NCBI GenBank assembly: GCA_033439295.1
Contig: JAVTLE010000013.1
Location: forward strand, 2,976,001 to 3,040,000
Direction: 5' to 3'
Length of the DNA: 64,000 bases
From: Deuterostichococcus epilithicus
Taxonomy: Eukaryota; Chlorophyta; Trebouxiophyceae; Prasiolales; Stichococcaceae
Made by a program: the position numbers and the translations under genes. Position 1 is the stretch's first letter. Each line of letters begins with the position of its first letter. A model generated the notes under the pieces. The model saw only the letters and a list, made by a program, of their open reading frames with translations, had not been told where the DNA came from and did not search any database. This document shows positions 1 through 64,000 of this stretch, in pieces.

Positions 1-163
1 AGTCGCGCACGCGCAGAGGCAAGCATTTTTCCTGCCTCCGGAAGCAGCTGCGCCAATTGTGCGCCATCCTCTGCTGCCATGCACACCATGTTCAAAGTGC
101 CGATTTGAATTTGCGAAACTCATGAATTGCGTCAGCCGTTTTGAGGGCCAGCGCATAGCAGCA

Positions 164-3100
164 ATGGCCGATCTGGAAGCCCCGCCGGCCGCCAAGCGCG
201 CCAGGCTCGACGCGGATGCAAGCAGTGATGATGGCGAGGCGGAGGAGGCTGGCATCGATGCCAATGAGGCGCTGCGCTTCCACCTGCTGGATCCGGAGGC
301 TGCGGCGAAGGGCAGCCTGATCTCCGCGGCGGCCTTTGCCCCGGACATGTGCCACCAGGTGTTCGGCGACAGCGAGCGGATCGAGGGATGGGACGAGGTG
401 GACGGCTTCGGGCTGGACATGTGGTTCAGCCAGGCCGATTTCCGCGCCTTTGTGGAGGTGCTTTCATGCATTGCGCACGACTTGATTGTCTTGCAATCTG
501 CCCAATGATCTAGCTATGGTCACAGCTGCAGCCCGCTCACACTGTGTCCAGCGGCGCCGCGGCTTGTTTCGAAGAAACATTCGCAATTTCCAAGTTCCTC
601 GACGGTTGAAACGATGCAGCAGCCGCTCGCTTGATCACGTTGCACTGGGGAATGCAAGCACGGCTGAGGGAGTGCTTCGGCAATCACGGCTGTGCACCTC
701 CCCAAGCGCAACATCGCTGCCGAACCCATGCAGATGCGGCCGACGCTGCGACGGCCGCCGCCCGGCGCCACTGACGTCCTGGCCAAGCTGGCACCCTGGT
801 TCCCCAAGGGCTTTGCGCCCAGCCGCGCGGATTTTGCGGCGCCTGCGCAGCGCCTCGACCGTGCCCAGATGGGGACGCCGCTGTGCGAGCCGGCGCTGCC
901 TGGCGGCACCCGCCTGGCAGTCTATAGGCACAGGGTAGCGGATGCCAGCCAGTACGTCCGGGTGAGCAGCTGAGTCGTCAACTCTGTCCGAACTAGCACA
1001 GCAAAGCGACTGGGAGAAGTATGCAGACATTCCTGGGCGCATTTTCATGGCCTGACACGTCTCACAACTCCGGCAAGTGCTGAGTGTCGCACATCATAGC
1101 GGTTGATGTCAGGACACTGCTGCGACGCCGGCGCCGCAGGCTGCGCCGGCCCGTTGCGGGCGACGTGTTGCTGTTGCTCACCATCTCGAACCTGGTGCAG
1201 GAGAAGGTCAGCAAGCACCAGTTGAGGCGCAGCTGAGCATGTTTCCTCTATGACATCATCATGTCACGCCCCCGCAGGAGCTGCACGCGCGGCTGCAGCC
1301 GCTGCTGATCTTCTTCATCGATGCCGCCAGCTTCATAGACGACGACCGGGGCGCGATCGACCGCCGCTGGGAGCTGTACACTGCGGTGGAGACCACGGCG
1401 TCTGGCCACGACCTTATCGTGCGCCACAGCCCCCAGTGCTTCGCTTGCCCTCCAATGCCTGGTCCTTGGCGCTTGACGGCGCCGTCCCTCATGCCGGGTC
1501 CCGGGGCCGGCAGACCTGCAGCATGTCCGCTCGTGCTGCACGCTGAGCACTACCCTGGCACGAGGGGCTCGGCAGCTTGGGAGGGGGCATGACAGGGACT
1601 GCGACAACTCGCAAGGGAAATCTGCGCCAGGAGCTGGACATTGCTGCTGCTGCTGCTGCTGCTGCTAAACCCTAGCCCTGCTCCGCAGGTGGGCTTCGCG
1701 ACGACTTTCGAGTTCTTCGCGTGGCCGGACCGCAGCCGCCTGCGGCTCAGCCAGCTGCTGGTGCTGCCGCCTGCGCAGCGGCGCGGCATCGGCGGCGCGC
1801 TGCTGGAGGCGGTGCATGTCACCGCTGAGCAGCGCAATGCGCTTGACGTGGTGGTGAGGGCCAGGGTTTAGGGTAGGGGTCGGATTCCTGCCGTGTCAGC
1901 ATGCGTTGCTGCCAGCGCCGGCAGCTGCGCACTGTCCTTTCTGCCGGCGCTGCAGGCACATCTGCCTCCCCACCTGCCACGCAGCGGCGCCAGTCGCATC
2001 CCAAGCGCAGCTCGACGGATCTGGCGTTTTGCTGTGGCGCAAACCCCCACGCTGCAATCGCACGTGCTCCACCGCGTGCATGGCCGACAGCCCGTGGTTC
2101 AGCTCGCTCGGCTGCCGTGTCTCCCCAGATCGAGGACCCGGCGCCGGCGCTGAAGCGGTTGAGAGACCGGCGGGACCTTGCGGCTCTTGCGGCAAAGCCC
2201 TGGGCTGTCGAGGCGGCACAGCGGGTGAGGCCGAGTCCCGCATGCCTGTTGCTCCTCTCGCCGCACTGCAGCGGACGCATGCAGCCCGTACGCGAGCTGC
2301 CAGGACAATGGCTGCGGCCATGCACGGCCATGCAGGGGCACCAGATGCAATTGCAGCGCAACAGCTGCGCAGGCGCGCCAAAAGGCTGCCATTCGCTGAT
2401 GTGTCCACATGATCTCTGGCAGATGTCCAGCTCGATGTTGTCACCACCGCAGGTGGCAGCGGACCTCAGCAGCAGCGCCGCGGCGGCGCAGGACCAGGCG
2501 GCGCCAGCAGCCGCCGCAGCACATGAGCCAGCGGCAGCCGCGGCAAATCCCCAGGGGGCGGCGGGCACCGCCGCGGGCGCAGGGGTGGAGCCACCGGCCG
2601 GCGCCGCCGGCGCGTCGGCTGCGGCGGTGGAGGTCGAGGACGCGGCCAAGCGGCTGCGCATGGACCCGCGGCTCGTGGCTCGAGCGCAAGCCGAGCTGCG
2701 CATCAGCCGGCCGCAGGTGATTTCGTGCTACCGGTGTGTTGTAGAACCTGCAGCTTGGGTCTGGGTCCCGCCCCTCTTCTGCAGGGTCGGGCCTGCCTGG
2801 TGCGTCAGGCGGCCCATGTCGCTGTTGCATCCATGAACCATCACAGCTGGCCGGACTCAAAACTGTCTGCGTGCCCAATGCTGCTAACCTTGCGACGCGC
2901 CGGCCGGCGGCTCCAGCAGCGAGCATAATTGGCATCATTATTATCAATCGGTTTTTCGGCTGCAACCGCCGTGCTGCCCTCTGCCGCAGGTGCGGCAGAT
3001 GTGGGAGGCGCTGCTGTTCGCGCAGCCGGGCATTCGGGAGTCTGACGCCGGCGCCGCCGCCTTCGAGACCATGGTGCGGTCCCCGGCCTTTGGAATTTAG

Positions 3101-4133
3101 GGGTCCAGGTGCCAGCTTGCAAGGGTTCCGGGTGCCAGCTTGCATGGCCCCTGCCGCTGCCGAGCCGCGGGGCCAGCTGCACGGCAAGTGCTCGATCAGC
3201 ATAGCTGCGCAGGGCCCGGTGCGCCGATGCGCCCCACCACTGTTGCACTGCCCCTGCAAGTGGGCAGGGGCCTTCGCGGGGTTCAAAGTTTCAACACCAC
3301 ACAGTTCATCTGGGGGCAGCTCGACTTGCGGCCGGCGCCTCTGCGCCGTCCGCCCAGCCTGGCGGCCCTCTCTCACAAGAGCCGTGCCGAGCAGAGCAGC
3401 GGCTTCAGATCCCAGCAGCCTGCTCCAGCGCTTTTGACTCCAAGAAGCGCTGAGAAACAGAACAAGGAAAAGATCCCCTCGGAGAATGAGAAATCAAATT
3501 CTGCTGCGACTGCGCACAGGTAAGCTGCCGGGTGGCGGCGGGGCTCACGGACCCGCGCAAGGACGCTGAGCACAAGCGCTTCATTGCACGCCGCATTGAC
3601 GGCCAGGAGAACGGCTTCCTCATGCTCAAATGCGGTGCGCGCAGCTGTGCCGCTCAGCCTGCTTCAGAAACCCACGAAGGCCGCTGTCACACCTCCTCCA
3701 TTGAGCGCACATGCTGGCTCGTATGACATCAGCTTTGGAGACCGTGCCTGCACTGAGCTTGATACATGGTGCCTGCGGATGAAAGTTGGCCTTCTTACAT
3801 GTTTGCAAACCCAGAAGCGCTGTCACCTGAGCTCGGCATGCCAGTGCCGTTCGATGCCAGCGGCAGCCAGCTGGCGGCCAGGGGCACTGGCCGTGCATCC
3901 TTGCTGTAATTGTATCCAACGAAGGGGCGTTCGCAACCTTGCGCCTCCGTCGTCTGCCTGCAGACCCCGGGTCGCAGCTGGCGAGGCATGGGATGCCGGT
4001 GCCGCTGGAGGACAGCGGCGGGCCGCCGGCGGAGGAGCTGGCGGCTCAGGTCGCCACCGCGGTGCAAGAGCGCCTCGACGAGCTCGGCGAGCTGCTGCCG
4101 GCAGCGTCAGCAGCGGCAGCGGCCGCCGTTTGA
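164..4133 (+). CDS. HAT1: HAT1, type B histone acetyltransferase catalytic subunit
   Basis: This enzyme acetylates newly made histone H4 (and H2A) before chromatin assembly, in the cytosol and nucleus. Exons read: 164-457, 734-961, about 1280-1385, 1689-1853, 2129-2224, 2452-2716, 2990-3073, about 3521-3632 and about 3964-4133. Exon 1 gives the HAT1 N-terminus after an acidic stretch that follows a basic KRAR patch. Exon 2 carries the conserved GFAPSRADF. Exon 3 has [15 protein letters not shown]. Exon 4 holds the GNAT acetyl-CoA loop [11 protein letters not shown]. Exon 5 has [13 protein letters not shown]. Exon 6 includes an Ala/Pro-rich insert of about 55 residues that is unusual for the family. 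The start at 164 gives the expected N-terminus, although an upstream in-frame ATG at 59 exists. The gene ends at a TGA at 4131-4133. The third exon's 3' boundary and the eighth exon's start are uncertain. The family call is firm. Confidence 0.88.
1641..1666 (+). repeat. (GCT)n microsatellite in HAT1 intron
   Basis: About eight GCT/CTG triplets lie in the intron before the acetyl-CoA-binding exon. They run straight into a telomere-like CTAAACCCTAG (1665-1675) and then the 3' splice site at 1688. Seen directly. Confidence 0.9.
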
Positions 4134-5656
4134 CGGCATGATGGCGTCGCGGCGCCGACACCGGCATGCTGTGCGGCGGCAGCTCGATGAGCTTGGCGAG
4201 CTGCTGCCATCGGTGCTGGAGGCGCCAAGCAGGGGATGCCATGCGCCGGAGGGGCCTGCTAGCAGCATTGCATTTGCTTGGCACGCCCAGCCAGCTGGTG
4301 CGCTTTTAGGCGCCAGGCGTACATCTCGGCTGCGGCAGCAAGGGCGGGGTGATGACCCTGTGCTGTCTGTGAGCACTGGGCTGGGCGGTGGCCGCTGTGC
4401 AACGAAAGGCAACCTTGATGCGTCAGTGGCAGCGTCAGGTTGTGGGATCGGCTGATGTGTTGTAAGAGCACTGACAGTGGATGTCGCAGGCTTGCTTGTG
4501 GTGCAGCCTCACTGCAACAGCTGTGTGCTCGGCATGACCATTGTACGCCGATCAATGAACTGCCAGCTGATGAGCAGCCCATCTTCCGTGCAACAACAGG
4601 AACAGTGCAGACATCGAAACCGTGAATGAGAGGCTGACTCCACCCAGTTCAGCAGTTGTAGAATAGTCAATACTTTGATCCCATTGCCAAGCACATTCGC
4701 TGCTGGAAGGGGGAAGAAACTATGCCCGCCACTGGCATACTACCACCTGAGCACTGCAAAACACGGGACTCCAGGAGAACTCATTCGACCGTGCGTGTTG
4801 CGAATTCCACCAGCCAGCACGCACATACAGGAAATTGAATGCTGAACAGCGAGGTCGCAGAAATCAATGGTAAAAGAACTTCAGCATGTCAGAGGCTCGC
4901 TCAGAGCCCATGGTTGGATTTTGTGTGCGAGACAGCGCCGCTCAATCGTGCAGCGGGACGTCAGTGATGGCGCCACCGCCGTTATCAGGCGAGCGGCTGG
5001 AGCAATAGTTCGCTTGCTTTGATTACTGGTGAACCGTGGAACCCCAGGCTCAATGAGCGATAAAGGCAGGATAACGATGAAATATGGAGATGCCCCGCCT
5101 CAATTTACATTGGCAGGTCCGCAACTCCATTAACGATGTCGGAGCCGCTGGTGTCGACAGGGATCAGGCTTGGCTTGTCCGGCAGCACCAGTTACCAGAC
5201 CCTATGCGAAAACATACAAGCTCCCTCGAGGGGCAAGGTGTGGCCCCTTGAACCTTCGGCTGTCAAATGGTTTCGGGATTAATTTCGACGCCGAGCAAAA
5301 ATCTCTGGTCCTGAGCGCCCTGTATACGCTTTAAAGCTACCTACCCGAAACCACAACATGACGTGGCTTTCTGATCACTAACTTGTATGATTAGGTGCAT
5401 GCTGCTTGGCCGACCCCGCTTGAGTGCATTGTACCAGGTACCAGCTCGCGCTTTGGGGGTGCGCTCCATCGTCGCAGGGACCATACTTGCGTTGCTTCTT
5501 GATCTTACCTTTTTGGAACTATAAAAAGTTCCAGAGCCACTCCACTTGACCCGCGCAGCCTTCACTCAAATCGAGACCGGGCACAGTGGTAATGTAGCCG
5601 GTGCGGCCCGGAAGAAACGGATCCCGGCTCCAGGGCATCGACTTTCTCTGCCGCCG
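4134..5656. other. Intergenic region between convergent HAT1 and FMO1
   Basis: No coding exon is supported here. It must hold both 3' UTRs. A TGTAAG at about 4460 fits the TGTAA poly(A) signal of green algae for HAT1, and a minus-strand TGTAA lies near 5105 for FMO1. At 4183-4225 there is a decayed copy of the last HAT1 coding segment. A short palindrome with a TATA-like loop lies at 5515-5532. Composition is more AT-rich than in the flanking genes. Confidence 0.6.
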
Positions 5657-8600
5657 TCAATTCAAGTTCCCGCAGTCAAATGCCGCATGGTCCAAAAAGT
5701 GCGATGGGTTGAAAGCCTTCTCCACGAACAGGTTCCGCACCTTGCACACCTACGTGGAAATTCCCGCACGGTGCCAGTAAACAGCCTGCGGCAGCGTGTA
5801 CACACAGCACCACCCCATTGGCATGGGCAGGACAGTTGCGCAGCTGCAAGCAAATTAGCCATTGCAAAATTTCAGATGAAGGCCCCGGACCTGACCAGCG
5901 GCCTGCGACACCGGGAAGGAAAATTGCTGCGAGCCACCCCCAGCAACTCCAGTCCTCACCGGCGGGAGCGACAGCTGTAGCAGGCGGCCAAAAGCGTGCG
6001 ACCGCAGTGTCAGCGGCAAGATTCGGGCTGCACGGTCTGCCTCGAACCGCCGCAGTGCCGCGGAGATGTCCGCCGCTGTCGCACCAGCATTGTCCGAACT
6101 ATCCTGCAGCGCCTTCAGCGCCCGCGCCAGCACGATGCCATCCTGCACATGCAGCAACGCGCAGTGCATTGCATACACGTGCTGTGTCAGAAAGCAGTTG
6201 TGGTGACAGGCACCGCATTGCGGATGGACGACCAGATACATGATGGGAAGGCTGCTGCCATAGAGCAGACACCTTGTGCAGCTGCTTCTGTGGTGCCTGT
6301 TCGCAAAGGCATCCGCAGGCAGGCACATGAGACTGGCTGCCACCTTGCGAGGTCGCACTCGCCTCGAACGCTGGAGGGCAGGGTAGTGCACACCTCTAGT
6401 GCTGTGCAGCCGCCCTGGCCGAGGTTGGGCGTCATGGGATGCGCAGCATCACCCACAAGAACGCACCTCCCCTCCACCTTGCCATACGCAAACCTGCGGC
6501 GGTCACAGCATTGAAGCGTTGCAGGGTTGTGGCATTGCAGCGTTGTGTGGAAGTGTCGTTCACATCCGACCAGTGCTTGGCTTCAATTTGATCGATTTCA
6601 CTTTACTGCAGCTGTGGCAGCCGCCACAGCCGGCAGCCGGGCGCCGGTGCCTGTTAAAGCCATGAGCGACGATCGAGAGCGTCCGTTGCACATCAACGGT
6701 CTGGAGCAGCCCCGTCAACGTCACCATGCGGCTCGGATGCCGACACCGCTTCCTATGACGTGCCGCCCACCTGTCGCCAAGGCGGCCACGTGTGATGTCG
6801 GCCGCATGCGTCGCCTCGATTGCCTCTGCGGCGCCAAATGGCCAGCCGCGCACGCTGTCATACGCCTCTTGCTTCCTGCGCAGCACGGCGGCATGGTGGC
6901 CGGTCAGATCGCAGATACTTTGTGGTTATTGGCTGCCACTGGAACCTCGGACGCTGACCGAACCCCTGGGTCGTGTGCATGCTGCCTGTTGCTGCACGTC
7001 ACGCGGCGAACTGCCCCACCTGGCGCACCCTGCCCAAGCCGTCTGCCGCACAGCACAGCTGGCTGCAGCTCTGCGAATGCAGCCCGCGATGAGATATGCG
7101 CGGACCGGCATGCGATGGTGCCTGCCTGCCTGTCGCACAGCACAGTGAGCGCTGCACCTGTCATCGTCGGTGCTGGGGCCGCCGTCCTCTGGCGCATTGA
7201 AGCAGGTGAACCTGCAGCACAGCACGGGAGCGACTGTGGTCCTGTGACTCAGCTGAACCGACCCGAAGCCTGTGAAATCGGCATCGACTGATGGACCCTG
7301 AAAGAGGATCGACCCTGCCTGGGGCGCGGCATCGTGCTGGCGTGGAACCTCCTGCTGAATGCTCCCCCCGTTCGACTTCGATCGTGGCGAGTATTTGAGC
7401 ATGCTTGACATGACTCAAGGAACACCATCCGCACCAGTACATCTCGCTGTCGCTGATGGGGTACATGCCTGCGCGCACGCCCTCACCCCACACCTGGGCA
7501 AGAATGCACAAAATTGCCAGGAGACCAGCCGCTGCATGGTGCGTGTGCCCTCCTCACTTGCCGCTACGTGTGCGGCTGCTTGCAGGACAGTCCCCTTCAC
7601 CACGCTGTCGTGCATAAATATTGCAGCTGCCTGCAGCTCCCTGCTGGTATCACGGTGCCCACCGGACAACGCTGCTGCCGGATCTGGCAGTGCTCTCTTG
7701 CTCATCATGCCGACTACGGCTGCCGCCGCGATTCGGGCGCCGCAACAACCAGGGTGGCACCGCTTTGAACCAGTCGTATCGCGATGCCCACCTGCCGGAT
7801 GGTGTTTAGTGGCAGCGGCAGGCCACCACCGTCGAATTTTGCCACGCCGCGGTACGCAGAGTAGCCCACGTAATTTGGCGGCCGCACACCCAGCTGCGAT
7901 GCAACGCGCGAGCGAGCGCCGTCAGCGCCCACCACCAGCGCCGCCCGCAGCGTTTCGCCGCTGTCCAGCTCGACTGCAGAGCGAGCGCACAGATTGGTTC
8001 AGTTTTGCTTTTCCATGCCGCATGGCCTCGGAACCGGGCGGCCCACCGCTGGCGCCCTCCCGACGCTTGCTGTTTGTCTTCCCATAGCCGCACTGCAGCA
8101 GAAGGGGAGGCGGGCACGAGGCGACAGGCGCCTGCGGCCCAGTCAGGCTGTTGAGCGCCGCTGCTTGCGCCATCCGCAGTGTGGCGCCGCTGTCCAGCTC
8201 CACGGCAGCAGGGTCGAAGGGCGGCCATCCGCAACAGGGTGTCAAGGCAGGTTTGCAGCTGGCAGCTTTGCCGTGGGCCGCAGAAGGGCACCCAGAGTGA
8301 CGAGTTCCGGCACCGTCAGGGTGGCTGCAGCCAACCTGAACCCCCACGATGCACCTGCCATGCCGGGCAAGGCCCGCTCGCGACCTGTCATGGGGAGGGC
8401 AGCGGGCAGGCAGGGGCGCGCCCGAGCCGTCGCCCCCGACGTGCGTGACGCCGGCGCCGAAGCGAATGGCGTCCTGCGGCAGCGCTGCGGCGAGCGCCTC
8501 CAGGAGCTCCGACCGCCTCATGCCGCGCGCTTCATGTGGCCCGCCGGCGCAGTCGCGCTCGAAGTTGAAGGTGCGCAGCGTGCGGCCGTCTCGGCTACAC

Positions 8601-9596
8601 AGCTCCGTCCTGCGCGGCGGCGTCGTCCATCTCAGTCGGTCATCACGGCGTGCCTGCCGCTGCTGGTGCCGCTGCCGCTGCAGCTGCAGCAGCAGCACAC
8701 CGGCGGCGAGCGGCCTGGCGGGTTGCCTCAATGCCGCCGCCCACCGATGCGACTGTTTGCATAGCCTACGAGTAGCCCCCCACCGCGGTGTGCCTTCCAG
8801 TGGTCTAGTCGGGCCAGCCGCAGCCAGGCAACGGCCTGCTCCGCATGACCGCAGCTGCCACCCCGCTGCTCACACCCCTGTGTGCGCCCTCACACGATCA
8901 CACCCCCCTGGCTCACCAAGCGCTCCGAGGCACACGGGACACCATAAGCACCATGTGCACGCCAGACTGCCCTGCCAGTTTCCAGTTGCTTCACTTGCCT
9001 CTCCAGCAGCGGGTGCGTGGCTCGCAGCGGCCCCGCGACGCCAAGCGCGTCCAGGGCGCGGAAGGCGTTGCCCCACATCGCGATGGCAGAGCCCTCCAGC
9101 CGCAGCGAGGCGCCCCGCTCCAGCACCAGCACCAGGATGCCCACCTTTTGGGAAGAAAGGAAGTACCTCAACAGTCGGCAAAGCGACACCTTCTTCTGAA
9201 GATCTGTGCGTGCGCATCGGGCTCCATAGCAGGGTTGCGGCCATGCAGGAGCCCCGCTGCAGCCAAGGCCGTGCGCACGCGATGCGATGCGCACGCTGCA
9301 TCTGGGAAGGGCTTGCTGAGTTGCGGGGGACAGGGGCGCCAGTGCTGGTGTGTGCCATTCTGCAGCCGGGGGCAAACCCGCAGCACCATCACAAAGAGAT
9401 GCATGGATTGGTGCGACATTCCATCACATACAACCGCCGTGCCAACCTTGTGCAGGGCTGCGGCGGTGCAGAGGCCCGCGATGCCGGCGCCCGCAATGAT
9501 GACGCGCTGCTGCTCTGGGTCTGAGGCCGCATCCGACAACAGGACATGTTCCGCTGGCGCTGCTGCCGCCGCTGCAAGCACGGCGCCATCGTTCAA
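5657..9596 (-). CDS. FAD-dependent monooxygenase 1 (group A, zeaxanthin epoxidase/salicylate hydroxylase-like)
   Basis: A flavin monooxygenase of the PHBH-fold group, likely using NAD(P)H and O2; its substrate cannot be read. Exons in transcript order: 9447-9596 (FAD dinucleotide motif GAGIAGL), 8999-9144, 8441-8609 (FNFERD, RRSELLEAL), one or two uncertain exons at about 8.3 kb, about 7799-7980 (VVGADGARS, the DG motif), about 7432-7495 (GMYPISDSEMYW), about 7150-7210 (CFNAPED), about 6770-6880, about 6395-6490 (GD motif VLVGDAAHPMTPN), about 5957-6145 and 5657-5751, ending in TGA. The phase of the first three exons fits only if the second intron begins with GC (AG then GCAAGT). The start MNDGAV gives a short N-terminus without an obvious transit peptide. 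It is transcribed divergently from the repeat protein. All three FAD/NAD(P)H motifs are intact. Confidence 0.82.
7956..8215 (-). repeat. Duplicated splice-junction segment in FMO1
   Basis: The segment coding AVELDSGETLR (near 7956-7980) recurs about 229 bp upstream in the gene (8185-8210) as AVELDSGATLR. Only the downstream copy continues into the family's conserved VVGADG. The upstream copy looks like a decayed duplicate inside intron sequence or an extra exon. Confidence 0.6.
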
Positions 9597-10169
9597 ACTG
9601 GGTCTCTCGGCATCAAAGGCGGGTGCACGTGAAGATGCATTTCACACATGCATTTCACACATGCTTCTTGCCACAAACGTGCAGATGCAGCGCATGCTGC
9701 GACATGCTGTGGGTGTAGCGGCTGACCTGCAGTGACAAGCCGAGACGATCTGGGTCGCCGAGACCATCTTTCAGACCTTCGTGGCGCTCTACTGCCAGAG
9801 GAGTCTGCACGCGGTGCGATGCCACACGCATGCTGTGTGTATTGACACGGAGTGCATCGCAGTGCGCATCTGCCGCACAGCCGCAGCTGGGACTGCGCAG
9901 CGGAATCTTGGATACCGGGAAGTCTCATGGAGCCTCTAAACAAGCAAACCACACACAGGCAAGACCCCATCTTCTGTCAGTCACGCAGGGGCGGGCACCT
10001 GGTGCGAACCCGGGGGAGGGTTCAGCGCAGGCAGATCATCTGGATAGCGGCGAGATCGCTTCATGTACAGGCCCTGGCTCTATTCGATCGTCTTGTTGAC
10101 AGTCTGATACGAGCCGTTTGAATCCTTGTTCGGCGCAGTCCTGAACTTTAGCAGCTGCCGGCCGCCACC
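9597..10169. promoter_or_regulatory. Shared divergent promoter region of FMO1 and the repeat protein
   Basis: About 570 bp separate two divergent start codons. I see no coding exon and no clear TATA box. A short tandem duplication of TGCATTTCACACA lies near 9634-9662. A full vertebrate-style Kozak string (GCCGCCACC) precedes the ATG at 10170. Confidence 0.45.
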
Positions 10170-13100
10170 ATGAGCAGTCTGCTGGCGAGCCAGTGCCTAG
10201 CGGGCAAGCCTTTGCCCGTCGGCCCGCGCTCCGCAGCCAGCCGGGGCCGCGCAGCTTCCAGGAACATCTGCAGGGCAGAAACCTCAGAGTGAGCCGCTTT
10301 GCCGTCTCACTCATGCGGACGATGGCGGTCGCTGCACGTAGATGTCTGATGCGCAGCACGTTGATCTCTGAACGAGACGTCGCTCAATGCGCTCTTCGGA
10401 TGACGTTGCTGTGATAGATCGCTGGATATCGTTCGTCTCCTGAGTCGTAATTTTATCATGCATGATTTTCCGAACAGAATCTTGTAGGGGAGTGCAGCCG
10501 AGATCAGCATGTTGAGAAGCGCTCAAAAATTGCGATCTGAATGCGAACTTCAGATGTTTTCACCACTGAAGCAAGTCTGTAGCGCATATGCTCACATCCA
10601 GGACAGACCAGCCTCACAGCTGCACACGTCGCTTTGGGCGGCAGTGCATGGCTCTGTGGTGTGCGACCAGTCCAGCATCATGATTTCGTGCACGATATGA
10701 GAGATATGCCAAGCCTGATGGCAGCGGCGCCATGATTGCAGGCAACATGGTGGCATCATGTAGCACCGCCGACAAGCTGCTTGGCGCAAGCGTACGGGCT
10801 ACACGCGAGGCACCGAGGTGATTGCTGTCAGCTGCGATCGCTGACAGCAGCATCCTGCTGCGCCGCAGGGATGCGCCCCTGGACGGCCAGCGGTGGGGCG
10901 CGGCCGCGGTGGCGATCGGCCTGTCGGCGGCGCTGCTGGGCGGTGACATGGTGATGCCGCCGCCGCTGGAGGCCGCCCCCGTCGTCAACAAGTCCTCCGT
11001 CACCGATGAGCAGGCCAAGCTGGAGGAGCTCCTGGCAGGTATGGGCTGGGCGCACATGCCGCTGATGCATGTGCAGGGGCAGGACCTGCAAGGTATGTCA
11101 AGGCTGCGCCCCGCCTTGTGCTTGTGCTTGCGCTTGTGCTTGTGTGAAATGGTTCGGAACTTGTTGGCCTGTGTCGGCGATGGCGGCCACCTCTCTCGTC
11201 GGGATCAGCCGCAGTTCGTTGTAACATCTTCTCCACATCACTGCGGCGCAGGCAACGGCAAGGTGCTGGGCTCGGGGCGCAAGGAGGCAAAGGAGGCCAG
11301 TGCTCGCGCAGCGGGTGTGCCGGCATTCGGTATCAAGCCGCAGCGCGCGGCGCCAAAGCAGGTGCCCGGGCTGGAGGTGCCGGAGCCAAAAGCGGCGCTG
11401 CAGGCGACAAAGCAGGCTGTGACCAGCATCTCGAAGGCGGAGGTGGGTGGCACGTACCTCCTCGTGCATGAGGCAGGCGTCACAGGCTGGCCGCATGAGC
11501 GCGGCGCCAGCGTGCACACTGCCATGAAGAAAGACACCCCACCCCTGCGCATTTTGCGATGCTTTCTTCGTGCAGCACAAGTGAATGCCTGCCGCGCGCC
11601 TGCCATGGTGCAGCAGCTCTAAAATTCACCGTGTATCATGGTGGCAGCCAGAGGCTGGCCGCCCGCAGGCAGCACAGTGGCCGTCTGCTGAAATCGTCAG
11701 GTCGATGCCCTGGTCAGATGCCGTGTCCCCCCTCCCCTGCAGACGCCCAAGAAGCAGCTGCAGGGGCTGCAGAAGCAGGCGGAGAAGGCGGTAGACAAGG
11801 CAGCACCGGCTGCGGCAAAGGCGCTGCCAAAGGCCATCCCGACGCCGGGGCTGCCGAGGCAGGCGCAGAAGGCGGCAGACGCCGCCAAAGCCGCCGCACC
11901 CGCGGCGCCCAAGCTGCCGTACGGCATCCCCACCCCCGGCCTGCCCTCGAAGGTGCTGCTATGTGCCTGGCATATCAAAATTGGGTTGAATGCCAATCTG
12001 CCTGAAGCATGCTTGCAACGCGATGCCATGCTCGTCCAGCATGGCAGCATGGCACGCTCGACGCTCGAGCTCCACCTGCCAGCTGTGAGCCCAGTGTGTC
12101 CTCTGAAAACACTCCAGCGGCGATTAGGCCGTGCCGTCAGCAGCTGAGCATGCCAGATCGAGCCACACGACGCCCCGCCAGTGCCAGATTTCTGCCTCGC
12201 ATAGCAGCCACGCCCCGATTATCTGCCGCAGGCCGACGCCCAGAAGGTAGTTGACAGCGTGAAGGCTGCCGTGCCGGAGGCGCCCAAGCTGCCGCGCGGC
12301 GTGCCAACGCCTGGACTACAGCAGCAGGCGCAGAAAGCGCTGAATGCCGTGAAGGCCGCCGCGCCGGAGGCGCCCAAGCTGCCAAGCGGAGTGCCAACGC
12401 CGGGGCTGCAGCAGCAGGCGCAGAAGGCAGTGAATGCCGTCAAGGCCGCAGCGCCGGAGGCGCCTAAGCTGCCGACAGGCGTGCCAAAGCCGGGGCTGCA
12501 GCAGCAGGCGCAGAAAGCGCTGAATGCCGTCAAGTCTGCTGCGCCAGAGGCACCCAAGCTGCCGGGCGGCGTGCCAAAGCCGGGGCTGCAGCAGCAGGCG
12601 CAGAAGGCAGTGAATGCCGTCAAGGCCGCAGCGCCGGAGGCACCTAAGCTGCCGACAGGCGTGCCGACCCCTGGACTGCAGCAGCAGGCGCAGAAGACGG
12701 TGAATGCCGTCAAGGCCGCGGTGCCGAATGCGCCAAAGCTGCCGTCCAATATCCCAACGCCTGGACTTCCTAAGGTGAGCGGGCTCTTGGATACCTGGAA
12801 CAATGAGCCGGATACTACCTCTACGGGACATCGAAATGAGAGGCTGCAAAGCGAAGCGGGAATGAGGACCTGCTGTCCATTCTCGGTATGTCCTTGCGAG
12901 CATGTCTTCAAGAGTAGGCAGGCTGCTTTGCAGGATGCTCCCCAGATTACCAACCCCAAGACATTGCGGAAGTAATCCAGGGAGTAAAATGCGCAGGAAT
13001 GCATGCTAGGCATGGCTCACACGCTTCTGGGTGCTACACGCCTTCAAACGGAACACCACCGGTTGCGCTGCAGGCACCCGCACAGGCCAAGAAGCCTCTG

Positions 13101-14978
13101 CAGGGCCTGCAGAAGAAGGCAGACAGCGCTGCGTCGGCGGCTGCAAGGGCGCTGCCGAGCGGCGTGCCGAAGCCGGGGCTGCCGCAGAAGGCACAGCAGG
13201 CGGCCAAGGCGCCACTGGCGGGCCTGCGGAACAAGGCGCCAGAGCCCGCCGCGCCGCTGCAGCAGGTACGCCTCGTTCTGGTGACGGTGCAGTCCCGTCG
13301 TGCGAGGAAAAAACCTGCAGGCCTCAGGTTGGCGCCAGCGCCGCAGCAGGGTTCTGCAAATGTGTCGTCTGCCCTGCTGCTCTATCGGCACCCGCATGCA
13401 GGACCCCCAGCAGCGGGGCAGCTGGCCTTTGGTACTGGCCTACGATGGTCTGCCCAGCCAAGCGATTAGCTCGGGGCGCCGTCTGATGCGGCTGCATCCA
13501 GCCCCTCCGAAATGCGCGCAGCACGACTCATCATTGTGATCACGCCTCTGCCCGCAGGCGGCAGGGTCAGTGACGGCGGCAGCGGACGCGGTAACCAGCA
13601 CCGTGAGCAAGGCGCTGCAGGGCACCGGGCCCAAGGGTCTGGAGGTGCCGGTGCCAAAGTCTGTGGCGCGCGCCAACGCCACCAAGGTGAGGATTCTTTC
13701 TCTTCTGGGCGCTGCGTCAGGGATGTCATTGGGAGATGCGAAACGCACGTTGATGGTTACGCGGCAAGCGACAAGCCTCATGCGGAGCCCGCCTGCATGC
13801 ATTCATGTCCTGCACAAGGCGTCGTCGCCGCCATCGTGCACACGTGCAGGGTTCGCAGACAGCCCCGCATGCACGAACCCAGACCCGACTCCCACGTGTC
13901 GGCCTCTCTTGCTCCAGGCGGCGCAGGAGGCCGAGAAGGCAAAGGCCGAGGCGCAGAAGCAGGCGGAAAAGCAGGCCGCGGAAGCGAAAAAGGCGGCGGA
14001 GCGGCAGGCGGCGGAGGCCAAACGGGCTGCCGCCAACGGCAAGGCCGCCGTCAGCAGGGCACTGCCCTCGAATGTGCCGAAGCCGGGGCTGCCGGGCGGC
14101 AATGGTGAGGCTGCATGAGGCCCCTAGTTTCTCTGTCTCTCTGACATGTGCCCCGCCTTTGAGCTGCTTCTCGAGAGTGTTCTGTGATGCATAGTCAGCC
14201 GCGAAGGCCGGCACCGGCTGTACCAGGCTTGGGCTGGGCGCCAGTGCCACACGTTGGGAACAGCAGGAATGCAAGAGAACGTGAGGATTAAGCTGACCTC
14301 TATGTGCCGCTCCGCATGACGCTCAGGCAATGCGCTGGCTGGTGCGGCAGCGGCAGGCGCGGCTGCAGCGGGCGGCCTCACCAGCTCGGCGCAGGACGTT
14401 GCCTCCTCAGGTGTGTCGGTGTGTCGGGCTGTAGTGCTGTGGTATTCGTCCAGCTGCATGCACCGGTGCTTGCGTCCTGCAGCGACGGTGAAACATCAGA
14501 TTGCAGAGTAGGTAACTTCCTTGGCATGGTGCAGCGCATGTATTGTGGTAAATCATGTATCTCTGGGATTCAAAGCGCCACTGATTGCTTGGCGTTGAAT
14601 TTGCAGTATCGGCGCCATCTCTGTCGACTCCGTCGCTGCCATCAGTCGGGAAGCCGAGCCAGGGTGCCGCAACCCAGGTGCGCATTAAATAGCATGCACA
14701 TTCTTTTTCCGTCGGGAGAGCCAGCTTTGGCTTGTCACTGAACTAAGCTCTCAACCAGCCCCTGCCGAATTGCACTCTATTGGACTGGACCTGCTGTGAC
14801 CTGTCGCATGGTTGGTGTCTGCTGGGTGGCACAGGTGGCACCAAAGTGCACTGCCATGGCCTGTGTGCCGCCGTAGGCGGGTGCGGTGGTGGCGCTGGAG
14901 GTGCTGTTGGCGGCGGCGGCATCATCCTTCGTGGGTGGCCTGACCAAGGAGCGCAAGGATCTCAAGCGCCGCGCCTGA
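10170..14978 (+). CDS. Plastid-targeted protein with 30-residue Pro/Ala/Lys tandem repeats (novel)
   Basis: No family recognised. Eleven exons join with every splice phase consistent: 10170-10288, 10869-11038, 11252-11442, 11743-11952, 12232-12774, 13074-13265, 13558-13686, 13918-14104, 14327-14410, 14607-14677 and 14877-14978. This gives 1998 nt and 665 residues. The first ~40 residues are Ser/Ala/Arg-rich, like a chloroplast transit peptide. Exon 2 then has a hydrophobic stretch (GAAAVAIGLSAALLGG) ending near LEAAP, like a thylakoid-transfer or membrane segment. The middle holds ten copies of [GN][VI]P[TK]PGL spaced by Ala/Gln/Lys helices; exon 5 alone has five exact 30-residue units (QQQAQKAVNAVKAAAPEAP type). 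Exon 8 is a charged Ala/Lys/Glu coiled coil. The last exon is a hydrophobic helix (VVALEVLLAAAASSFVGG) followed by a basic tail, suggesting membrane anchoring. The protein is basic, with almost no aromatic residues. A LEA-like or H1-like protein is possible; a plastid scaffold or linker is my inference. Confidence 0.85.
10823..10849 (+). other. Perfect 10-bp stem-loop just upstream of a 3' splice site
   Basis: TGCTGTCAGC, a 7-nt loop, then GCTGACAGCA form a perfect inverted repeat. It ends 19 nt before the AG (10867-10868) of intron 1 of the repeat protein, where the branch point or pyrimidine tract would lie. Confidence 0.85.
12270..12774 (+). repeat. 90-bp coding tandem repeat with 180-bp higher-order unit
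   Basis: The CCCAAGCTGCC-type segment recurs at exactly 90-bp steps (near 12279, 12369, 12459, 12549, 12639 and 12729). Neighbouring units alternate between AAAGCGCTGAATGCC and AAGGCAGTGAATGCC. Units two apart are therefore more alike than adjacent ones, which marks a dimeric 180-bp repeat and recent unequal exchange. All units stay in frame. Confidence 0.92.
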
Positions 14979-15828
14979 TTATTGCTGTGAGTGCGGTGTG
15001 GTGGCATTAAAAGCAGGGGCGGCGGATCCGAACTCTATAGGGATTTTTTGAGGTTGCGCCAAGGGGGGGGCGGGCTACGCCACTGCAATGATTCAGTGGT
15101 CCGCAAAGTTGCCGTGTGGACTGCTTGAGCAACGCTCCAGCAGTTTTGGCAGGTCCAATAGAGCGTCCAAGTTTTGCTCAGATATTGCATAATCGGTGCT
15201 GGCCTGCCACTAGGTACCTACTCAATCTTGCCTCAGCCGAAAAAATCACCAGCTCATCTGGGTGGTTTGGCTCTCGCTAGGTTGTCAAACACGCGACCAT
15301 CAGAGTTTGCAGCAGATAATGCGGCAACTTGATGAATTCGAAAGCAACTGCAAAGTACAGCCTGGCATGTGCAGCTGCTGTGCGAAACCCTGGAAAGGTA
15401 CACTCGACACTTCTAACAATTGGACATGAGCGCATCACGGTCCAGCTGCACCATCTAGCATCAGCCCTTTTGAGCTGATCGGTGACCTGCCAGCCACCAA
15501 GGGCAGTGCCCATGATGAAGCACTCCACGGTTCCCAACTGCACCAAGTGCCCTGGTGCTGCGCTGCTCTCTCTCAGCGTACCGAGCTACCTATGTACACA
15601 ATTCAAGCCAGCCTTCCTACTGGTCCGCCAAGCTCGCAGCACTTCGCCGCGACATCTCGTTGCCACCGCCTGCCGCCGCCGCCATGGCCAGCCGGTGCAA
15701 GGCTGGCCTGCACGGGACCCAGGCATTTTGCCACACCTCCTCGTGTCCAGGGCTGGCCTCCCGCCTCTCTGCCCTCTCCAGCTGCCAGCTCCGCTGCACG
15801 CTGCTGGGTTGGGTTCAAAGTTCAAACC
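14979..15828. other. Intergenic region between two convergent genes
   Basis: This stretch separates the 3' ends of the repeat protein and the F-box/LRR gene. It is AT-richer, with a run of eight G at about 15063-15070. No exon, RNA gene or mobile element is visible. Small open frames near 15.5-15.8 kb overlap on both strands without conserved content. Confidence 0.5.
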
Positions 15829-18800
15829 CTACACGCCGGCGTCTTCCGGGTAGGGGGCTGCATCGGGCTGCGTGCGGATGCGCAGGTAGGGGTACGCCGC
15901 GAAGCGCGCCGCAAAACCCAGGCTGCCGCCGAGGCCGCAGCCCGCCAGGCTCAGAAGGCGCAGGGAGGCAACGCCCGACAAGGATGCTAGGATGCCCCTG
16001 CGGAGCCACGGCATGGCTGTTGTGGATTCCTCTCAGCTGGTACGAAGGGGCGAGCGGGAAGGTGCGATGCTTGAGGGGAAGGGCAACGAACCCGGCTTTC
16101 TGTGCCCCAAGCTGCGTGCTGAGGTTCGTGCCCCCCGGACAGCTGTGCAGGTGACTGCAGAATTCAGAAACTGCTGACAGCACAGGAGTCGCCGGCCCTC
16201 GCGAGGTTCGGCGCAGAACGCATGCGCAAGACACATGCACAAAGGGTCAGCAAAACCCTGCCACGCATCGCCGTGGGCCTGACACGATGTGAATAGTGCC
16301 AATCATGACAGAGTGCCGGCTGAGGTCTCAACCAGCACGCCCTCGCAGCGCGAGCGTTCACCAAACCCCACCCCCTGAAACCAGCGTCGCAGCGCACCTC
16401 TCGGTCAGGCCAGCATTGCCGTCCAGGTGCAGGCTGCGCAGCCGTGGCAGCACCGCAGCGTGCCGCAGCAGCGCGTCTGGCAGCGCCGAGCCGCGCCTCG
16501 AGATATCGGAGCCCGGCAGTGAAAGCTCCGTCAGGCGCTGCACGGCACGGGGGCAGGGATCGGGGGTGCGACAGCCAGCGAAGCCTGGGACCAGGCAGCG
16601 CGGCTGTCACGAGCAGGAGGCCTGGAATCCCAGAGGCGTGGATGCCGCTGCATAGACGCATGCATGAGGCTGGGCAGATTTAAAAGCCTGGCGGCTCTGT
16701 GCAGCTGCAGTGTTGTGCACGTGCTGACGCCAGCTGAGCGGTGCCGGGCAGCTTGCTGGCCCTGCACGAGATTGCAGTCGTGCAGACGCAACTGCAGGCC
16801 TCATCGCAGCCGAGCCTACTGCCCTGCGCATGGGACAAGCTGTCTTTTGACGCAGAATCGCCACGAGCGCCGGCCCCAGGTCGGAGATGCCGGAGCCTTC
16901 GCTGCCTGCCTGACCCGTCCAGCCACTGCCACTTGCTGTGCACCCAGATCGACCACACCGGCCAGTTGTACGCATCGCACCTGCAGCCTCGGCAGCGTGG
17001 CGGACAGCGACCGGTGCGCGGCGCGGTGGGCCTCCGAGTCTGCCAGCAGCGTCGGCACCTGCAGCTGCAGCCGCAGCGCCCGCAGCCGCGGCAGCCCCTC
17101 CAGCGGCGCCAGGCTGCCGACTGTGACCTGCGGCCCGGCGTTGACAAGACAGCTGACGGCCATGGCCCGTCTCAGGTGGGCCGCCAGCGAACGGCAGAGC
17201 AGCGCAGCGCTGTGGCGGCGGGGGTTGCGTCGAGAGCATGTCATGACGAGCTGGCCCGGGGCGCCGCCTCTGACTTCCCCCGCCGTTGCCGACGCTGCAG
17301 TTGGAACCATACACCGCCGCGCGAGGTGTTGCCAGAGGCTGCAGTCCGAAGGATGCGCCGCCGCATGAGGCGTCGCCAGCAAGTGACAAGACTTGGGGTT
17401 TGAAGTCCAGGATACAAAAACCCTAAACCCTGAGCCGTGATGCGCACACACCTGGTGCAGGCTGACCGCCAGGCGCGTCAGCTTCGTCGCGCCGCCCAGC
17501 GCCTCCAGCAGGGGCCCTGCGGAGCGGCTGCAGAAGCCCAGGTCCAGATCCCGCAGCCGCGGCAGGGCCGCCAGCGCGGCGACCGCGGTGGTGGACACGC
17601 TCGGCGGCAGCGCCACTGCCAGCGTCTCCAGCCGCGTGAGGCGCCGGGCGATCGACTCCACGGACCTGCGGCGGCAGAGGGCTGCTCGGCGGTGAGCGCA
17701 GCAGTCCAGGCCGGGTGAAGCGCGCACCCACCGAATCCACCCACCCCACATCATTGCGCAGGCTCGCGGTGCAGGCGAGCCGAGGTCCACTCGTGGAGGC
17801 GCCAGCAGCTGGTGAGCAGTCCAGCCTGATTGGTGCGCTGAAGGATTAGAGGAAGCCTGCAGCCAGGCCAGGGTGACGGGCTGCAACGACACTGCGATGC
17901 TGCCAGGACGGTTCGGGCAGGCACGCGCTGTCAGGCCGCCAGTCGGGCATGGAGAACGAGGTGTCAGGTCGTCACGGTGAGGGTTTAAGGGGTCACAAAT
18001 CGCACGTTGTGGTTGCGGCGGTGCTGCAGCCGCGGCCGAGGTTCAGCGTCGTCAGCCCCGGCGAGTTTGCCGCTATTGCATCCACCGCCGCCGCCGTCAG
18101 GGCGCCGTTCCGGCTGACGTCCAGCCGCCGCACCCGGTGCCAGCCGGCGACCGCAGCGCTCAGGCCCTCGGTGGTCAGCTCTGCCTGAATGGAGATGAGT
18201 TCAGCACATAGGGGTGCGTCCGGGGCTGGCTCTAGCGCCCGGCTCCAGCAGCGAGCGCATGGTCACAGCATCCAGGCCGGGCAGCTGCGGCGTGGCACAA
18301 CATGCTGGCCGGCATCAAGGCAGCCGTCTCACGGGCACCGGCAACGTCGTGGCGGGGGCTCTGCGACTGAAGCAAACAGCCAGCACGCGCTGCCCTTGCT
18401 GCTCATGTCCGCCTGCACGACCTGGTCAACCCCAAGGGGGGTGTCGAAGAACACTCACATGCGACAGGTCGACGGCCGTGAGGGCGGTGAGCGCAGACAG
18501 GCGGCCTGCGGCGCTCGCGGTCAGCCCAATCGCGTCGGGCACCCTGAGATGCTGCAGCCCCGACAGGCCCGCTAGCAGCAGCAGCTGCCCGTCCTCTGCA
18601 CGGAGCAGTTCAAGCGGGACGGTCACATGCAATGGCATCAACAACAGGCTTGGCGTGGGGGGGCATGCACCCTCATTCGCCAAGTCAATGAGGGCATGCG
18701 TCTCCGATCTCCCCTGGCGCTCTGCCGGAGCTGCCCGCTGAGCAGCAGCGGCCGCGGCCGCGCCAGCGGCAGCGGCGACTGCGCCAGCGCCGGCCGCGCA

Positions 18801-21440
18801 GATATCAGTTCAGCCGGCAACGCAGGCCGCTCCAAAACCTCAACCCTAAAACCTCACCGTCGCCGGAGCCAGGGTAGACGCCCGCCGCGTCCAGCCTCCG
18901 CAGCGCGGTCAGCGCCGCCAGGGCGCTGCGGGCGTCTCCGCGCAGCGGCTTCGGCGTGGCGTCGATGCCGAGTCGCGTGAGGGCGCCGCCCAGCTGCGGC
19001 AGCGGGACGCCGGCGACAGCCGGGCAGCCGCCGACGTCCAGGAACTGCAGCGTCCCATTCAGCGGCGCCAGTGCCGCGATGCCTGCGAAGGAGCAAGAGA
19101 GTCATGTGAGCAGGACCCCGGCTCGTCTGCTGACCAGTGCAGGCCCTGCGCAGGTGCTCCGCGGGCCCGCACATGTTCTGGTGCAAGCGCACCAGACTCA
19201 GGGATATGCATGATCAAACCACACGCCACCGCCGCTGCGGAGTGACGCAACGCTGACCAAATGCTGCGGCGTGCGGCTTGAAAGGCGCAGATTCGTCTCC
19301 TGCTTCCAGGAGGCCCCGGCTGGACGCCTGGGTTATTCTTCAGCGGAAGCAGAGCCCTGCTCACCTGCGTCCGTGAGCCGGCTGCAGCCGCCCAGGCGCA
19401 GCACCTGCAGCCGACCCAGCTCCCCCACGCAGCCGACGTCCGCATCGGTCAGCTGCCCGCAGCCGCTCAGGTCCAGGGACATCAGGCTGCGGTCAAGAGG
19501 CGTCAGCTCCGCCAGGCACACGCCGGGGAGTTCGTCGCAGTGTGCGATGGACAGCGACTCCAGCCGCCGCAACTTTGCGGCAGCCGCCAGGACGCCCCAG
19601 CCGAGGCTCCTGCACAGCGGCGGGGACGAGCGCAGGGTTGCCACAGGGAAGGCATGCGGTCAGATCTCGGCTGAATCACAGAAAGAGAGCTTGACTTGGA
19701 GAGACGTTCAGAGCCTGCCTGCAGCTGTGCAGTGCAGCTGCTACCTGTCCCGACTTCCAGGTGATGCAGTCTGGGAGCTGCTGGCATCATGCCGTAGCCA
19801 AGACCTCTGGTTCAAGACGCACCACCTGAATGGCCCGAACTAGGCGCCATTTGGGTTGCTGCATCTGCACCAGAGGTCTGAGGTGCATCAGGCAACAGAG
19901 CCATGTACCACTCGGCTTGCGCGTCTGGCGGCCCGCGACAGCCATGTTCACGAGAACAGCAGCAGCATGCGCAGCATGGATGCCACGGCTCTACATCTTG
20001 TGTCTTGAAAGACAAGCGGCGCATTGCCAACTGGCAAAGTATGGCAATGCCAGCTCCCACAGAGCGTTGGTGGGGGCATGCCCTCCACAGCACGACACAT
20101 TGTATGAGTTGCATCTGACAATCCCTCCTCCTAAACCCTGACAACCGGCGCACCGCCAGCCGGCGAAGTCTACCGCCGTCAGCTCCCGCAGTGCATGGGT
20201 GGGGGCCAGTCCCTCCATGACACAACACTTATGCAAGTTGTATCTGACAAAATTCCGGCGCACCGCCAGCCGGCAAAATCCAGCGCCGTCAGCTCCCGCA
20301 GCGCGTTGGGCAGGTGCTCCAGCACCGCCGGGTTGATGCTCTCTGTGGCCGCCGCGCGGCGCAGGTCCAGCGCCCGCAGCTCTGGGAACATGCACAGCTG
20401 CGCGACGGACTCCAGCGCCGCCGGCGCAACGGAGGCCGTGGCGGCGGAGACCAGGCGCCGCCACTGCGGCCCCAGCAGCCGCATGCCCGCCATGGCGCCC
20501 GGGTCCTGCTCGTCCCTGCAGTGGCCAGAAGCGCAGGGTCAGCTGCCTGCGACCTGTACCAGGAACGGGTTAGGGGTGTCGAGGTGCAGGTTTATGTGCT
20601 GCGGTGTGACAACTGCCCCAGCCGAAAATTGCCCGCAACGGCGCCAGGCATCCCCTGCAAGCGATGTGCGGGAGGGTTTGCCGAGATTGGCGCGGCGTGC
20701 AAACATACTTCCGAGACTCTCCGTCTAGTCGGGAGCCCAGCAAGGTGGTGTGGCGAGCTGCAGGTCTCCGCGAGCCCTGTACCCTAAGCCAGGCGCGCTG
20801 CCCAGCACTGCAGACCGCACGCATCATCCTCGTCTGTTGGGTCCTGAGCAGGCATTGCAGACGTGAGGAGAATGCGCGGAAGCCTTTTGGTCACAGGTGG
20901 GGCGCCGCACTTGAAGACGAGGTCCAGGATGAGGCGCAGGACATCGTCCTGCAGCTGGGACGCGCCCGCCGGGCTATTGGGCCGCTGCAGGTGAGCCGCG
21001 TGCGCCGCGGCTTCCGGCGGCTGAACCGGCAAGTCGTCGTCGCTGGCCTCGCCCTCGGACTCAGAGGGAGCGCCTATGGGGGGGGCCTGCTGCCCGGCGT
21101 CCCTGCGTCAGTGGCACTTGGCATGTGAGGCTCGCAGTTGGTGCACTATCGGGCCCCGACGATGTGAAACGGGCGGGTCGTGAAACAGGTGGAGTGCAGC
21201 GAGCGCATGCTGACTGCAGCGCGGTCTGCGGGTAAGAGGTGAAGGGGGTGCATACCCTTGCAGGTGGCCCTGGATCATGTGCAGCACGTCCACGGGCAGT
21301 TCATTCAGCGCGCCGAGGCCTGGCACGTCGCCCTCCATGTCCATGAGGTCCGCAAGCAGTTCCATAGCAGCAGTGTCAGGCGGATGTGACGGCGAGGGCA
21401 GCTGCAAGCTGACGGCTTTGTTGGGCTGCAGCTCAGCCAA
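15829..21440 (-). CDS. F-box/leucine-rich-repeat protein (AMN1/RNI-like)
   Basis: Probable substrate receptor of an SCF ubiquitin ligase. Transcript order: about 21260-21440 (F-box core LNELPVDVLHMIQGHL), about 20905-21090 (second F-box-like helix DDVLRLILDLVFKCG), about 20255-20514, about 19367-19620, about 18858-19095, about 18460-18610, about 18000-18180, 17452 to about 17670, about 16985-17160, about 16395-16545 and 15829 to about 15998, ending in TAG. The exons encode ribonuclease-inhibitor-type repeats: SLMSLDLSGCGQLTDADV, LQVLRLGGCSRLTDAG, LRDLDLGFCSRSAG, LRLLSLAGCGL. Roughly a dozen LRRs follow the N-terminal F-box. The start at 21440 (MAELQPNK) is the first Met; MELLADL at about 21365 is an alternative. 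It is head to head with RBR. No target can be named from sequence. Confidence 0.8.
17421..17430 (-). repeat. Telomere-like motif next to a 5' splice site
   Basis: On the gene strand GGGTTTAGGG lies about 21 nt downstream of the exon end at 17452 in the F-box/LRR gene. Similar G-strand motifs lie just after exon ends at 18842-18853 and 20131-20140 in the same gene. Confidence 0.8.
20016..20312 (-). repeat. Three tandem copies of an exon-end/intron-start segment
   Basis: The segment coding ELTALDFAGWRCAG plus the following intron start (TTGTCAGATACAACTTGCAT type) occurs three times. Aligned points are at 20255, 20145 and 20016, giving steps of 110 and 129 bp. The copy nearest the upstream exon is intact; the two further into the intron are progressively decayed. 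Each copy carries the same candidate 5' splice site. Confidence 0.8.
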
Positions 21441-22058
21441 AGGATCACTTGCTGATTCACGCGAGAATATCTGAGTTCCGTGCGGTGCACAAGCTCGCTG
21501 GGCTGACGGGTAGGACGTCCCTTAGAATGGGGTCAGGAGCAAGGGTGCGCAGATGGGCCAGCAACCGGGAGAGCCTATTCGAATCGACTGCAGGAAACTA
21601 CCGACGAGTCTCTGCTGCACACAAGGTGCTACCAGCACCAGTACAGCTGCAAAAAGTGCGACGCTGGGCTGCGGTCCGACTCCAGCTTGCGCGCGCTGCA
21701 CCTCAAGGTGACAGTGTCTCCATTCAGGCGATTATACCGCACGATACACAAGCGGTAATGCGACCCGGCAGGGGCTCCACGCTGGGCGTGCAGGCTTGCT
21801 GCTTTCGGAAATGCCAATTTCGCAATTTGGTATTGTTCAAAGAGTCCTCACCGAGGGAACCCGGCAGTTTGAAAAAGTTGGGGCGGACAAGCACAAGTCA
21901 CCTTCGCCTTGGTGGCACCTCCGTGTGGTGAGCTGGGAGCGGTTCTCTTACAACGCAGCTCATGTGAGGGTGCTACGGGCCGAGCTCAGGGCGCCAGGCT
22001 GCACCAGCGACAGATCGTTGGCGGGAGGGACAGGGCTGGCCGTGCTGCGGTTGGCACG
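21441..22058. promoter_or_regulatory. Bidirectional promoter between F-box/LRR gene and RBR
   Basis: About 620 bp separate divergent start codons at 21440 and 22059, so both genes must be controlled from here. I see no coding exon, no clear TATA box and no perfect E2F site. Function is inferred from position alone. Confidence 0.45.
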
Positions 22059-25000
22059 ATGGCGCAGCAACGGCTGCAGGGCTTGCAACATATGGCAGAG
22101 GAGCTTGTCACTCGCTGCTGCTTGCATGGCAGCGCCGGCGCAAGCGCATCTCAGGTGTGTGGCTCGATCTTTTCCCAAGGTCCAGCCATCGTGGCGTTGC
22201 ATCGCAGTCCGCGGGACACGTTACAACGCGGCAGCAGAGCATCAGCAGCCGTGATCATCATTTCGAGATTCTGCTGCAACCCATTGAACCACCCTCGAAA
22301 GGACCAAGTGCAACACCACTGCGACACGGTCCATATCGTCAGCGTCACTTGTGACGGCGTTTCCGGCAGCGCTTCTTTGACCGTGCAGCATGGGGTTGCA
22401 GATGCTGATTCATACCGCGTGCTGTGCCTTGCCGCGATGTCATCCGCGGCATTTCGAAGACTGAGGTTCTTACGCATCGCCTGGCTTGCGAGCTCCTACA
22501 AGGCTGCGGCTGTTCGCTGACGGGCTCGTCAGGCAACATGCACAACAATCATGCCTGCAGGACACCGGCGTGTGGCAAGCGGCGGTGCTGTTCGCGTCCA
22601 AGGCGCTGCAGAGGGAGGCAATGCGACCCGGACGACACGAGGATGAGCTCGCAAGAGGCGCAGCCAGCTTGGCAGACATCCTGGAGGTGACCGGCGTCAG
22701 GTAAGCCTGTCGCTCCCATGCGCTGCACGCCGGCTGCAGGGACACGGATAGCAAAAGCGACCTCGTCAGCAATGTGCAGGGCCACAGTTGCAGCACGTTG
22801 TGCCGGGCGCTTGCGTGGTAAAGCCACTGCAATGCATTCGGGAAAGAGGACAGGAAGCGGCTGTCCCAGGATCGCACGAGGGGATGCACTGCAACTCGAT
22901 TGTGTTGTAAATTTTCAGCCAGGTTGGCGCATCTGTACCGGCAGCCTGCGACACATGGCTTTGCGGCTTTTGTGTTAGTACGGCGATCGCACCTTCCGTA
23001 TTCCAACCTTCAAATGCGTTAGCAGCTGCAGGCAAGGCATGCAGGGTGTCCCCACGGTCACGCTGGTGTCTATGCCCGCCATGTTTACTTTCAACCACAC
23101 TGCTGCTGCGGAAGGCCGGCCGACTTTGCGATCGTCACTCTGCCCCGCAGCCTGGAGGCCTTCATGCGGGGGCTGCCGCCGGCGCTTGCGCGCCTGGAGC
23201 CGCACCTGCCGCCGCCACCTGGCGGGCGGGGCGCCGGCAGCCGTCGCCGCTCGGCGGCGGCCACGAGCTGATGCTCAACCGCCACGGCGCGGCGCCGCAG
23301 GCGGAGGCCCGCATGGGCGTGTTGCTGCTGCAGGCGACGTACGTGTACGCCACTGTGCTCGGCCGCAAGCTGCGGGTGAGGCACTCGTCTGCGGCCGTCA
23401 GCGCCTCTGTCTGCATCTCAGGACGCGGACCAGCAGACTGTAGATGCCCCGTATGTTTGCGAGCTGCCACGATGGCATGTGTTCCTGTGGTCGACCCCTG
23501 CGCGGCGCTTTTCCCAGCCAGTCTGCATGCTGCACAGGCACGCGACCTGCAGAGCAGCCTAGTGATGGCACTCGTTTGATGTCCTGCAGGACTTGCTGGC
23601 AATGACCCTCAGCCTGCCCGCGGGCTCAGATACAGCCGGGGCAGTGCCCAGGGGAAGCGGCAGTGGCGACAGTGGCGGTGCTTCAGGCGAGGCGAGCAAC
23701 CTCAGCAATGGCGTAGCGCGCTGCACGTGGGCGCTGTTCCTGGCAGCCAAGGCGGAGCTGCTTCCTGCCGCCCCCGACCTGGTGTCCTGCTTCCACCTGC
23801 TGCTGGCGGCAGTGCACAGCGTCGCGGCCGCGGCTCCGGCGGCATGGCACCCGCCGCAAGGCACCGCAAGGTGAGGGCTGAATGCCAGTCGGCCTGCTGC
23901 AGGCTTGCCTTGCATCTCATACTGGTGCGTGCTTGCCTTGAACCTCTGTTGCCCCGCTCACTGAGCATGTTCGGAATGTACACAACACAACACCACAGCT
24001 TCAGAGCTTTCCAGTGCTCGAAGGAGCTCTTAGGAGCTCGCTTGGAGCTGTGCCATGCCAATGTTATAGCAAATCACGCATTGAGCCTGGTACTTTTGGT
24101 GCTGCAGCCTGGGAGCGCTGGCTGCTCAGCACCGCGCGGCTCCGGGGGAGGTGGCGGACTTTGGTGGGGACGCGGCCCGCCTGCTGGCGGAGGCACTTGC
24201 GGCAACGGCGGCGGTGTCGCCGGCCGCCGCCACTCGCGGCAGCGCCCGGCGGGCCCAGCGGCAGCAGCAGGCGGCGCCCGCGGCGGCGGCCCTGGGGCAG
24301 CCGCATCAGCTGGCGGCGGCCACGGCCTGGCTGGAGGAGCGGTATGGCGAGCGGCGCCTCAGCTGCGGCGCCGGCGACAGCTGCACCGGCGACATCGACG
24401 AGCGCGGCTTTGCGGGGTGGGTGCCGTGGCGGCCAGCGGCTGCCACCGCCACGGCGGCGCAGAGCCTGGCCGAGGCCGGCTGGCCGACCGGGTGCGCATT
24501 CTTCCCCAGGAACCTGCCCTGTGCACAGCAGCATGTACGCATCCGCACCTTGTGTGTGCATCACACATACAAATATATCTGCATGTTTCCACTGCCAATG
24601 CTTACACATTGCACTGCCCCCCCTCAGCGAGTCCCTGGCAGAGTAGCTGATAGCACACTCCGTCCAGCAACAGGCGGTGTAAACAACCTTTGGCCTGATG
24701 GCAAAGAAGACTGCACTAGCCTTGGCGGCACTAGTGCCAATGCTTTTCCAGTTGGTAGCACGGTGCTGGACGCCAGGTGATGCCATGCAGGCCCTACGAG
24801 GCTGCCGCCCCTGTGGGTATCGGACACAGCCCAACGCAGCAGGCGGGCAGCCACGCGCACAGATCAGGTGGGCAGGAGGCGGCAGACGAAAAGAACTCGT
24901 CGTTCGACGGGGCGGCGGTGGCGTTGGACTCGCCAGTGTCGCAGGCCCTGGCGGCCGCGGCATGGCTGCGTCGCATGGTGGCTGAGACGCCGGCAGAGGT

Positions 25001-28000
25001 AAGCCCCAGAACCTCAGCGCGTGCCCGACACCCGGCAGAGACCGCGTCCCGGGCACCTGCCATAGGAGCAGCGGCTGAAGTGCCGCATGCCTCGGGCACC
25101 CGCCATAAGAGGAGCAGCAGAAGCATCGACTTGGTGCTGGCAGCTGTGCACGGTGGCGTCAACTGAGCAACGACACCACAGCCGTGCATGCTGCAGGGCA
25201 CAGCCACCGCCGCTTGAGCCCCATGCCAGCATGTCGCAGTTGCACAATGCTTGATGCCCTTCCTTGTCCTGCGCAGCCATCGGCCGCACTGGGGGTGCAC
25301 CTGGCGGAGTGTCCGGCTGGAACGCTGGAGATCATCAACGGACGCCTGGGCGCGGCTATGGAGGCCTGCTTCCCGGCCGCAACTGCCGCGGACGGCCGCA
25401 GGCGCGGCGGCGCCGACGCGGCGGGCGCTGCCAGCAGGGCGGAGCGCAGCAAGGAGGTGGGCTTACGAGGGTTTAGCTCATGGCTGTTTAGGCAGCGCAT
25501 GCTCTGGCATTGCACGGATGCTCTGGCATTGCACGAATAGACAACGCTGAGCAGCGCAGCAGCGTGCCTGGCTGCGATCTCGCCTCCCGAGCTACTGCAG
25601 TTGGTGGATTGCACGGCGCTGCTCTCTGCGGCTAGGCTCCTTGGCTCTCACGACCCCTGTGAAAGCTCCGCTGACGAACTGACCGGCCACCCCTGCCCCG
25701 CCAGGCGTCGGCGCTGTACTGGCGGCTGCTGGACGGGCTGGCGGCGCNCGAGCCAGCGGCCCGGGTGCCGCCGCTGCTGGGCTCGGGCACTTTCCACGCT
25801 GCGCTGCTCGCCGTGTGCGCCCAGATAGTCGTCGCCGCCCACCGCATCGTGAGTGCCCCGTGCTTCGGCCTGCATTCTGAGGCCTGCTGCTGCCTGGCTC
25901 AGCCCACCCGCCTCCCTCAAGACAAATGCTCAGGCGCACCCCCCTAAAGGTGGGAGCCGCTCGCTCCTGGCTTTCACGGTGCCGTCCGCTGCGTGCCCGC
26001 CAGTGGTAGCCTGTGCTGCTCACAGGGAACACGAGGGCGGTCGCTCGTTCGCATGTCCGCAATAAGTTGTCTTCTTACCACAGTATATCAATTCGGCGAT
26101 TTCTGTCGTTCGGGGTTAGCGACACGTACCAGCTCTCGAAACCGTCAAGTTTGCCGGCCCTCCCACGCAGGTGGTGCTCGCGTTTCCCGCGGTGCTGGAC
26201 CGGCTGCATGTGGCGGCCTTCGACCTGGGGCAGCTGGTGGCGCCGGTGCTGGCCGCGGAGCCGGGGCTGCCGCCCGATCTGCAGCGCCACCTGTCTGGCC
26301 TGGAGGAGCGCATCCTGGAGGTGCGGCTAGTATCTTCATCATAGTTCGTAAATTGTTTACATATCTGTTTCGCATATAACTTGCCAACGACACACTGCAT
26401 TGCCTTTGCTCGTCATACCCCTGTCTGCGTGTGTGGCAAGCCGTTGGCTGCAGCGTGCTGTGACAGCGCCGCCTGCCTTTCCTGGCGGCCTGCATCCTGG
26501 GTGTGCGGTTACCAGCGGAGGATTGCATCTTTTAGACCAGCTCGGTCTGTGTTCATGAGGCCGGAGCTTGTGCATCGTCCGCCTGTGGCAGTGTCGTCAA
26601 TATTGCTGGAATGTGTGTGAGGAGAAATCCAGGCCCTGCTGCACGGGTGTGCGCAGCTGCTGGTTGGTGCAACCTTCGATGGGCAGGGCTGCTGCTAAAC
26701 AGCAGGCTGCCCATAAAACGAGACATGCGGCCAGCACCTGTGCACCTGTGCGGACGCTCACTCACTTGGCATGCAGCTACTGCAGCAGCCAGATCAATCA
26801 CACTCATCACGCCAGGCGTTCTTCGGCGAATCGATCTCCTTCCTATCGGAATATTCCTTAATGTCCTCTACCGCATTGTCTGCCCGTGCAGGAGCTTGCG
26901 TGGCAGCCGGGCAGCTCGCTGTACCCGCGTCTGGCGGCTGCCGTCGGCGCCGCTGACTTCACGCCCGTCGGGTGTGCTGCCTCCCCTTTGGCCGACGCCG
27001 CTGCCGCCCATCTGATGGCACACCGCCGGTGACAATCAGCTGGGCCCGGGCTGCCTGTGTTCCACTCAGCCTCCAGCTGGCGCGTTCTCCAGCGGCGACC
27101 TGTCGAGGATCGACCTGTGCCTCCGTCGCAGGTTTGGCAGCGACTCTGACGACGAGCGCTCGCACTCCCCTCCACGCGGCAGCAGGTAGCCACCCAAGCT
27201 CACCACTGGCCAACGGTCCCCTGACCAGAGTCAGCTCTTGCAGTGCCAGCTTTGTGAATTATGTTCTCATGGTCGCGCATGGGCTGAAGCAGCAGCTCAG
27301 TGGGTTCCGACCTGTGTGTAGAGTTTAAACCCTAAACGCCACGCAGGGCCCCGCTGGCGCCGATCTCCCGGCCCGATGGCGGCAGCCCGGCGACGCCGCG
27401 CAAGCGCGGCCGCAACGGCCAGCTGATGGGGCCCGTCCCTGTGCACATGCCGCCAGCAGACTCGCAGTACGAGCGAGGGGAGGGCTCCCAGCGCGAAGGT
27501 GCGGTTTGTTGCAATACATTACTTTCCGGGCCAGCCTGCTGCCACTGTCGATGGATGGCTCGATAGATAGGCTTACAAGATGGAACCTTGCTTACCTGAC
27601 ATATGCCAAACGGCATGAGCCCAGTCCAGTAGAGGTCTGCAGTCACATTCTGGGCTGCACATTGCTTAGAGCACCTTGGGCGGAAGCATGTGCACTTGCG
27701 CAACGCAGGCTCGCCGGAGAGCCCTCCGCGCAGCCCACCGTGGCAGGAGCCCCTGGAGTCGATGCTGCCGATGTCGCCGGCCCGGCTGCGGCCGACGCTG
27801 GCCGCCGCCGCGGCCGCTGCCGCGGTCGCGGAGCCGCCGCCGCCGCCGCCCCGGTGCTGGCGCCGTGGGCCGGCCCCGGCGCCACCGGAGGCCGCGTTCG
27901 CGCAGTCGGCAGCCCCGCGGCACACTTCGACCCGGAGAACATGCTGCCGCCGCCGCCGGCCTTTGGCGACCCGGCGGGCGGGCCGTCGCTGCCCGGCGGC

Positions 28001-31000
28001 GCGCCGCCTGGCGAGATCAGCGCCAGCGCCCGGCAGCTCATGGGCCACGTCCTCGCCAAAGTAGGAATTCTTACATCAAACTTTCTGGTTGTTCATGTCA
28101 TGTGCGGCCTCGTGAGAACGTGTTGCAGTGTTCAGCTGCAGTCACCCGGGCTCGAGCGGCCTGCTGCCTCCTGAGCCGTCACTGTGACCAAGGCAGGGCG
28201 TGCACAGCTGGCTGCATGCAGAGGCTGCCATGCAGCGACAGGCTTCGCCTGCTGCAACATGCACCGCTGGGCTGGACATCGATGTGTGGCGGCCCGCATC
28301 CTGCGCAGATGCTGCAGCTGGGCAGTGAGCGGCTGGCGGTGCTGGCGGCGCTTCTCCCCCTGGCGCCCATGGTCCCCTCCGATTTTCTCACCCAGGTCTG
28401 GACTCACTTGCTGGTCCGGATCACAAATTGAGTGCTTCGCGGGGAGCAGCGCTACCTGCCAGCAGCGTATGATCTTGCTTCGCGTCTGAGCCCTGCATCT
28501 GGTGGAGCTTGTCCATGGCGGGAGGCCCCTCACACCCCAGCCCCTTCTGTCTGTCCTCAAGTGCGCTGGTCCATCGGTGCTCTGCCTTGACATCACCAGC
28601 GTGCGGTGCGAGGCTGGCCGAGGCGCCGCTTGGCGATGCTCGCTGGTCGCCACATGGAAGCACCAATGCAAGTGAAAGCACCTTCAAGACTCCAGCTTGG
28701 CCCGCAATGGATCCTCAATGTCGTCAATTGCTATTGCAATGATGCAAGCAATCAACTGATCTCGAGCTCTGGGTGCAGTGCGGTGCCGTGGGTCTGCCGT
28801 CCAGCCTGGTGGACTGGCTTCACAAACGACTGTATAATGCCACGTTTTTTGCGCAGGCTTTCACGGTGCTGCGGTGGCTGGTGTACGAGCGCACCTGCCT
28901 GCTGTACGGGCGCCACCTGGACCAGCTGCTACTGGCAGCGCTGTACGCCACTGCCAAAGTGCACGGCATGCGCCAGGTGAGCCTCCCTCCTATGCGATGC
29001 TCGCATCACCATCCGCCGCTGGTGCTGCGTGACCAAAACAGCCCATTCTCGAATCTTCTTGTCGGCTATAGAGGCTGTTCCCCCCCTCCCTTTCCTGAGC
29101 CGCCGCTGTGCCGCCGGCTTGCTGTGCATGCCGGCGCCAGTCGGGCAGTGCTCCAGCCGGATCGGCAGAGTCAGCCGAGCCTGCCGACCAACCACCACCC
29201 TGCTACACACGCTTATGTTTTCTTTCATCTGAGAAAAAAAAAAAAAAAAACCTCCGCGTGCGCAGGTGACGTTCAAGGAGATCATCTCGCACTACCGGGG
29301 CCAGCCACAGGCGCGCTCCCCCGTCTTCCGCCAGGTCCCCCTGCTGCAGGACGCGCACCTGCGCACGCTCAAGGCCGGCGACATCATTGCCTTCTACAAC
29401 ACCATCATCATCCCCGCGGCCAAGGATTTTCTGCACGCCATGGTTGCTGGCGAGGTGCCGCTCGCCCAGCCGCCAGGTGAGGGTGCGCCACAGCAGGTGC
29501 TCGGCAACTGCCTCTGGAGGGCTTCTCGTGTCCCTGCGCACATCGGCACATGCCATTCAGACATACCATGGCCTACAAGGCAGAAGCCTCCGGCAGCCGG
29601 CAGGCTGGTTCTGCAGACCTGTTTGCATGTCGGAGTGCTTCGTCTTCTCAGCCCGCTCCTGCCGTGCCCGCAGTGCTGCTGCCAGGGATGGCCGGCGGGG
29701 GCGGGGCGGCCGAGGCGGCGTCTGCTGACGAGCCGGACGCTTCCAGTGCGCCGGNNCGGGCGCCTGCCGTCGGCAGCTTCGTCGTGTCGCCGCTGCGCGG
29801 CGCCGCGGCAGCCGCAGGGGTGGGGTGCCTCGTTTTCTGCCGAATGTGCTCTGCATGCCAGACCCTGCAAGGGAGCCTGTGCACGAACAGCGTTTCTGTT
29901 GGACCGTGCACTCTCTGCTGCGGTCCCCACGTTGAAATGCCTGGCCAATGGCATGGCCTGGCTATCCCGAGTGGTCTTTCGGCAAGTGTGAACCTCTGTA
30001 TCTCCTAGTCTTCTACACGATCCGCTGCAGTCCATGACTGCGCCGCAGTGCACATCCCCGGCAGTTCTTACTCCCTCACTGGATCCGCTGCAGTTCATGA
30101 CGCCACGCACCCGGGCGCTGTTTGCGACCGTGTCTTCGCCCGGCGGCGCGGACATCGCGGCCATCAACGCCACCGTCGCCGGCGCACCCGCGGCGCCGCC
30201 GCCGGCCGGACGGGCGTCGCCGCCGCCGCCGCAAGCCCCGCAGCAGCGGGGCGACGCTGGCGGCCAGTCGCCGCACCGCGGCCGCAGCAGGGCCGCGGCG
30301 GCGCCGGCGGCGGTGGCGGCGACGGAGGCCCTGCCTCGCCGGCGCGCCGGCCAGCAGACGAGGCCCTGGCCGGCGCGGCGGGCGCCCGCCGCCTCGGCGC
30401 CGCGTCGCGCGAGCCGAGCCTGGCGCACGGCATGGGCGGCAACGGTGAGACTCTCAGCGTGTGGGGTGCTGTTTGCAGAACAACCTCTGGCGCGCACAAG
30501 CATCATGTGCGGCTCCAGGCTCAGCTGCTGCGGCAGGCTCTGGCGGGCGGTTCGCCAACCGTCTGTGGTGCCGACTCACGTGGTGTGCCTCCTTCTTAAA
30601 TGCGCAGAATTCGCTGCGGCTGTGGCTGCAGCGGCCAGCGCCGGCAGTGCCTCCAGCAGCGGCGGCGGCGGCAGCGGCGGCGCGGAGCTCATGCGAGAAG
30701 CTGAGATGGAGCTCTCAGCGCTGGATCCTGCCAAGTGCCCGCCCTCACCCAGCCGCGTAACGCCCCAGCAGCAGGTGTGTTGGGAATTTGAAGCTAAGTT
30801 CGAGGTCGTCTAGGCCCGGGCATGCCAGATCGTGGCCCGTCTCAAGCTGGAGGCAGCGCTCTGTCGCATCCAGCGACTGGCATGCGGCATTGCGGCTTGG
30901 GGGTCACAATACAACGACAACTTCATCAAAACCGCCCAGACGACTTCGCTGTAGCTGCCTGCCAATAGGGACACATGTCGCCAGGAAGCAAGTGCAGCAA

Positions 31001-31679
31001 TCCAGCGTTGTCTGGCTGACATAGCGTTGTCTCTTTTCTCTGCAGTGACGCCAGAGGCAAGACTTTCAGGCAAGCCGGCCGGTGACTTAGCTGCTACGTG
31101 TTCATGCTTTTGCAGGACTGGCCGCCCACTAGAGCCCGTCCATTAAAGCCCACCAACGAGACCACAAGGCTTCTAAAACCTGAAGCCCAGGACCACTCAT
31201 GCCTGTCGGCACGAGACTCTTTGCTCAAGGATGCCAATGTCTCCTCCACTCTGCAGGATGTGGACGCCACGGCGGCTGCGGCACCGCCGACGATGATCTC
31301 CCGGCACAGTCCCAGGGGCGCCGCTGCCGCCGCCCGCGCCGCCGCAGGCGCGCCCGGCCCCTCTGCCGCAGCAAATGGGGGAGCCCACACCGGCGGTCAC
31401 GTCTTCAGCAGCACCACCGCAGTGCGGCGGCGCCCCGCCGGCGCAGCCGACGCGCCGCCTGCAGCACACTCGGCGGCCACGCGGGCGGCACAGNGCCTGG
31501 CGGCGACGGCGGCAAGGACGAGCGATGGCCCCGGGTTGGGCGGCATCTCGCCGGCGGCGGCTGTTCCAGCGGCACCGGGCCGGCTGGTGCGGCCGGCTTC
31601 GACTGAGGAGGGTCTGGCGGCCGGCGATGAGAGTGGGCGGGCGGCGCGCAGCGTGCGCCGGCGGGTGGCCAGCAGCTGA
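22059..31679 (+). CDS. RBR: Retinoblastoma-related protein (RBR/MAT3 family)
   Basis: This pocket protein represses E2F/DP-driven transcription at G1/S and couples cell size to division in algae. The start MAQQRLQGL at 22059 opens a short exon to about 22155; next is 22561-22701 (VWQAAVLFASKAL). The N domain continues at about 23149-23374 and 23590-23872 (FLAAKAELLPAAPDLVSCF). Pocket A starts near 24925 (SPVSQALAAAAWLRRM) and runs through exons at about 25277-25456, 25705-25848, 26171-26320 and 26892-26990. A spacer has TPRKRGRNGQ (about 27347-27500). Pocket B is at about 28310-28395, 28858-28976 (LLYGRHLDQLLLAALYATAK) and 29266-29478 (VTFKEIISHYRGQPQ, DIIAFYN). The C-terminal part has SFVVSPLRG, matching the plant RBR VYVSPLR segment, then long Ala/Gly-rich tails ending at TGA 31679. 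There are two apparent reading-frame switches in GC-rich exons and a few N bases (25748, 29755-29756, 31493). Family call firm; small exons may be missed. Confidence 0.87.
29234..29250 (+). repeat. 17-base poly(A) tract in RBR intron
   Basis: An uninterrupted run of 17 A lies 15 nt upstream of the 3' splice site (29265) of the exon starting VTFKEII, where a pyrimidine tract would be expected. Such runs are rare in this GC-rich DNA. Confidence 0.9.
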
Positions 31680-33240
31680 GCCGCACACAACAAGCAAAAT
31701 GTGCCCGCTTCGGGCTTGGGCACCGTGGCACAGGATGCTGCCGCTGTCGGTAGGTCTCTGAGGCCACTGGCATGGCGGGCAGCGGAACAAGCTGTAGTGT
31801 TCATGTACATTAGGTGCTGGATGTTCAACGACGTCGCAGCTCTGCGTGGCTCGCGACAGTGGTCGATTTCTTACAGCATGCATGGGGCAGCCCCGGGCCT
31901 CTAATGGCCTCGAGCGCCGCTGCAGCCTTGATGAGCTTTTCCTTCTAGATAGCCTTGACGCGCAGTCTGGACCGTCGATGCAGCGACGCTTGACCTGACA
32001 GAACCTCAGCTGACAGCTCGGGAATCAACTCCATGTGCCGGCAGGCTGTGAGGCTTGCCGCTGCCATGGCGGGTTTATGTAGGATGCGCCGGCGGCCTGC
32101 TTGCTAGAATGCCGTATGTTCAACCTGGTATGTTGACTTTTGACATTGACGCCGCGCTGCGGCTGCAGCAGCAATGCGTGGTACAACCCCCACCGCTGTT
32201 TGCATGCCATACAGGCCCTGCAGCCGGTTCTAGACGCTATTGACTTTGACGCTGCCGTCTGCGATGTCTAGGATCCCTGGATATGGACACGGTTATGTGT
32301 GCAGGTACTGCATGCCAGATTGAAAGCTAATTTTTGGTCTTGAGGTGCAAGTCGCTGTCAAGGTACCTCTGAGCCGTCTGCTGCCGAGCATGCGCTGCGC
32401 CACAACACCTTGCCCGCTTTTTTCACCATTCCACACCTTGCAACTGCTGTGCGTTCCAACGTCCGTGTCGAGTCCCATACCGCACCTGCTAAAGCTTCAC
32501 AGGTCAACAACCGGTCGACAACCCCTGATAACAACATCTCGAATCTTATGAACTTGTACAAAACCCATATAAAAAACCCTAACAATCTCGAGATGAACAA
32601 CCCCGTACAGAAATCAGGCCTTGTCACGACACCTCGCTGATACGCGCTAATATGTCTATGCCTTCTCTCGAACAGCTGCAACTCGGCCGTCTGCAATTCC
32701 AATTGCTCGGCAGCCTTGGGCTTGCACGCCGATGCTGCACTCTGCGTCCGAGGCCAGCCTGTGTCACCATCGTTGTAAGCCTGCGACACGGCCGCGTGTC
32801 ACGCACGAGGTGTGGAACCGCAACTTCCGATGGCTCTGCGTCTCAGCCCTTGATATTTCAGAAGGAGCTGCTGCTGGCATACAGCACATGATCCTGTCGG
32901 ACAATGGGCAATCGCTGGTGCATGATGTGTGTTCATTGCCCCATGTCCGAGGTTGTGAGAAGTGAACACGGTCTCACATGTGCACTTCTGGCACTTCCGA
33001 GGCACCCGGCATGTCGACGGCATGGCCCTCAGGATCGTGCTTCATGCCGGCGGAGCACGCTGGCAACATGGCAGTCAAGAGCGCCGCCGTGAAGAGCTCA
33101 TGGATGTGTTGTGAGCTGACGATCTTCCGATTGTCTTGGCGCATGTGTAGGTCCAGCTTTGCAGACTGAAATCTTGCACAGCACATCGGCTTCGCAGCAC
33201 CTTGCCACGAAGCAAGCGTGCCTCGCTCAGAGCCATCATA
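31680..33240. other. Intergenic region, RBR 3' side and FMO2 promoter
   Basis: No convincing exon. The stretch 32270-32640 is AT-rich and includes AAAAAACCCTAAC near 32570. The element TTGACTTT(T)GAC occurs twice (about 32135 and 32238). Open frames on both strands overlap each other without conserved motifs. Confidence 0.45.
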
Positions 33241-36200
33241 ATGAGCGGCAATGCACAGGTGAACCTACCCCCGGCTATCCTCCCTGCGAGCTACTTTCCT
33301 GTGGCAATTGAGCCAGATCTGCAGTCCTACCGCATGCGGGGTCATTGCCGGCAGTTCAACGGCGGACGTTATCCTGATCCGTCAAGTCACCTGCTGCAGC
33401 TCAACATTGCTGTCTTGCTGCTGCCTTGCTGCAACAATCTTCAGTGCATGGTGCTTGAGCCGAATTACAGACCGATTTGGCATAGTAGACATCCTGCATG
33501 GTTGTGCAGCTACATGCCCGACACCTCAGTCGCAAGCGCAAGCACTCGCAATCACAGACATTGCGCCTTGTTCGCCACAGGAGAACGTGGATGTGGCGGT
33601 TGTGGGTGGCGGCCTGGGTGGCCTCATCACCGCTATTGCTGTGCGGCGCGCGCTGCCGGACGCCACTGTGAAGGTGACTCGTAGGTCGGCCAGCCAGGCT
33701 GCACGCAGTGCACGCTCGGCTGCACCTCTGGGATGCGCAAAGTTTCGCCCCAGTCGTGAGTGCGCGCTCAGCTGCGCCTTGGCGGTGCATGAGGGGTGAC
33801 TGCAGATGTGACATGGCGGCCGGAGCAGGTGCACTATCCTGTAGCGCCGTGCACGCAGATGCACGGTTGGCAGCAGCCAGAGTGTATCGGGCAGCAGCCA
33901 CAGTGCATTGCGCAAGGTGGCAGTTGTAATCCGGCCTGCAACTTGCAGCAACCCCGCCGGGGCGCAGCACCCTGCCGCCCGTGACCATGATGTGCTTAGC
34001 CCTGTGCTGTAGCCGTTCCATCATGCTCGCTGCATCCAGAGACCTGGAATGGGGGCCACCTGGGGGACACTTGCCTCGGACACACCCTCCAAGTCAGGTC
34101 GATCGTCCGAGGCACTGCCAGCTGCTGTCGCAGCTGTTCGAGCACTTCACGGCATACCATAAGCCGGGCGCGCTGGCGGGCCTGGCGCCAATCGACAGGC
34201 TCCAACTAATATTCTGCTGATATTGAGCATGCTGACGACACCTATCAGGTGTTTGAGCAGTTCCCGGCCTATGAGCAGGCGGGCGCGCTGCTGGGCCTGG
34301 CGCCAGAAGCCAGGCTCCCACAAGTATCAATCATATCCAGTGTGTTACTGATATTGCTGGCCAACCCCGGACAGGTGTTTGAGCAGTTCCCGGCCTACGA
34401 AAAGGCGGGTGCGCTGCTGGGCCTGGCGCCCAATGGTCAGGCGGCCATTCGTGCCATGGACCCCAGACTGCTCGACAAGTGCATCGCAGAGTGCGTGTTA
34501 TGATCACAAACTAGGCTAGTAGTAATAACCCATCAGCATGCATCATACAGGGGACAATGATGAATCGAATAAACGGGCGGCTTCGAACGGCGGAAGTCGC
34601 TTGGGGTGACATCGAATCTTAAGCCGAGCGTGCTTGCACAAACATCTGTGATATATGCTGGATGAACAGGCGTGATTTGCAGCATGCAGCTGCCCCAGCT
34701 GGCCATCTGACAGCACATCTGCATGCACCTTGACACTACTGACGACTCGGCTGCCCAGGTGCGTGACCGACGGACGCAGCATCACCTACGACGGCGACGG
34801 TGCGCTGGCGTCATGCATTCAGGGCTTTATGGAAATGAAGCCATTTGAAACCAGTTGCTGATTGCATGAGTGGCTTCTGTGCTCGGTCCGAGCGCCAGTG
34901 TCAATCATCACGATCACCTGGAAGCGGCTTTTGCTTTCATCGTCGGTGCTGCGCCAATAGTGGAGGTCGGGGCATGGGGATTGCTCGCACCCGCTCGTGG
35001 CTGCGCACGAACATGAAGGGGGGAATCTTGCGGCTGCAGGCACCAAGATCGCCGAGCGGGAGACCGGCGCCGTCATTGGAGGCGCAGAAACACAGGTGGG
35101 ACGCCTGTGGCGGCCATGTGCCTTCAGTCAGTACAGGCATGTTGACTTGGTACCTCCGTGCTGGTGCCCCTTGAAAGCCGTAAGCGATGTCTGAAGGTCC
35201 AGGCATTGCAGAGCGCAGCTCAGCTGGCCCCTCGGCGGGCGGCTCAGCGTTTTCCCTCCTCAACCCATCGTCAGGTCGTATGCATGCATGGTTGTAAGCA
35301 GTCGTTCTTGTTACCATGCACGAGGGGTCGGAACTCCCTCACTTTTCCAGGGACGACATCAGAATTTACCCTCTTGACGTGCAGACTGCAGCAGCTTTCT
35401 CAGCAGCATGTGTCTTGACGGAGTGCAGGAGGGGCTCAAGCAGAAGTACGGCGCCGCCATGCTGCGCATTGGCTGGTGGGAGCTGCACACCATACTGCGG
35501 GAGGAGCTGCCGCAGAATGTGTTTCGCTTCGACCACAAGTTTGCCAGGCGTGTCCGCTGCGCTGTGATGTGACACAATATGATGCTCCGGCCACAGCTTC
35601 CCCAGGCGCGCGCCGGCTGTGTCAGTTCCTGAGATGGCATGCAAGGGGGTCGTCAACCAGTAGCCAATGCATGTAGCCTATGCATGTACATTGGGCGAGG
35701 TATAGAGCAAAAGCTTGCAGCAGGTTTGGCCACCGGGTCTCGCAATGCAACTGCCCAAGACTGCTCAGTGCAGGGACAGACTGAGACCCCTGCACTGAGG
35801 CACGACTGGCCGCTGTATCGCGAGCTTTGCACCGGCTGCTCCACTGTCAATTCTTCCTGAGAACTCTTCAAGCCACCATACACATCAGTGGCGCTGATTT
35901 GACTGTTGGGGAAGCACCCGGCTTCTTCGGGGCTGCTGAGATCCTGCCGGGACACTTCTCGTTTGCACTCACATCTGCAAATGTAGCAGCTGCGTTTCAG
36001 GGCGCAAATACGCGCTGCATCTCGGGACTGCACCGAAGCCGCCATCAAAAGCGCGAGCATCATAGTATTATAATTCAATCAAAACGCTCCTGGCACAGGT
36101 ACGAGGAGGACGCCGGCGGCGTCACCGTGCACTTTGATCGCCGCAACGCCGGCGATAGCGTCGCCGTGGCCGCCCGGCTGCTGGTCGGCGCGGACGGCGG

Positions 36201-39200
36201 CTTCTCCTCGGTGCGCCGCCAGTGCCTCGGCGACGGGCCGCCCAGCTGGAAGGTGCGCACAGCTGCGGGGGAAATGACAACCCTTTGATCTGTGTGCAAC
36301 GTGCTGCATATGTGACTTTGAAAGGTCACATCTGGGCGAAGATGCGCCGCCAGTGCCTTGGCGACGCCTCGCCGGACCGGGAAGATGCAGAGCTCTGGAA
36401 AGGTGAAGTCCGACACGACATGTCTTTGTGGCTCCAAATGTTCCATTAGATTGGCGCTCTAATCAAGGGACGGTCGATGTTCTCTTTTCAAGCGCTGCTG
36501 CTCACATACAGCGGTGCTCTGTGCTGATGTCCTTCTGGTTTCGTTTACTGCGCCAAGGCTGCAGCTGCAGTCGGACATTTACGACGGCAGGGATCGGTGG
36601 CCCTGCATCGCGCCAGCTGCTGCCTGGGATCCATGCGCCCGTTCAAGGGCCTGCATCAGGTCCAGTGCCTGGGGACGATGCAGGGCCGGAACAACATTGC
36701 TTTGGGCACTTGTGTCCGGAACTGGATGCCAATGCCGCACAAGCCTGGTCCACGTTCGATTGCCTGCTGTGCAGCGATGAAACATGTCGAGCGAGGGACA
36801 TGCAATCTCTGAGCGCCTTAAATCATGCTTAGTGACTACAGGTGCAGGCGGCAGGAAGCTGAAAGCTTTGGCGTAGCTGTTGCTGCCTGTAGCACCGTCA
36901 CCTGACAGTTTGGTTGCCGGCTTAGGAGATGGCAAGGAGATGTAAAGCAGCTCGCAGTCAAGTGTCGTCTGCACAACAGCATCGTGAGCACAGGGCCGCT
37001 GGGTGTCGTGGCAGGCGCAGGCGCCAGCGCACAAGATGGCAGACCAGCCGATGGAGGGGTGCCGGCCAGGCTGGCGGCGCAGACGCCCTCAAACACCTCT
37101 ACCTCCCAGCTCGCTGCTGCCCTCTTGGCAGCAGCGAGTTGGGCGAAGGGCTTGGGGATCTTGCGGCGGCGGCGCCACATGTTCCAGCTCCATTACAGCT
37201 GATCCGCCTGCTGTCAATCTGCGTAGGGCTCGGTAATCTGGCGGGCGCGGGTGCCGGCGGCCGAGATGGCTGCACAGCTGGCAGAGGGGGTGCTGGAACG
37301 TAACTGGGTGGGCGCGGGTCGCATTGCCAACTTGCACACCTGTGTCAACCCGCACACCAAGGAAGGAGCCTGGGTCGGGCTGGCGGCCAAGGTGGAAACC
37401 TTGCTCCCTGAGCCCTACGCTGGCGCAGTTTGTGTGTTCTGGGTGCGCGGCCGCTGCACTGCAGGCGTCTCATGCTGTGTCGCGCTGGCGGAGTTGCCAG
37501 ATGCAGCGCCAGCCGGCTCGGCCGCTTGTAGTCGCTCGTGCGTGCAGGCATCTGAATTGCAGCGCCAGCCTCAAGAATTCGCTTCCCCGAGCTCAAGTAC
37601 ATGGCCCACATCTTCACACCACCGCGATTGCCGCCGCAGCAGTGCTGGGTCGCCATGCTGCAAGCCGGCCTCGAGTTCCAGCTGCTCACGCTTGAACCTG
37701 AGGCCCTGTTCCACTATGACCAAGGTGAATGGAGTTTCTCTGACCTTTCAGATAACACAGATGTCATTCCCCTTGCTGCGAGCAGGCCGTTCTGGAAGAG
37801 ATGGGAGTGGACTTCCAGGCGGCGCCCTCGTCGCGGACCGGGCTGCAGGTGCTGCCCATCGGCAGGACCGCACACGAGGTGCGTCCGCCAGCCGGCTGCT
37901 GCTGATCACTGCTGTAGTCCGACGTGCTGCCACCTAAGATTTGCCCGCGTCGCATGGGTGACGGATCCTGGTGGCACAGGACTCCTTTACCGCAGCAACA
38001 GATACGCGGCTTGCTGTGCTGCCACAACTGGAACACACATGGCGAGCCAGAATGGCCCTCCAGGCACAGCAATGCATGCAATGTGCTGCACCAATGGCTA
38101 TGGTGGTCTGAGGCTCCTGCTCACATGCCCTCTCGGGCCTATCCGACTCAAATTCTGAAACCCTAAAATTGATTTTGTCGATGGCCACCCCACAGCGCTG
38201 CGCCCGGGTGTTCCACGGCTTTCCCGCCGAATTCCGCGCCATGCTGGAGGCGACGGACCCGGACTGCTATGTGGAGCATGGGGTGTGGACGCGGAGCGTG
38301 GAGCGCCGCTGGGGCGCCGGCCACGTGACGATGCTAGGCGACGCCGCGCACCCTGTGCGGCCTGTGACAGGTGGAAGCCCTGCCTCTGGGCTGCGCAACG
38401 TAGCTGGGTTTGCTCAGCTTGCGTTCGTGTCAGCCTCGGTCTGCAGTTGCAGCGAGCGTGTCTGCAGCGGGGACACACGCACAGCGGCTACGCACTGCCG
38501 GCGGCCGCCGCCAGGGGCCAGCGGCCGCCGGCGGTCCACAGCCGCTAGCTGGGTGTACGGCGAGAGCCGGGTCTGCACTGTTGTCAGAGAGGCACATCTC
38601 TCGCAGCCAGCAGGCTGGAGCTCTGGAAAGCTCTACAGTCTTTGGAAAATGGCTGGAGGGATGCGGCTGACCGACGCCCTGGGTGCTCTCCGCAGGCCAG
38701 GGATTCTTGCACACAAATCTGGACGAAACACAAAACTGGGCGAAAGACAACACACAACTTCCCTCGAAAAGACAGCTGAGCCCCCTCAATCATACCGCAG
38801 GCCAGGGCTTCTCGCAGGCGTCAGAGGACGCGCTCGAGCTGGCAACGCAGCTGCAGGCGCACGGCCTGGTACCCGAGGCGCTGCGCTCATACGAGGACGT
38901 GCGCTTTGAGCGTGTCAAGAAAGTTGAGGAGGGCGAGCAGGCAAGTCGATCCTGGTGACTCTATCGGCCAAAGCTCCAATGGAGGATGGAGATCGGAGCA
39001 GCAGCAGCTTCTGAGCTGCCTGTGTGTCTTCTTGCACGAGAGCTTCGGCCAAGGTGCTCGCAAGCTGATCCGGTATGAAGCTGAATGCACAAGTAACCCA
39101 GTGATTGGCGCGGCCTGAGCCAGCCGCACTTGTGCCATGTCACCGCATGACCGTTGCTTGCTGCCTTTCATACCACTTTGCCGCCTTCGACCCCATACTG

Positions 39201-39410
39201 ATGGGACACCAACCATCACATAAATGTGCAGTCTTCCGGAACGGTGGAGAGTTCCAGGCTCTGAGGCTGCGAGCGCCTCTCCTGCAGAGTCTGGCCGAGG
39301 CCTCGTACGCCGCCAAGGGGCAGTCGGCCATCGAGGCGACGCGTGCCGCCAGCCAGCAAATGAACTACATCGACTTCCTGTTCAGCAAGCAGTTCGAGCC
39401 GCTGCGGTAG
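33241..39410 (+). CDS. FAD-dependent monooxygenase 2 (group A)
   Basis: A second flavin monooxygenase; substrate unknown. Phase-checked exons: 33241-33258 (MSGNAQ), 33581-33673 (VAVVGGGLGGLITAIA, FAD motif), 34375-34490 (LGLAPNGQAAIRAMDP), 34759-34799, 35040-35095, 35429-35547 (MLRIGWWELHTILREELP) and 36099-36252 (RLLVGADGGFSSVRR, DG motif). Middle exons between 36.3 and 38.2 kb are unclear. Later come about 38196-38369 (GHVTMLGDAAHPVRP, GD motif), about 38801-38940 and 39258-39410 ending in TAG. Two introns need GC 5' ends: after 35547 (AG/GCGTGT) and after 38940 (AG/GCAAGT); phases support both. The gene is riddled with duplicated splice-junction segments (34134-34440, 36211-36402, 38691-38850). 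It is distinct in sequence from FMO1, so not a recent duplicate. No clear transit peptide. Confidence 0.8.
34134..34440 (+). repeat. Three tandem copies of a 3' splice site plus exon start
   Basis: The segment LFEHFTAYHKPGALAGLAP / VFEQFPAYEQAGALLGLAP / VFEQFPAYEKAGALLGLAP starts at 34134, 34249 and 34375 (steps 115 and 126 bp). Copies two and three each begin right after a CAG acceptor. Only the third continues into the family's conserved NGQAAIRAMDP. Copy two is also in frame with copy three. Confidence 0.88.
36211..36402 (+). repeat. Duplicated exon end in FMO2
   Basis: The sequence coding RRQCLGD, at 36211, recurs at 36342 (131 bp apart). Both copies run on to a TGGAAG-like exon end followed by GTG. 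The second copy has a longer tail (SPDREDAELWK) before its candidate 5' splice site. Confidence 0.8.
38691..38850 (+). repeat. Duplicated 3' splice site and exon start in FMO2
   Basis: CGCAGGCCAGGG occurs at 38691 and 38796, 105 bp apart. The second begins the conserved exon (GQGFSQASEDALELATQL). The first continues only loosely similar and looks like a decayed upstream copy with a competent acceptor. Confidence 0.75.
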
Positions 39411-40304
39411 AGCGGGTCTGCCGCCGGCGAGTGGCTCTCTTTTAGAATGTGTATAGTAAGAACAGTCTTCCATGTTGTCAAAATTCAGCACATTGACACA
39501 TAGAAGAGATCAGTGCAAATTGGCGATGGTTTGCGCCGTAGTTTGCAGATTTGAGAGGGGGTGCCCGAAGGGTATCAGACGTTCGGATGTGTGACCAGAC
39601 ATCTCTCTGTATGACTATCATTCACTGTTAGAGACAAGCCTATACTTTCGTGTTTCGTCCGTCTGCAGCATGTGGTCAATGCTGCAGACGGCGTTGTATG
39701 GCATTGCAGCCACAGCTTGAACATGTTTCTGTTCGGGTACTGCATTTTCTGAGCCACATATCTGCGATGTACAGGCGTTAATGCAAGAGATTGAAATAGA
39801 GCAGACGGCTGCCCGTGTACTTCACTTGACTCTCACACACTGCAAGCTGCGGTGGTATTATCGCCGTGCTCATGCATCGGTGCTACCCTCACCGTCCTGC
39901 AGACCAGTGCTTCAGCGAGTATGACAACTTATTCTAGCTTGCCAAGGCATGTCGCGAAGATGATTGAATGCTCTATTGCAATGCGGCGCCGCTGCTCCAG
40001 GCTGCACTGCACGACATGGCGTCACGTGCGAGCAGAGATGCGGCAGATTTGCTCCGTCAGCTTCTGTACGAGGCTGCTTGCGCGATTCCGCACAAGCAAA
40101 AATGCAAACCACTTGCGCAAGAAGTTCTGATCTTGGGCAAAATGTCGTCTAGCAATCCAGGCTTCATGCAGCTGAGCGGCAGACATCCCGTCAAGCCTTT
40201 ACCGGGCAGGTCAGACTTCGGACCACATTTACTCCATTGTTTTCGCGCACCGTGATGCAAAAGCAGCTGTAAGCAGTCTCGCGAGCCAGGCTTCGGCAGT
40301 CAAT
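39411..40304. other. Intergenic region after FMO2
   Basis: AT-richer stretch holding the FMO2 3' UTR and the promoter of the next gene. Small open frames at 39.85-40.26 kb exist on both strands, without recognisable content. No RNA gene or mobile element seen. Confidence 0.45.
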
Positions 40305-43169
40305 GTGGCAGACCTACTGTTGGGCGTGGGCCCCCCGACCCCATCGAAATTTTGCGTGCCTTTCATCGTCGAGCAGACTCCCGGTGCCTGCAGCCTCATA
40401 TCACCTCGCCGTCGTGACGCACCACGCTGCCATCGACCGCGAGCACCACGGCCAAGCTGCAGCGCTGGCGAAATGACTGGAGGCATGTTTCCCGCGGCAC
40501 GGAACTGGCAGAACCTGACAGTCAGCTGGCCAGAGTAAGCGCACGTTCAGTGTGTTGCTACTTCAAATTCCTTAAATCTACATTTGTTGCTTCGAACGCA
40601 TGTGCACATTTGCAGTGTTGGATGGAAGAGGCGCTCTCCCGCATGCAGCATTTTGACACACAGGAGTGCCTCCCTGCAGTGACGGCCGCTGGCATGGGAA
40701 CGTGGGAATGTGGTCCACATACGATGTGGAAGGCAACCTGGTGCAGGTCGGCAATCCTGCTGCACCACAGTTGTTATGAGTCTCGACTACACCAGCCGAG
40801 CGGCATTGCAGTTCTGCAACGGCCTGTTGGGCTGAGCCAGGGCTCTCCAACTTGGGTTTGCACCAAATTCGACCAATGAGAGGGGACAGTGTTCAAGCAG
40901 GGCAAGTCTCGCCGCTCTACACATAACTTTTGCGCTGACAAGTATACTTTGCTCACTGCACTGCCTTGTGCTGCCCACCGAAATGAGCTGTGACGCCGCT
41001 CACAGGAGTACGCTGCGGCGCGGCAGTTCTTCAACGCCGACGGCACCATCACGGGCCCCAACAACGTCATGAACTCGCACGAGACCATCAAGGGGCGGCT
41101 GCCTGGCGAGCTGCGGCGCCGGCCGCAGGACGGCTACCTCCAGCGCCCGCCCCCCTACTTGTGATTGACTCCTCATCTATGACTGGCAGGCCATTCTGGG
41201 TGCACAGCAGCAGCGCCCGGCGGCGTGCTTGTGCGAGTCTGCTGCCATGCGACTCCGCCAACGTGTTGGGTGTCTGGTCGGGTGTGCCTCTGCACTGTCG
41301 GACGGGGAAGCTGGCTGTGCCGGGTCAGTTGTGCAACTTTGGCACTGTCTGCGTAAAAAACGATGCGGTATGTCAATAGATGGTCAGCGGCTGGTGACTG
41401 CAGCTTCGCAGCTCCAAAGACCTCGGTTATACATGTGCATGTGCAGCTTCCATACATTGCGGAGCTGTACGGCAGTGCAAGTCCCGATGCAGCTTCTGTT
41501 TGGTGCCCGCAGCGAGTTCGATGAGTCGAGCGGCAGCTGCTGGGATGGCTTCAAGCATCCTTTCTACCCCGCTGACGGCTCGCTGCGGGTATCACTTCGA
41601 TCACTTATCAAACGAAGGTCTTTTGTGATGGCCAGATCACCGTACGGTTTTACCGGCGTTCGACCGCCATCTTGGTACATCCGTGCATAGACGTGCTGCC
41701 GTGTTGCCTGGCATCCTTCCCTCTTCCTGCCTTGTCCAAACATTGTGTTGCCCTCCACAATCAGGAGCGCAACTTCCACCTGCACCGGCTGCACTGCCAA
41801 TGTTTATTATATTATTCATATCAATTCGTGCAGGTGCGTCTGCTGGCGCCAAGCCCCGCGCGGCACGCCGTCGTCACCATGGCGCTGCCGCTGGAGGAAC
41901 GAAAAGCCGAGGGCGGCGATGCGATGCCCATCTGGGGCTGCATGCCCGTGTTCCAGCTGCCGGGCGGCATTGCGCGCCGCAGCATCCGGCCCACCCACTC
42001 GCCAGACACCGGCGCCTTCCTGGTGCGCTCCTCCCTTCTGTTGGTCGTGCACCGAACTGGACATTGAGGCCGAAAGAACGAGAAGGCAATTGTTCCCATA
42101 TGGCAAACGCTCAACCCAGACCCAAGTTGGAGCTGACAGGTGTAGATAGAAAAGAAACCATGCGCCCGCAGTCTCTGGCCTACGAGAACGAGGCGATCAT
42201 GTCCATGGATCCCACGCAAGCCATGGACCTGGAGCCGCCGCTGCCGCAGCTGCCGCCGCCGGGGCCCCGCTTGCCGGCCGACCCCGGCGGCTGGCTGGAG
42301 GCAGAGCGGTGGCGCGGCAGCGCCCTCAAGCTGACCATCACTCATGGCGATGCAGGTGGGACTGCCGTTGCATGTTCACACGGCTTGTCGAAGGATGCTT
42401 GATCCATTGTTGCCTAATACCTAAGACAACGACTCGCAACGTACGTCGCACAGTCCTCTCATCACGTGCAGCTTTGCTTGCCTCACGATGCACATTTGGC
42501 GTCATGCCAGTATGGGAAGGACATTTTGTACACACCACAGTGTCTCTTGTCGCTGTGATCGTGATGTTGGTCCTGCGTGTGCAGGCGCTGCCGGCAGCGT
42601 GACGCTGACAGAGCGGTCCGGCATCGCATGGCAGCAGCCTCGCACTCAGCCCGGCACCCGCCTGATCACTCTCCCCGATGGCATGTACACTATCATCCCA
42701 GGTGGGTCGGCATCAAGACGACCAGCTTGGGCTGTCAAACCGTGACATCAGGACGAGATCTTTCTAGGGCCTGCTCTGAGGCCCCGCTTGCCATTCGAAA
42801 GGTGGCCCACAAGTGGCAATGTGCACAACTCTCGTGCAGCCCGCCACACCGGCTTGCTGTGTGTTGGCAGAGCAATGTCATGTGCAGCGGGCACCATTGG
42901 CGGGGTACGCCCACTGGCTGGCAGCCAGCGCGTCTCAACTTTCCTGTGACACAATTTCCTGCTTCAGCTATTTGGCTGACTACGCCAGCTCTCCATGCGC
43001 AGAGACGCTGCCGCTGCGGGAGGCTGACGTCCCGCAGGACGGCGTTCGTTTTGAATTTGGCGGGCGCATCGGCGGAGACGCCTTTGCGCGTGGCACAATC
43101 GAATACGCAGCCGTCACCGGCCGCCTGCGGCGCATATGCTTCGAGGACTTTGCGCAGGTGCAGCAGTAG
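40305..43169 (+). CDS. DUF3598-like plastid protein
   Basis: Resembles the DUF3598 family of cyanobacteria and plastids (lipocalin-like fold, function unknown). First exon, about 40305-40530, ends ARNWQNLTVSWP; its phase joins exactly to about 40679-40746, which gives DGRWHGNVGMWSTYDVEGN, the family's Trp/Gly-rich opening. Further exons: about 41008-41157 (ARQFFNADGTITGPNN), about 41467-41588 (HPFYPADGSLR), about 41834-42023 (AMPIWGCMPVFQLPGG), about 42163-42354, about 42584-42700 (LITLPDGMYTIIP) and about 42967-43169, ending in TAG. The N-terminal ~57 residues are Arg/Ser/Pro-rich and could be a transit peptide; if not, the start is ATG 40473. Family assignment is from remembered motif pattern only. 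Confidence 0.5.
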
Positions 43170-44103
43170 GGCACGAGCTGAAATGTGCCCGCAGTCATAT
43201 CAATCATGCCTCGGTTTGGTGAGATAGAAGGACCATGTGCTCGTAGCCTACCAGGGCACCACTTGCGATGCTCACGGCCGGTAATGACGCTGGGCTTCCA
43301 GGTTCTGACGGAGGTATGCTAGCCGGCGGGGTATGAACTTTGCAAATTCACCAAACTATCTGAAGATGCTGACTGCCCGGCATGCATCAGACATACACGG
43401 CTCTTGTTGATGTTCGTTGTTCAGCTACTTTGTGCAAGGTTCGCATGCCACCTTCTGCAATGAAAGCGTCTGCAGCTGGCGTGATCCAGCACGGCAAGCC
43501 GCAGCCTGCACCGCGGTTGTTTCCAACAGCGGCGCAATACCATCCACAAACGCACGAAGCACAGCAACAGGGGCCTGGCGTGCCGCACCTCCGTCCACCA
43601 GCAGCGACACCAGACGCCACGCCATTTGACGCCATCTATTGCCCTGCTGCTCCGGAATCGCAGGACTCCTGACATGACGAGTCTTAGCTTCCGGGAATCT
43701 TCTCTAGAATCAGAAGGGCTCGGGAGAATGCATGAACCCATGTATTTCAGGACTATTGCGTTGTCCCACATGGAGCTATTCAGGGGACGAGCGCCGGCTG
43801 AAATAACGGCGCTGTCTGTGGGCTGTCGGCGGCAGATCAGCGCTGTCGGGTTCATCTTGCAGAGCAAAGTGAGGCGGCTTGCTGAATCGCCGAGCCATAG
43901 GTGCCGAATGACAGGCTTTTGGTATGATGACATGCTGTCCGAGCCTAAGAAGCAATACTCAGGCTTGCAAGCTATGCGTGCACGTTGTGCCTCGCAATCT
44001 GCGTGGGTGCAGGCACAATCAATTGCTTCTTCTGCTGCGCCCGCTGACATCTGGCAGCTGTGACGGAACTGAATGGGCACTCTGACCAGGTCTTTTTTGC
44101 TGA
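43170..44103. other. Intergenic region without supported gene
   Basis: Both strands are open over much of 43.4-44.1 kb (219 codons on minus, 145 on plus), but neither translation looks like a conserved protein. Base composition is lower in GC than in neighbouring exons. I see no RNA gene or repeat. Confidence 0.4.
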
Positions 44104-44585
44104 TTGCTCAGCATGATGCTGCCACCACGACTAGTAGGATGGCTGGCCTCTTCCACGATGCCGACTGGGAGCAGGCCAGACTCTGCTACTGCTGCCTGCT
44201 CGGCTTTCCTGCCGCTGCTACCGGCGGATGTTCAGGAGGTCATCCTGCGGACGGTTATTTGGCGAGGGCCGAGCTGTCTACTATGCTGCATGCTGTCAAA
44301 ACCGTCTAGCCTGCTACTGGAGCCGAGTTGTGGACGTTCAGACAGCCTATCTGTCGCACCATGCCCAGGGTTGCTGGCTCGGACCCGCTGACCTTGGGGA
44401 CACTGCGCCTGGTCTGCCGCCGGTTCCACACTCTCGGACTACTGGCACGGACCGCTGCAGCTGGCAAGCCTATATGCTCGTACACGGCGGTCGTGGATCG
44501 CCTCTGTGCTGTTTCGGTTCCGTCGCATGGTCTGACAGCAGGCTTGATGCAGATACACCAGCAGCTATATAAGAGAAACCAGTGA
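44104..44585 (+). CDS. Possible F-box-like protein fragment
   Basis: Two segments together look like an F-box: FLPLLPADVQEVILRT (about 44190-44253) and DPLTLGTLRLVCRRFHTL (about 44378-44434). A GTTATT donor after 44253 and several AG acceptors lie between them, but I could not find a junction whose phase fits. This may be a small gene, a broken one, or chance. No LRR or kelch repeats follow. Confidence 0.25.
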
Positions 44586-45284
44586 GCGTGCGCGCGGCCA
44601 AAGCAGAATACAGGATGCTCCAGAACAATCTGGAAAACAAGCGATCAACGCCAACATTCTGCCAGAGTTCAGGTTGCAGAGCTGCGCATACACTGTTCAC
44701 GAGATGTTACAGCACATCTGTCGTCCTGCACATAACAAAACTCGGAATTTTCTCGTTTGATCTGTGCCCACACGTATGTTTGATGGAGACAGCTGTCCAT
44801 CAGCACCATGCCACACAGGCAGATGCCTACTCAGCAAGCTCAAGAGTGCATTTAGAAACAGGCGCCTTTCAGACACTAAAGAGGTGATGTACACAGCATG
44901 CACCTGATAGCAGGGAGGCGGACACATCTGTGCACCTGTTGCTGGGGTGACCTTGCTGCCACTTGCACTTCAGGCCCGGGTGCTCATACACATTACCCGC
45001 CGCCTGCATTTCAGCATGAGGATGTACGAGTTAGCAGGCGCCCCAAACAAACATCAGCTGGAAGGCGACGCACAACCCGATCATTCAAGCAAGGAAACGC
45101 CAGTGTGCAACACAGAAGAGCCAGCGAATGAGTGGTTCTCCGATTTACCCACACCTGGCAGTTCGTCGCGCCCGGCAGGCACATGATTCCATCACCGTGG
45201 TTCTGAAAGATGTTATTTGCAGTAATGCAATGGTGCGAATTGCCTGCAACAAACGAAACGCTCTCAGAATCCGATGCAAATGCC

Positions 45285-47930
45285 TCAGCACCATGCCCGG
45301 CGCCTCAGGATGGAAGCTAGCCTTCGTGCCGCGGACAAGCATGCAACGCACACTCCAACAGAGCGCGCGCACTTGGCCGCACCTGCCAACACAATGGCGT
45401 GCATGTCTGCCTTCTGCGCGATGTTAACGAAGACGTTGTTGCTGATGATGTTGCGCCCGCTGTCGCCCTCGATCTGGATGCCAAAGCCGGCGCAAGCGTC
45501 CGAGTTCTGTGGGCGCCACAGAAGCCACGCGCTGATGCCAGGGTCAGCGCCAGCATCGACATCAGCATCAGCATTGACCACATCGTCCTCGAGCTGCTGT
45601 AGCAATCTTACAATCAGGAAAGCCCACATAACTCAGACCACGAGGCGCAGCGGCGGCCGACCTCTCCAGTATCCCCAAGGTGTCGCTTCAGCGCCTCACC
45701 TTGTAGATGAGCAAATTGGAGAAGGAGGACTGATTGACATTGCGGGCCAGGATGCCGCCATGGCTGGCATTGATGTGGCTGTTCACCACGTTGAGCTGCA
45801 GGCACTTTTCGGCAAAAATACCGTGCTGCACCGCCACGAAGTCGCACTGGCTGAGTTTCACGCCCTCCACCTTGCCCTGTGTGAAGCAGCACAGGTGCGT
45901 CAGGAGCTGTGCGTCCAGCGCGAAAGTTTTGTGCAGTGCGACGGCTGACTACATCGAGACTTCGTGTATCTGGAATGATCAGTGCACCACCAGCGCCGCG
46001 CCTATCCGTCATCTTCTCGAGGCCAGAAAGCACTCAAGAGGGGAAAAGCATCGCCTGGCGGCTGCTGTGTGCTCCGCCGCAAGCTCTGCCGTGCTACAGG
46101 GCCATGGAGAACGCCAAAGGTGGGATGCTGTCCCCGCTCACCGTGATGTGCAGCGCCTTGCCGACGTGGAACACCCAGCTCTGCGATATCTGCACCTCTG
46201 TGGGACTGCCCATGCCGTCCAGGTGGATGCCCGACTCCGCGCCGCCGCCTGCGCGGCGTCGCGCAAGCGTGGGTGTGGGGAACAACACAGCGTCCTGCTC
46301 GTCTTTGGGTCCAGATGACAGCATGACAGCCAGCGACCCGACTGCGTCTCGACTGGGACCGGGTAGGCTGTGTCTGCACCAGTCTGCACGGAGAATAGGT
46401 GGCAGGCAGGATATGAGGAGGCAGGTGACGGCGCGCACGTGTGAGGCCGGTGACGTGCACGTTGCTGATGACGGCGTGGTGTCCATGGTCCAGGAGGATA
46501 GCTCGCCGCCAGCCCTGCTCAGTCAAATTATGCAGCACCATGAACTGCAGCAACAAACGACATTGGCTGCCGCCTTGATCATCTCGGCTCACAGCGGCCA
46601 GGTGTGCAGGGAGGAAATATGGCATCACGTCACTTATGTGCGATTTTCATCCGTCATGGTGTTTGATATGCAGCTGTGCATCATCCAGGGGAGCATCGCC
46701 GGGGCGGCCACCTGCTGGTTGCTGTCCTCGCCACGGATCTCCACGTGCTCGATGCAGATGCGAGGATTGGTGCGGTTCATGACCACCTTGGCCTGATTGT
46801 TCGCCTGCCCTGCAGCACACCATCAACACACAAAAGTCAGGGTTTGACTTGGTCGTTCTCACACCACTCGCATCAGCCGTTTGAGCTCGTGAGAAGGCTC
46901 ATTTGAGGTTGCCCTCTAGATGACCAGCCAGCATGTCGTCCCAGCAGACGCTGAGCTACAAGCAGACCAGCTCTGTTCACAACAGAGGCCGGCATCTGTG
47001 ACAGAGCTGGCAAATGTGTCGGGAGGTTGACACACCTGAGAGGTCAACGACCAGCGCGGTGCCGAAGTTGGCTCCGTGAGTGTACAGCGACAGGCCCGTG
47101 ACGTGTGTGAAGTCCGTCACATTACCCTGCACCCGGCTCTGCGGGCAGCAGACGCATGTGACGTTAGACGCCAGTGCGGCATGCTCGATTGCGGCTCTGT
47201 CATTGCTTGCAGCCTGTCGATGACCGCCTTCATCATTCCCACCATGTGACTTAACGGTCGGCTGATGCATGCAAGAGGTGAAGCAGACAAAGCGGTGGAC
47301 CCGCAGATTGCACCTGCACGATGCCCAGGCCCACAGACTTGGCGTTGGTGCCCCACACGAGGCGTGAGATGCCGATACCGTCGCCACGGATCATGACTGC
47401 CCGGTCGCACACCTTAACGTTGCGAGTCAGCAAGTACACGCCTGCGCAAAGGAGGGGTGCTGTTCTGTACCCAGGAATGTTTTGACGGGCAAGTCCTTGC
47501 GACGCATTGTGTGACCAGGGGCCGCTGTGTGCTCGCGCGTCTGCCCTGTGCACAGCTGTGTATGCTGCAATCTCAGCTGGCAGGATCCTCATGGTGTCTG
47601 AATGCCTATCGAGTTGCGTCTGGACACATCCACGGAGCTGCATTCGTACATGCGCCGCTCTCCATAGCAGGGGTCAGAAATGATGCTGCACCAGCTGGAA
47701 TGTACAGGACGCCGCCGCCGGGGTTCACAGCCGCAGCCGCCTTCAGGAATGCCTCACTGTCGTCTGTCCTGCCGTCGCCAGCAGCGCCGAAGTCCCTTAC
47801 ATTCGTCGTCATGCCGCTTGCAGCACCGTACCCCCTGAACGGTGTGCAGAAAGCAGGTCCCGCGTGATCGGCAATAGGATGCGGCACAGCAGGAGCTGCA
47901 GCGGTGAGTAAGATTTGTAGCTGCACGTCG
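45285..47930 (-). CDS. Pectate-lyase-superfamily right-handed beta-helix protein
   Basis: Likely a secreted or cell-wall polysaccharide lyase, epimerase or hydrolase of the Pectate_lyase_3 type. The N-terminal exon at about 47680-47896 has the family signature NVRDFGAAGDGRTDDSEAF followed by GGGVLYIPAG. Further beta-helix exons, in order: about 47300-47443 (MIRGDGIGISRLVW), about 47030-47145, about 46690-46810 (ICIEHVEIRGED), about 46440-46560 (LLDHGHHAVISNVHVTG), about 46095-46250 (GIHLDGMGSPTEVQISQSW), about 45700-45870 (CDFVAVQHGIFAEKCLQL) and about 45395-45600 (IQIEGDSGRNIISNNVFVN). Short Asn/Gly/Val repeats match coils of the helix. The signal peptide and true first exon (upstream of 47.9 kb) and the exact stop near 45.29 kb are not resolved. 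No catalytic residue assignment is possible by eye. Confidence 0.7.
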
Positions 47931-48584
47931 CAGTTGCAAGTGGGAAGGAGGAGGAACCCTCGCACGTCTATTCGGTCCTGTCGTCTGAACGCTGTTGCCG
48001 AGAGCTGCCGCTGACGCGGCAGTGGCTGAAGCCAGAAAGGATGATCTTGAGGCTGAAGTAGATTCGATAGGCTAGCCCTGCAAGCCCCAACTACTTGTTG
48101 GCTATGCTGCACTCGCGATCTGTGCTCAGCTTCCAAGCAGCCCTCGTCCCTTCGAGCAAGTCGCCTCTGTGGTGGTTGCTCCAGAACCTGTCCCGCAGGT
48201 GGAGCTGTAAACAAGACTGGCTGGAGAATGCGGACGCAGAGTGTGCGTTTGACGGGAAAGCTTGACACTTGTGTCGAACGGTGGGGTAGTCATGCTTTAC
48301 GTCACATTTGCACCTGATGTGGCAATATAGTGCAAGTGAGGCCAACATCGCACCAAACCATCCCAGAGTGGTGGTGCACCATCCAGTATAGGAGGGCTCT
48401 GGTGAAGCCACACGTTACGGCCTGATCCGCCGTCCTCAGAAGGCGGCGGCATCGACGGTGGGGCGCAGAGGGTGCCGCCAGCGCTGGCCAGCGGGCGGCA
48501 CCCTCGGCGCCCTCGGCATCTGCGGTTCGCCCCAGGTTCGGACAAGCAGTGCAAGTTCTAAACAAGCGTTTTCTCAATACTGGT

Positions 48585-51500
48585 CCAAGTGGATGATGAA
48601 ATTTGCACGCTCCACGCGAGCATCGCCGCAAGCAAGGAAAGAAGATTGGTGTTGTGCACCACCACCGCAAAGCGGGCACAGGGCCAGCAGATCTGTAATA
48701 GCGTGCGGCTGGTGACCGCTGGCTCCGGCAGAAAGCTCATGCTGCGCGCTGCGCAGCACTTCCCGCGTGTCATGATGCTGCCAAAGATCAGACCGCCAGG
48801 TTGTTGCGCGCCTCCAGCACTGCCTCCTGGCCCGCCAACGTGTGAATCGTCCACGCCTCCTCCGCTGGCGCAAGGTCCATGCTGCTCTTCTGGTGCAGCA
48901 GCGCAACTGCTTCCCCAGTGTCGGCGTCGGTCGCCATGGTCGCTGGCGGCTTTGCACCGGAGGCGGCGAATGCGTCAGCGAATGTCAGGCGATCGAGCGC
49001 CGAAGGCTTGGCGCTGCGCACAGCCAGCATTGGCAACCCCTCGCCTGCAGGCAGGTCATAGGAGTGAACTTCAAGCTCCGCAAATTTATCTGAGGCGGCT
49101 CTGAGCAGAACTTGGCAAGACATTTCACAGGGTACGATGTCAAGTCATGTCTGGGAACAGATGCACTGCTGGAGGTTGATGCACCTGTGAAGGTGGGACC
49201 CTGCGGCGGCGGAGTGTCCAGGTCGCAGCTGTCCGCATGGTGCAGCACCTCCAGCACATCCGCAGTGCTGGCCTGCATGCGCCGCCACGGCTGCGAAGCA
49301 CCGCCTGCGGCCTGCTCCTCTCCCGCCGTGGCCGCCTCTGCATCGTTTGCGGGCTGCTGTCCCAGCAGCGCGGCTGCCAGTCCTGCGTCGCTGCCGCGCG
49401 CCGCGGCGCCGTACAGTGCCGGCACGATCACCGACGACCGGGTCTTGAGCGGGTTCGCCGAACCTGCAGCGTCCGCGTCCTGTGGGCCGTTACCGCCCCC
49501 GATGTTCATGGCATCAAAGGGGCTGACCATGCCGCCCCAGCCCGCTGCGGCGCTCGGCAGCGAGCTGGCGCTGCGTTCCACAGCGGGCGCGGAGGCCAGG
49601 AGCCGAGATCGGGACTTGGGACTGGCCAGCTCGGCTGCCGCGCGCACGCTGAGGTCTCTTGTCCAGGCAGAACGGGAGGCAGCGGTGCGAAACAGGGGCT
49701 TGGACAAGGCCGACGACATGGCAGGACGCTGGGGCGACTGCGGGAGGGCGACGGCTGCCAGCAGCGTCTGTGGCGACGGCGACGCCTGCTGCTGCGGCTG
49801 ACTGGCGGTCGCTGAGAGGCGGGAGCGGCTGGCGGGGGGACCCGGGTGCGCCGGCGCCGCTGGCGCCGCTGCCGATGCCGCTGCTGCCGCCGATGGTGTT
49901 GCCGCCGCCGTGCCAGGCGGAGATGGCAGAGGCACAATGCTGCAGGGTGGGTTCTGTCAGGCCGCCGGATGAACACGGGCGTGCAATTTCCGAAGCTGCT
50001 GAAGGGAAGCCGGAGCCAGACACCGCGGCGCTTGATGTGGCGAGCGCCGTCGCTGGCCGCGCCGCCTGAAGTGAAATCAGAGCGGAGCAGAATATGCTCA
50101 TGGCTGAGTATGCGATCTCTAGACATCAGCACATTGCTGCGGCCTGCTCGTGCGATGCCACGGCTGTAACATTCTGCCAGCAACGCCTCTTGCGGCTCCG
50201 GAATGCATCACGGCCCTCATCGCCCAGGCTGATGCCTGCACATGCAAACTGTCATAAGGGTCAAGCAAAGGGGGAACACACCCGCAACGCCCGCCGGATG
50301 CTGCTGAAGCGCTTGCGCTTGGCCATAGGCGAGGCTGGCGCCTCCAGCACGGTCAGCTGCGGATTGCTGCCTGCACCAGCCGCACAAAATTCGGTGTCAG
50401 TCGTGTTTGTGCTGGATTTCCTTCGCATGCCTCATCTGGCCTGGGCAGGAACCCAGAGTGCGCCATGCCATCTTCATCCATTGTGGCATTGGCACTGCCT
50501 TAGCATCGCGACTCCTCGCCCTACAGCTGAGACAGCAACAAGCCTAACCCTGTGAAGAGGTGGACATGGCGGAGGCGCGTGGCGATGGCGACCGCTCCAG
50601 GGCCGCCTCCCGGTGCAGCGGCGGCTTGTCGATCGATGGCTTGCGCAGCAGCTCCTGCTGGTCCACCTGCCGGAGTTCGATCCGCATTGTCAGGATCAGC
50701 AGGGTGCCACCCGGCTTGCAGTGCTCCACATGATAGGTGCTTCCTTTTCCGCAGCGAGACATGCCCGATTGCACATATGGCTCAATGTCAAGCACAGGCA
50801 GCTTAGGTGGAAGCGGAAAGTTCACCCCGCTGCCGTGCGAGGCGTCAGGATCGAAGTATGACACGCAGTCACTCACAAGCATCGCCATTCTGTCAGAAAC
50901 GTAAGCGTGGGTTCACCTCTGTGGTGAGACGCCTCACAGTGCTGGTAAATATCGCCTCGTGGTCGAAAGCGGACTGCAATGGTGCTGCGCTGCCGCCAGC
51001 AGCATCCACGAACGGGCTGCCAGCCGGCGCGTGCTGCCCGTGCTGCGCCACCGCATTCGTTGCCGGAAGCTGACGGTGCAGCGCCGCCAAGGTCGCACCG
51101 GGCTGGCTGCTGTCGGTACTGGAAGCTTGGTAAGCTTCTTCTGATTCATCGGGGGGCGCTGCGTCATGTGCGCCGTCCTGTGGGGACAGCACGCCACCGC
51201 CTCCAAGCAGCTTGTTGGCAAGCTGCTTGACACTGGCGCCAGCCCAGGTCAGCATAGCTGCCATGGAGTGCGGGCTGTCGCCATCGGCAACGCCAGCTGC
51301 CGATGCCTCCCTGGAGAAGGGATCCTCGAAAGCCGGAGATCCGGGCGGCATGGCTGCGCTGTGAGCGCCATGCCTGTAATCGGCGTAGCCCGGGCCGCCA
51401 GTCGAATCAGCCACTATGAGCACCTGCCACATCAATGATACCATCATCAGTTTTGATTAGATGCACGCTCCGGGCAATGCACGTGGATGCTCTCTGACTC

Positions 51501-52045
51501 TGAGGCGTGCGAGCGCAATCTTGGATATGCGTATCTCTGCCACACATCAGGGGCAAGGCGGCCGCACCTCCGCAAAGCCGTCCTTAGAGTCAGCAGACGG
51601 CACGAGCGGCGGATGCGCAGCTTCGCGATGCAGAGAAAGATCACCAGAGGCCTGCGCAAAGCATGCCTGGCCTCCGAATACATCATCTTTGGATGGATGC
51701 TCAACACAGACGTGTCCAGCAGTCGGATGTGCACAATGTTTTGCATAACGGCGTCTCAGCCGGGCAGGGTGTGACACAAGAAATACACCCCCTCGGGCAG
51801 CACACTCGCGCAGGCGACTCCAGCGTTCCACACCTGGTAGGCGAGCGGCGAGGCCAGGCTGCCGGACTTGGCGCCGTTGCCCTTGCACAGCTGCGGCCCC
51901 CAGCTGGACGAGTGCACGAACTGGCTGAGCCCGCCAGCGGCCGCCTGCAGCGCGTCTCCCGCAGCGCTGTCCTGTGGCATGTTGCGCTTGGGCGCTTTCA
52001 GATCGAGCAAGTGCGTCCATACGCTCTTGGAAACGACTGATGAAC
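48585..52045 (-). CDS. Unassigned coding exons (separate gene or tail of the aurora-like kinase)
   Basis: Minus-strand segments here look coding but match nothing I recognise. They are about 51770-52040 (VVSKSVWTHLLDLKAPKR), about 50940-51430 (an Ala/Ser-rich stretch with MLTWAGASVKQLANKLLG), about 50555-50890 (MAMLVSDCVSYFDPD, LLILTMRIELRQVDQQELL), about 49190-49935 (a long low-complexity Ala/Ser/Pro exon with GGMVSPFDAMNIGGG), about 48800-49110 and about 48590-48770 (ITDLLALCPLCGGG). They run in the same direction as the upstream kinase with no clear intervening start, so they could be its C-terminal extension. A separate unknown protein is equally possible. Exon joins were not verified. 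Confidence 0.4.
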
Positions 52046-52391
52046 CCACGTTCGGTGGGTGAATGGGGCCAGTGCAGCTGCTGTAGAAGGGGTAGTGATG
52101 CAGTGGCAGAGACGGACCCCAAGCACAACGGCAAAACGCAGCACCTGAATGTTGGCTGGCAGCGAGTCCGAGGTAGGGAGGAATGAGACGCCTGACGATG
52201 CATGCTTCAGGGCCTCCTGCGGTCGGCCGCGTGAAATATAGTGGGCGGAACATGGCTTCATGCACCAGGTCTCGCAGCGTGCAGCGTGCAGGTGCAGCCA
52301 CTGCTGAAGTCAAGGGACGGCGCTGCAACCAATGCAAGCGGGCTGGGCTGACAGCTGCAGGGCAGCGGGCAGTGTGACAGGGAGAACGTCC

Positions 52392-55300
52392 TTGCCTGGC
52401 CGGCAAGCGCCACATCGGGCACCGACTCGGTCTTCTGCAATGCAGGCAGCGTCCGTTTGGCCGCTGCGGCGACGGCGCTGGCGCCCAAGCCGTTCACAGT
52501 CGCGCCATGAAAGCTGCTGCTGTGCTCCGCCTGCAATGGTGGGTGTGCAGGGCATGAGACTGCGAGGCGGCATGGGACATGGTCGGTGAAGAATTGCAGT
52601 GAACATCTCAACAAGCTGCGCTGCTACAACTTACGGTCCTGGGCGAGGTGCACCGAAATTGCTTCGTGCTCGAGCTAGCAAAGAGAGGGCGTGCTGCTGA
52701 AACTCTGAGGATGACTCGGGAGGATCAAGGGTGCGCACCTGCCGCCGCGCTGCCTCGATGGCGAAGGAGGAGACCAGCATGCCGGGGTTGCGCGCCGGCT
52801 TGGACTCGGGCGCGGCGGCGGCGTGCTTGAGGGCGCTTGTCGGGTATGTCTCGATGGCGGTGACGGCTGTCTGCCGGGGCGGCAGCACCGCGGTGATGAA
52901 GGGGTGCAGCAGCAGGTCCAGCACATCCGGCCGGTGCTTGGAGGACTGCAAGGCAGAGATGTAGACAGTTGCAGACAGTTGAAACGTTCGGATCCGGCAG
53001 GAAAACAGCTATTGGAGGAACGCCTGGTGGCTGGTTGCACCTGCAGGAGCTCGGTGGCTCAGCGGCTCAGATATGCAGACGGGGCGCCAACCATCAGGAC
53101 AGCGCCCCAGTGATCTGCGCCGCCCACCCTGCCTTCCATCCAATGCCAGTCAACGCTTTCAAGGCGCAGTGGCACACTGAGTCTTGGCCGCCGCGGTTGC
53201 TGCAAGGCTGGACGCACCTTGTGCAGGGCGGTGTCGACGAAGCTGCGCGCAGAGTCGGACAGCCACGACGGGTACGCGGGCTTGCGGTACATAATGCACT
53301 CGTAGGTGGCGGCGCGCGTGTCGCGCTCGAAGGGTGGCCGCCCCACGATGAGCTCGTAGGCCAGCACGCCCATGGCCCAGGCGTCGACGCCGCGGCCGTA
53401 CACCAGCAGCGCCTTGTCCTTGTTGTCCTCCGGGCGGCTCTTTTCCGGGCACACCAGCACCTGCGGCGGGAGCAGTGGACGGAAACGTTGGCGCCGGCCG
53501 CAGGGCTAAAACGTCAGAGGCTTCCGGCCAAGCTTCGGAGTGTGGTCGTGCAGGCGTGGCTCGGCAGGCTGCAGCCTCAGGCTCTAGGCTTCGACGCAGG
53601 TCGGCCAGCGGCTTTGCTTCAAGGTGGAGCCGCGGCATCCTCATGCAGCTGGAAGCAGCACACAGAGCGCTGTCACATGACTGATGCGGGACTGATGTCG
53701 ACAGATGGGTCTCTGCTGTGCGAGGCGAGCGCACCTCTGGCGCCATGTAGTCGAGCGTGCCTGTGGCAGTGGCGGCACACATTCGTCACGAGCTGCTGTG
53801 CGCTGCCATTCAGGGCATCACCTTGCAGCACAAGAGTGTGTCATGCCACACACCATTCGATGACCCGAAGGTTGCACAAACAGTGTACCTGCGCGAGTGA
53901 CGGGGCGCTCCTGGATGGCATTGATGGACAACCCGAAATCTGCGAGCTTCAGTTGCCGGTTCTTGCCCAGCAGAATGTTCTCGGGCTTGATGTCGCGGTG
54001 GATGACGCCTCGTGCGTGACAGTGCGCCAGCGCCTGCATGGTTACGAGAGCAGTATGATGGAACGCCGTTCTGCAATAAAACATATTCTTGTAGGAACAG
54101 CCGCTCTCAGCGGGGTGATGAGAGAAGCCCCGCCAGGGCCCCTCAGCTACCAGCCCTCCAGTCCGACAGCGGCGCACGCCAGCACGAGCACAGAAAAGAG
54201 GCTGCAGGCTGACGCAGTGCCGAGCCGCTCGCTGCACCACTCGTCAGCGCGCAGGCTGGCCACAGACAAACCCACCGAGCAGCAGCTGAGCATTCATGCA
54301 GCGGACTAGGACAATTATGCAAGAGTTGAGCTCTGAACCTGGAGGCAGGGGCCCAGCACGCGGGCGGCGGTGTCGCGCTCCTTGAAGCGGCCGCCCACGC
54401 GCTTGAGCTCCTCGTACAGGTCACCGCCTACAGCAAAGCACTTCACGCCTCTGAAGCACGCTGTCACGGTACACTATGAGCATCATCTCTACAGTGGCGA
54501 GAGGCGCTCCCTCACGACCTCGCTGTTCAGGGGAGGCCGCCCGCTGGCTGTGCCAGCTGCAGCCTGTGCGTCAGGTGATCAGCACTGCCGATCCGTGAAC
54601 GGGGCGTCACGTACAGGCAGCCCTGAAACCCGGCGGTAAGGCCGTACCGGGTGCGAACTCCTGGACCAGGTACACATGCTTGCCGTCCTCGAAGGCGCCG
54701 TAGAACGACACGATGTGCTCGTGGTCCAGGCCCGAGTGGATCTGGATCTCCCGCGCCACCTGCAACATGCCGAGATCAGCGAGCCGGCCAAAGCATTGAG
54801 ATGCCCACGGCACTCTGCAGAAGATGCTGCTCGAACATGTCTGCTACTGTCCATTCAGGAAGGAAGCAGCCGACCATCTGCTCGGATAGAGGTCGCATTG
54901 CATCGGAAACGCGCGCACCTGGTACCAGTTGAGGTTGGACAGCTTGTGCTTGCGATACAGTTTGAGCGCCACCGGCATGCGGCTGGCGCGGCAGGTCGCA
55001 CGGTACAGCAGGCTGGCCTTGCCCCGGTACAGCTGCTTCACCAGGTCGTAGTCTTCGACACGCCTGCGCATGGGATGTGAAAGGATATGTAGCTTTGCTG
55101 GTATGGCATCAACATTTCTGCTGGCAGGTCGTCCTGGGGCCGCATGGCAGCCTGCTGCGTGCGCAGCAGTGATGCACCTCACAAAACGCAGAAGGGTACA
55201 TGGGCAGCATGTGCTCAACACTGCAGATACGCCCTACTGCAGCGCACGTGAGATCATAGGTTTCAACCTTAAATAAGCAGTCAGATGCGAGCTGCCGACT

Positions 55301-55692
55301 TACCAGGGGGCATCGCGCGTCATGCCCGCAGGCGCACAGGGCGACACATAAATGGTCCTGTTGGGACATCCGGGGTCCTGGTCCAACTGGACCACAGGCG
55401 CCAGCCCGCTCATGACGTCGAGCACTCCAGCCGCTGCGGCTGCTATAAAGCTGACTCAATGCCGTTCCGCGGCCGCCGTCGCCGCAGCCAGCGGGGCGGT
55501 GAGGAGAGTCGACTTGCTGCCCCGGCTGCAGCTACGGAGGGGCGTCCGCTGGAGGGCGTTCGCTCATATCAGTGACCTGCGCAGGAGGGCCGCGTCATCA
55601 GCCTCTGCAGCTCCGAGGAGTGCGAAGGGGTTGACCTGCAAAGCCGCCCTGGACGCCGATTCTGCGTGCACTGGGTGTAGCAGGCGCCGCAT
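52392..55692 (-). CDS. ALK: Aurora-like protein kinase (CALK/ALK type)
   Basis: A Ser/Thr kinase closest in motif pattern to the Chlamydomonas aurora-like kinase that responds to flagellar shortening and regulation. Transcript order: about 55572-55692 (tentative N-terminus [12 protein letters not shown]), about 54921-55062 ([26 protein letters not shown] with the catalytic Lys), about 54650-54763 ([20 protein letters not shown], alpha-C Glu), about 54343-54425 ([14 protein letters not shown]), about 53890-54050 ([22 protein letters not shown]), a tiny exon at about 53738-53765 (GTLDYMAPE), about 53217-53462 ([20 protein letters not shown]), about 52737-52950 and about 52392-52535. HRD, DFG and APE motifs are intact. 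The glycine-rich loop is degenerate (YRGKASLLY), a trait I recall for this subfamily. Where the protein ends is uncertain. Confidence 0.78.
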
Positions 55693-56960
55693 GACCTGAG
55701 ACTCTGGATTGATGTTCGATCAGTTCTGATTTAGATACAGGCATGATACAGAGTGCTAATCTACGATACATGCAGTCTCGTCAAAAGTTGACCGTGCTGA
55801 CTGCAGAGCACACATACTGCAGGTGCAGCTCACGTCTAAGCGACCTCGCACCGTTATGACGATAATTTAAGCATACAAGAGCAATATATCAGCAGATACT
55901 GACAGTCTCGCTGTCGTTCAAGGCTCACACGAATGTAGACAGCAGCGTCGGAAGTGTCGCACCCGTGACTGTGGGTCTGGACCTGCTGATCGTCGTCCGG
56001 CACCCGCCGACACGATCGGTTCGAGATTGATGCACTTTGAAAGTGTGATGCAAATCAGCAGCCTCGCGATCTTGCGGCCAGTTGTAACCCTTGATCTTGC
56101 ACATGACCAGATGTCCTCGGGACTGGCGTTATCCCTACTAGGGTAGCCGTGCTGGTGCTGACGCCGTGCGAAGAATCAGAAGCTGGCTACAAGGCTTCCT
56201 AAGTCCTCGCGGATTACGTTGCCTGCGAACCGCCTGTGCAGAGGTTTGGTCTCCGGATGTTGACGAGGGAAGCCCGGTTGTGTACGCCCCTCATGTGTCA
56301 CAACGGTCCACCTTCGAAAACGTGGACGACTGTCGTACAGCTGCTGCCCGCGTTTGACCAGCACGAATTGCTGAGGCCGCTCCTGACTGCTTCCGGTCAG
56401 CTCGTGAGTACAGTGAGCGGGCCTGCGACGGTGCGGCCCGGCCCGGCCGGCAGCAAAAAGCAAGCCGTGCGCGGTGGCGGATAGAAAACGCTTTTGAGAC
56501 CCGAAATTGCAAGACATGGCTCTGTCAATGGTACAGGTGAGGGCCATCAGAAGCTGCCCATGTATGAGCAATAGGACAGGTGATGGCGCAGCAGGTGATG
56601 TCGTTTGCACTGACCAGATGCCGTCACACTGCGTCTCACTCGCTCTCATGCCACTGACGCAGCAGTCACGGACTGAGCTTCACTTCCTAGATCCACACAC
56701 CCGGTGTAGGATGTCCGCCAGCAGCTTCACGCTGAGCTGAAGCTGCATCCTGCTGTGGCACACTGAGTGGCTGCAACGGAGTGTCCCTGAGTGCCAGCGA
56801 AGGCCTGCGCGGCGCTGACTGCTCATCAAAAGTTCAAGTTGTCCATGGGCTCCTGAACCTGTGGGACACCAGGGAACAGCGTCACACACGCGTTTCAACA
56901 ACTCGCATGGTGGACAAAGCAACAAAACTGCAAGGGTGGAAGACCTCCTGACAGCTCACC
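55693..56960. other. Intergenic region between kinase start and TPM gene end
   Basis: Mostly AT-richer DNA with no supported exon. A possible last exon of the TPM gene lies at about 56680-56745 (VKLLADILHRVCGSRK then stop on the minus strand), but its join is unproven. Open frames near 56.2-56.6 kb occur on both strands without conserved content. Confidence 0.4.
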
Positions 56961-56961
56961 T

Positions 56962-58779
56962 TTGAGCACTTGAACTTGCCCTGTGGCTCCCTGATGCACG
57001 AGTCGATCGCGCTGACCTGCACTGGCGATAGCCATTTTCTGAGCCTGGGTGTGCACAGGGTTCAGTCTGAACAGGAATCACGTCGAGCCATGCGACGCAG
57101 TGCCAGCGAAGGTCCTTCTGCTTGCGAAAACGCATCAGAGGCAAACCGCACCGCGTTGACGACGGCTGCCTCCTGCCCATTGTCCTGCCAGTAGAACTTC
57201 GTGCCATACTTGCCGGCCAGAATGCTCCAGAACCGCTGCAAGATCCGACGCACAGCATCGGTAGGCACACCGCCATCCCTGTGCACGGTGTGCTTGATAC
57301 AGGCGATAGCTCCTTCAAGCAGGGCAGCAAACCGCACAGAGCGACAGGCTCACCGAGGGCACCTCCAGGTCCAGGTTTGCACCAACATTGAAGCTGCAGC
57401 CGAGGAAGAAGAAACGTGTCAGTTTAGGGCACGATTGTCGTGAAGACAGAGGCTTCTCACGCAGTGTTTACTTCCGATGTGAGTGCAGAATCATGGCAAG
57501 CATCATTGAAGAAACACAGATGCGCGTGTCGAATAGACTGTCGCACTTCAGGATGTTGCCGGTGTTGGGATCCTGCAAGCGGAGGGACATGTGGTGCATG
57601 CTGTCACAGAAATGCTCGTTCACTTCGCAGAGCACGCAGCACAAGATCTCTGTAGCCCGTGCCTGGTTCAGCCATCGCATGCACGCTGCTCAATGGCACT
57701 GCTCACCGCGACAAAGACCACCGTGTTGGCATCCACGCCCCAAAAGTCCTTAATTGCGAGCCCTGCCGCCAGCGGTCGACCACGTCAAGAAGTCAGGCAG
57801 GCATGCCACTCCTGGTAGCTCAACGCCGTGCAATGCAGCAGCAGCCCACCAGCCGGATCTCATCAGCAGCAAACCCGCATTGGCAGCAGTGCCGCCGCCC
57901 GCTGACCAAGTTGCACCGGGTCCCCACCTGGCGTCTGTGGGTAGTTTTGGCACAGCACGCGGAGCTTGATGCCGGTGTCCGCCTCCAGATGCTCCACCTC
58001 CGCCTTGATGCGCTTTTCCTGCGGGTACCCGGCAGCACCAGCGTTGGAGGGCCATTGAGCTTCTCAAAGAGACGAGTTGTGGTGCGGCTGCAAGCACTTG
58101 GACGTGCCAGGAGACCACCCGCCCGCCCGCTGCCTGGTGCCAGGAGTCGTTGACGACATTGGACGGTTCGTGACGATCGGATGCAGGGGCTCATTTCGCC
58201 TTTAGCGGTGCAGCTGCGCAAATGGCCTACGCTTGGCGCGGGCGCGCACCTCGCCCTCGGTGAGGAAGCCAGCGACATCGATGACCGGCGTGTACTCCTT
58301 CGGCAGCAGCTCTGGCTTGTTGACGCCCTCCATGCGGGCGTGCGCGCCTGCGAGCGTACACAAGTGTATGTTGCAGGTGCTGCCGCCAGTTGCGCGGCTG
58401 CTGCATGCTGGCTCGGTGCCGTACTTGAGCAAGTGGCACATCAGGTGCGTAGTCCGACACAATCGTCCAGAACGTGACAAAACTTTTGAGCAGTGCCAAG
58501 AGGAGTCGCCTCGCCACATAGAACGCGGAACGAGGTGTCTGCACCTCCTGTCAGGAGTGCGGCGCTGACAGCGACCGCAGAAAGCATGGTGCCTGCTGCC
58601 TGTGCCACCCGGCGGACAGGGTTCGCAGCTGGCGCTGCATCATCCCGAGGCGACTGTTTGCAGGCGCACTGCAGCCTGCACGCGCTGCGAGACGCAGCTG
58701 AGCGGGAAGCTGTTGTGAAGGGCAGCCGAGATCGTGGCAGCGTGGGGGCCTGCATGGTCAGAAAGCTGGTCTGCTGCAT
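56962..58779 (-). CDS. Thylakoid-lumen TPM-domain protein (Psb32/TLP18.3-like group)
   Basis: A plant/algal plastid protein with a TPM-type domain, related to photosystem II repair factors; its exact partner is unknown. Transcript order: start ATG 58777-58779, with a Ser/Arg-rich transit peptide then PVRRVAQAAGTMLSAVAV, a twin-arginine lumen signal (to about 58567). Next are about 58253-58353 (RMEGVNKPELLPKEYTPVID), about 57935-58021 (EVEHLEADTGIKLRVLCQNY), about 57704-57761 (LAIKDFWGVDANTVVFV), about 57500-57572 (DPNTGNILK), about 57157-57232 (RFWSILAGKYGTKFYWQDN) and about 56963-57021 (AIDSCIREPQGKFKC). These blocks occur in this order in land-plant homologues as I remember them. The final exon is unresolved. 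A second in-frame Met lies eight codons inside. A duplicated foreign exon fragment sits about 160 bp upstream of its start codon. Confidence 0.75.
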
Positions 58780-58936
58780 GGCTGTGGCGTGTAAGCGAGG
58801 CACGATAAGTATGAACGCCAATTGCAAAGTGCAGCGGACGTGCGGATATCGATTGGGGTACGACACATCCATCATATGCGGACGTGGAACGGCCCAGGCA
58901 TCACAATTTTAAACCAACTCGATTCATCAGACCATG

Positions 58937-59487
58937 GATCTGACCAGAGAAAGCGGGACTGCACCAGAGTGGGACAGCGACAGGCCAGCACCAGCTGCGA
59001 CATGGCGCGCCAGCAACAGCGGCAGCGCGCAGCCAACGCACAACCGCAACGATAGTGGTCGCTGCTGCAAGTTTTCGGCTTGAAACAGGCAGCCGGCACC
59101 TTGGCAGAAACAGCAGCAGGAGCACACGGGATAGGCGTCCAGCAGGCGCAAATGCGGACGTGCGGCTGACGCCAGCCCCCAGACGGTTGCGACGGTGCCG
59201 CCAGGTGCGCGGTCTGCATCAACAAGGCTGCCACTGACAGCCGAGGGTGCCAGTATGCAGCAGTGGGGCGCAGAGGCGGTGCTGAAGGTGCTGCCGTTGG
59301 GCCAGCTCGGCGGTTGATGCGCAGCAGTCGGCGGCGACGGCGCCGGGCGGCGAGCTGGGCTGCGGCACGGACGCCTGCCTGCAAAGTGCGCCGGGCAGCT
59401 TCCGCAGCTGGTCCCATACCGGCGTATGGGCGAAAAAGCAGTGCGCACCTGAACGGCAGCACATCCACGCCGAAACCGACCAGCGAG
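58937..59487 (+). pseudogene. Decayed copy of the large exon of the VPS13-like gene
   Basis: This stretch matches 63029-63817 in order and orientation. Paired landmarks are CTGCACCAGAGTGG (58950s and 63040s), the SLLQ(L/V)FG segment (about 59068 and 63140), GCAGTGGGGCGCAGAGGCGG (about 59255 and 63567) and GCACCTGAACGGCAGC (about 59440 and 63780). It lacks roughly 220 bp corresponding to about 63190-63410. In-frame stops follow soon after the SLLQVFG match, and the other exons of the gene are absent. It is a partial segmental duplication about 4.3 kb from its source. It may now contribute to the upstream region of the TPM gene. Confidence 0.82.
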
Positions 59488-60076
59488 GTCAGTGAGCATA
59501 ACCTACATCGTCGTTTGCAGACAGATGTACCAGCAGGCAGCATCATCTACAGACAGACAGCTATATATTCTGCATGCAGACGTGACGTGTGGCATGGATC
59601 ACATCGCCCTGCCGTTGTCCATGATCGCCACCGAAAATATCTCTATCTGTCGAGCAATGCCTCAGCTGAGCTAAAGCATTCACTACGTATACCCCAGTGC
59701 CAGTCAGGTACAAAGGGCGTCTCGCCAGCAAACCGAAGTGTTAAATTCCTAGTGTTAGAGTGTTATTCTGTTGCAGCCAGAGACAAGCTTACCCTCAGCT
59801 TACAAAATGCATAAAGGCACCAGCTGCGCACTCGCCACACGCAGCACCGCTATGCGTTTCTAAACTGTTCGCACACGCTTGTTACAAAGTGTAACTACAA
59901 GCCCATCGATCGACAGCGTGCCTTTTGCACAGTCCGCCTGAATCAGGGGTGGGTTTGAGGGCTGGCCACGCCGCGCCGCAGCCGCACACGCACCGACTCA
60001 AACAATGTTGCATGCAGCAGCGAGTGTGCAAGCGCCCCCAATCTCAGCCCGGGGCCAGACGTCAATCTGGGCAGTT
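59488..60076. other. Intergenic region
   Basis: No exon supported. Contains repeated GACAGACAG-like and ATAT-rich stretches (about 59550-59570) and a TGTAAC at about 59890. No RNA gene or mobile element recognised. Confidence 0.4.
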
Positions 60077-60596
60077 TCAGAAGAGCAGTGGAAGCCCACC
60101 TTCACCTTCGGGCACGCCTTGGTTGATGTCAGCCTACCAGAGCACAACACATACAGCATTCGTCGATGGAATTGATAAGCGCAAGGGTGCACATCTGCAC
60201 AAGGTTGATCAAATGCTCCGTGCCCACCAGCGCCGTGAGGCCGATGGCCGCCAGTGATCGCAGGAGTTCAGCCCTCGAATGACGCAGTTTGCAGTTCACG
60301 TTCGAACAAGCCCCTCAGACGCGTTCGTCTCGTTCATGAACCAGCACAACTGCCACAACGGGTGTTCACTCAGTCTGCGATGCTGCAGCATCAGGGCGTC
60401 GCCGCGAAGCTCGCACGTAGGCAGGGTTGATCAGGCCGCCTGCCGCCCCGTTGCTCGATGGCCAAACCCATGCACATTGGAGATTGTCACCGACCCAGTA
60501 CAGCCAGAGAACGCCCAATCCGGCGCTGACAGCAAGTAGCAGGCAGCCTCGCAGATACCGGAGCTCAAGTGCGTCTCGCTCTGGGGATGAGGACAT
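60077..60596 (-). CDS. Possible small membrane protein
   Basis: Three minus-strand pieces look coding. First, 60491-60596 starts MSSSPERDALELRYLRG and carries a membrane helix (CLLLAVSAGLGVLWLYWV). Second, a segment ending at 60201 reads ELLRSLAAIGLTALVGTE. Third, 60077-60133 reads ADINQGVPEGEGGLPLLF then TGA. The join of pieces two and three fits in phase (GTGCAG donor at 60200, TAG acceptor at 60134). The join of pieces one and two does not fit simply, so an exon may be missed. No family recognised. It would be about 100 residues long, with one N-terminal membrane span. Confidence 0.35.
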
Positions 60597-61435
60597 GCTT
60601 CACCGTGCGGCCAAAGGCATCGGCGACACACTGCGTTGTGCACGCCTCCCTCCGCATCATGCTGCATCAGTGCATCACCCTCCGACATGAAATAAACAGC
60701 TTTCGGAAGGGGAGAAATCAAAACCACGGGAGGCAACTGCTGCATCGAGTTGGCCTCTGCAAGGTGTGCCTCGTCAGTGATGGCCATACCATCGGCGCCG
60801 CTGCTGGCAAACTGACAATTGAAAGGCGATGCTGCACGACAGGCGCCAGCTGACTTCTGGTTGCCAGCCAATATGTTCCGGCTTCGACCTCCTGGTCACG
60901 TTTTCATAGTAATGCAGCCACGTCCGGACGCTTGACAATTTGGTCCATGCCGGGATAAGAGATTGTCGCGGATAAAGCAGCAAGCTTCTGCTATCCCTCC
61001 CCTTCGTAAGTGAGACTCCGAACAGATCGCAAGGGCACCCAGGAGTCAAAGCAGCTTGCCAGGTAGAGCCTGCAGCAATGCATGGCAGCGCATGTAGATT
61101 CGTCTGCTGTCCTAGTGTGTTCTTCCTGTGTACAGCACGGTAGTAATCTGCGTGTCAGACGAAGCACCGTCCGACGGTCACTCGCCAAAGTCATTCAGCC
61201 TGTCGGAGCCCTGTCACAGCAGGCTGCATCACAATCACTTTCAAGTCAGCACATGTGATGTGCCATGCACGCAAACCACGAGCCGGAATGGTGTCGGAGG
61301 TACGCGGACCACCGCAGTGCACTGAATCCACATGCACGTCGCAAGACTCACCTGATGAACGTGGTATCCCGATGCAGGGTCTGCATGCTGCCGTAGCAGG
61401 CCAAAGCCTGCAGCCGGCCGCCGCCCGGCGGCAGC
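60597..61435. promoter_or_regulatory. Upstream region of the VPS13-like gene
   Basis: Open frames on both strands at 60.43-60.87 kb lack conserved content. The rest is AT-richer. The region must contain the promoter of the gene starting at 61436 and of the possible small minus-strand gene. No specific element could be identified. Confidence 0.35.
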
Positions 61436-64000
61436 ATGGGATGGGACGTCACCCTGCCACAAGCGCTCGCGGCGCTCGCTGCGTGGGCGGTGGTCAGCTT
61501 GACAGCGGGGTTCTATGCCGTCACTCGGCTCCAGGCGGTGCAGGCCGTGATCGCGCTGGGGCTGCGGCGGGTGCTACGGCGCATCGCTGTGCCTGAGGAT
61601 GGCGGCACCCAGCCGGCCGTGCAGGCGCGTGTCCGGCATACATCCACAGGTGAGCATTTTGCCGGTGCTCTCCGCACATGCACTATAGTCGCTGAGCCGA
61701 GGCAGCATCTCTAAGCTTTCGCAATCGGCCTGCGACGAGCCTGCAGATCCAAAGAAAGGTCAGCATGGAAAACTCCGTGCGCCCGCGGTTGTCCGGCACA
61801 TCATGAAGGCGGTGTCAGTGCTTTTGAGCGTGACACACACGCCAACGCCGCAGGCGTGGAGGTTGAAGACCTCAGGGTGGACGCGGGGCAGCAGGCGGCG
61901 CTGGCGCACATGTGCTTCGAGGTGCGCGAGGCGTCAGTGGCGGCGGCCGCGCTGCACCTGCCCACCTGGCGGGCGCCGCTGGTGGTGCAGATGCGAGGTG
62001 TGCGGCTGGAGCTGCGGCAGCGCAACATGCCCACGGTGAGGCTGACTTGCTTGCACCAGCAGGAACGGTGTGTGTCCTGGACAGTGCGTCCTCACAGACA
62101 AAAGGTCGCGCAGTTCCAGCCTTCAGTCCAGCGCAGGGTGTGCAATGTGACACGAGCGGCAGCAGGGAAACACTGTTTTTCAGCTTTAAGACACGGGTCA
62201 GGTGCAGGTGATCCGGCTTAGACCATGGAAGTGCGCCTGATGTGTTGAACCCTTGCGACTCTGATCGCAGCACATGGACGCTGCGGAGGTCGCGGCGGCG
62301 GCGGCAGCGGCGGAAGCTGCAGTGCGGCGGCACAAGCTCGACATCCTGGAGCGCCTGCTGTGGGCCACCGACTTCGGCGAAGGCGCGGCTGGCATGATTC
62401 CTGCGACTGCGACAGGTGTGTGGCGCAGCGCTTCAGCGGCTGGTGGCCGCACCGTCGCGTGTCCCAGCAAGCAAAATTGACTGCATCGCTTGGGGATTGG
62501 CACCGCAGCTGTGGCAGCCTGCACGTCGCATGCGCATTGCCTTCTCAAACCCTTGCACCTGCCTCGCCTCCGTCACATCCCTGCTGACGGTCGAACTACC
62601 TCTGAGGCGCGCCCGGTCATGCCGCCTGCGCAGCGGGGCGGCGGCGGCGGCTGGCCGCGGCCATCCTGCACCGCTGCCTGGGCTTTGCGGTGCAGCGGGC
62701 GGTGGTGCATGTCGAGGACGTCGCCGTCGTGTATGCCCAGTCTGGCGAGCCGGGCCCCCGACCGTCTGGTGGCGGCCGCCTGGCGGGGCGCGACGCTGTG
62801 ATGCTGCGGCTGCGCACCCTGGACCTGCAGCCACAAGGCAAGTTGAGAGTCTATGCAAAGAGCGTGGAGCTGCTCAGGCGGTGGACGCAGCTGGCTAGTC
62901 GACCACCATGTCGGCAGAGGTCCAGTAGCAAGGCCGCCCACGCGTTGCAGCAGCTGCGCGCAGCACGCTTCAGAACGACTGCATATGGACTGCGCTCATG
63001 CGAATCTTGCTACGTGCCCTTTGGACAGGCTCAGGGAGCGGGCCTGCACCAGAGTGGACCAGTGACGGACCATCATCAGCAACGACCAGCACCGGCGAAG
63101 GCGACAGCGCGCAGCCGCCCACCCTGCAGCAGCAGTGGTCCCTACTGCAGCTCTTTGGCTGGCAGCAGGGAGCGGACAGAGTCGCGCACATGCAGCGCTC
63201 GATCGTAAGCAGGCTGCAGGTTGCCGGCGTGTCAGTCACGCTGTCAACTTGGCGGGCGCTGCCCGCTGGCGACACAGGCCAGGCCGCTGCGCCAACACCC
63301 TTCCAGGGCAACACAGTGTCGCCAGCACAGCAGCCGACGCAGCCGCTGCGGTTCACGGCTGGCATGGCCGAGTCCTGGCCGGCGGCCAACGCCGGCGGGC
63401 GGGCGGCCTGGCAGCAGCAGCAGCGGGAGCACACCGGGGAGGCATCCCGCAGGCGCAAGCGCGGCCGCGCTGCCGACCCCGACTCCCAGGCGCCGGCGGC
63501 GCCACTGCCCAGCGGGCGGTCCGCCATGGGGCCGTCGCCGCCAACCGCTGAGCACGCCATCCTGCAGCAGTGGGGCGCAGAGGCGGTGCTGAAGGTGCTG
63601 CCGCCGGGCCAGCGGCCGGCCTCGGCAGCTGATGCGCAGCAGTCGGCGGCGGCTGCGCCGGGCGGCGCCGGCCCGCACGCCGACGGCAAGTCGGGCGGCG
63701 GCGTTGACGACTGCCTGCCGGACACGCCGAGCAGCTTCCGCAGCTGGTCCATACCTGCAGACGCGCCCAACGGCAGTGCGCACCTGAACGGCAGCGCATC
63801 CCGCCGAGGCCAGCAAGGTGTGTGCGCGTTTGCTGACCCTGCCCTCTTGAGGCGTATGTTCAACCACCACGCAGCATCATCTGCCAGGCAGACGGCTGCA
63901 CGGTCTGCTGCCATGGACGTCACGCCTTGGCATGAGGATGGCCCCTTGCCGCTGGGCAGGCATGCCATTGACGCTGCCTCTGTAGAGCAGCGCCTCAGCT
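61436..64000 (+). CDS. VPS13-like chorein lipid-transfer protein, N-terminal part (runs off window)
   Basis: Probably a bridge-like lipid-transfer protein at membrane contact sites. Exons, all phase-checked: 61436-61649, 61854-62035, 62271-62415, 62634-62837 and 63029-63817; the rest lies beyond 64000. Exon 1 begins with a membrane-anchor helix (ALAAWAVVSLTAGFYAV) and a basic helix. Exon 2 reads VEVEDLRVDAGQ and VVVQMRGVRLEL-like strands, as in the chorein N-terminus. Exon 4 has AAILHRCLGFAVQRAVVHVE, aligning with the VPS13 block that usually ends in IHVRYED. Exon 5 is long, Gln/Ala/Pro-rich, with AHMQRSIVSRLQVAGVSVTL. The fourth intron starts with GC (CAAG/GCAAGTT). Against VPS13 proper, the N-terminal anchor suggests the BLTP1/BLTP2 (SABRE/hobbit) side is also possible. 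Family call is by pattern, moderate. Confidence 0.55.

What the first reader, a model, noticed from the sequence alone, without database searches (positions are those of the whole stretch)
10170..14978. Undescribed plastid repeat protein with scaffold/linker architecture
Seen: an 11-exon model with all phases consistent gives a 665-residue protein with a transit-like N-terminus, a hydrophobic segment after it, ten [GN][VI]P[TK]PGL motifs separated by short Ala/Gln/Lys helices, a charged coiled-coil part and a C-terminal membrane helix with a basic tail. Known: green-algal pyrenoid linkers such as EPYC1 are basic, plastid-targeted, largely disordered proteins made of repeated short helices joined by Pro-rich spacers. 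Inference: this could be a membrane-tethered plastid scaffold, perhaps binding Rubisco or another oligomer through its regularly spaced helices. It lacks the WR/WK Rubisco-binding motif described in Chlamydomonas, so a different partner or a stress (LEA-like) role is equally open.
Basis: partly seen in the sequence, partly recalled or inferred. Interest (0 to 1): 0.85.

Follow-up and report, generated by a model that had tools for sequence, protein, structure and literature searches.

The report
Orphan algal plastid membrane repeat protein
A green alga carries a selectively constrained gene for what looks like a plastid membrane protein built from ten similar repeats; it resembles a multivalent scaffold, but nothing found here shows that it binds Rubisco, and no relative turned up in the collections searched.

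Summary
Eleven GT-AG exons (10170-14978, +) give a 665-residue basic protein with ten P[TK]PGL motifs, mostly 30 residues apart, two hydrophobic segments and a basic tail. Differences among the five core units fall mainly at synonymous sites (dN/dS 0.06-0.38), so the protein is under constraint. AlphaFold2 models exon 5 as helices alternating with Pro-rich spacers, at low confidence. Plastid targeting is supported by comparison with RbcS, PsbO and a PsbP-like gene of the same genome. No second copy and no significant relative were found in its genome, Pfam, NCBIfam, PDB, or (exon 5 only) viral and prokaryotic contigs. The Rubisco-linker reading is not supported: four aromatic residues, none in a repeat helix, and no W[RK]; a lumen-type segment after the transit peptide and a basic C-terminal tail make lumen-facing repeats somewhat likelier than stromal ones (inference). 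No LEA family matched. Best reading: a membrane-anchored plastid scaffold whose cationic amphipathic helices bind weakly and repeatedly to an acidic surface (lipid or protein). The partner is unknown.

The parts
10170..10288 (+). exon 1: start codon and putative chloroplast transit peptide (MSSLL...NICRA|ETS)
   Evidence: ICRA|E resembles PsbO VCQA|G and PsbP-like VCSA|E of the same genome (cleavage points are my reading)
10869..11038 (+). exon 2: hydrophobic segment (about residues 50-66) and start of the non-repeat linker
   Evidence: hydropathy
11252..11442 (+). exon 3: non-repeat, charge-mixed linker
   Evidence: no second copy in own genome
11743..11952 (+). exon 4: PGL motifs 1-2 with diverged helices
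12232..12774 (+). exon 5: PGL motifs 3-8; core array of 90-nt (30-aa) units
13074..13265 (+). exon 6: PGL motif 9 and diverged helices
13558..13686 (+). exon 7: Ala/Ser/Thr/Val-rich linker
13918..14104 (+). exon 8: Ala/Glu/Lys/Gln-rich long helix followed by PGL motif 10
   Evidence: AlphaFold2 helix over residues 2-48 of the exon, mean pLDDT 75.7
14327..14410 (+). exon 9: Ala/Gly-rich linker
   Evidence: not supported by codon bias
14607..14677 (+). exon 10: Ser/Pro-rich linker
   Evidence: not supported by codon bias
14877..14978 (+). exon 11: C-terminal hydrophobic segment and basic tail KERKDLKRRA, stop codon

Best explanation
A nuclear gene of a green alga makes a plastid-imported protein that is held in a plastid membrane (thylakoid most likely) by a C-terminal segment with a basic tail, and perhaps also by an N-terminal one. 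Between them lies a basic stretch with ten helix / Pro-Gly-Leu units and one long charged helix. Each unit offers a weak, cationic, amphipathic helix; many such helices on one anchored chain bind repeatedly to an acidic surface (anionic thylakoid lipid or an acidic protein complex) and so coat, space or gather it. Shown: coding repeats and constraint. Supported by prediction: plastid import, helices, membrane segments. Inferred: side of the membrane, partner, and the scaffold action.
For: Gene model and constraint. Periodic helix/spacer prediction for exon 5 and a 47-residue helix in exon 8. Helix moments of 0.33-0.41 exceed composition shuffles in 7 of 8 helices that I picked by eye (fraction of shuffles reaching the value 0.001-0.015; the eighth 0.114), net charge +1 to +4. 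A HeliQuest-type discriminant (formula and cut-offs recalled) gives 1.00-1.04 for four core helices, in its 'possible lipid binding' band. Net charge +44 and pI 10.3 for residues 79-632. Cleavage-like motif and following hydrophobic segment like those of PsbO and a PsbP-like protein in the same genome, unlike RbcS. C-terminal tail net +4 against +1 on the other side of that segment.
Against: No experiment, transcript or homologue. The single-sequence model of exon 5 has mean pLDDT 58 and pTM 0.17. A charge-hydropathy plot puts only 3 of 10 segments on the disordered side (residues 37-48, 521-580 and the tail); the repeats lie on the border (0.451 against 0.450). The first hydrophobic segment has no clean A-x-A site, and its acidic N side (-3) would, if uncleaved, favour the opposite orientation. 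Ala-rich faces make membrane binding weak at best.
Confidence: 0.4

Rival explanations
1. Membrane-tethered pyrenoid linker: the repeats face the stroma and bind Rubisco, joining Rubisco to plastid membranes, by a binding mode different from EPYC1 and CsLinker.
For: The 30-residue spacing lies in the 20-120 range used by FLIPPer, the repeats are basic and predicted helical, and green linkers evolved convergently with little sequence conservation (PMC11570498, sections read). The genome holds rbcL and RbcS, and the four RbcL residues named for CsLinker contact are present. One exact coding pattern for F-[LFIM]-E-[RS]-K, taken from the CsLinker helix, gave 37 scattered hits in the genome, none closer together than about 12 kb, so no CsLinker-type linker is seen and the linker of this alga, if any, is not accounted for. 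MITH1 acts at pyrenoid membranes without a detectable Rubisco-binding motif (PMC11649565, passages).
Against: No aromatic in any repeat helix, no W[RK]. Two hydrophobic segments; the topology signs lean towards the lumen. The LCIB family gave no hit in the genome, but its control rang in 0 of 14 genomes, so this is weak. Whether this alga has a pyrenoid is unknown.
Confidence: 0.1
2. LEA/COR15-like stress protein: disordered in water, helical on drying or freezing, stabilising plastid membranes or enzymes.
For: [quoted passage not shown] its plastid location recalled).
Against: No LEA family among Pfam hits up to E = 1; a loose 11-mer-like pattern matches once; GRAVY only -0.39 for residues 79-632; two hydrophobic segments and Pro-Gly-Leu breaks every 30 residues are not LEA features (recalled).
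Confidence: 0.2
3. Two-ended membrane bridge: the hydrophobic segments sit in different membranes (or facing thylakoid sheets) and the repeat chain is an adjustable spacer between them, as TolA spans a periplasm (recalled).
For: Hydrophobic segments near both ends, with about 560 residues between; long exon 8 helix.
Against: The N-terminal segment may be a cleaved lumen signal; no evidence for two different membranes.
Confidence: 0.1
4. Little-constrained low-complexity spacer that grew by repeat slippage, with function only in the ends.
For: Core units 2 and 4 are nearly identical (dS 0.042), a sign of recent duplication or conversion.
Against: dN/dS below 0.4 in all 10 unit comparisons, while the other nine pairs are at dS 0.36-0.76.
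Confidence: 0.1

Closest known systems
CsLinker of Chlorella sorokiniana and EPYC1 of Chlamydomonas (pyrenoid Rubisco linkers)
   Same: Plastid-targeted repeat proteins with short helices at regular spacing in a flexible chain (CsLinker: PMC11570498, sections read; EPYC1 details partly recalled)
   Different: Here the helices lack aromatic and paired Arg-Lys binding residues, the unit is 30 residues, and two hydrophobic segments are present
COR15A (chloroplast LEA protein of Arabidopsis)
   Same: Helix-forming flexible protein that stabilises membranes (PMC11043620, abstract seen); Ala/Lys-rich and plastid (recalled)
   Different: No LEA match; hydrophobic segments; Pro-Gly-Leu spacers; ten units
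SAGA1 / MITH1 (proteins of pyrenoid-traversing membranes, Chlamydomonas)
   Same: Plastid proteins acting at membranes next to the Rubisco matrix (PMC11649565, passages seen)
   Different: Sequence relation not tested; SAGA1 carries Rubisco-binding motifs, which are absent here; MITH1 has none detectable
TolA-type and PEND-type anchored helical or repeat proteins (recalled only)
   Same: Membrane anchor plus long helical or repeated part
   Different: No such family among Pfam hits up to E = 1

Membership tests
Pyrenoid Rubisco linker (EPYC1/CsLinker kind) | chloroplast transit peptide | tested here: met
   NICRA|E has the form of the presequences of PsbO and a PsbP-like gene of the same genome; comparison by eye, no TargetP
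Pyrenoid Rubisco linker (EPYC1/CsLinker kind) | repeated structured elements spaced 20-120 residues apart (FLIPPer) | tested here: met
   30-residue period; exon 5 model has six helices of 9, 16, 15, 15, 15 and 20 residues, low confidence
Pyrenoid Rubisco linker (EPYC1/CsLinker kind) | largely disordered | tested here: inconclusive
   mean pLDDT 58 in a single-sequence model; charge-hydropathy puts 3 of 10 segments on the disordered side and the repeats on the border; no disorder predictor was run
Pyrenoid Rubisco linker (EPYC1/CsLinker kind) | Rubisco-contact residues in the helices (Trp-Arg/Lys in EPYC1, recalled; Phe and Arg-Lys in CsLinker) | tested here: not met
   aromatics only W49, F122, Y220, F650; no W[RK], no F[LM].[RK]; one F..[RK] at 122 outside the repeats
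Pyrenoid Rubisco linker (EPYC1/CsLinker kind) | binds and condenses Rubisco | not testable with these tools
   needs protein
LEA proteins | match to a LEA Pfam family | tested here: not met
   none among Pfam hits up to E = 1
LEA proteins | tandem 11-mer motif (LEA_4 type, form recalled) | tested here: not met
   one match of a loose pattern at residue 180, no tandem series
LEA proteins | induction by drying or cold | not testable with these tools
   no expression data
Thylakoid lumen-facing membrane protein | bipartite presequence: plastid cleavage motif, then a hydrophobic segment | tested here: met
   best 15-residue hydropathy 1.93 against 1.57 (PsbO, exon end chosen by eye), 1.94 (PsbP-like) and 0.43 (RbcS); three comparison genes only
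Thylakoid lumen-facing membrane protein | clean A-x-A processing site | tested here: inconclusive
   PPPLEA|AP is possible but not typical (sequence read)

The most novel reading that the evidence does not exclude
A new kind of plastid scaffold: a membrane-anchored chain of ten helix/PGL stickers that gathers an acidic partner (a lumenal complex, anionic lipid, or Rubisco by an aromatic-free binding mode) into an ordered or condensed layer at the thylakoid, evolved in one algal lineage independently of EPYC1, CsLinker and LEA proteins.
Probability: 0.2. Interest if true: 0.75.

Novelty: new variant of a known kind. Interest (0 to 1): 0.42.

Why it matters
Known green-algal linkers share physical design but little sequence (PMC11570498, sections read), so homology searches can miss such proteins. 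If this one is a membrane-bound multivalent scaffold it would add a member with a different sticker (cationic, aromatic-free) and a built-in anchor, testable with one tag and one pull-down. If the repeats are in the lumen, it would be an unusual long basic repeat protein for that compartment (from general knowledge).

Tried and rejected
Homologue searches. Pfam up to E = 1 gave three weak matches far below cut-off (DJ-1_PfpI, Diphtheria_T, ATG14), taken as chance; PDB none up to E = 1; NCBIfam none up to E = 1. With exon 5 only (181 of 665 residues), viral contigs gave 18 pattern matches and prokaryotic contigs 131, 0 confirmed in either. No eukaryotic protein collection was searched, so 'orphan' means only absent from these. 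In its own genome, the repeats, exons 2-3 and exons 10-11 found only this locus at significant E; the two further hits had E 1.07 and 3.26 (the tool scores only its best candidates and searches exon by exon).

Considered and set aside. Histone-H1-like DNA binding: no SPKK or KPK, but one [ST]PK[RK] match at residue 161, too little to build on. Rubisco binding by the known modes. A structure search with the exon 5 model was not run because its confidence is too low. RbcL scores 1072 bits to 8q04 (Chlorella sorokiniana) and 1069 to 1gk8 (Chlamydomonas, recalled), so the host is probably a green alga outside both genera. Of nine PsbP-family matches I looked at two loci for presequences; L020 showed one, L019 did not.

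Papers. PMC11570498: outline, sections 6, 8, 11 and 14, and passages. PMC11649565 and PMC11565738: passages. PMC11043620: abstract and outline. All others: search listings only. The searches for CsLinker, Trebouxiophyceae linkers, Chlorella LEA/hiC6, lumenal repeat proteins, Pro-rich repeat plastid proteins and FLIPPer listed no paper whose title or abstract start describes this protein; the library is openly licensed PMC only. The paper on the Rubisco-binding motif (Meyer 2020) was not held; its motif is recalled.
Full report
Observation. I rebuilt the gene from the DNA, choosing splice sites by eye. Eleven exons between 10170 and 14978 on the + strand, with all 10 introns GT...AG and consistent phases, give 665 residues, pI 10.27, 65.7 kDa, 24% Ala, 12% Pro, 10% Lys. 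In 10,000 shuffles of the protein the motif never occurred more than once, and the ten P[TK]PGL matches in the six-frame translation of the whole window all lie in this gene.

Is it a real, constrained protein? Over the 10 pairwise comparisons of the five core units the differences fall 33, 20 and 96 on codon positions 1, 2 and 3. dN/dS is 0.06-0.38 in 10 of 10, with dS 0.36-0.76 in nine and 0.042 between units 2 and 4, which look like a recent duplication or conversion. Exchange among repeats can distort such values, but I see no way for it to make a synonymous excess. GC at codon position 3 is 0.67-0.93 per exon against intron GC of 0.58; exons 9 and 10 lack the usual excess at position 3, so these two rest on phase and splice sites alone. 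Transcripts are not available; introns 2 and 7 would keep the frame if retained.

Where does it go? The window is in contig C11 of a 46.8-Mb, 21-contig genome that carries rbcL on contig C21 and RbcS exons. RbcL scores 1072 bits to Chlorella sorokiniana 8q04 and 1069 to 1gk8 (Chlamydomonas, recalled), so the host is a green alga. I read presequences of three plastid proteins of the same genome: RbcS ...AVTKA|MQV, PsbO ...LVCQA|GLKQ and a PsbP-like protein ...AVCSA|EPHR; the cleavage points are my reading. A second PsbP-family locus (L019) showed no presequence. The present protein has ...NICRA|ETSED, the same form. The next segment has a best 15-residue hydropathy of 1.93, against 1.57 (PsbO, exon end chosen by eye), 1.94 (PsbP-like) and 0.43 (RbcS). 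So plastid import is likely, and a lumen-type signal or N-terminal membrane anchor is plausible. The processing site is not a clean A-x-A.

Topology. The C-terminal segment has +1 on its N side and +4 in the tail, which by the positive-inside rule puts the tail in the stroma and the repeats in the lumen. The N-terminal segment gives no clear sign: -3 before it, 0 or -3 after it (15 or 30 residues), and if uncleaved its acidic N side would favour the opposite orientation. I hold the lumen side at about 60%, which is a judgement.

What do the repeats look like? AlphaFold2 on exon 5 alone gives six helices of 9, 16, 15, 15, 15 and 20 residues, separated by 14-15 residues, at mean pLDDT 58 and pTM 0.17; on exon 8 one helix of 47 residues at mean pLDDT 75.7. 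Seven of eight repeat helices, picked by eye, are more amphipathic than all but 0.1-1.5% of their shuffles; the eighth is not (11%). The hydrophobic face is mainly Ala with Leu/Val, the polar face Gln/Lys/Asn. A HeliQuest-type score of 1.00-1.04 for four core helices is in a 'possible' band (formula and bands recalled). A charge-hydropathy plot puts 3 of 10 segments on the disordered side and the repeats on the border (0.451 against 0.450), so disorder is not clearly shown.

Is it a Rubisco linker? FLIPPer, which found CsLinker, asks for a largely disordered protein with repeated structured elements 20-120 residues apart (PMC11570498, section read), and filters for interacting residues (section read). 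The spacing is met. The binding residues are not: CsLinker uses Phe173, Arg176 and Lys177, EPYC1 a Trp-Arg/Lys motif (recalled). Here the four aromatics are W49, F122, Y220 and F650, none in a repeat helix; one F..[RK] (FGIK at 122) lies in the non-repeat linker. If the repeats are in the lumen they cannot meet Rubisco. For the other side: linkers converge without sequence similarity; the four RbcL residues named for CsLinker contact are present here; MITH1 works at pyrenoid membranes without a detectable Rubisco-binding motif (PMC11649565, passages); and one exact coding pattern for F-[LFIM]-E-[RS]-K gave 37 scattered genome hits (20 forward, 17 reverse; control 14 and 13), none closer together than about 12 kb, so no CsLinker-type gene is seen. 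LCIB was not found, but its control rang in none of 14 genomes. I give the linker reading 10%.

Is it a LEA protein? No LEA family among Pfam hits to E = 1, one match of a loose 11-mer pattern and moderate hydrophilicity (GRAVY -0.39). COR15A stabilises membranes through its secondary structure (PMC11043620, abstract), so LEA-like action stays possible at 20%.

Relatives. Pfam gave three weak matches below cut-off, NCBIfam and PDB none; viral and prokaryotic contigs gave none with exon 5. In its own genome no second copy was found with the repeats, exons 2-3 or exons 10-11. Eukaryotic proteomes could not be searched, so how lineage-restricted it is remains open.

Conclusion. The best-supported reading is a plastid membrane-anchored, basic, multivalent repeat scaffold that binds an acidic surface weakly and many times; Rubisco is a possible but not favoured partner.

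Noticed in passing
window 9168-9641, - strand: An open frame with a GAGIAGL dinucleotide-binding fingerprint lies head to head about 500 bases upstream; Pfam DAO (FAD oxidoreductase) at E 0.0029, below cut-off. Possibly a shared promoter region.
   Followed up: partly
window 12394-12483 and 12574-12663: Core units 2 and 4 are nearly identical in DNA (dS 0.042) while the other nine pairs are at 0.36-0.76: a recent duplication or conversion.
   Followed up: yes
window 16164-16679, - strand: A frame whose region reads by eye like leucine-rich repeats (best in 16358-16606); Pfam gave no match for either stretch.
   Followed up: partly
own genome G000: No LCIB-family match in a green algal genome that has RbcL and RbcS; the control rang in 0 of 14 genomes, so absence is not shown.
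   Followed up: no
own genome G000:C19:3155114-3155867, - strand: Three matches to the C-terminal part of the PsbP family lie within 800 bases of each other, perhaps a repeated or multi-copy PsbP-like gene.
   Followed up: no
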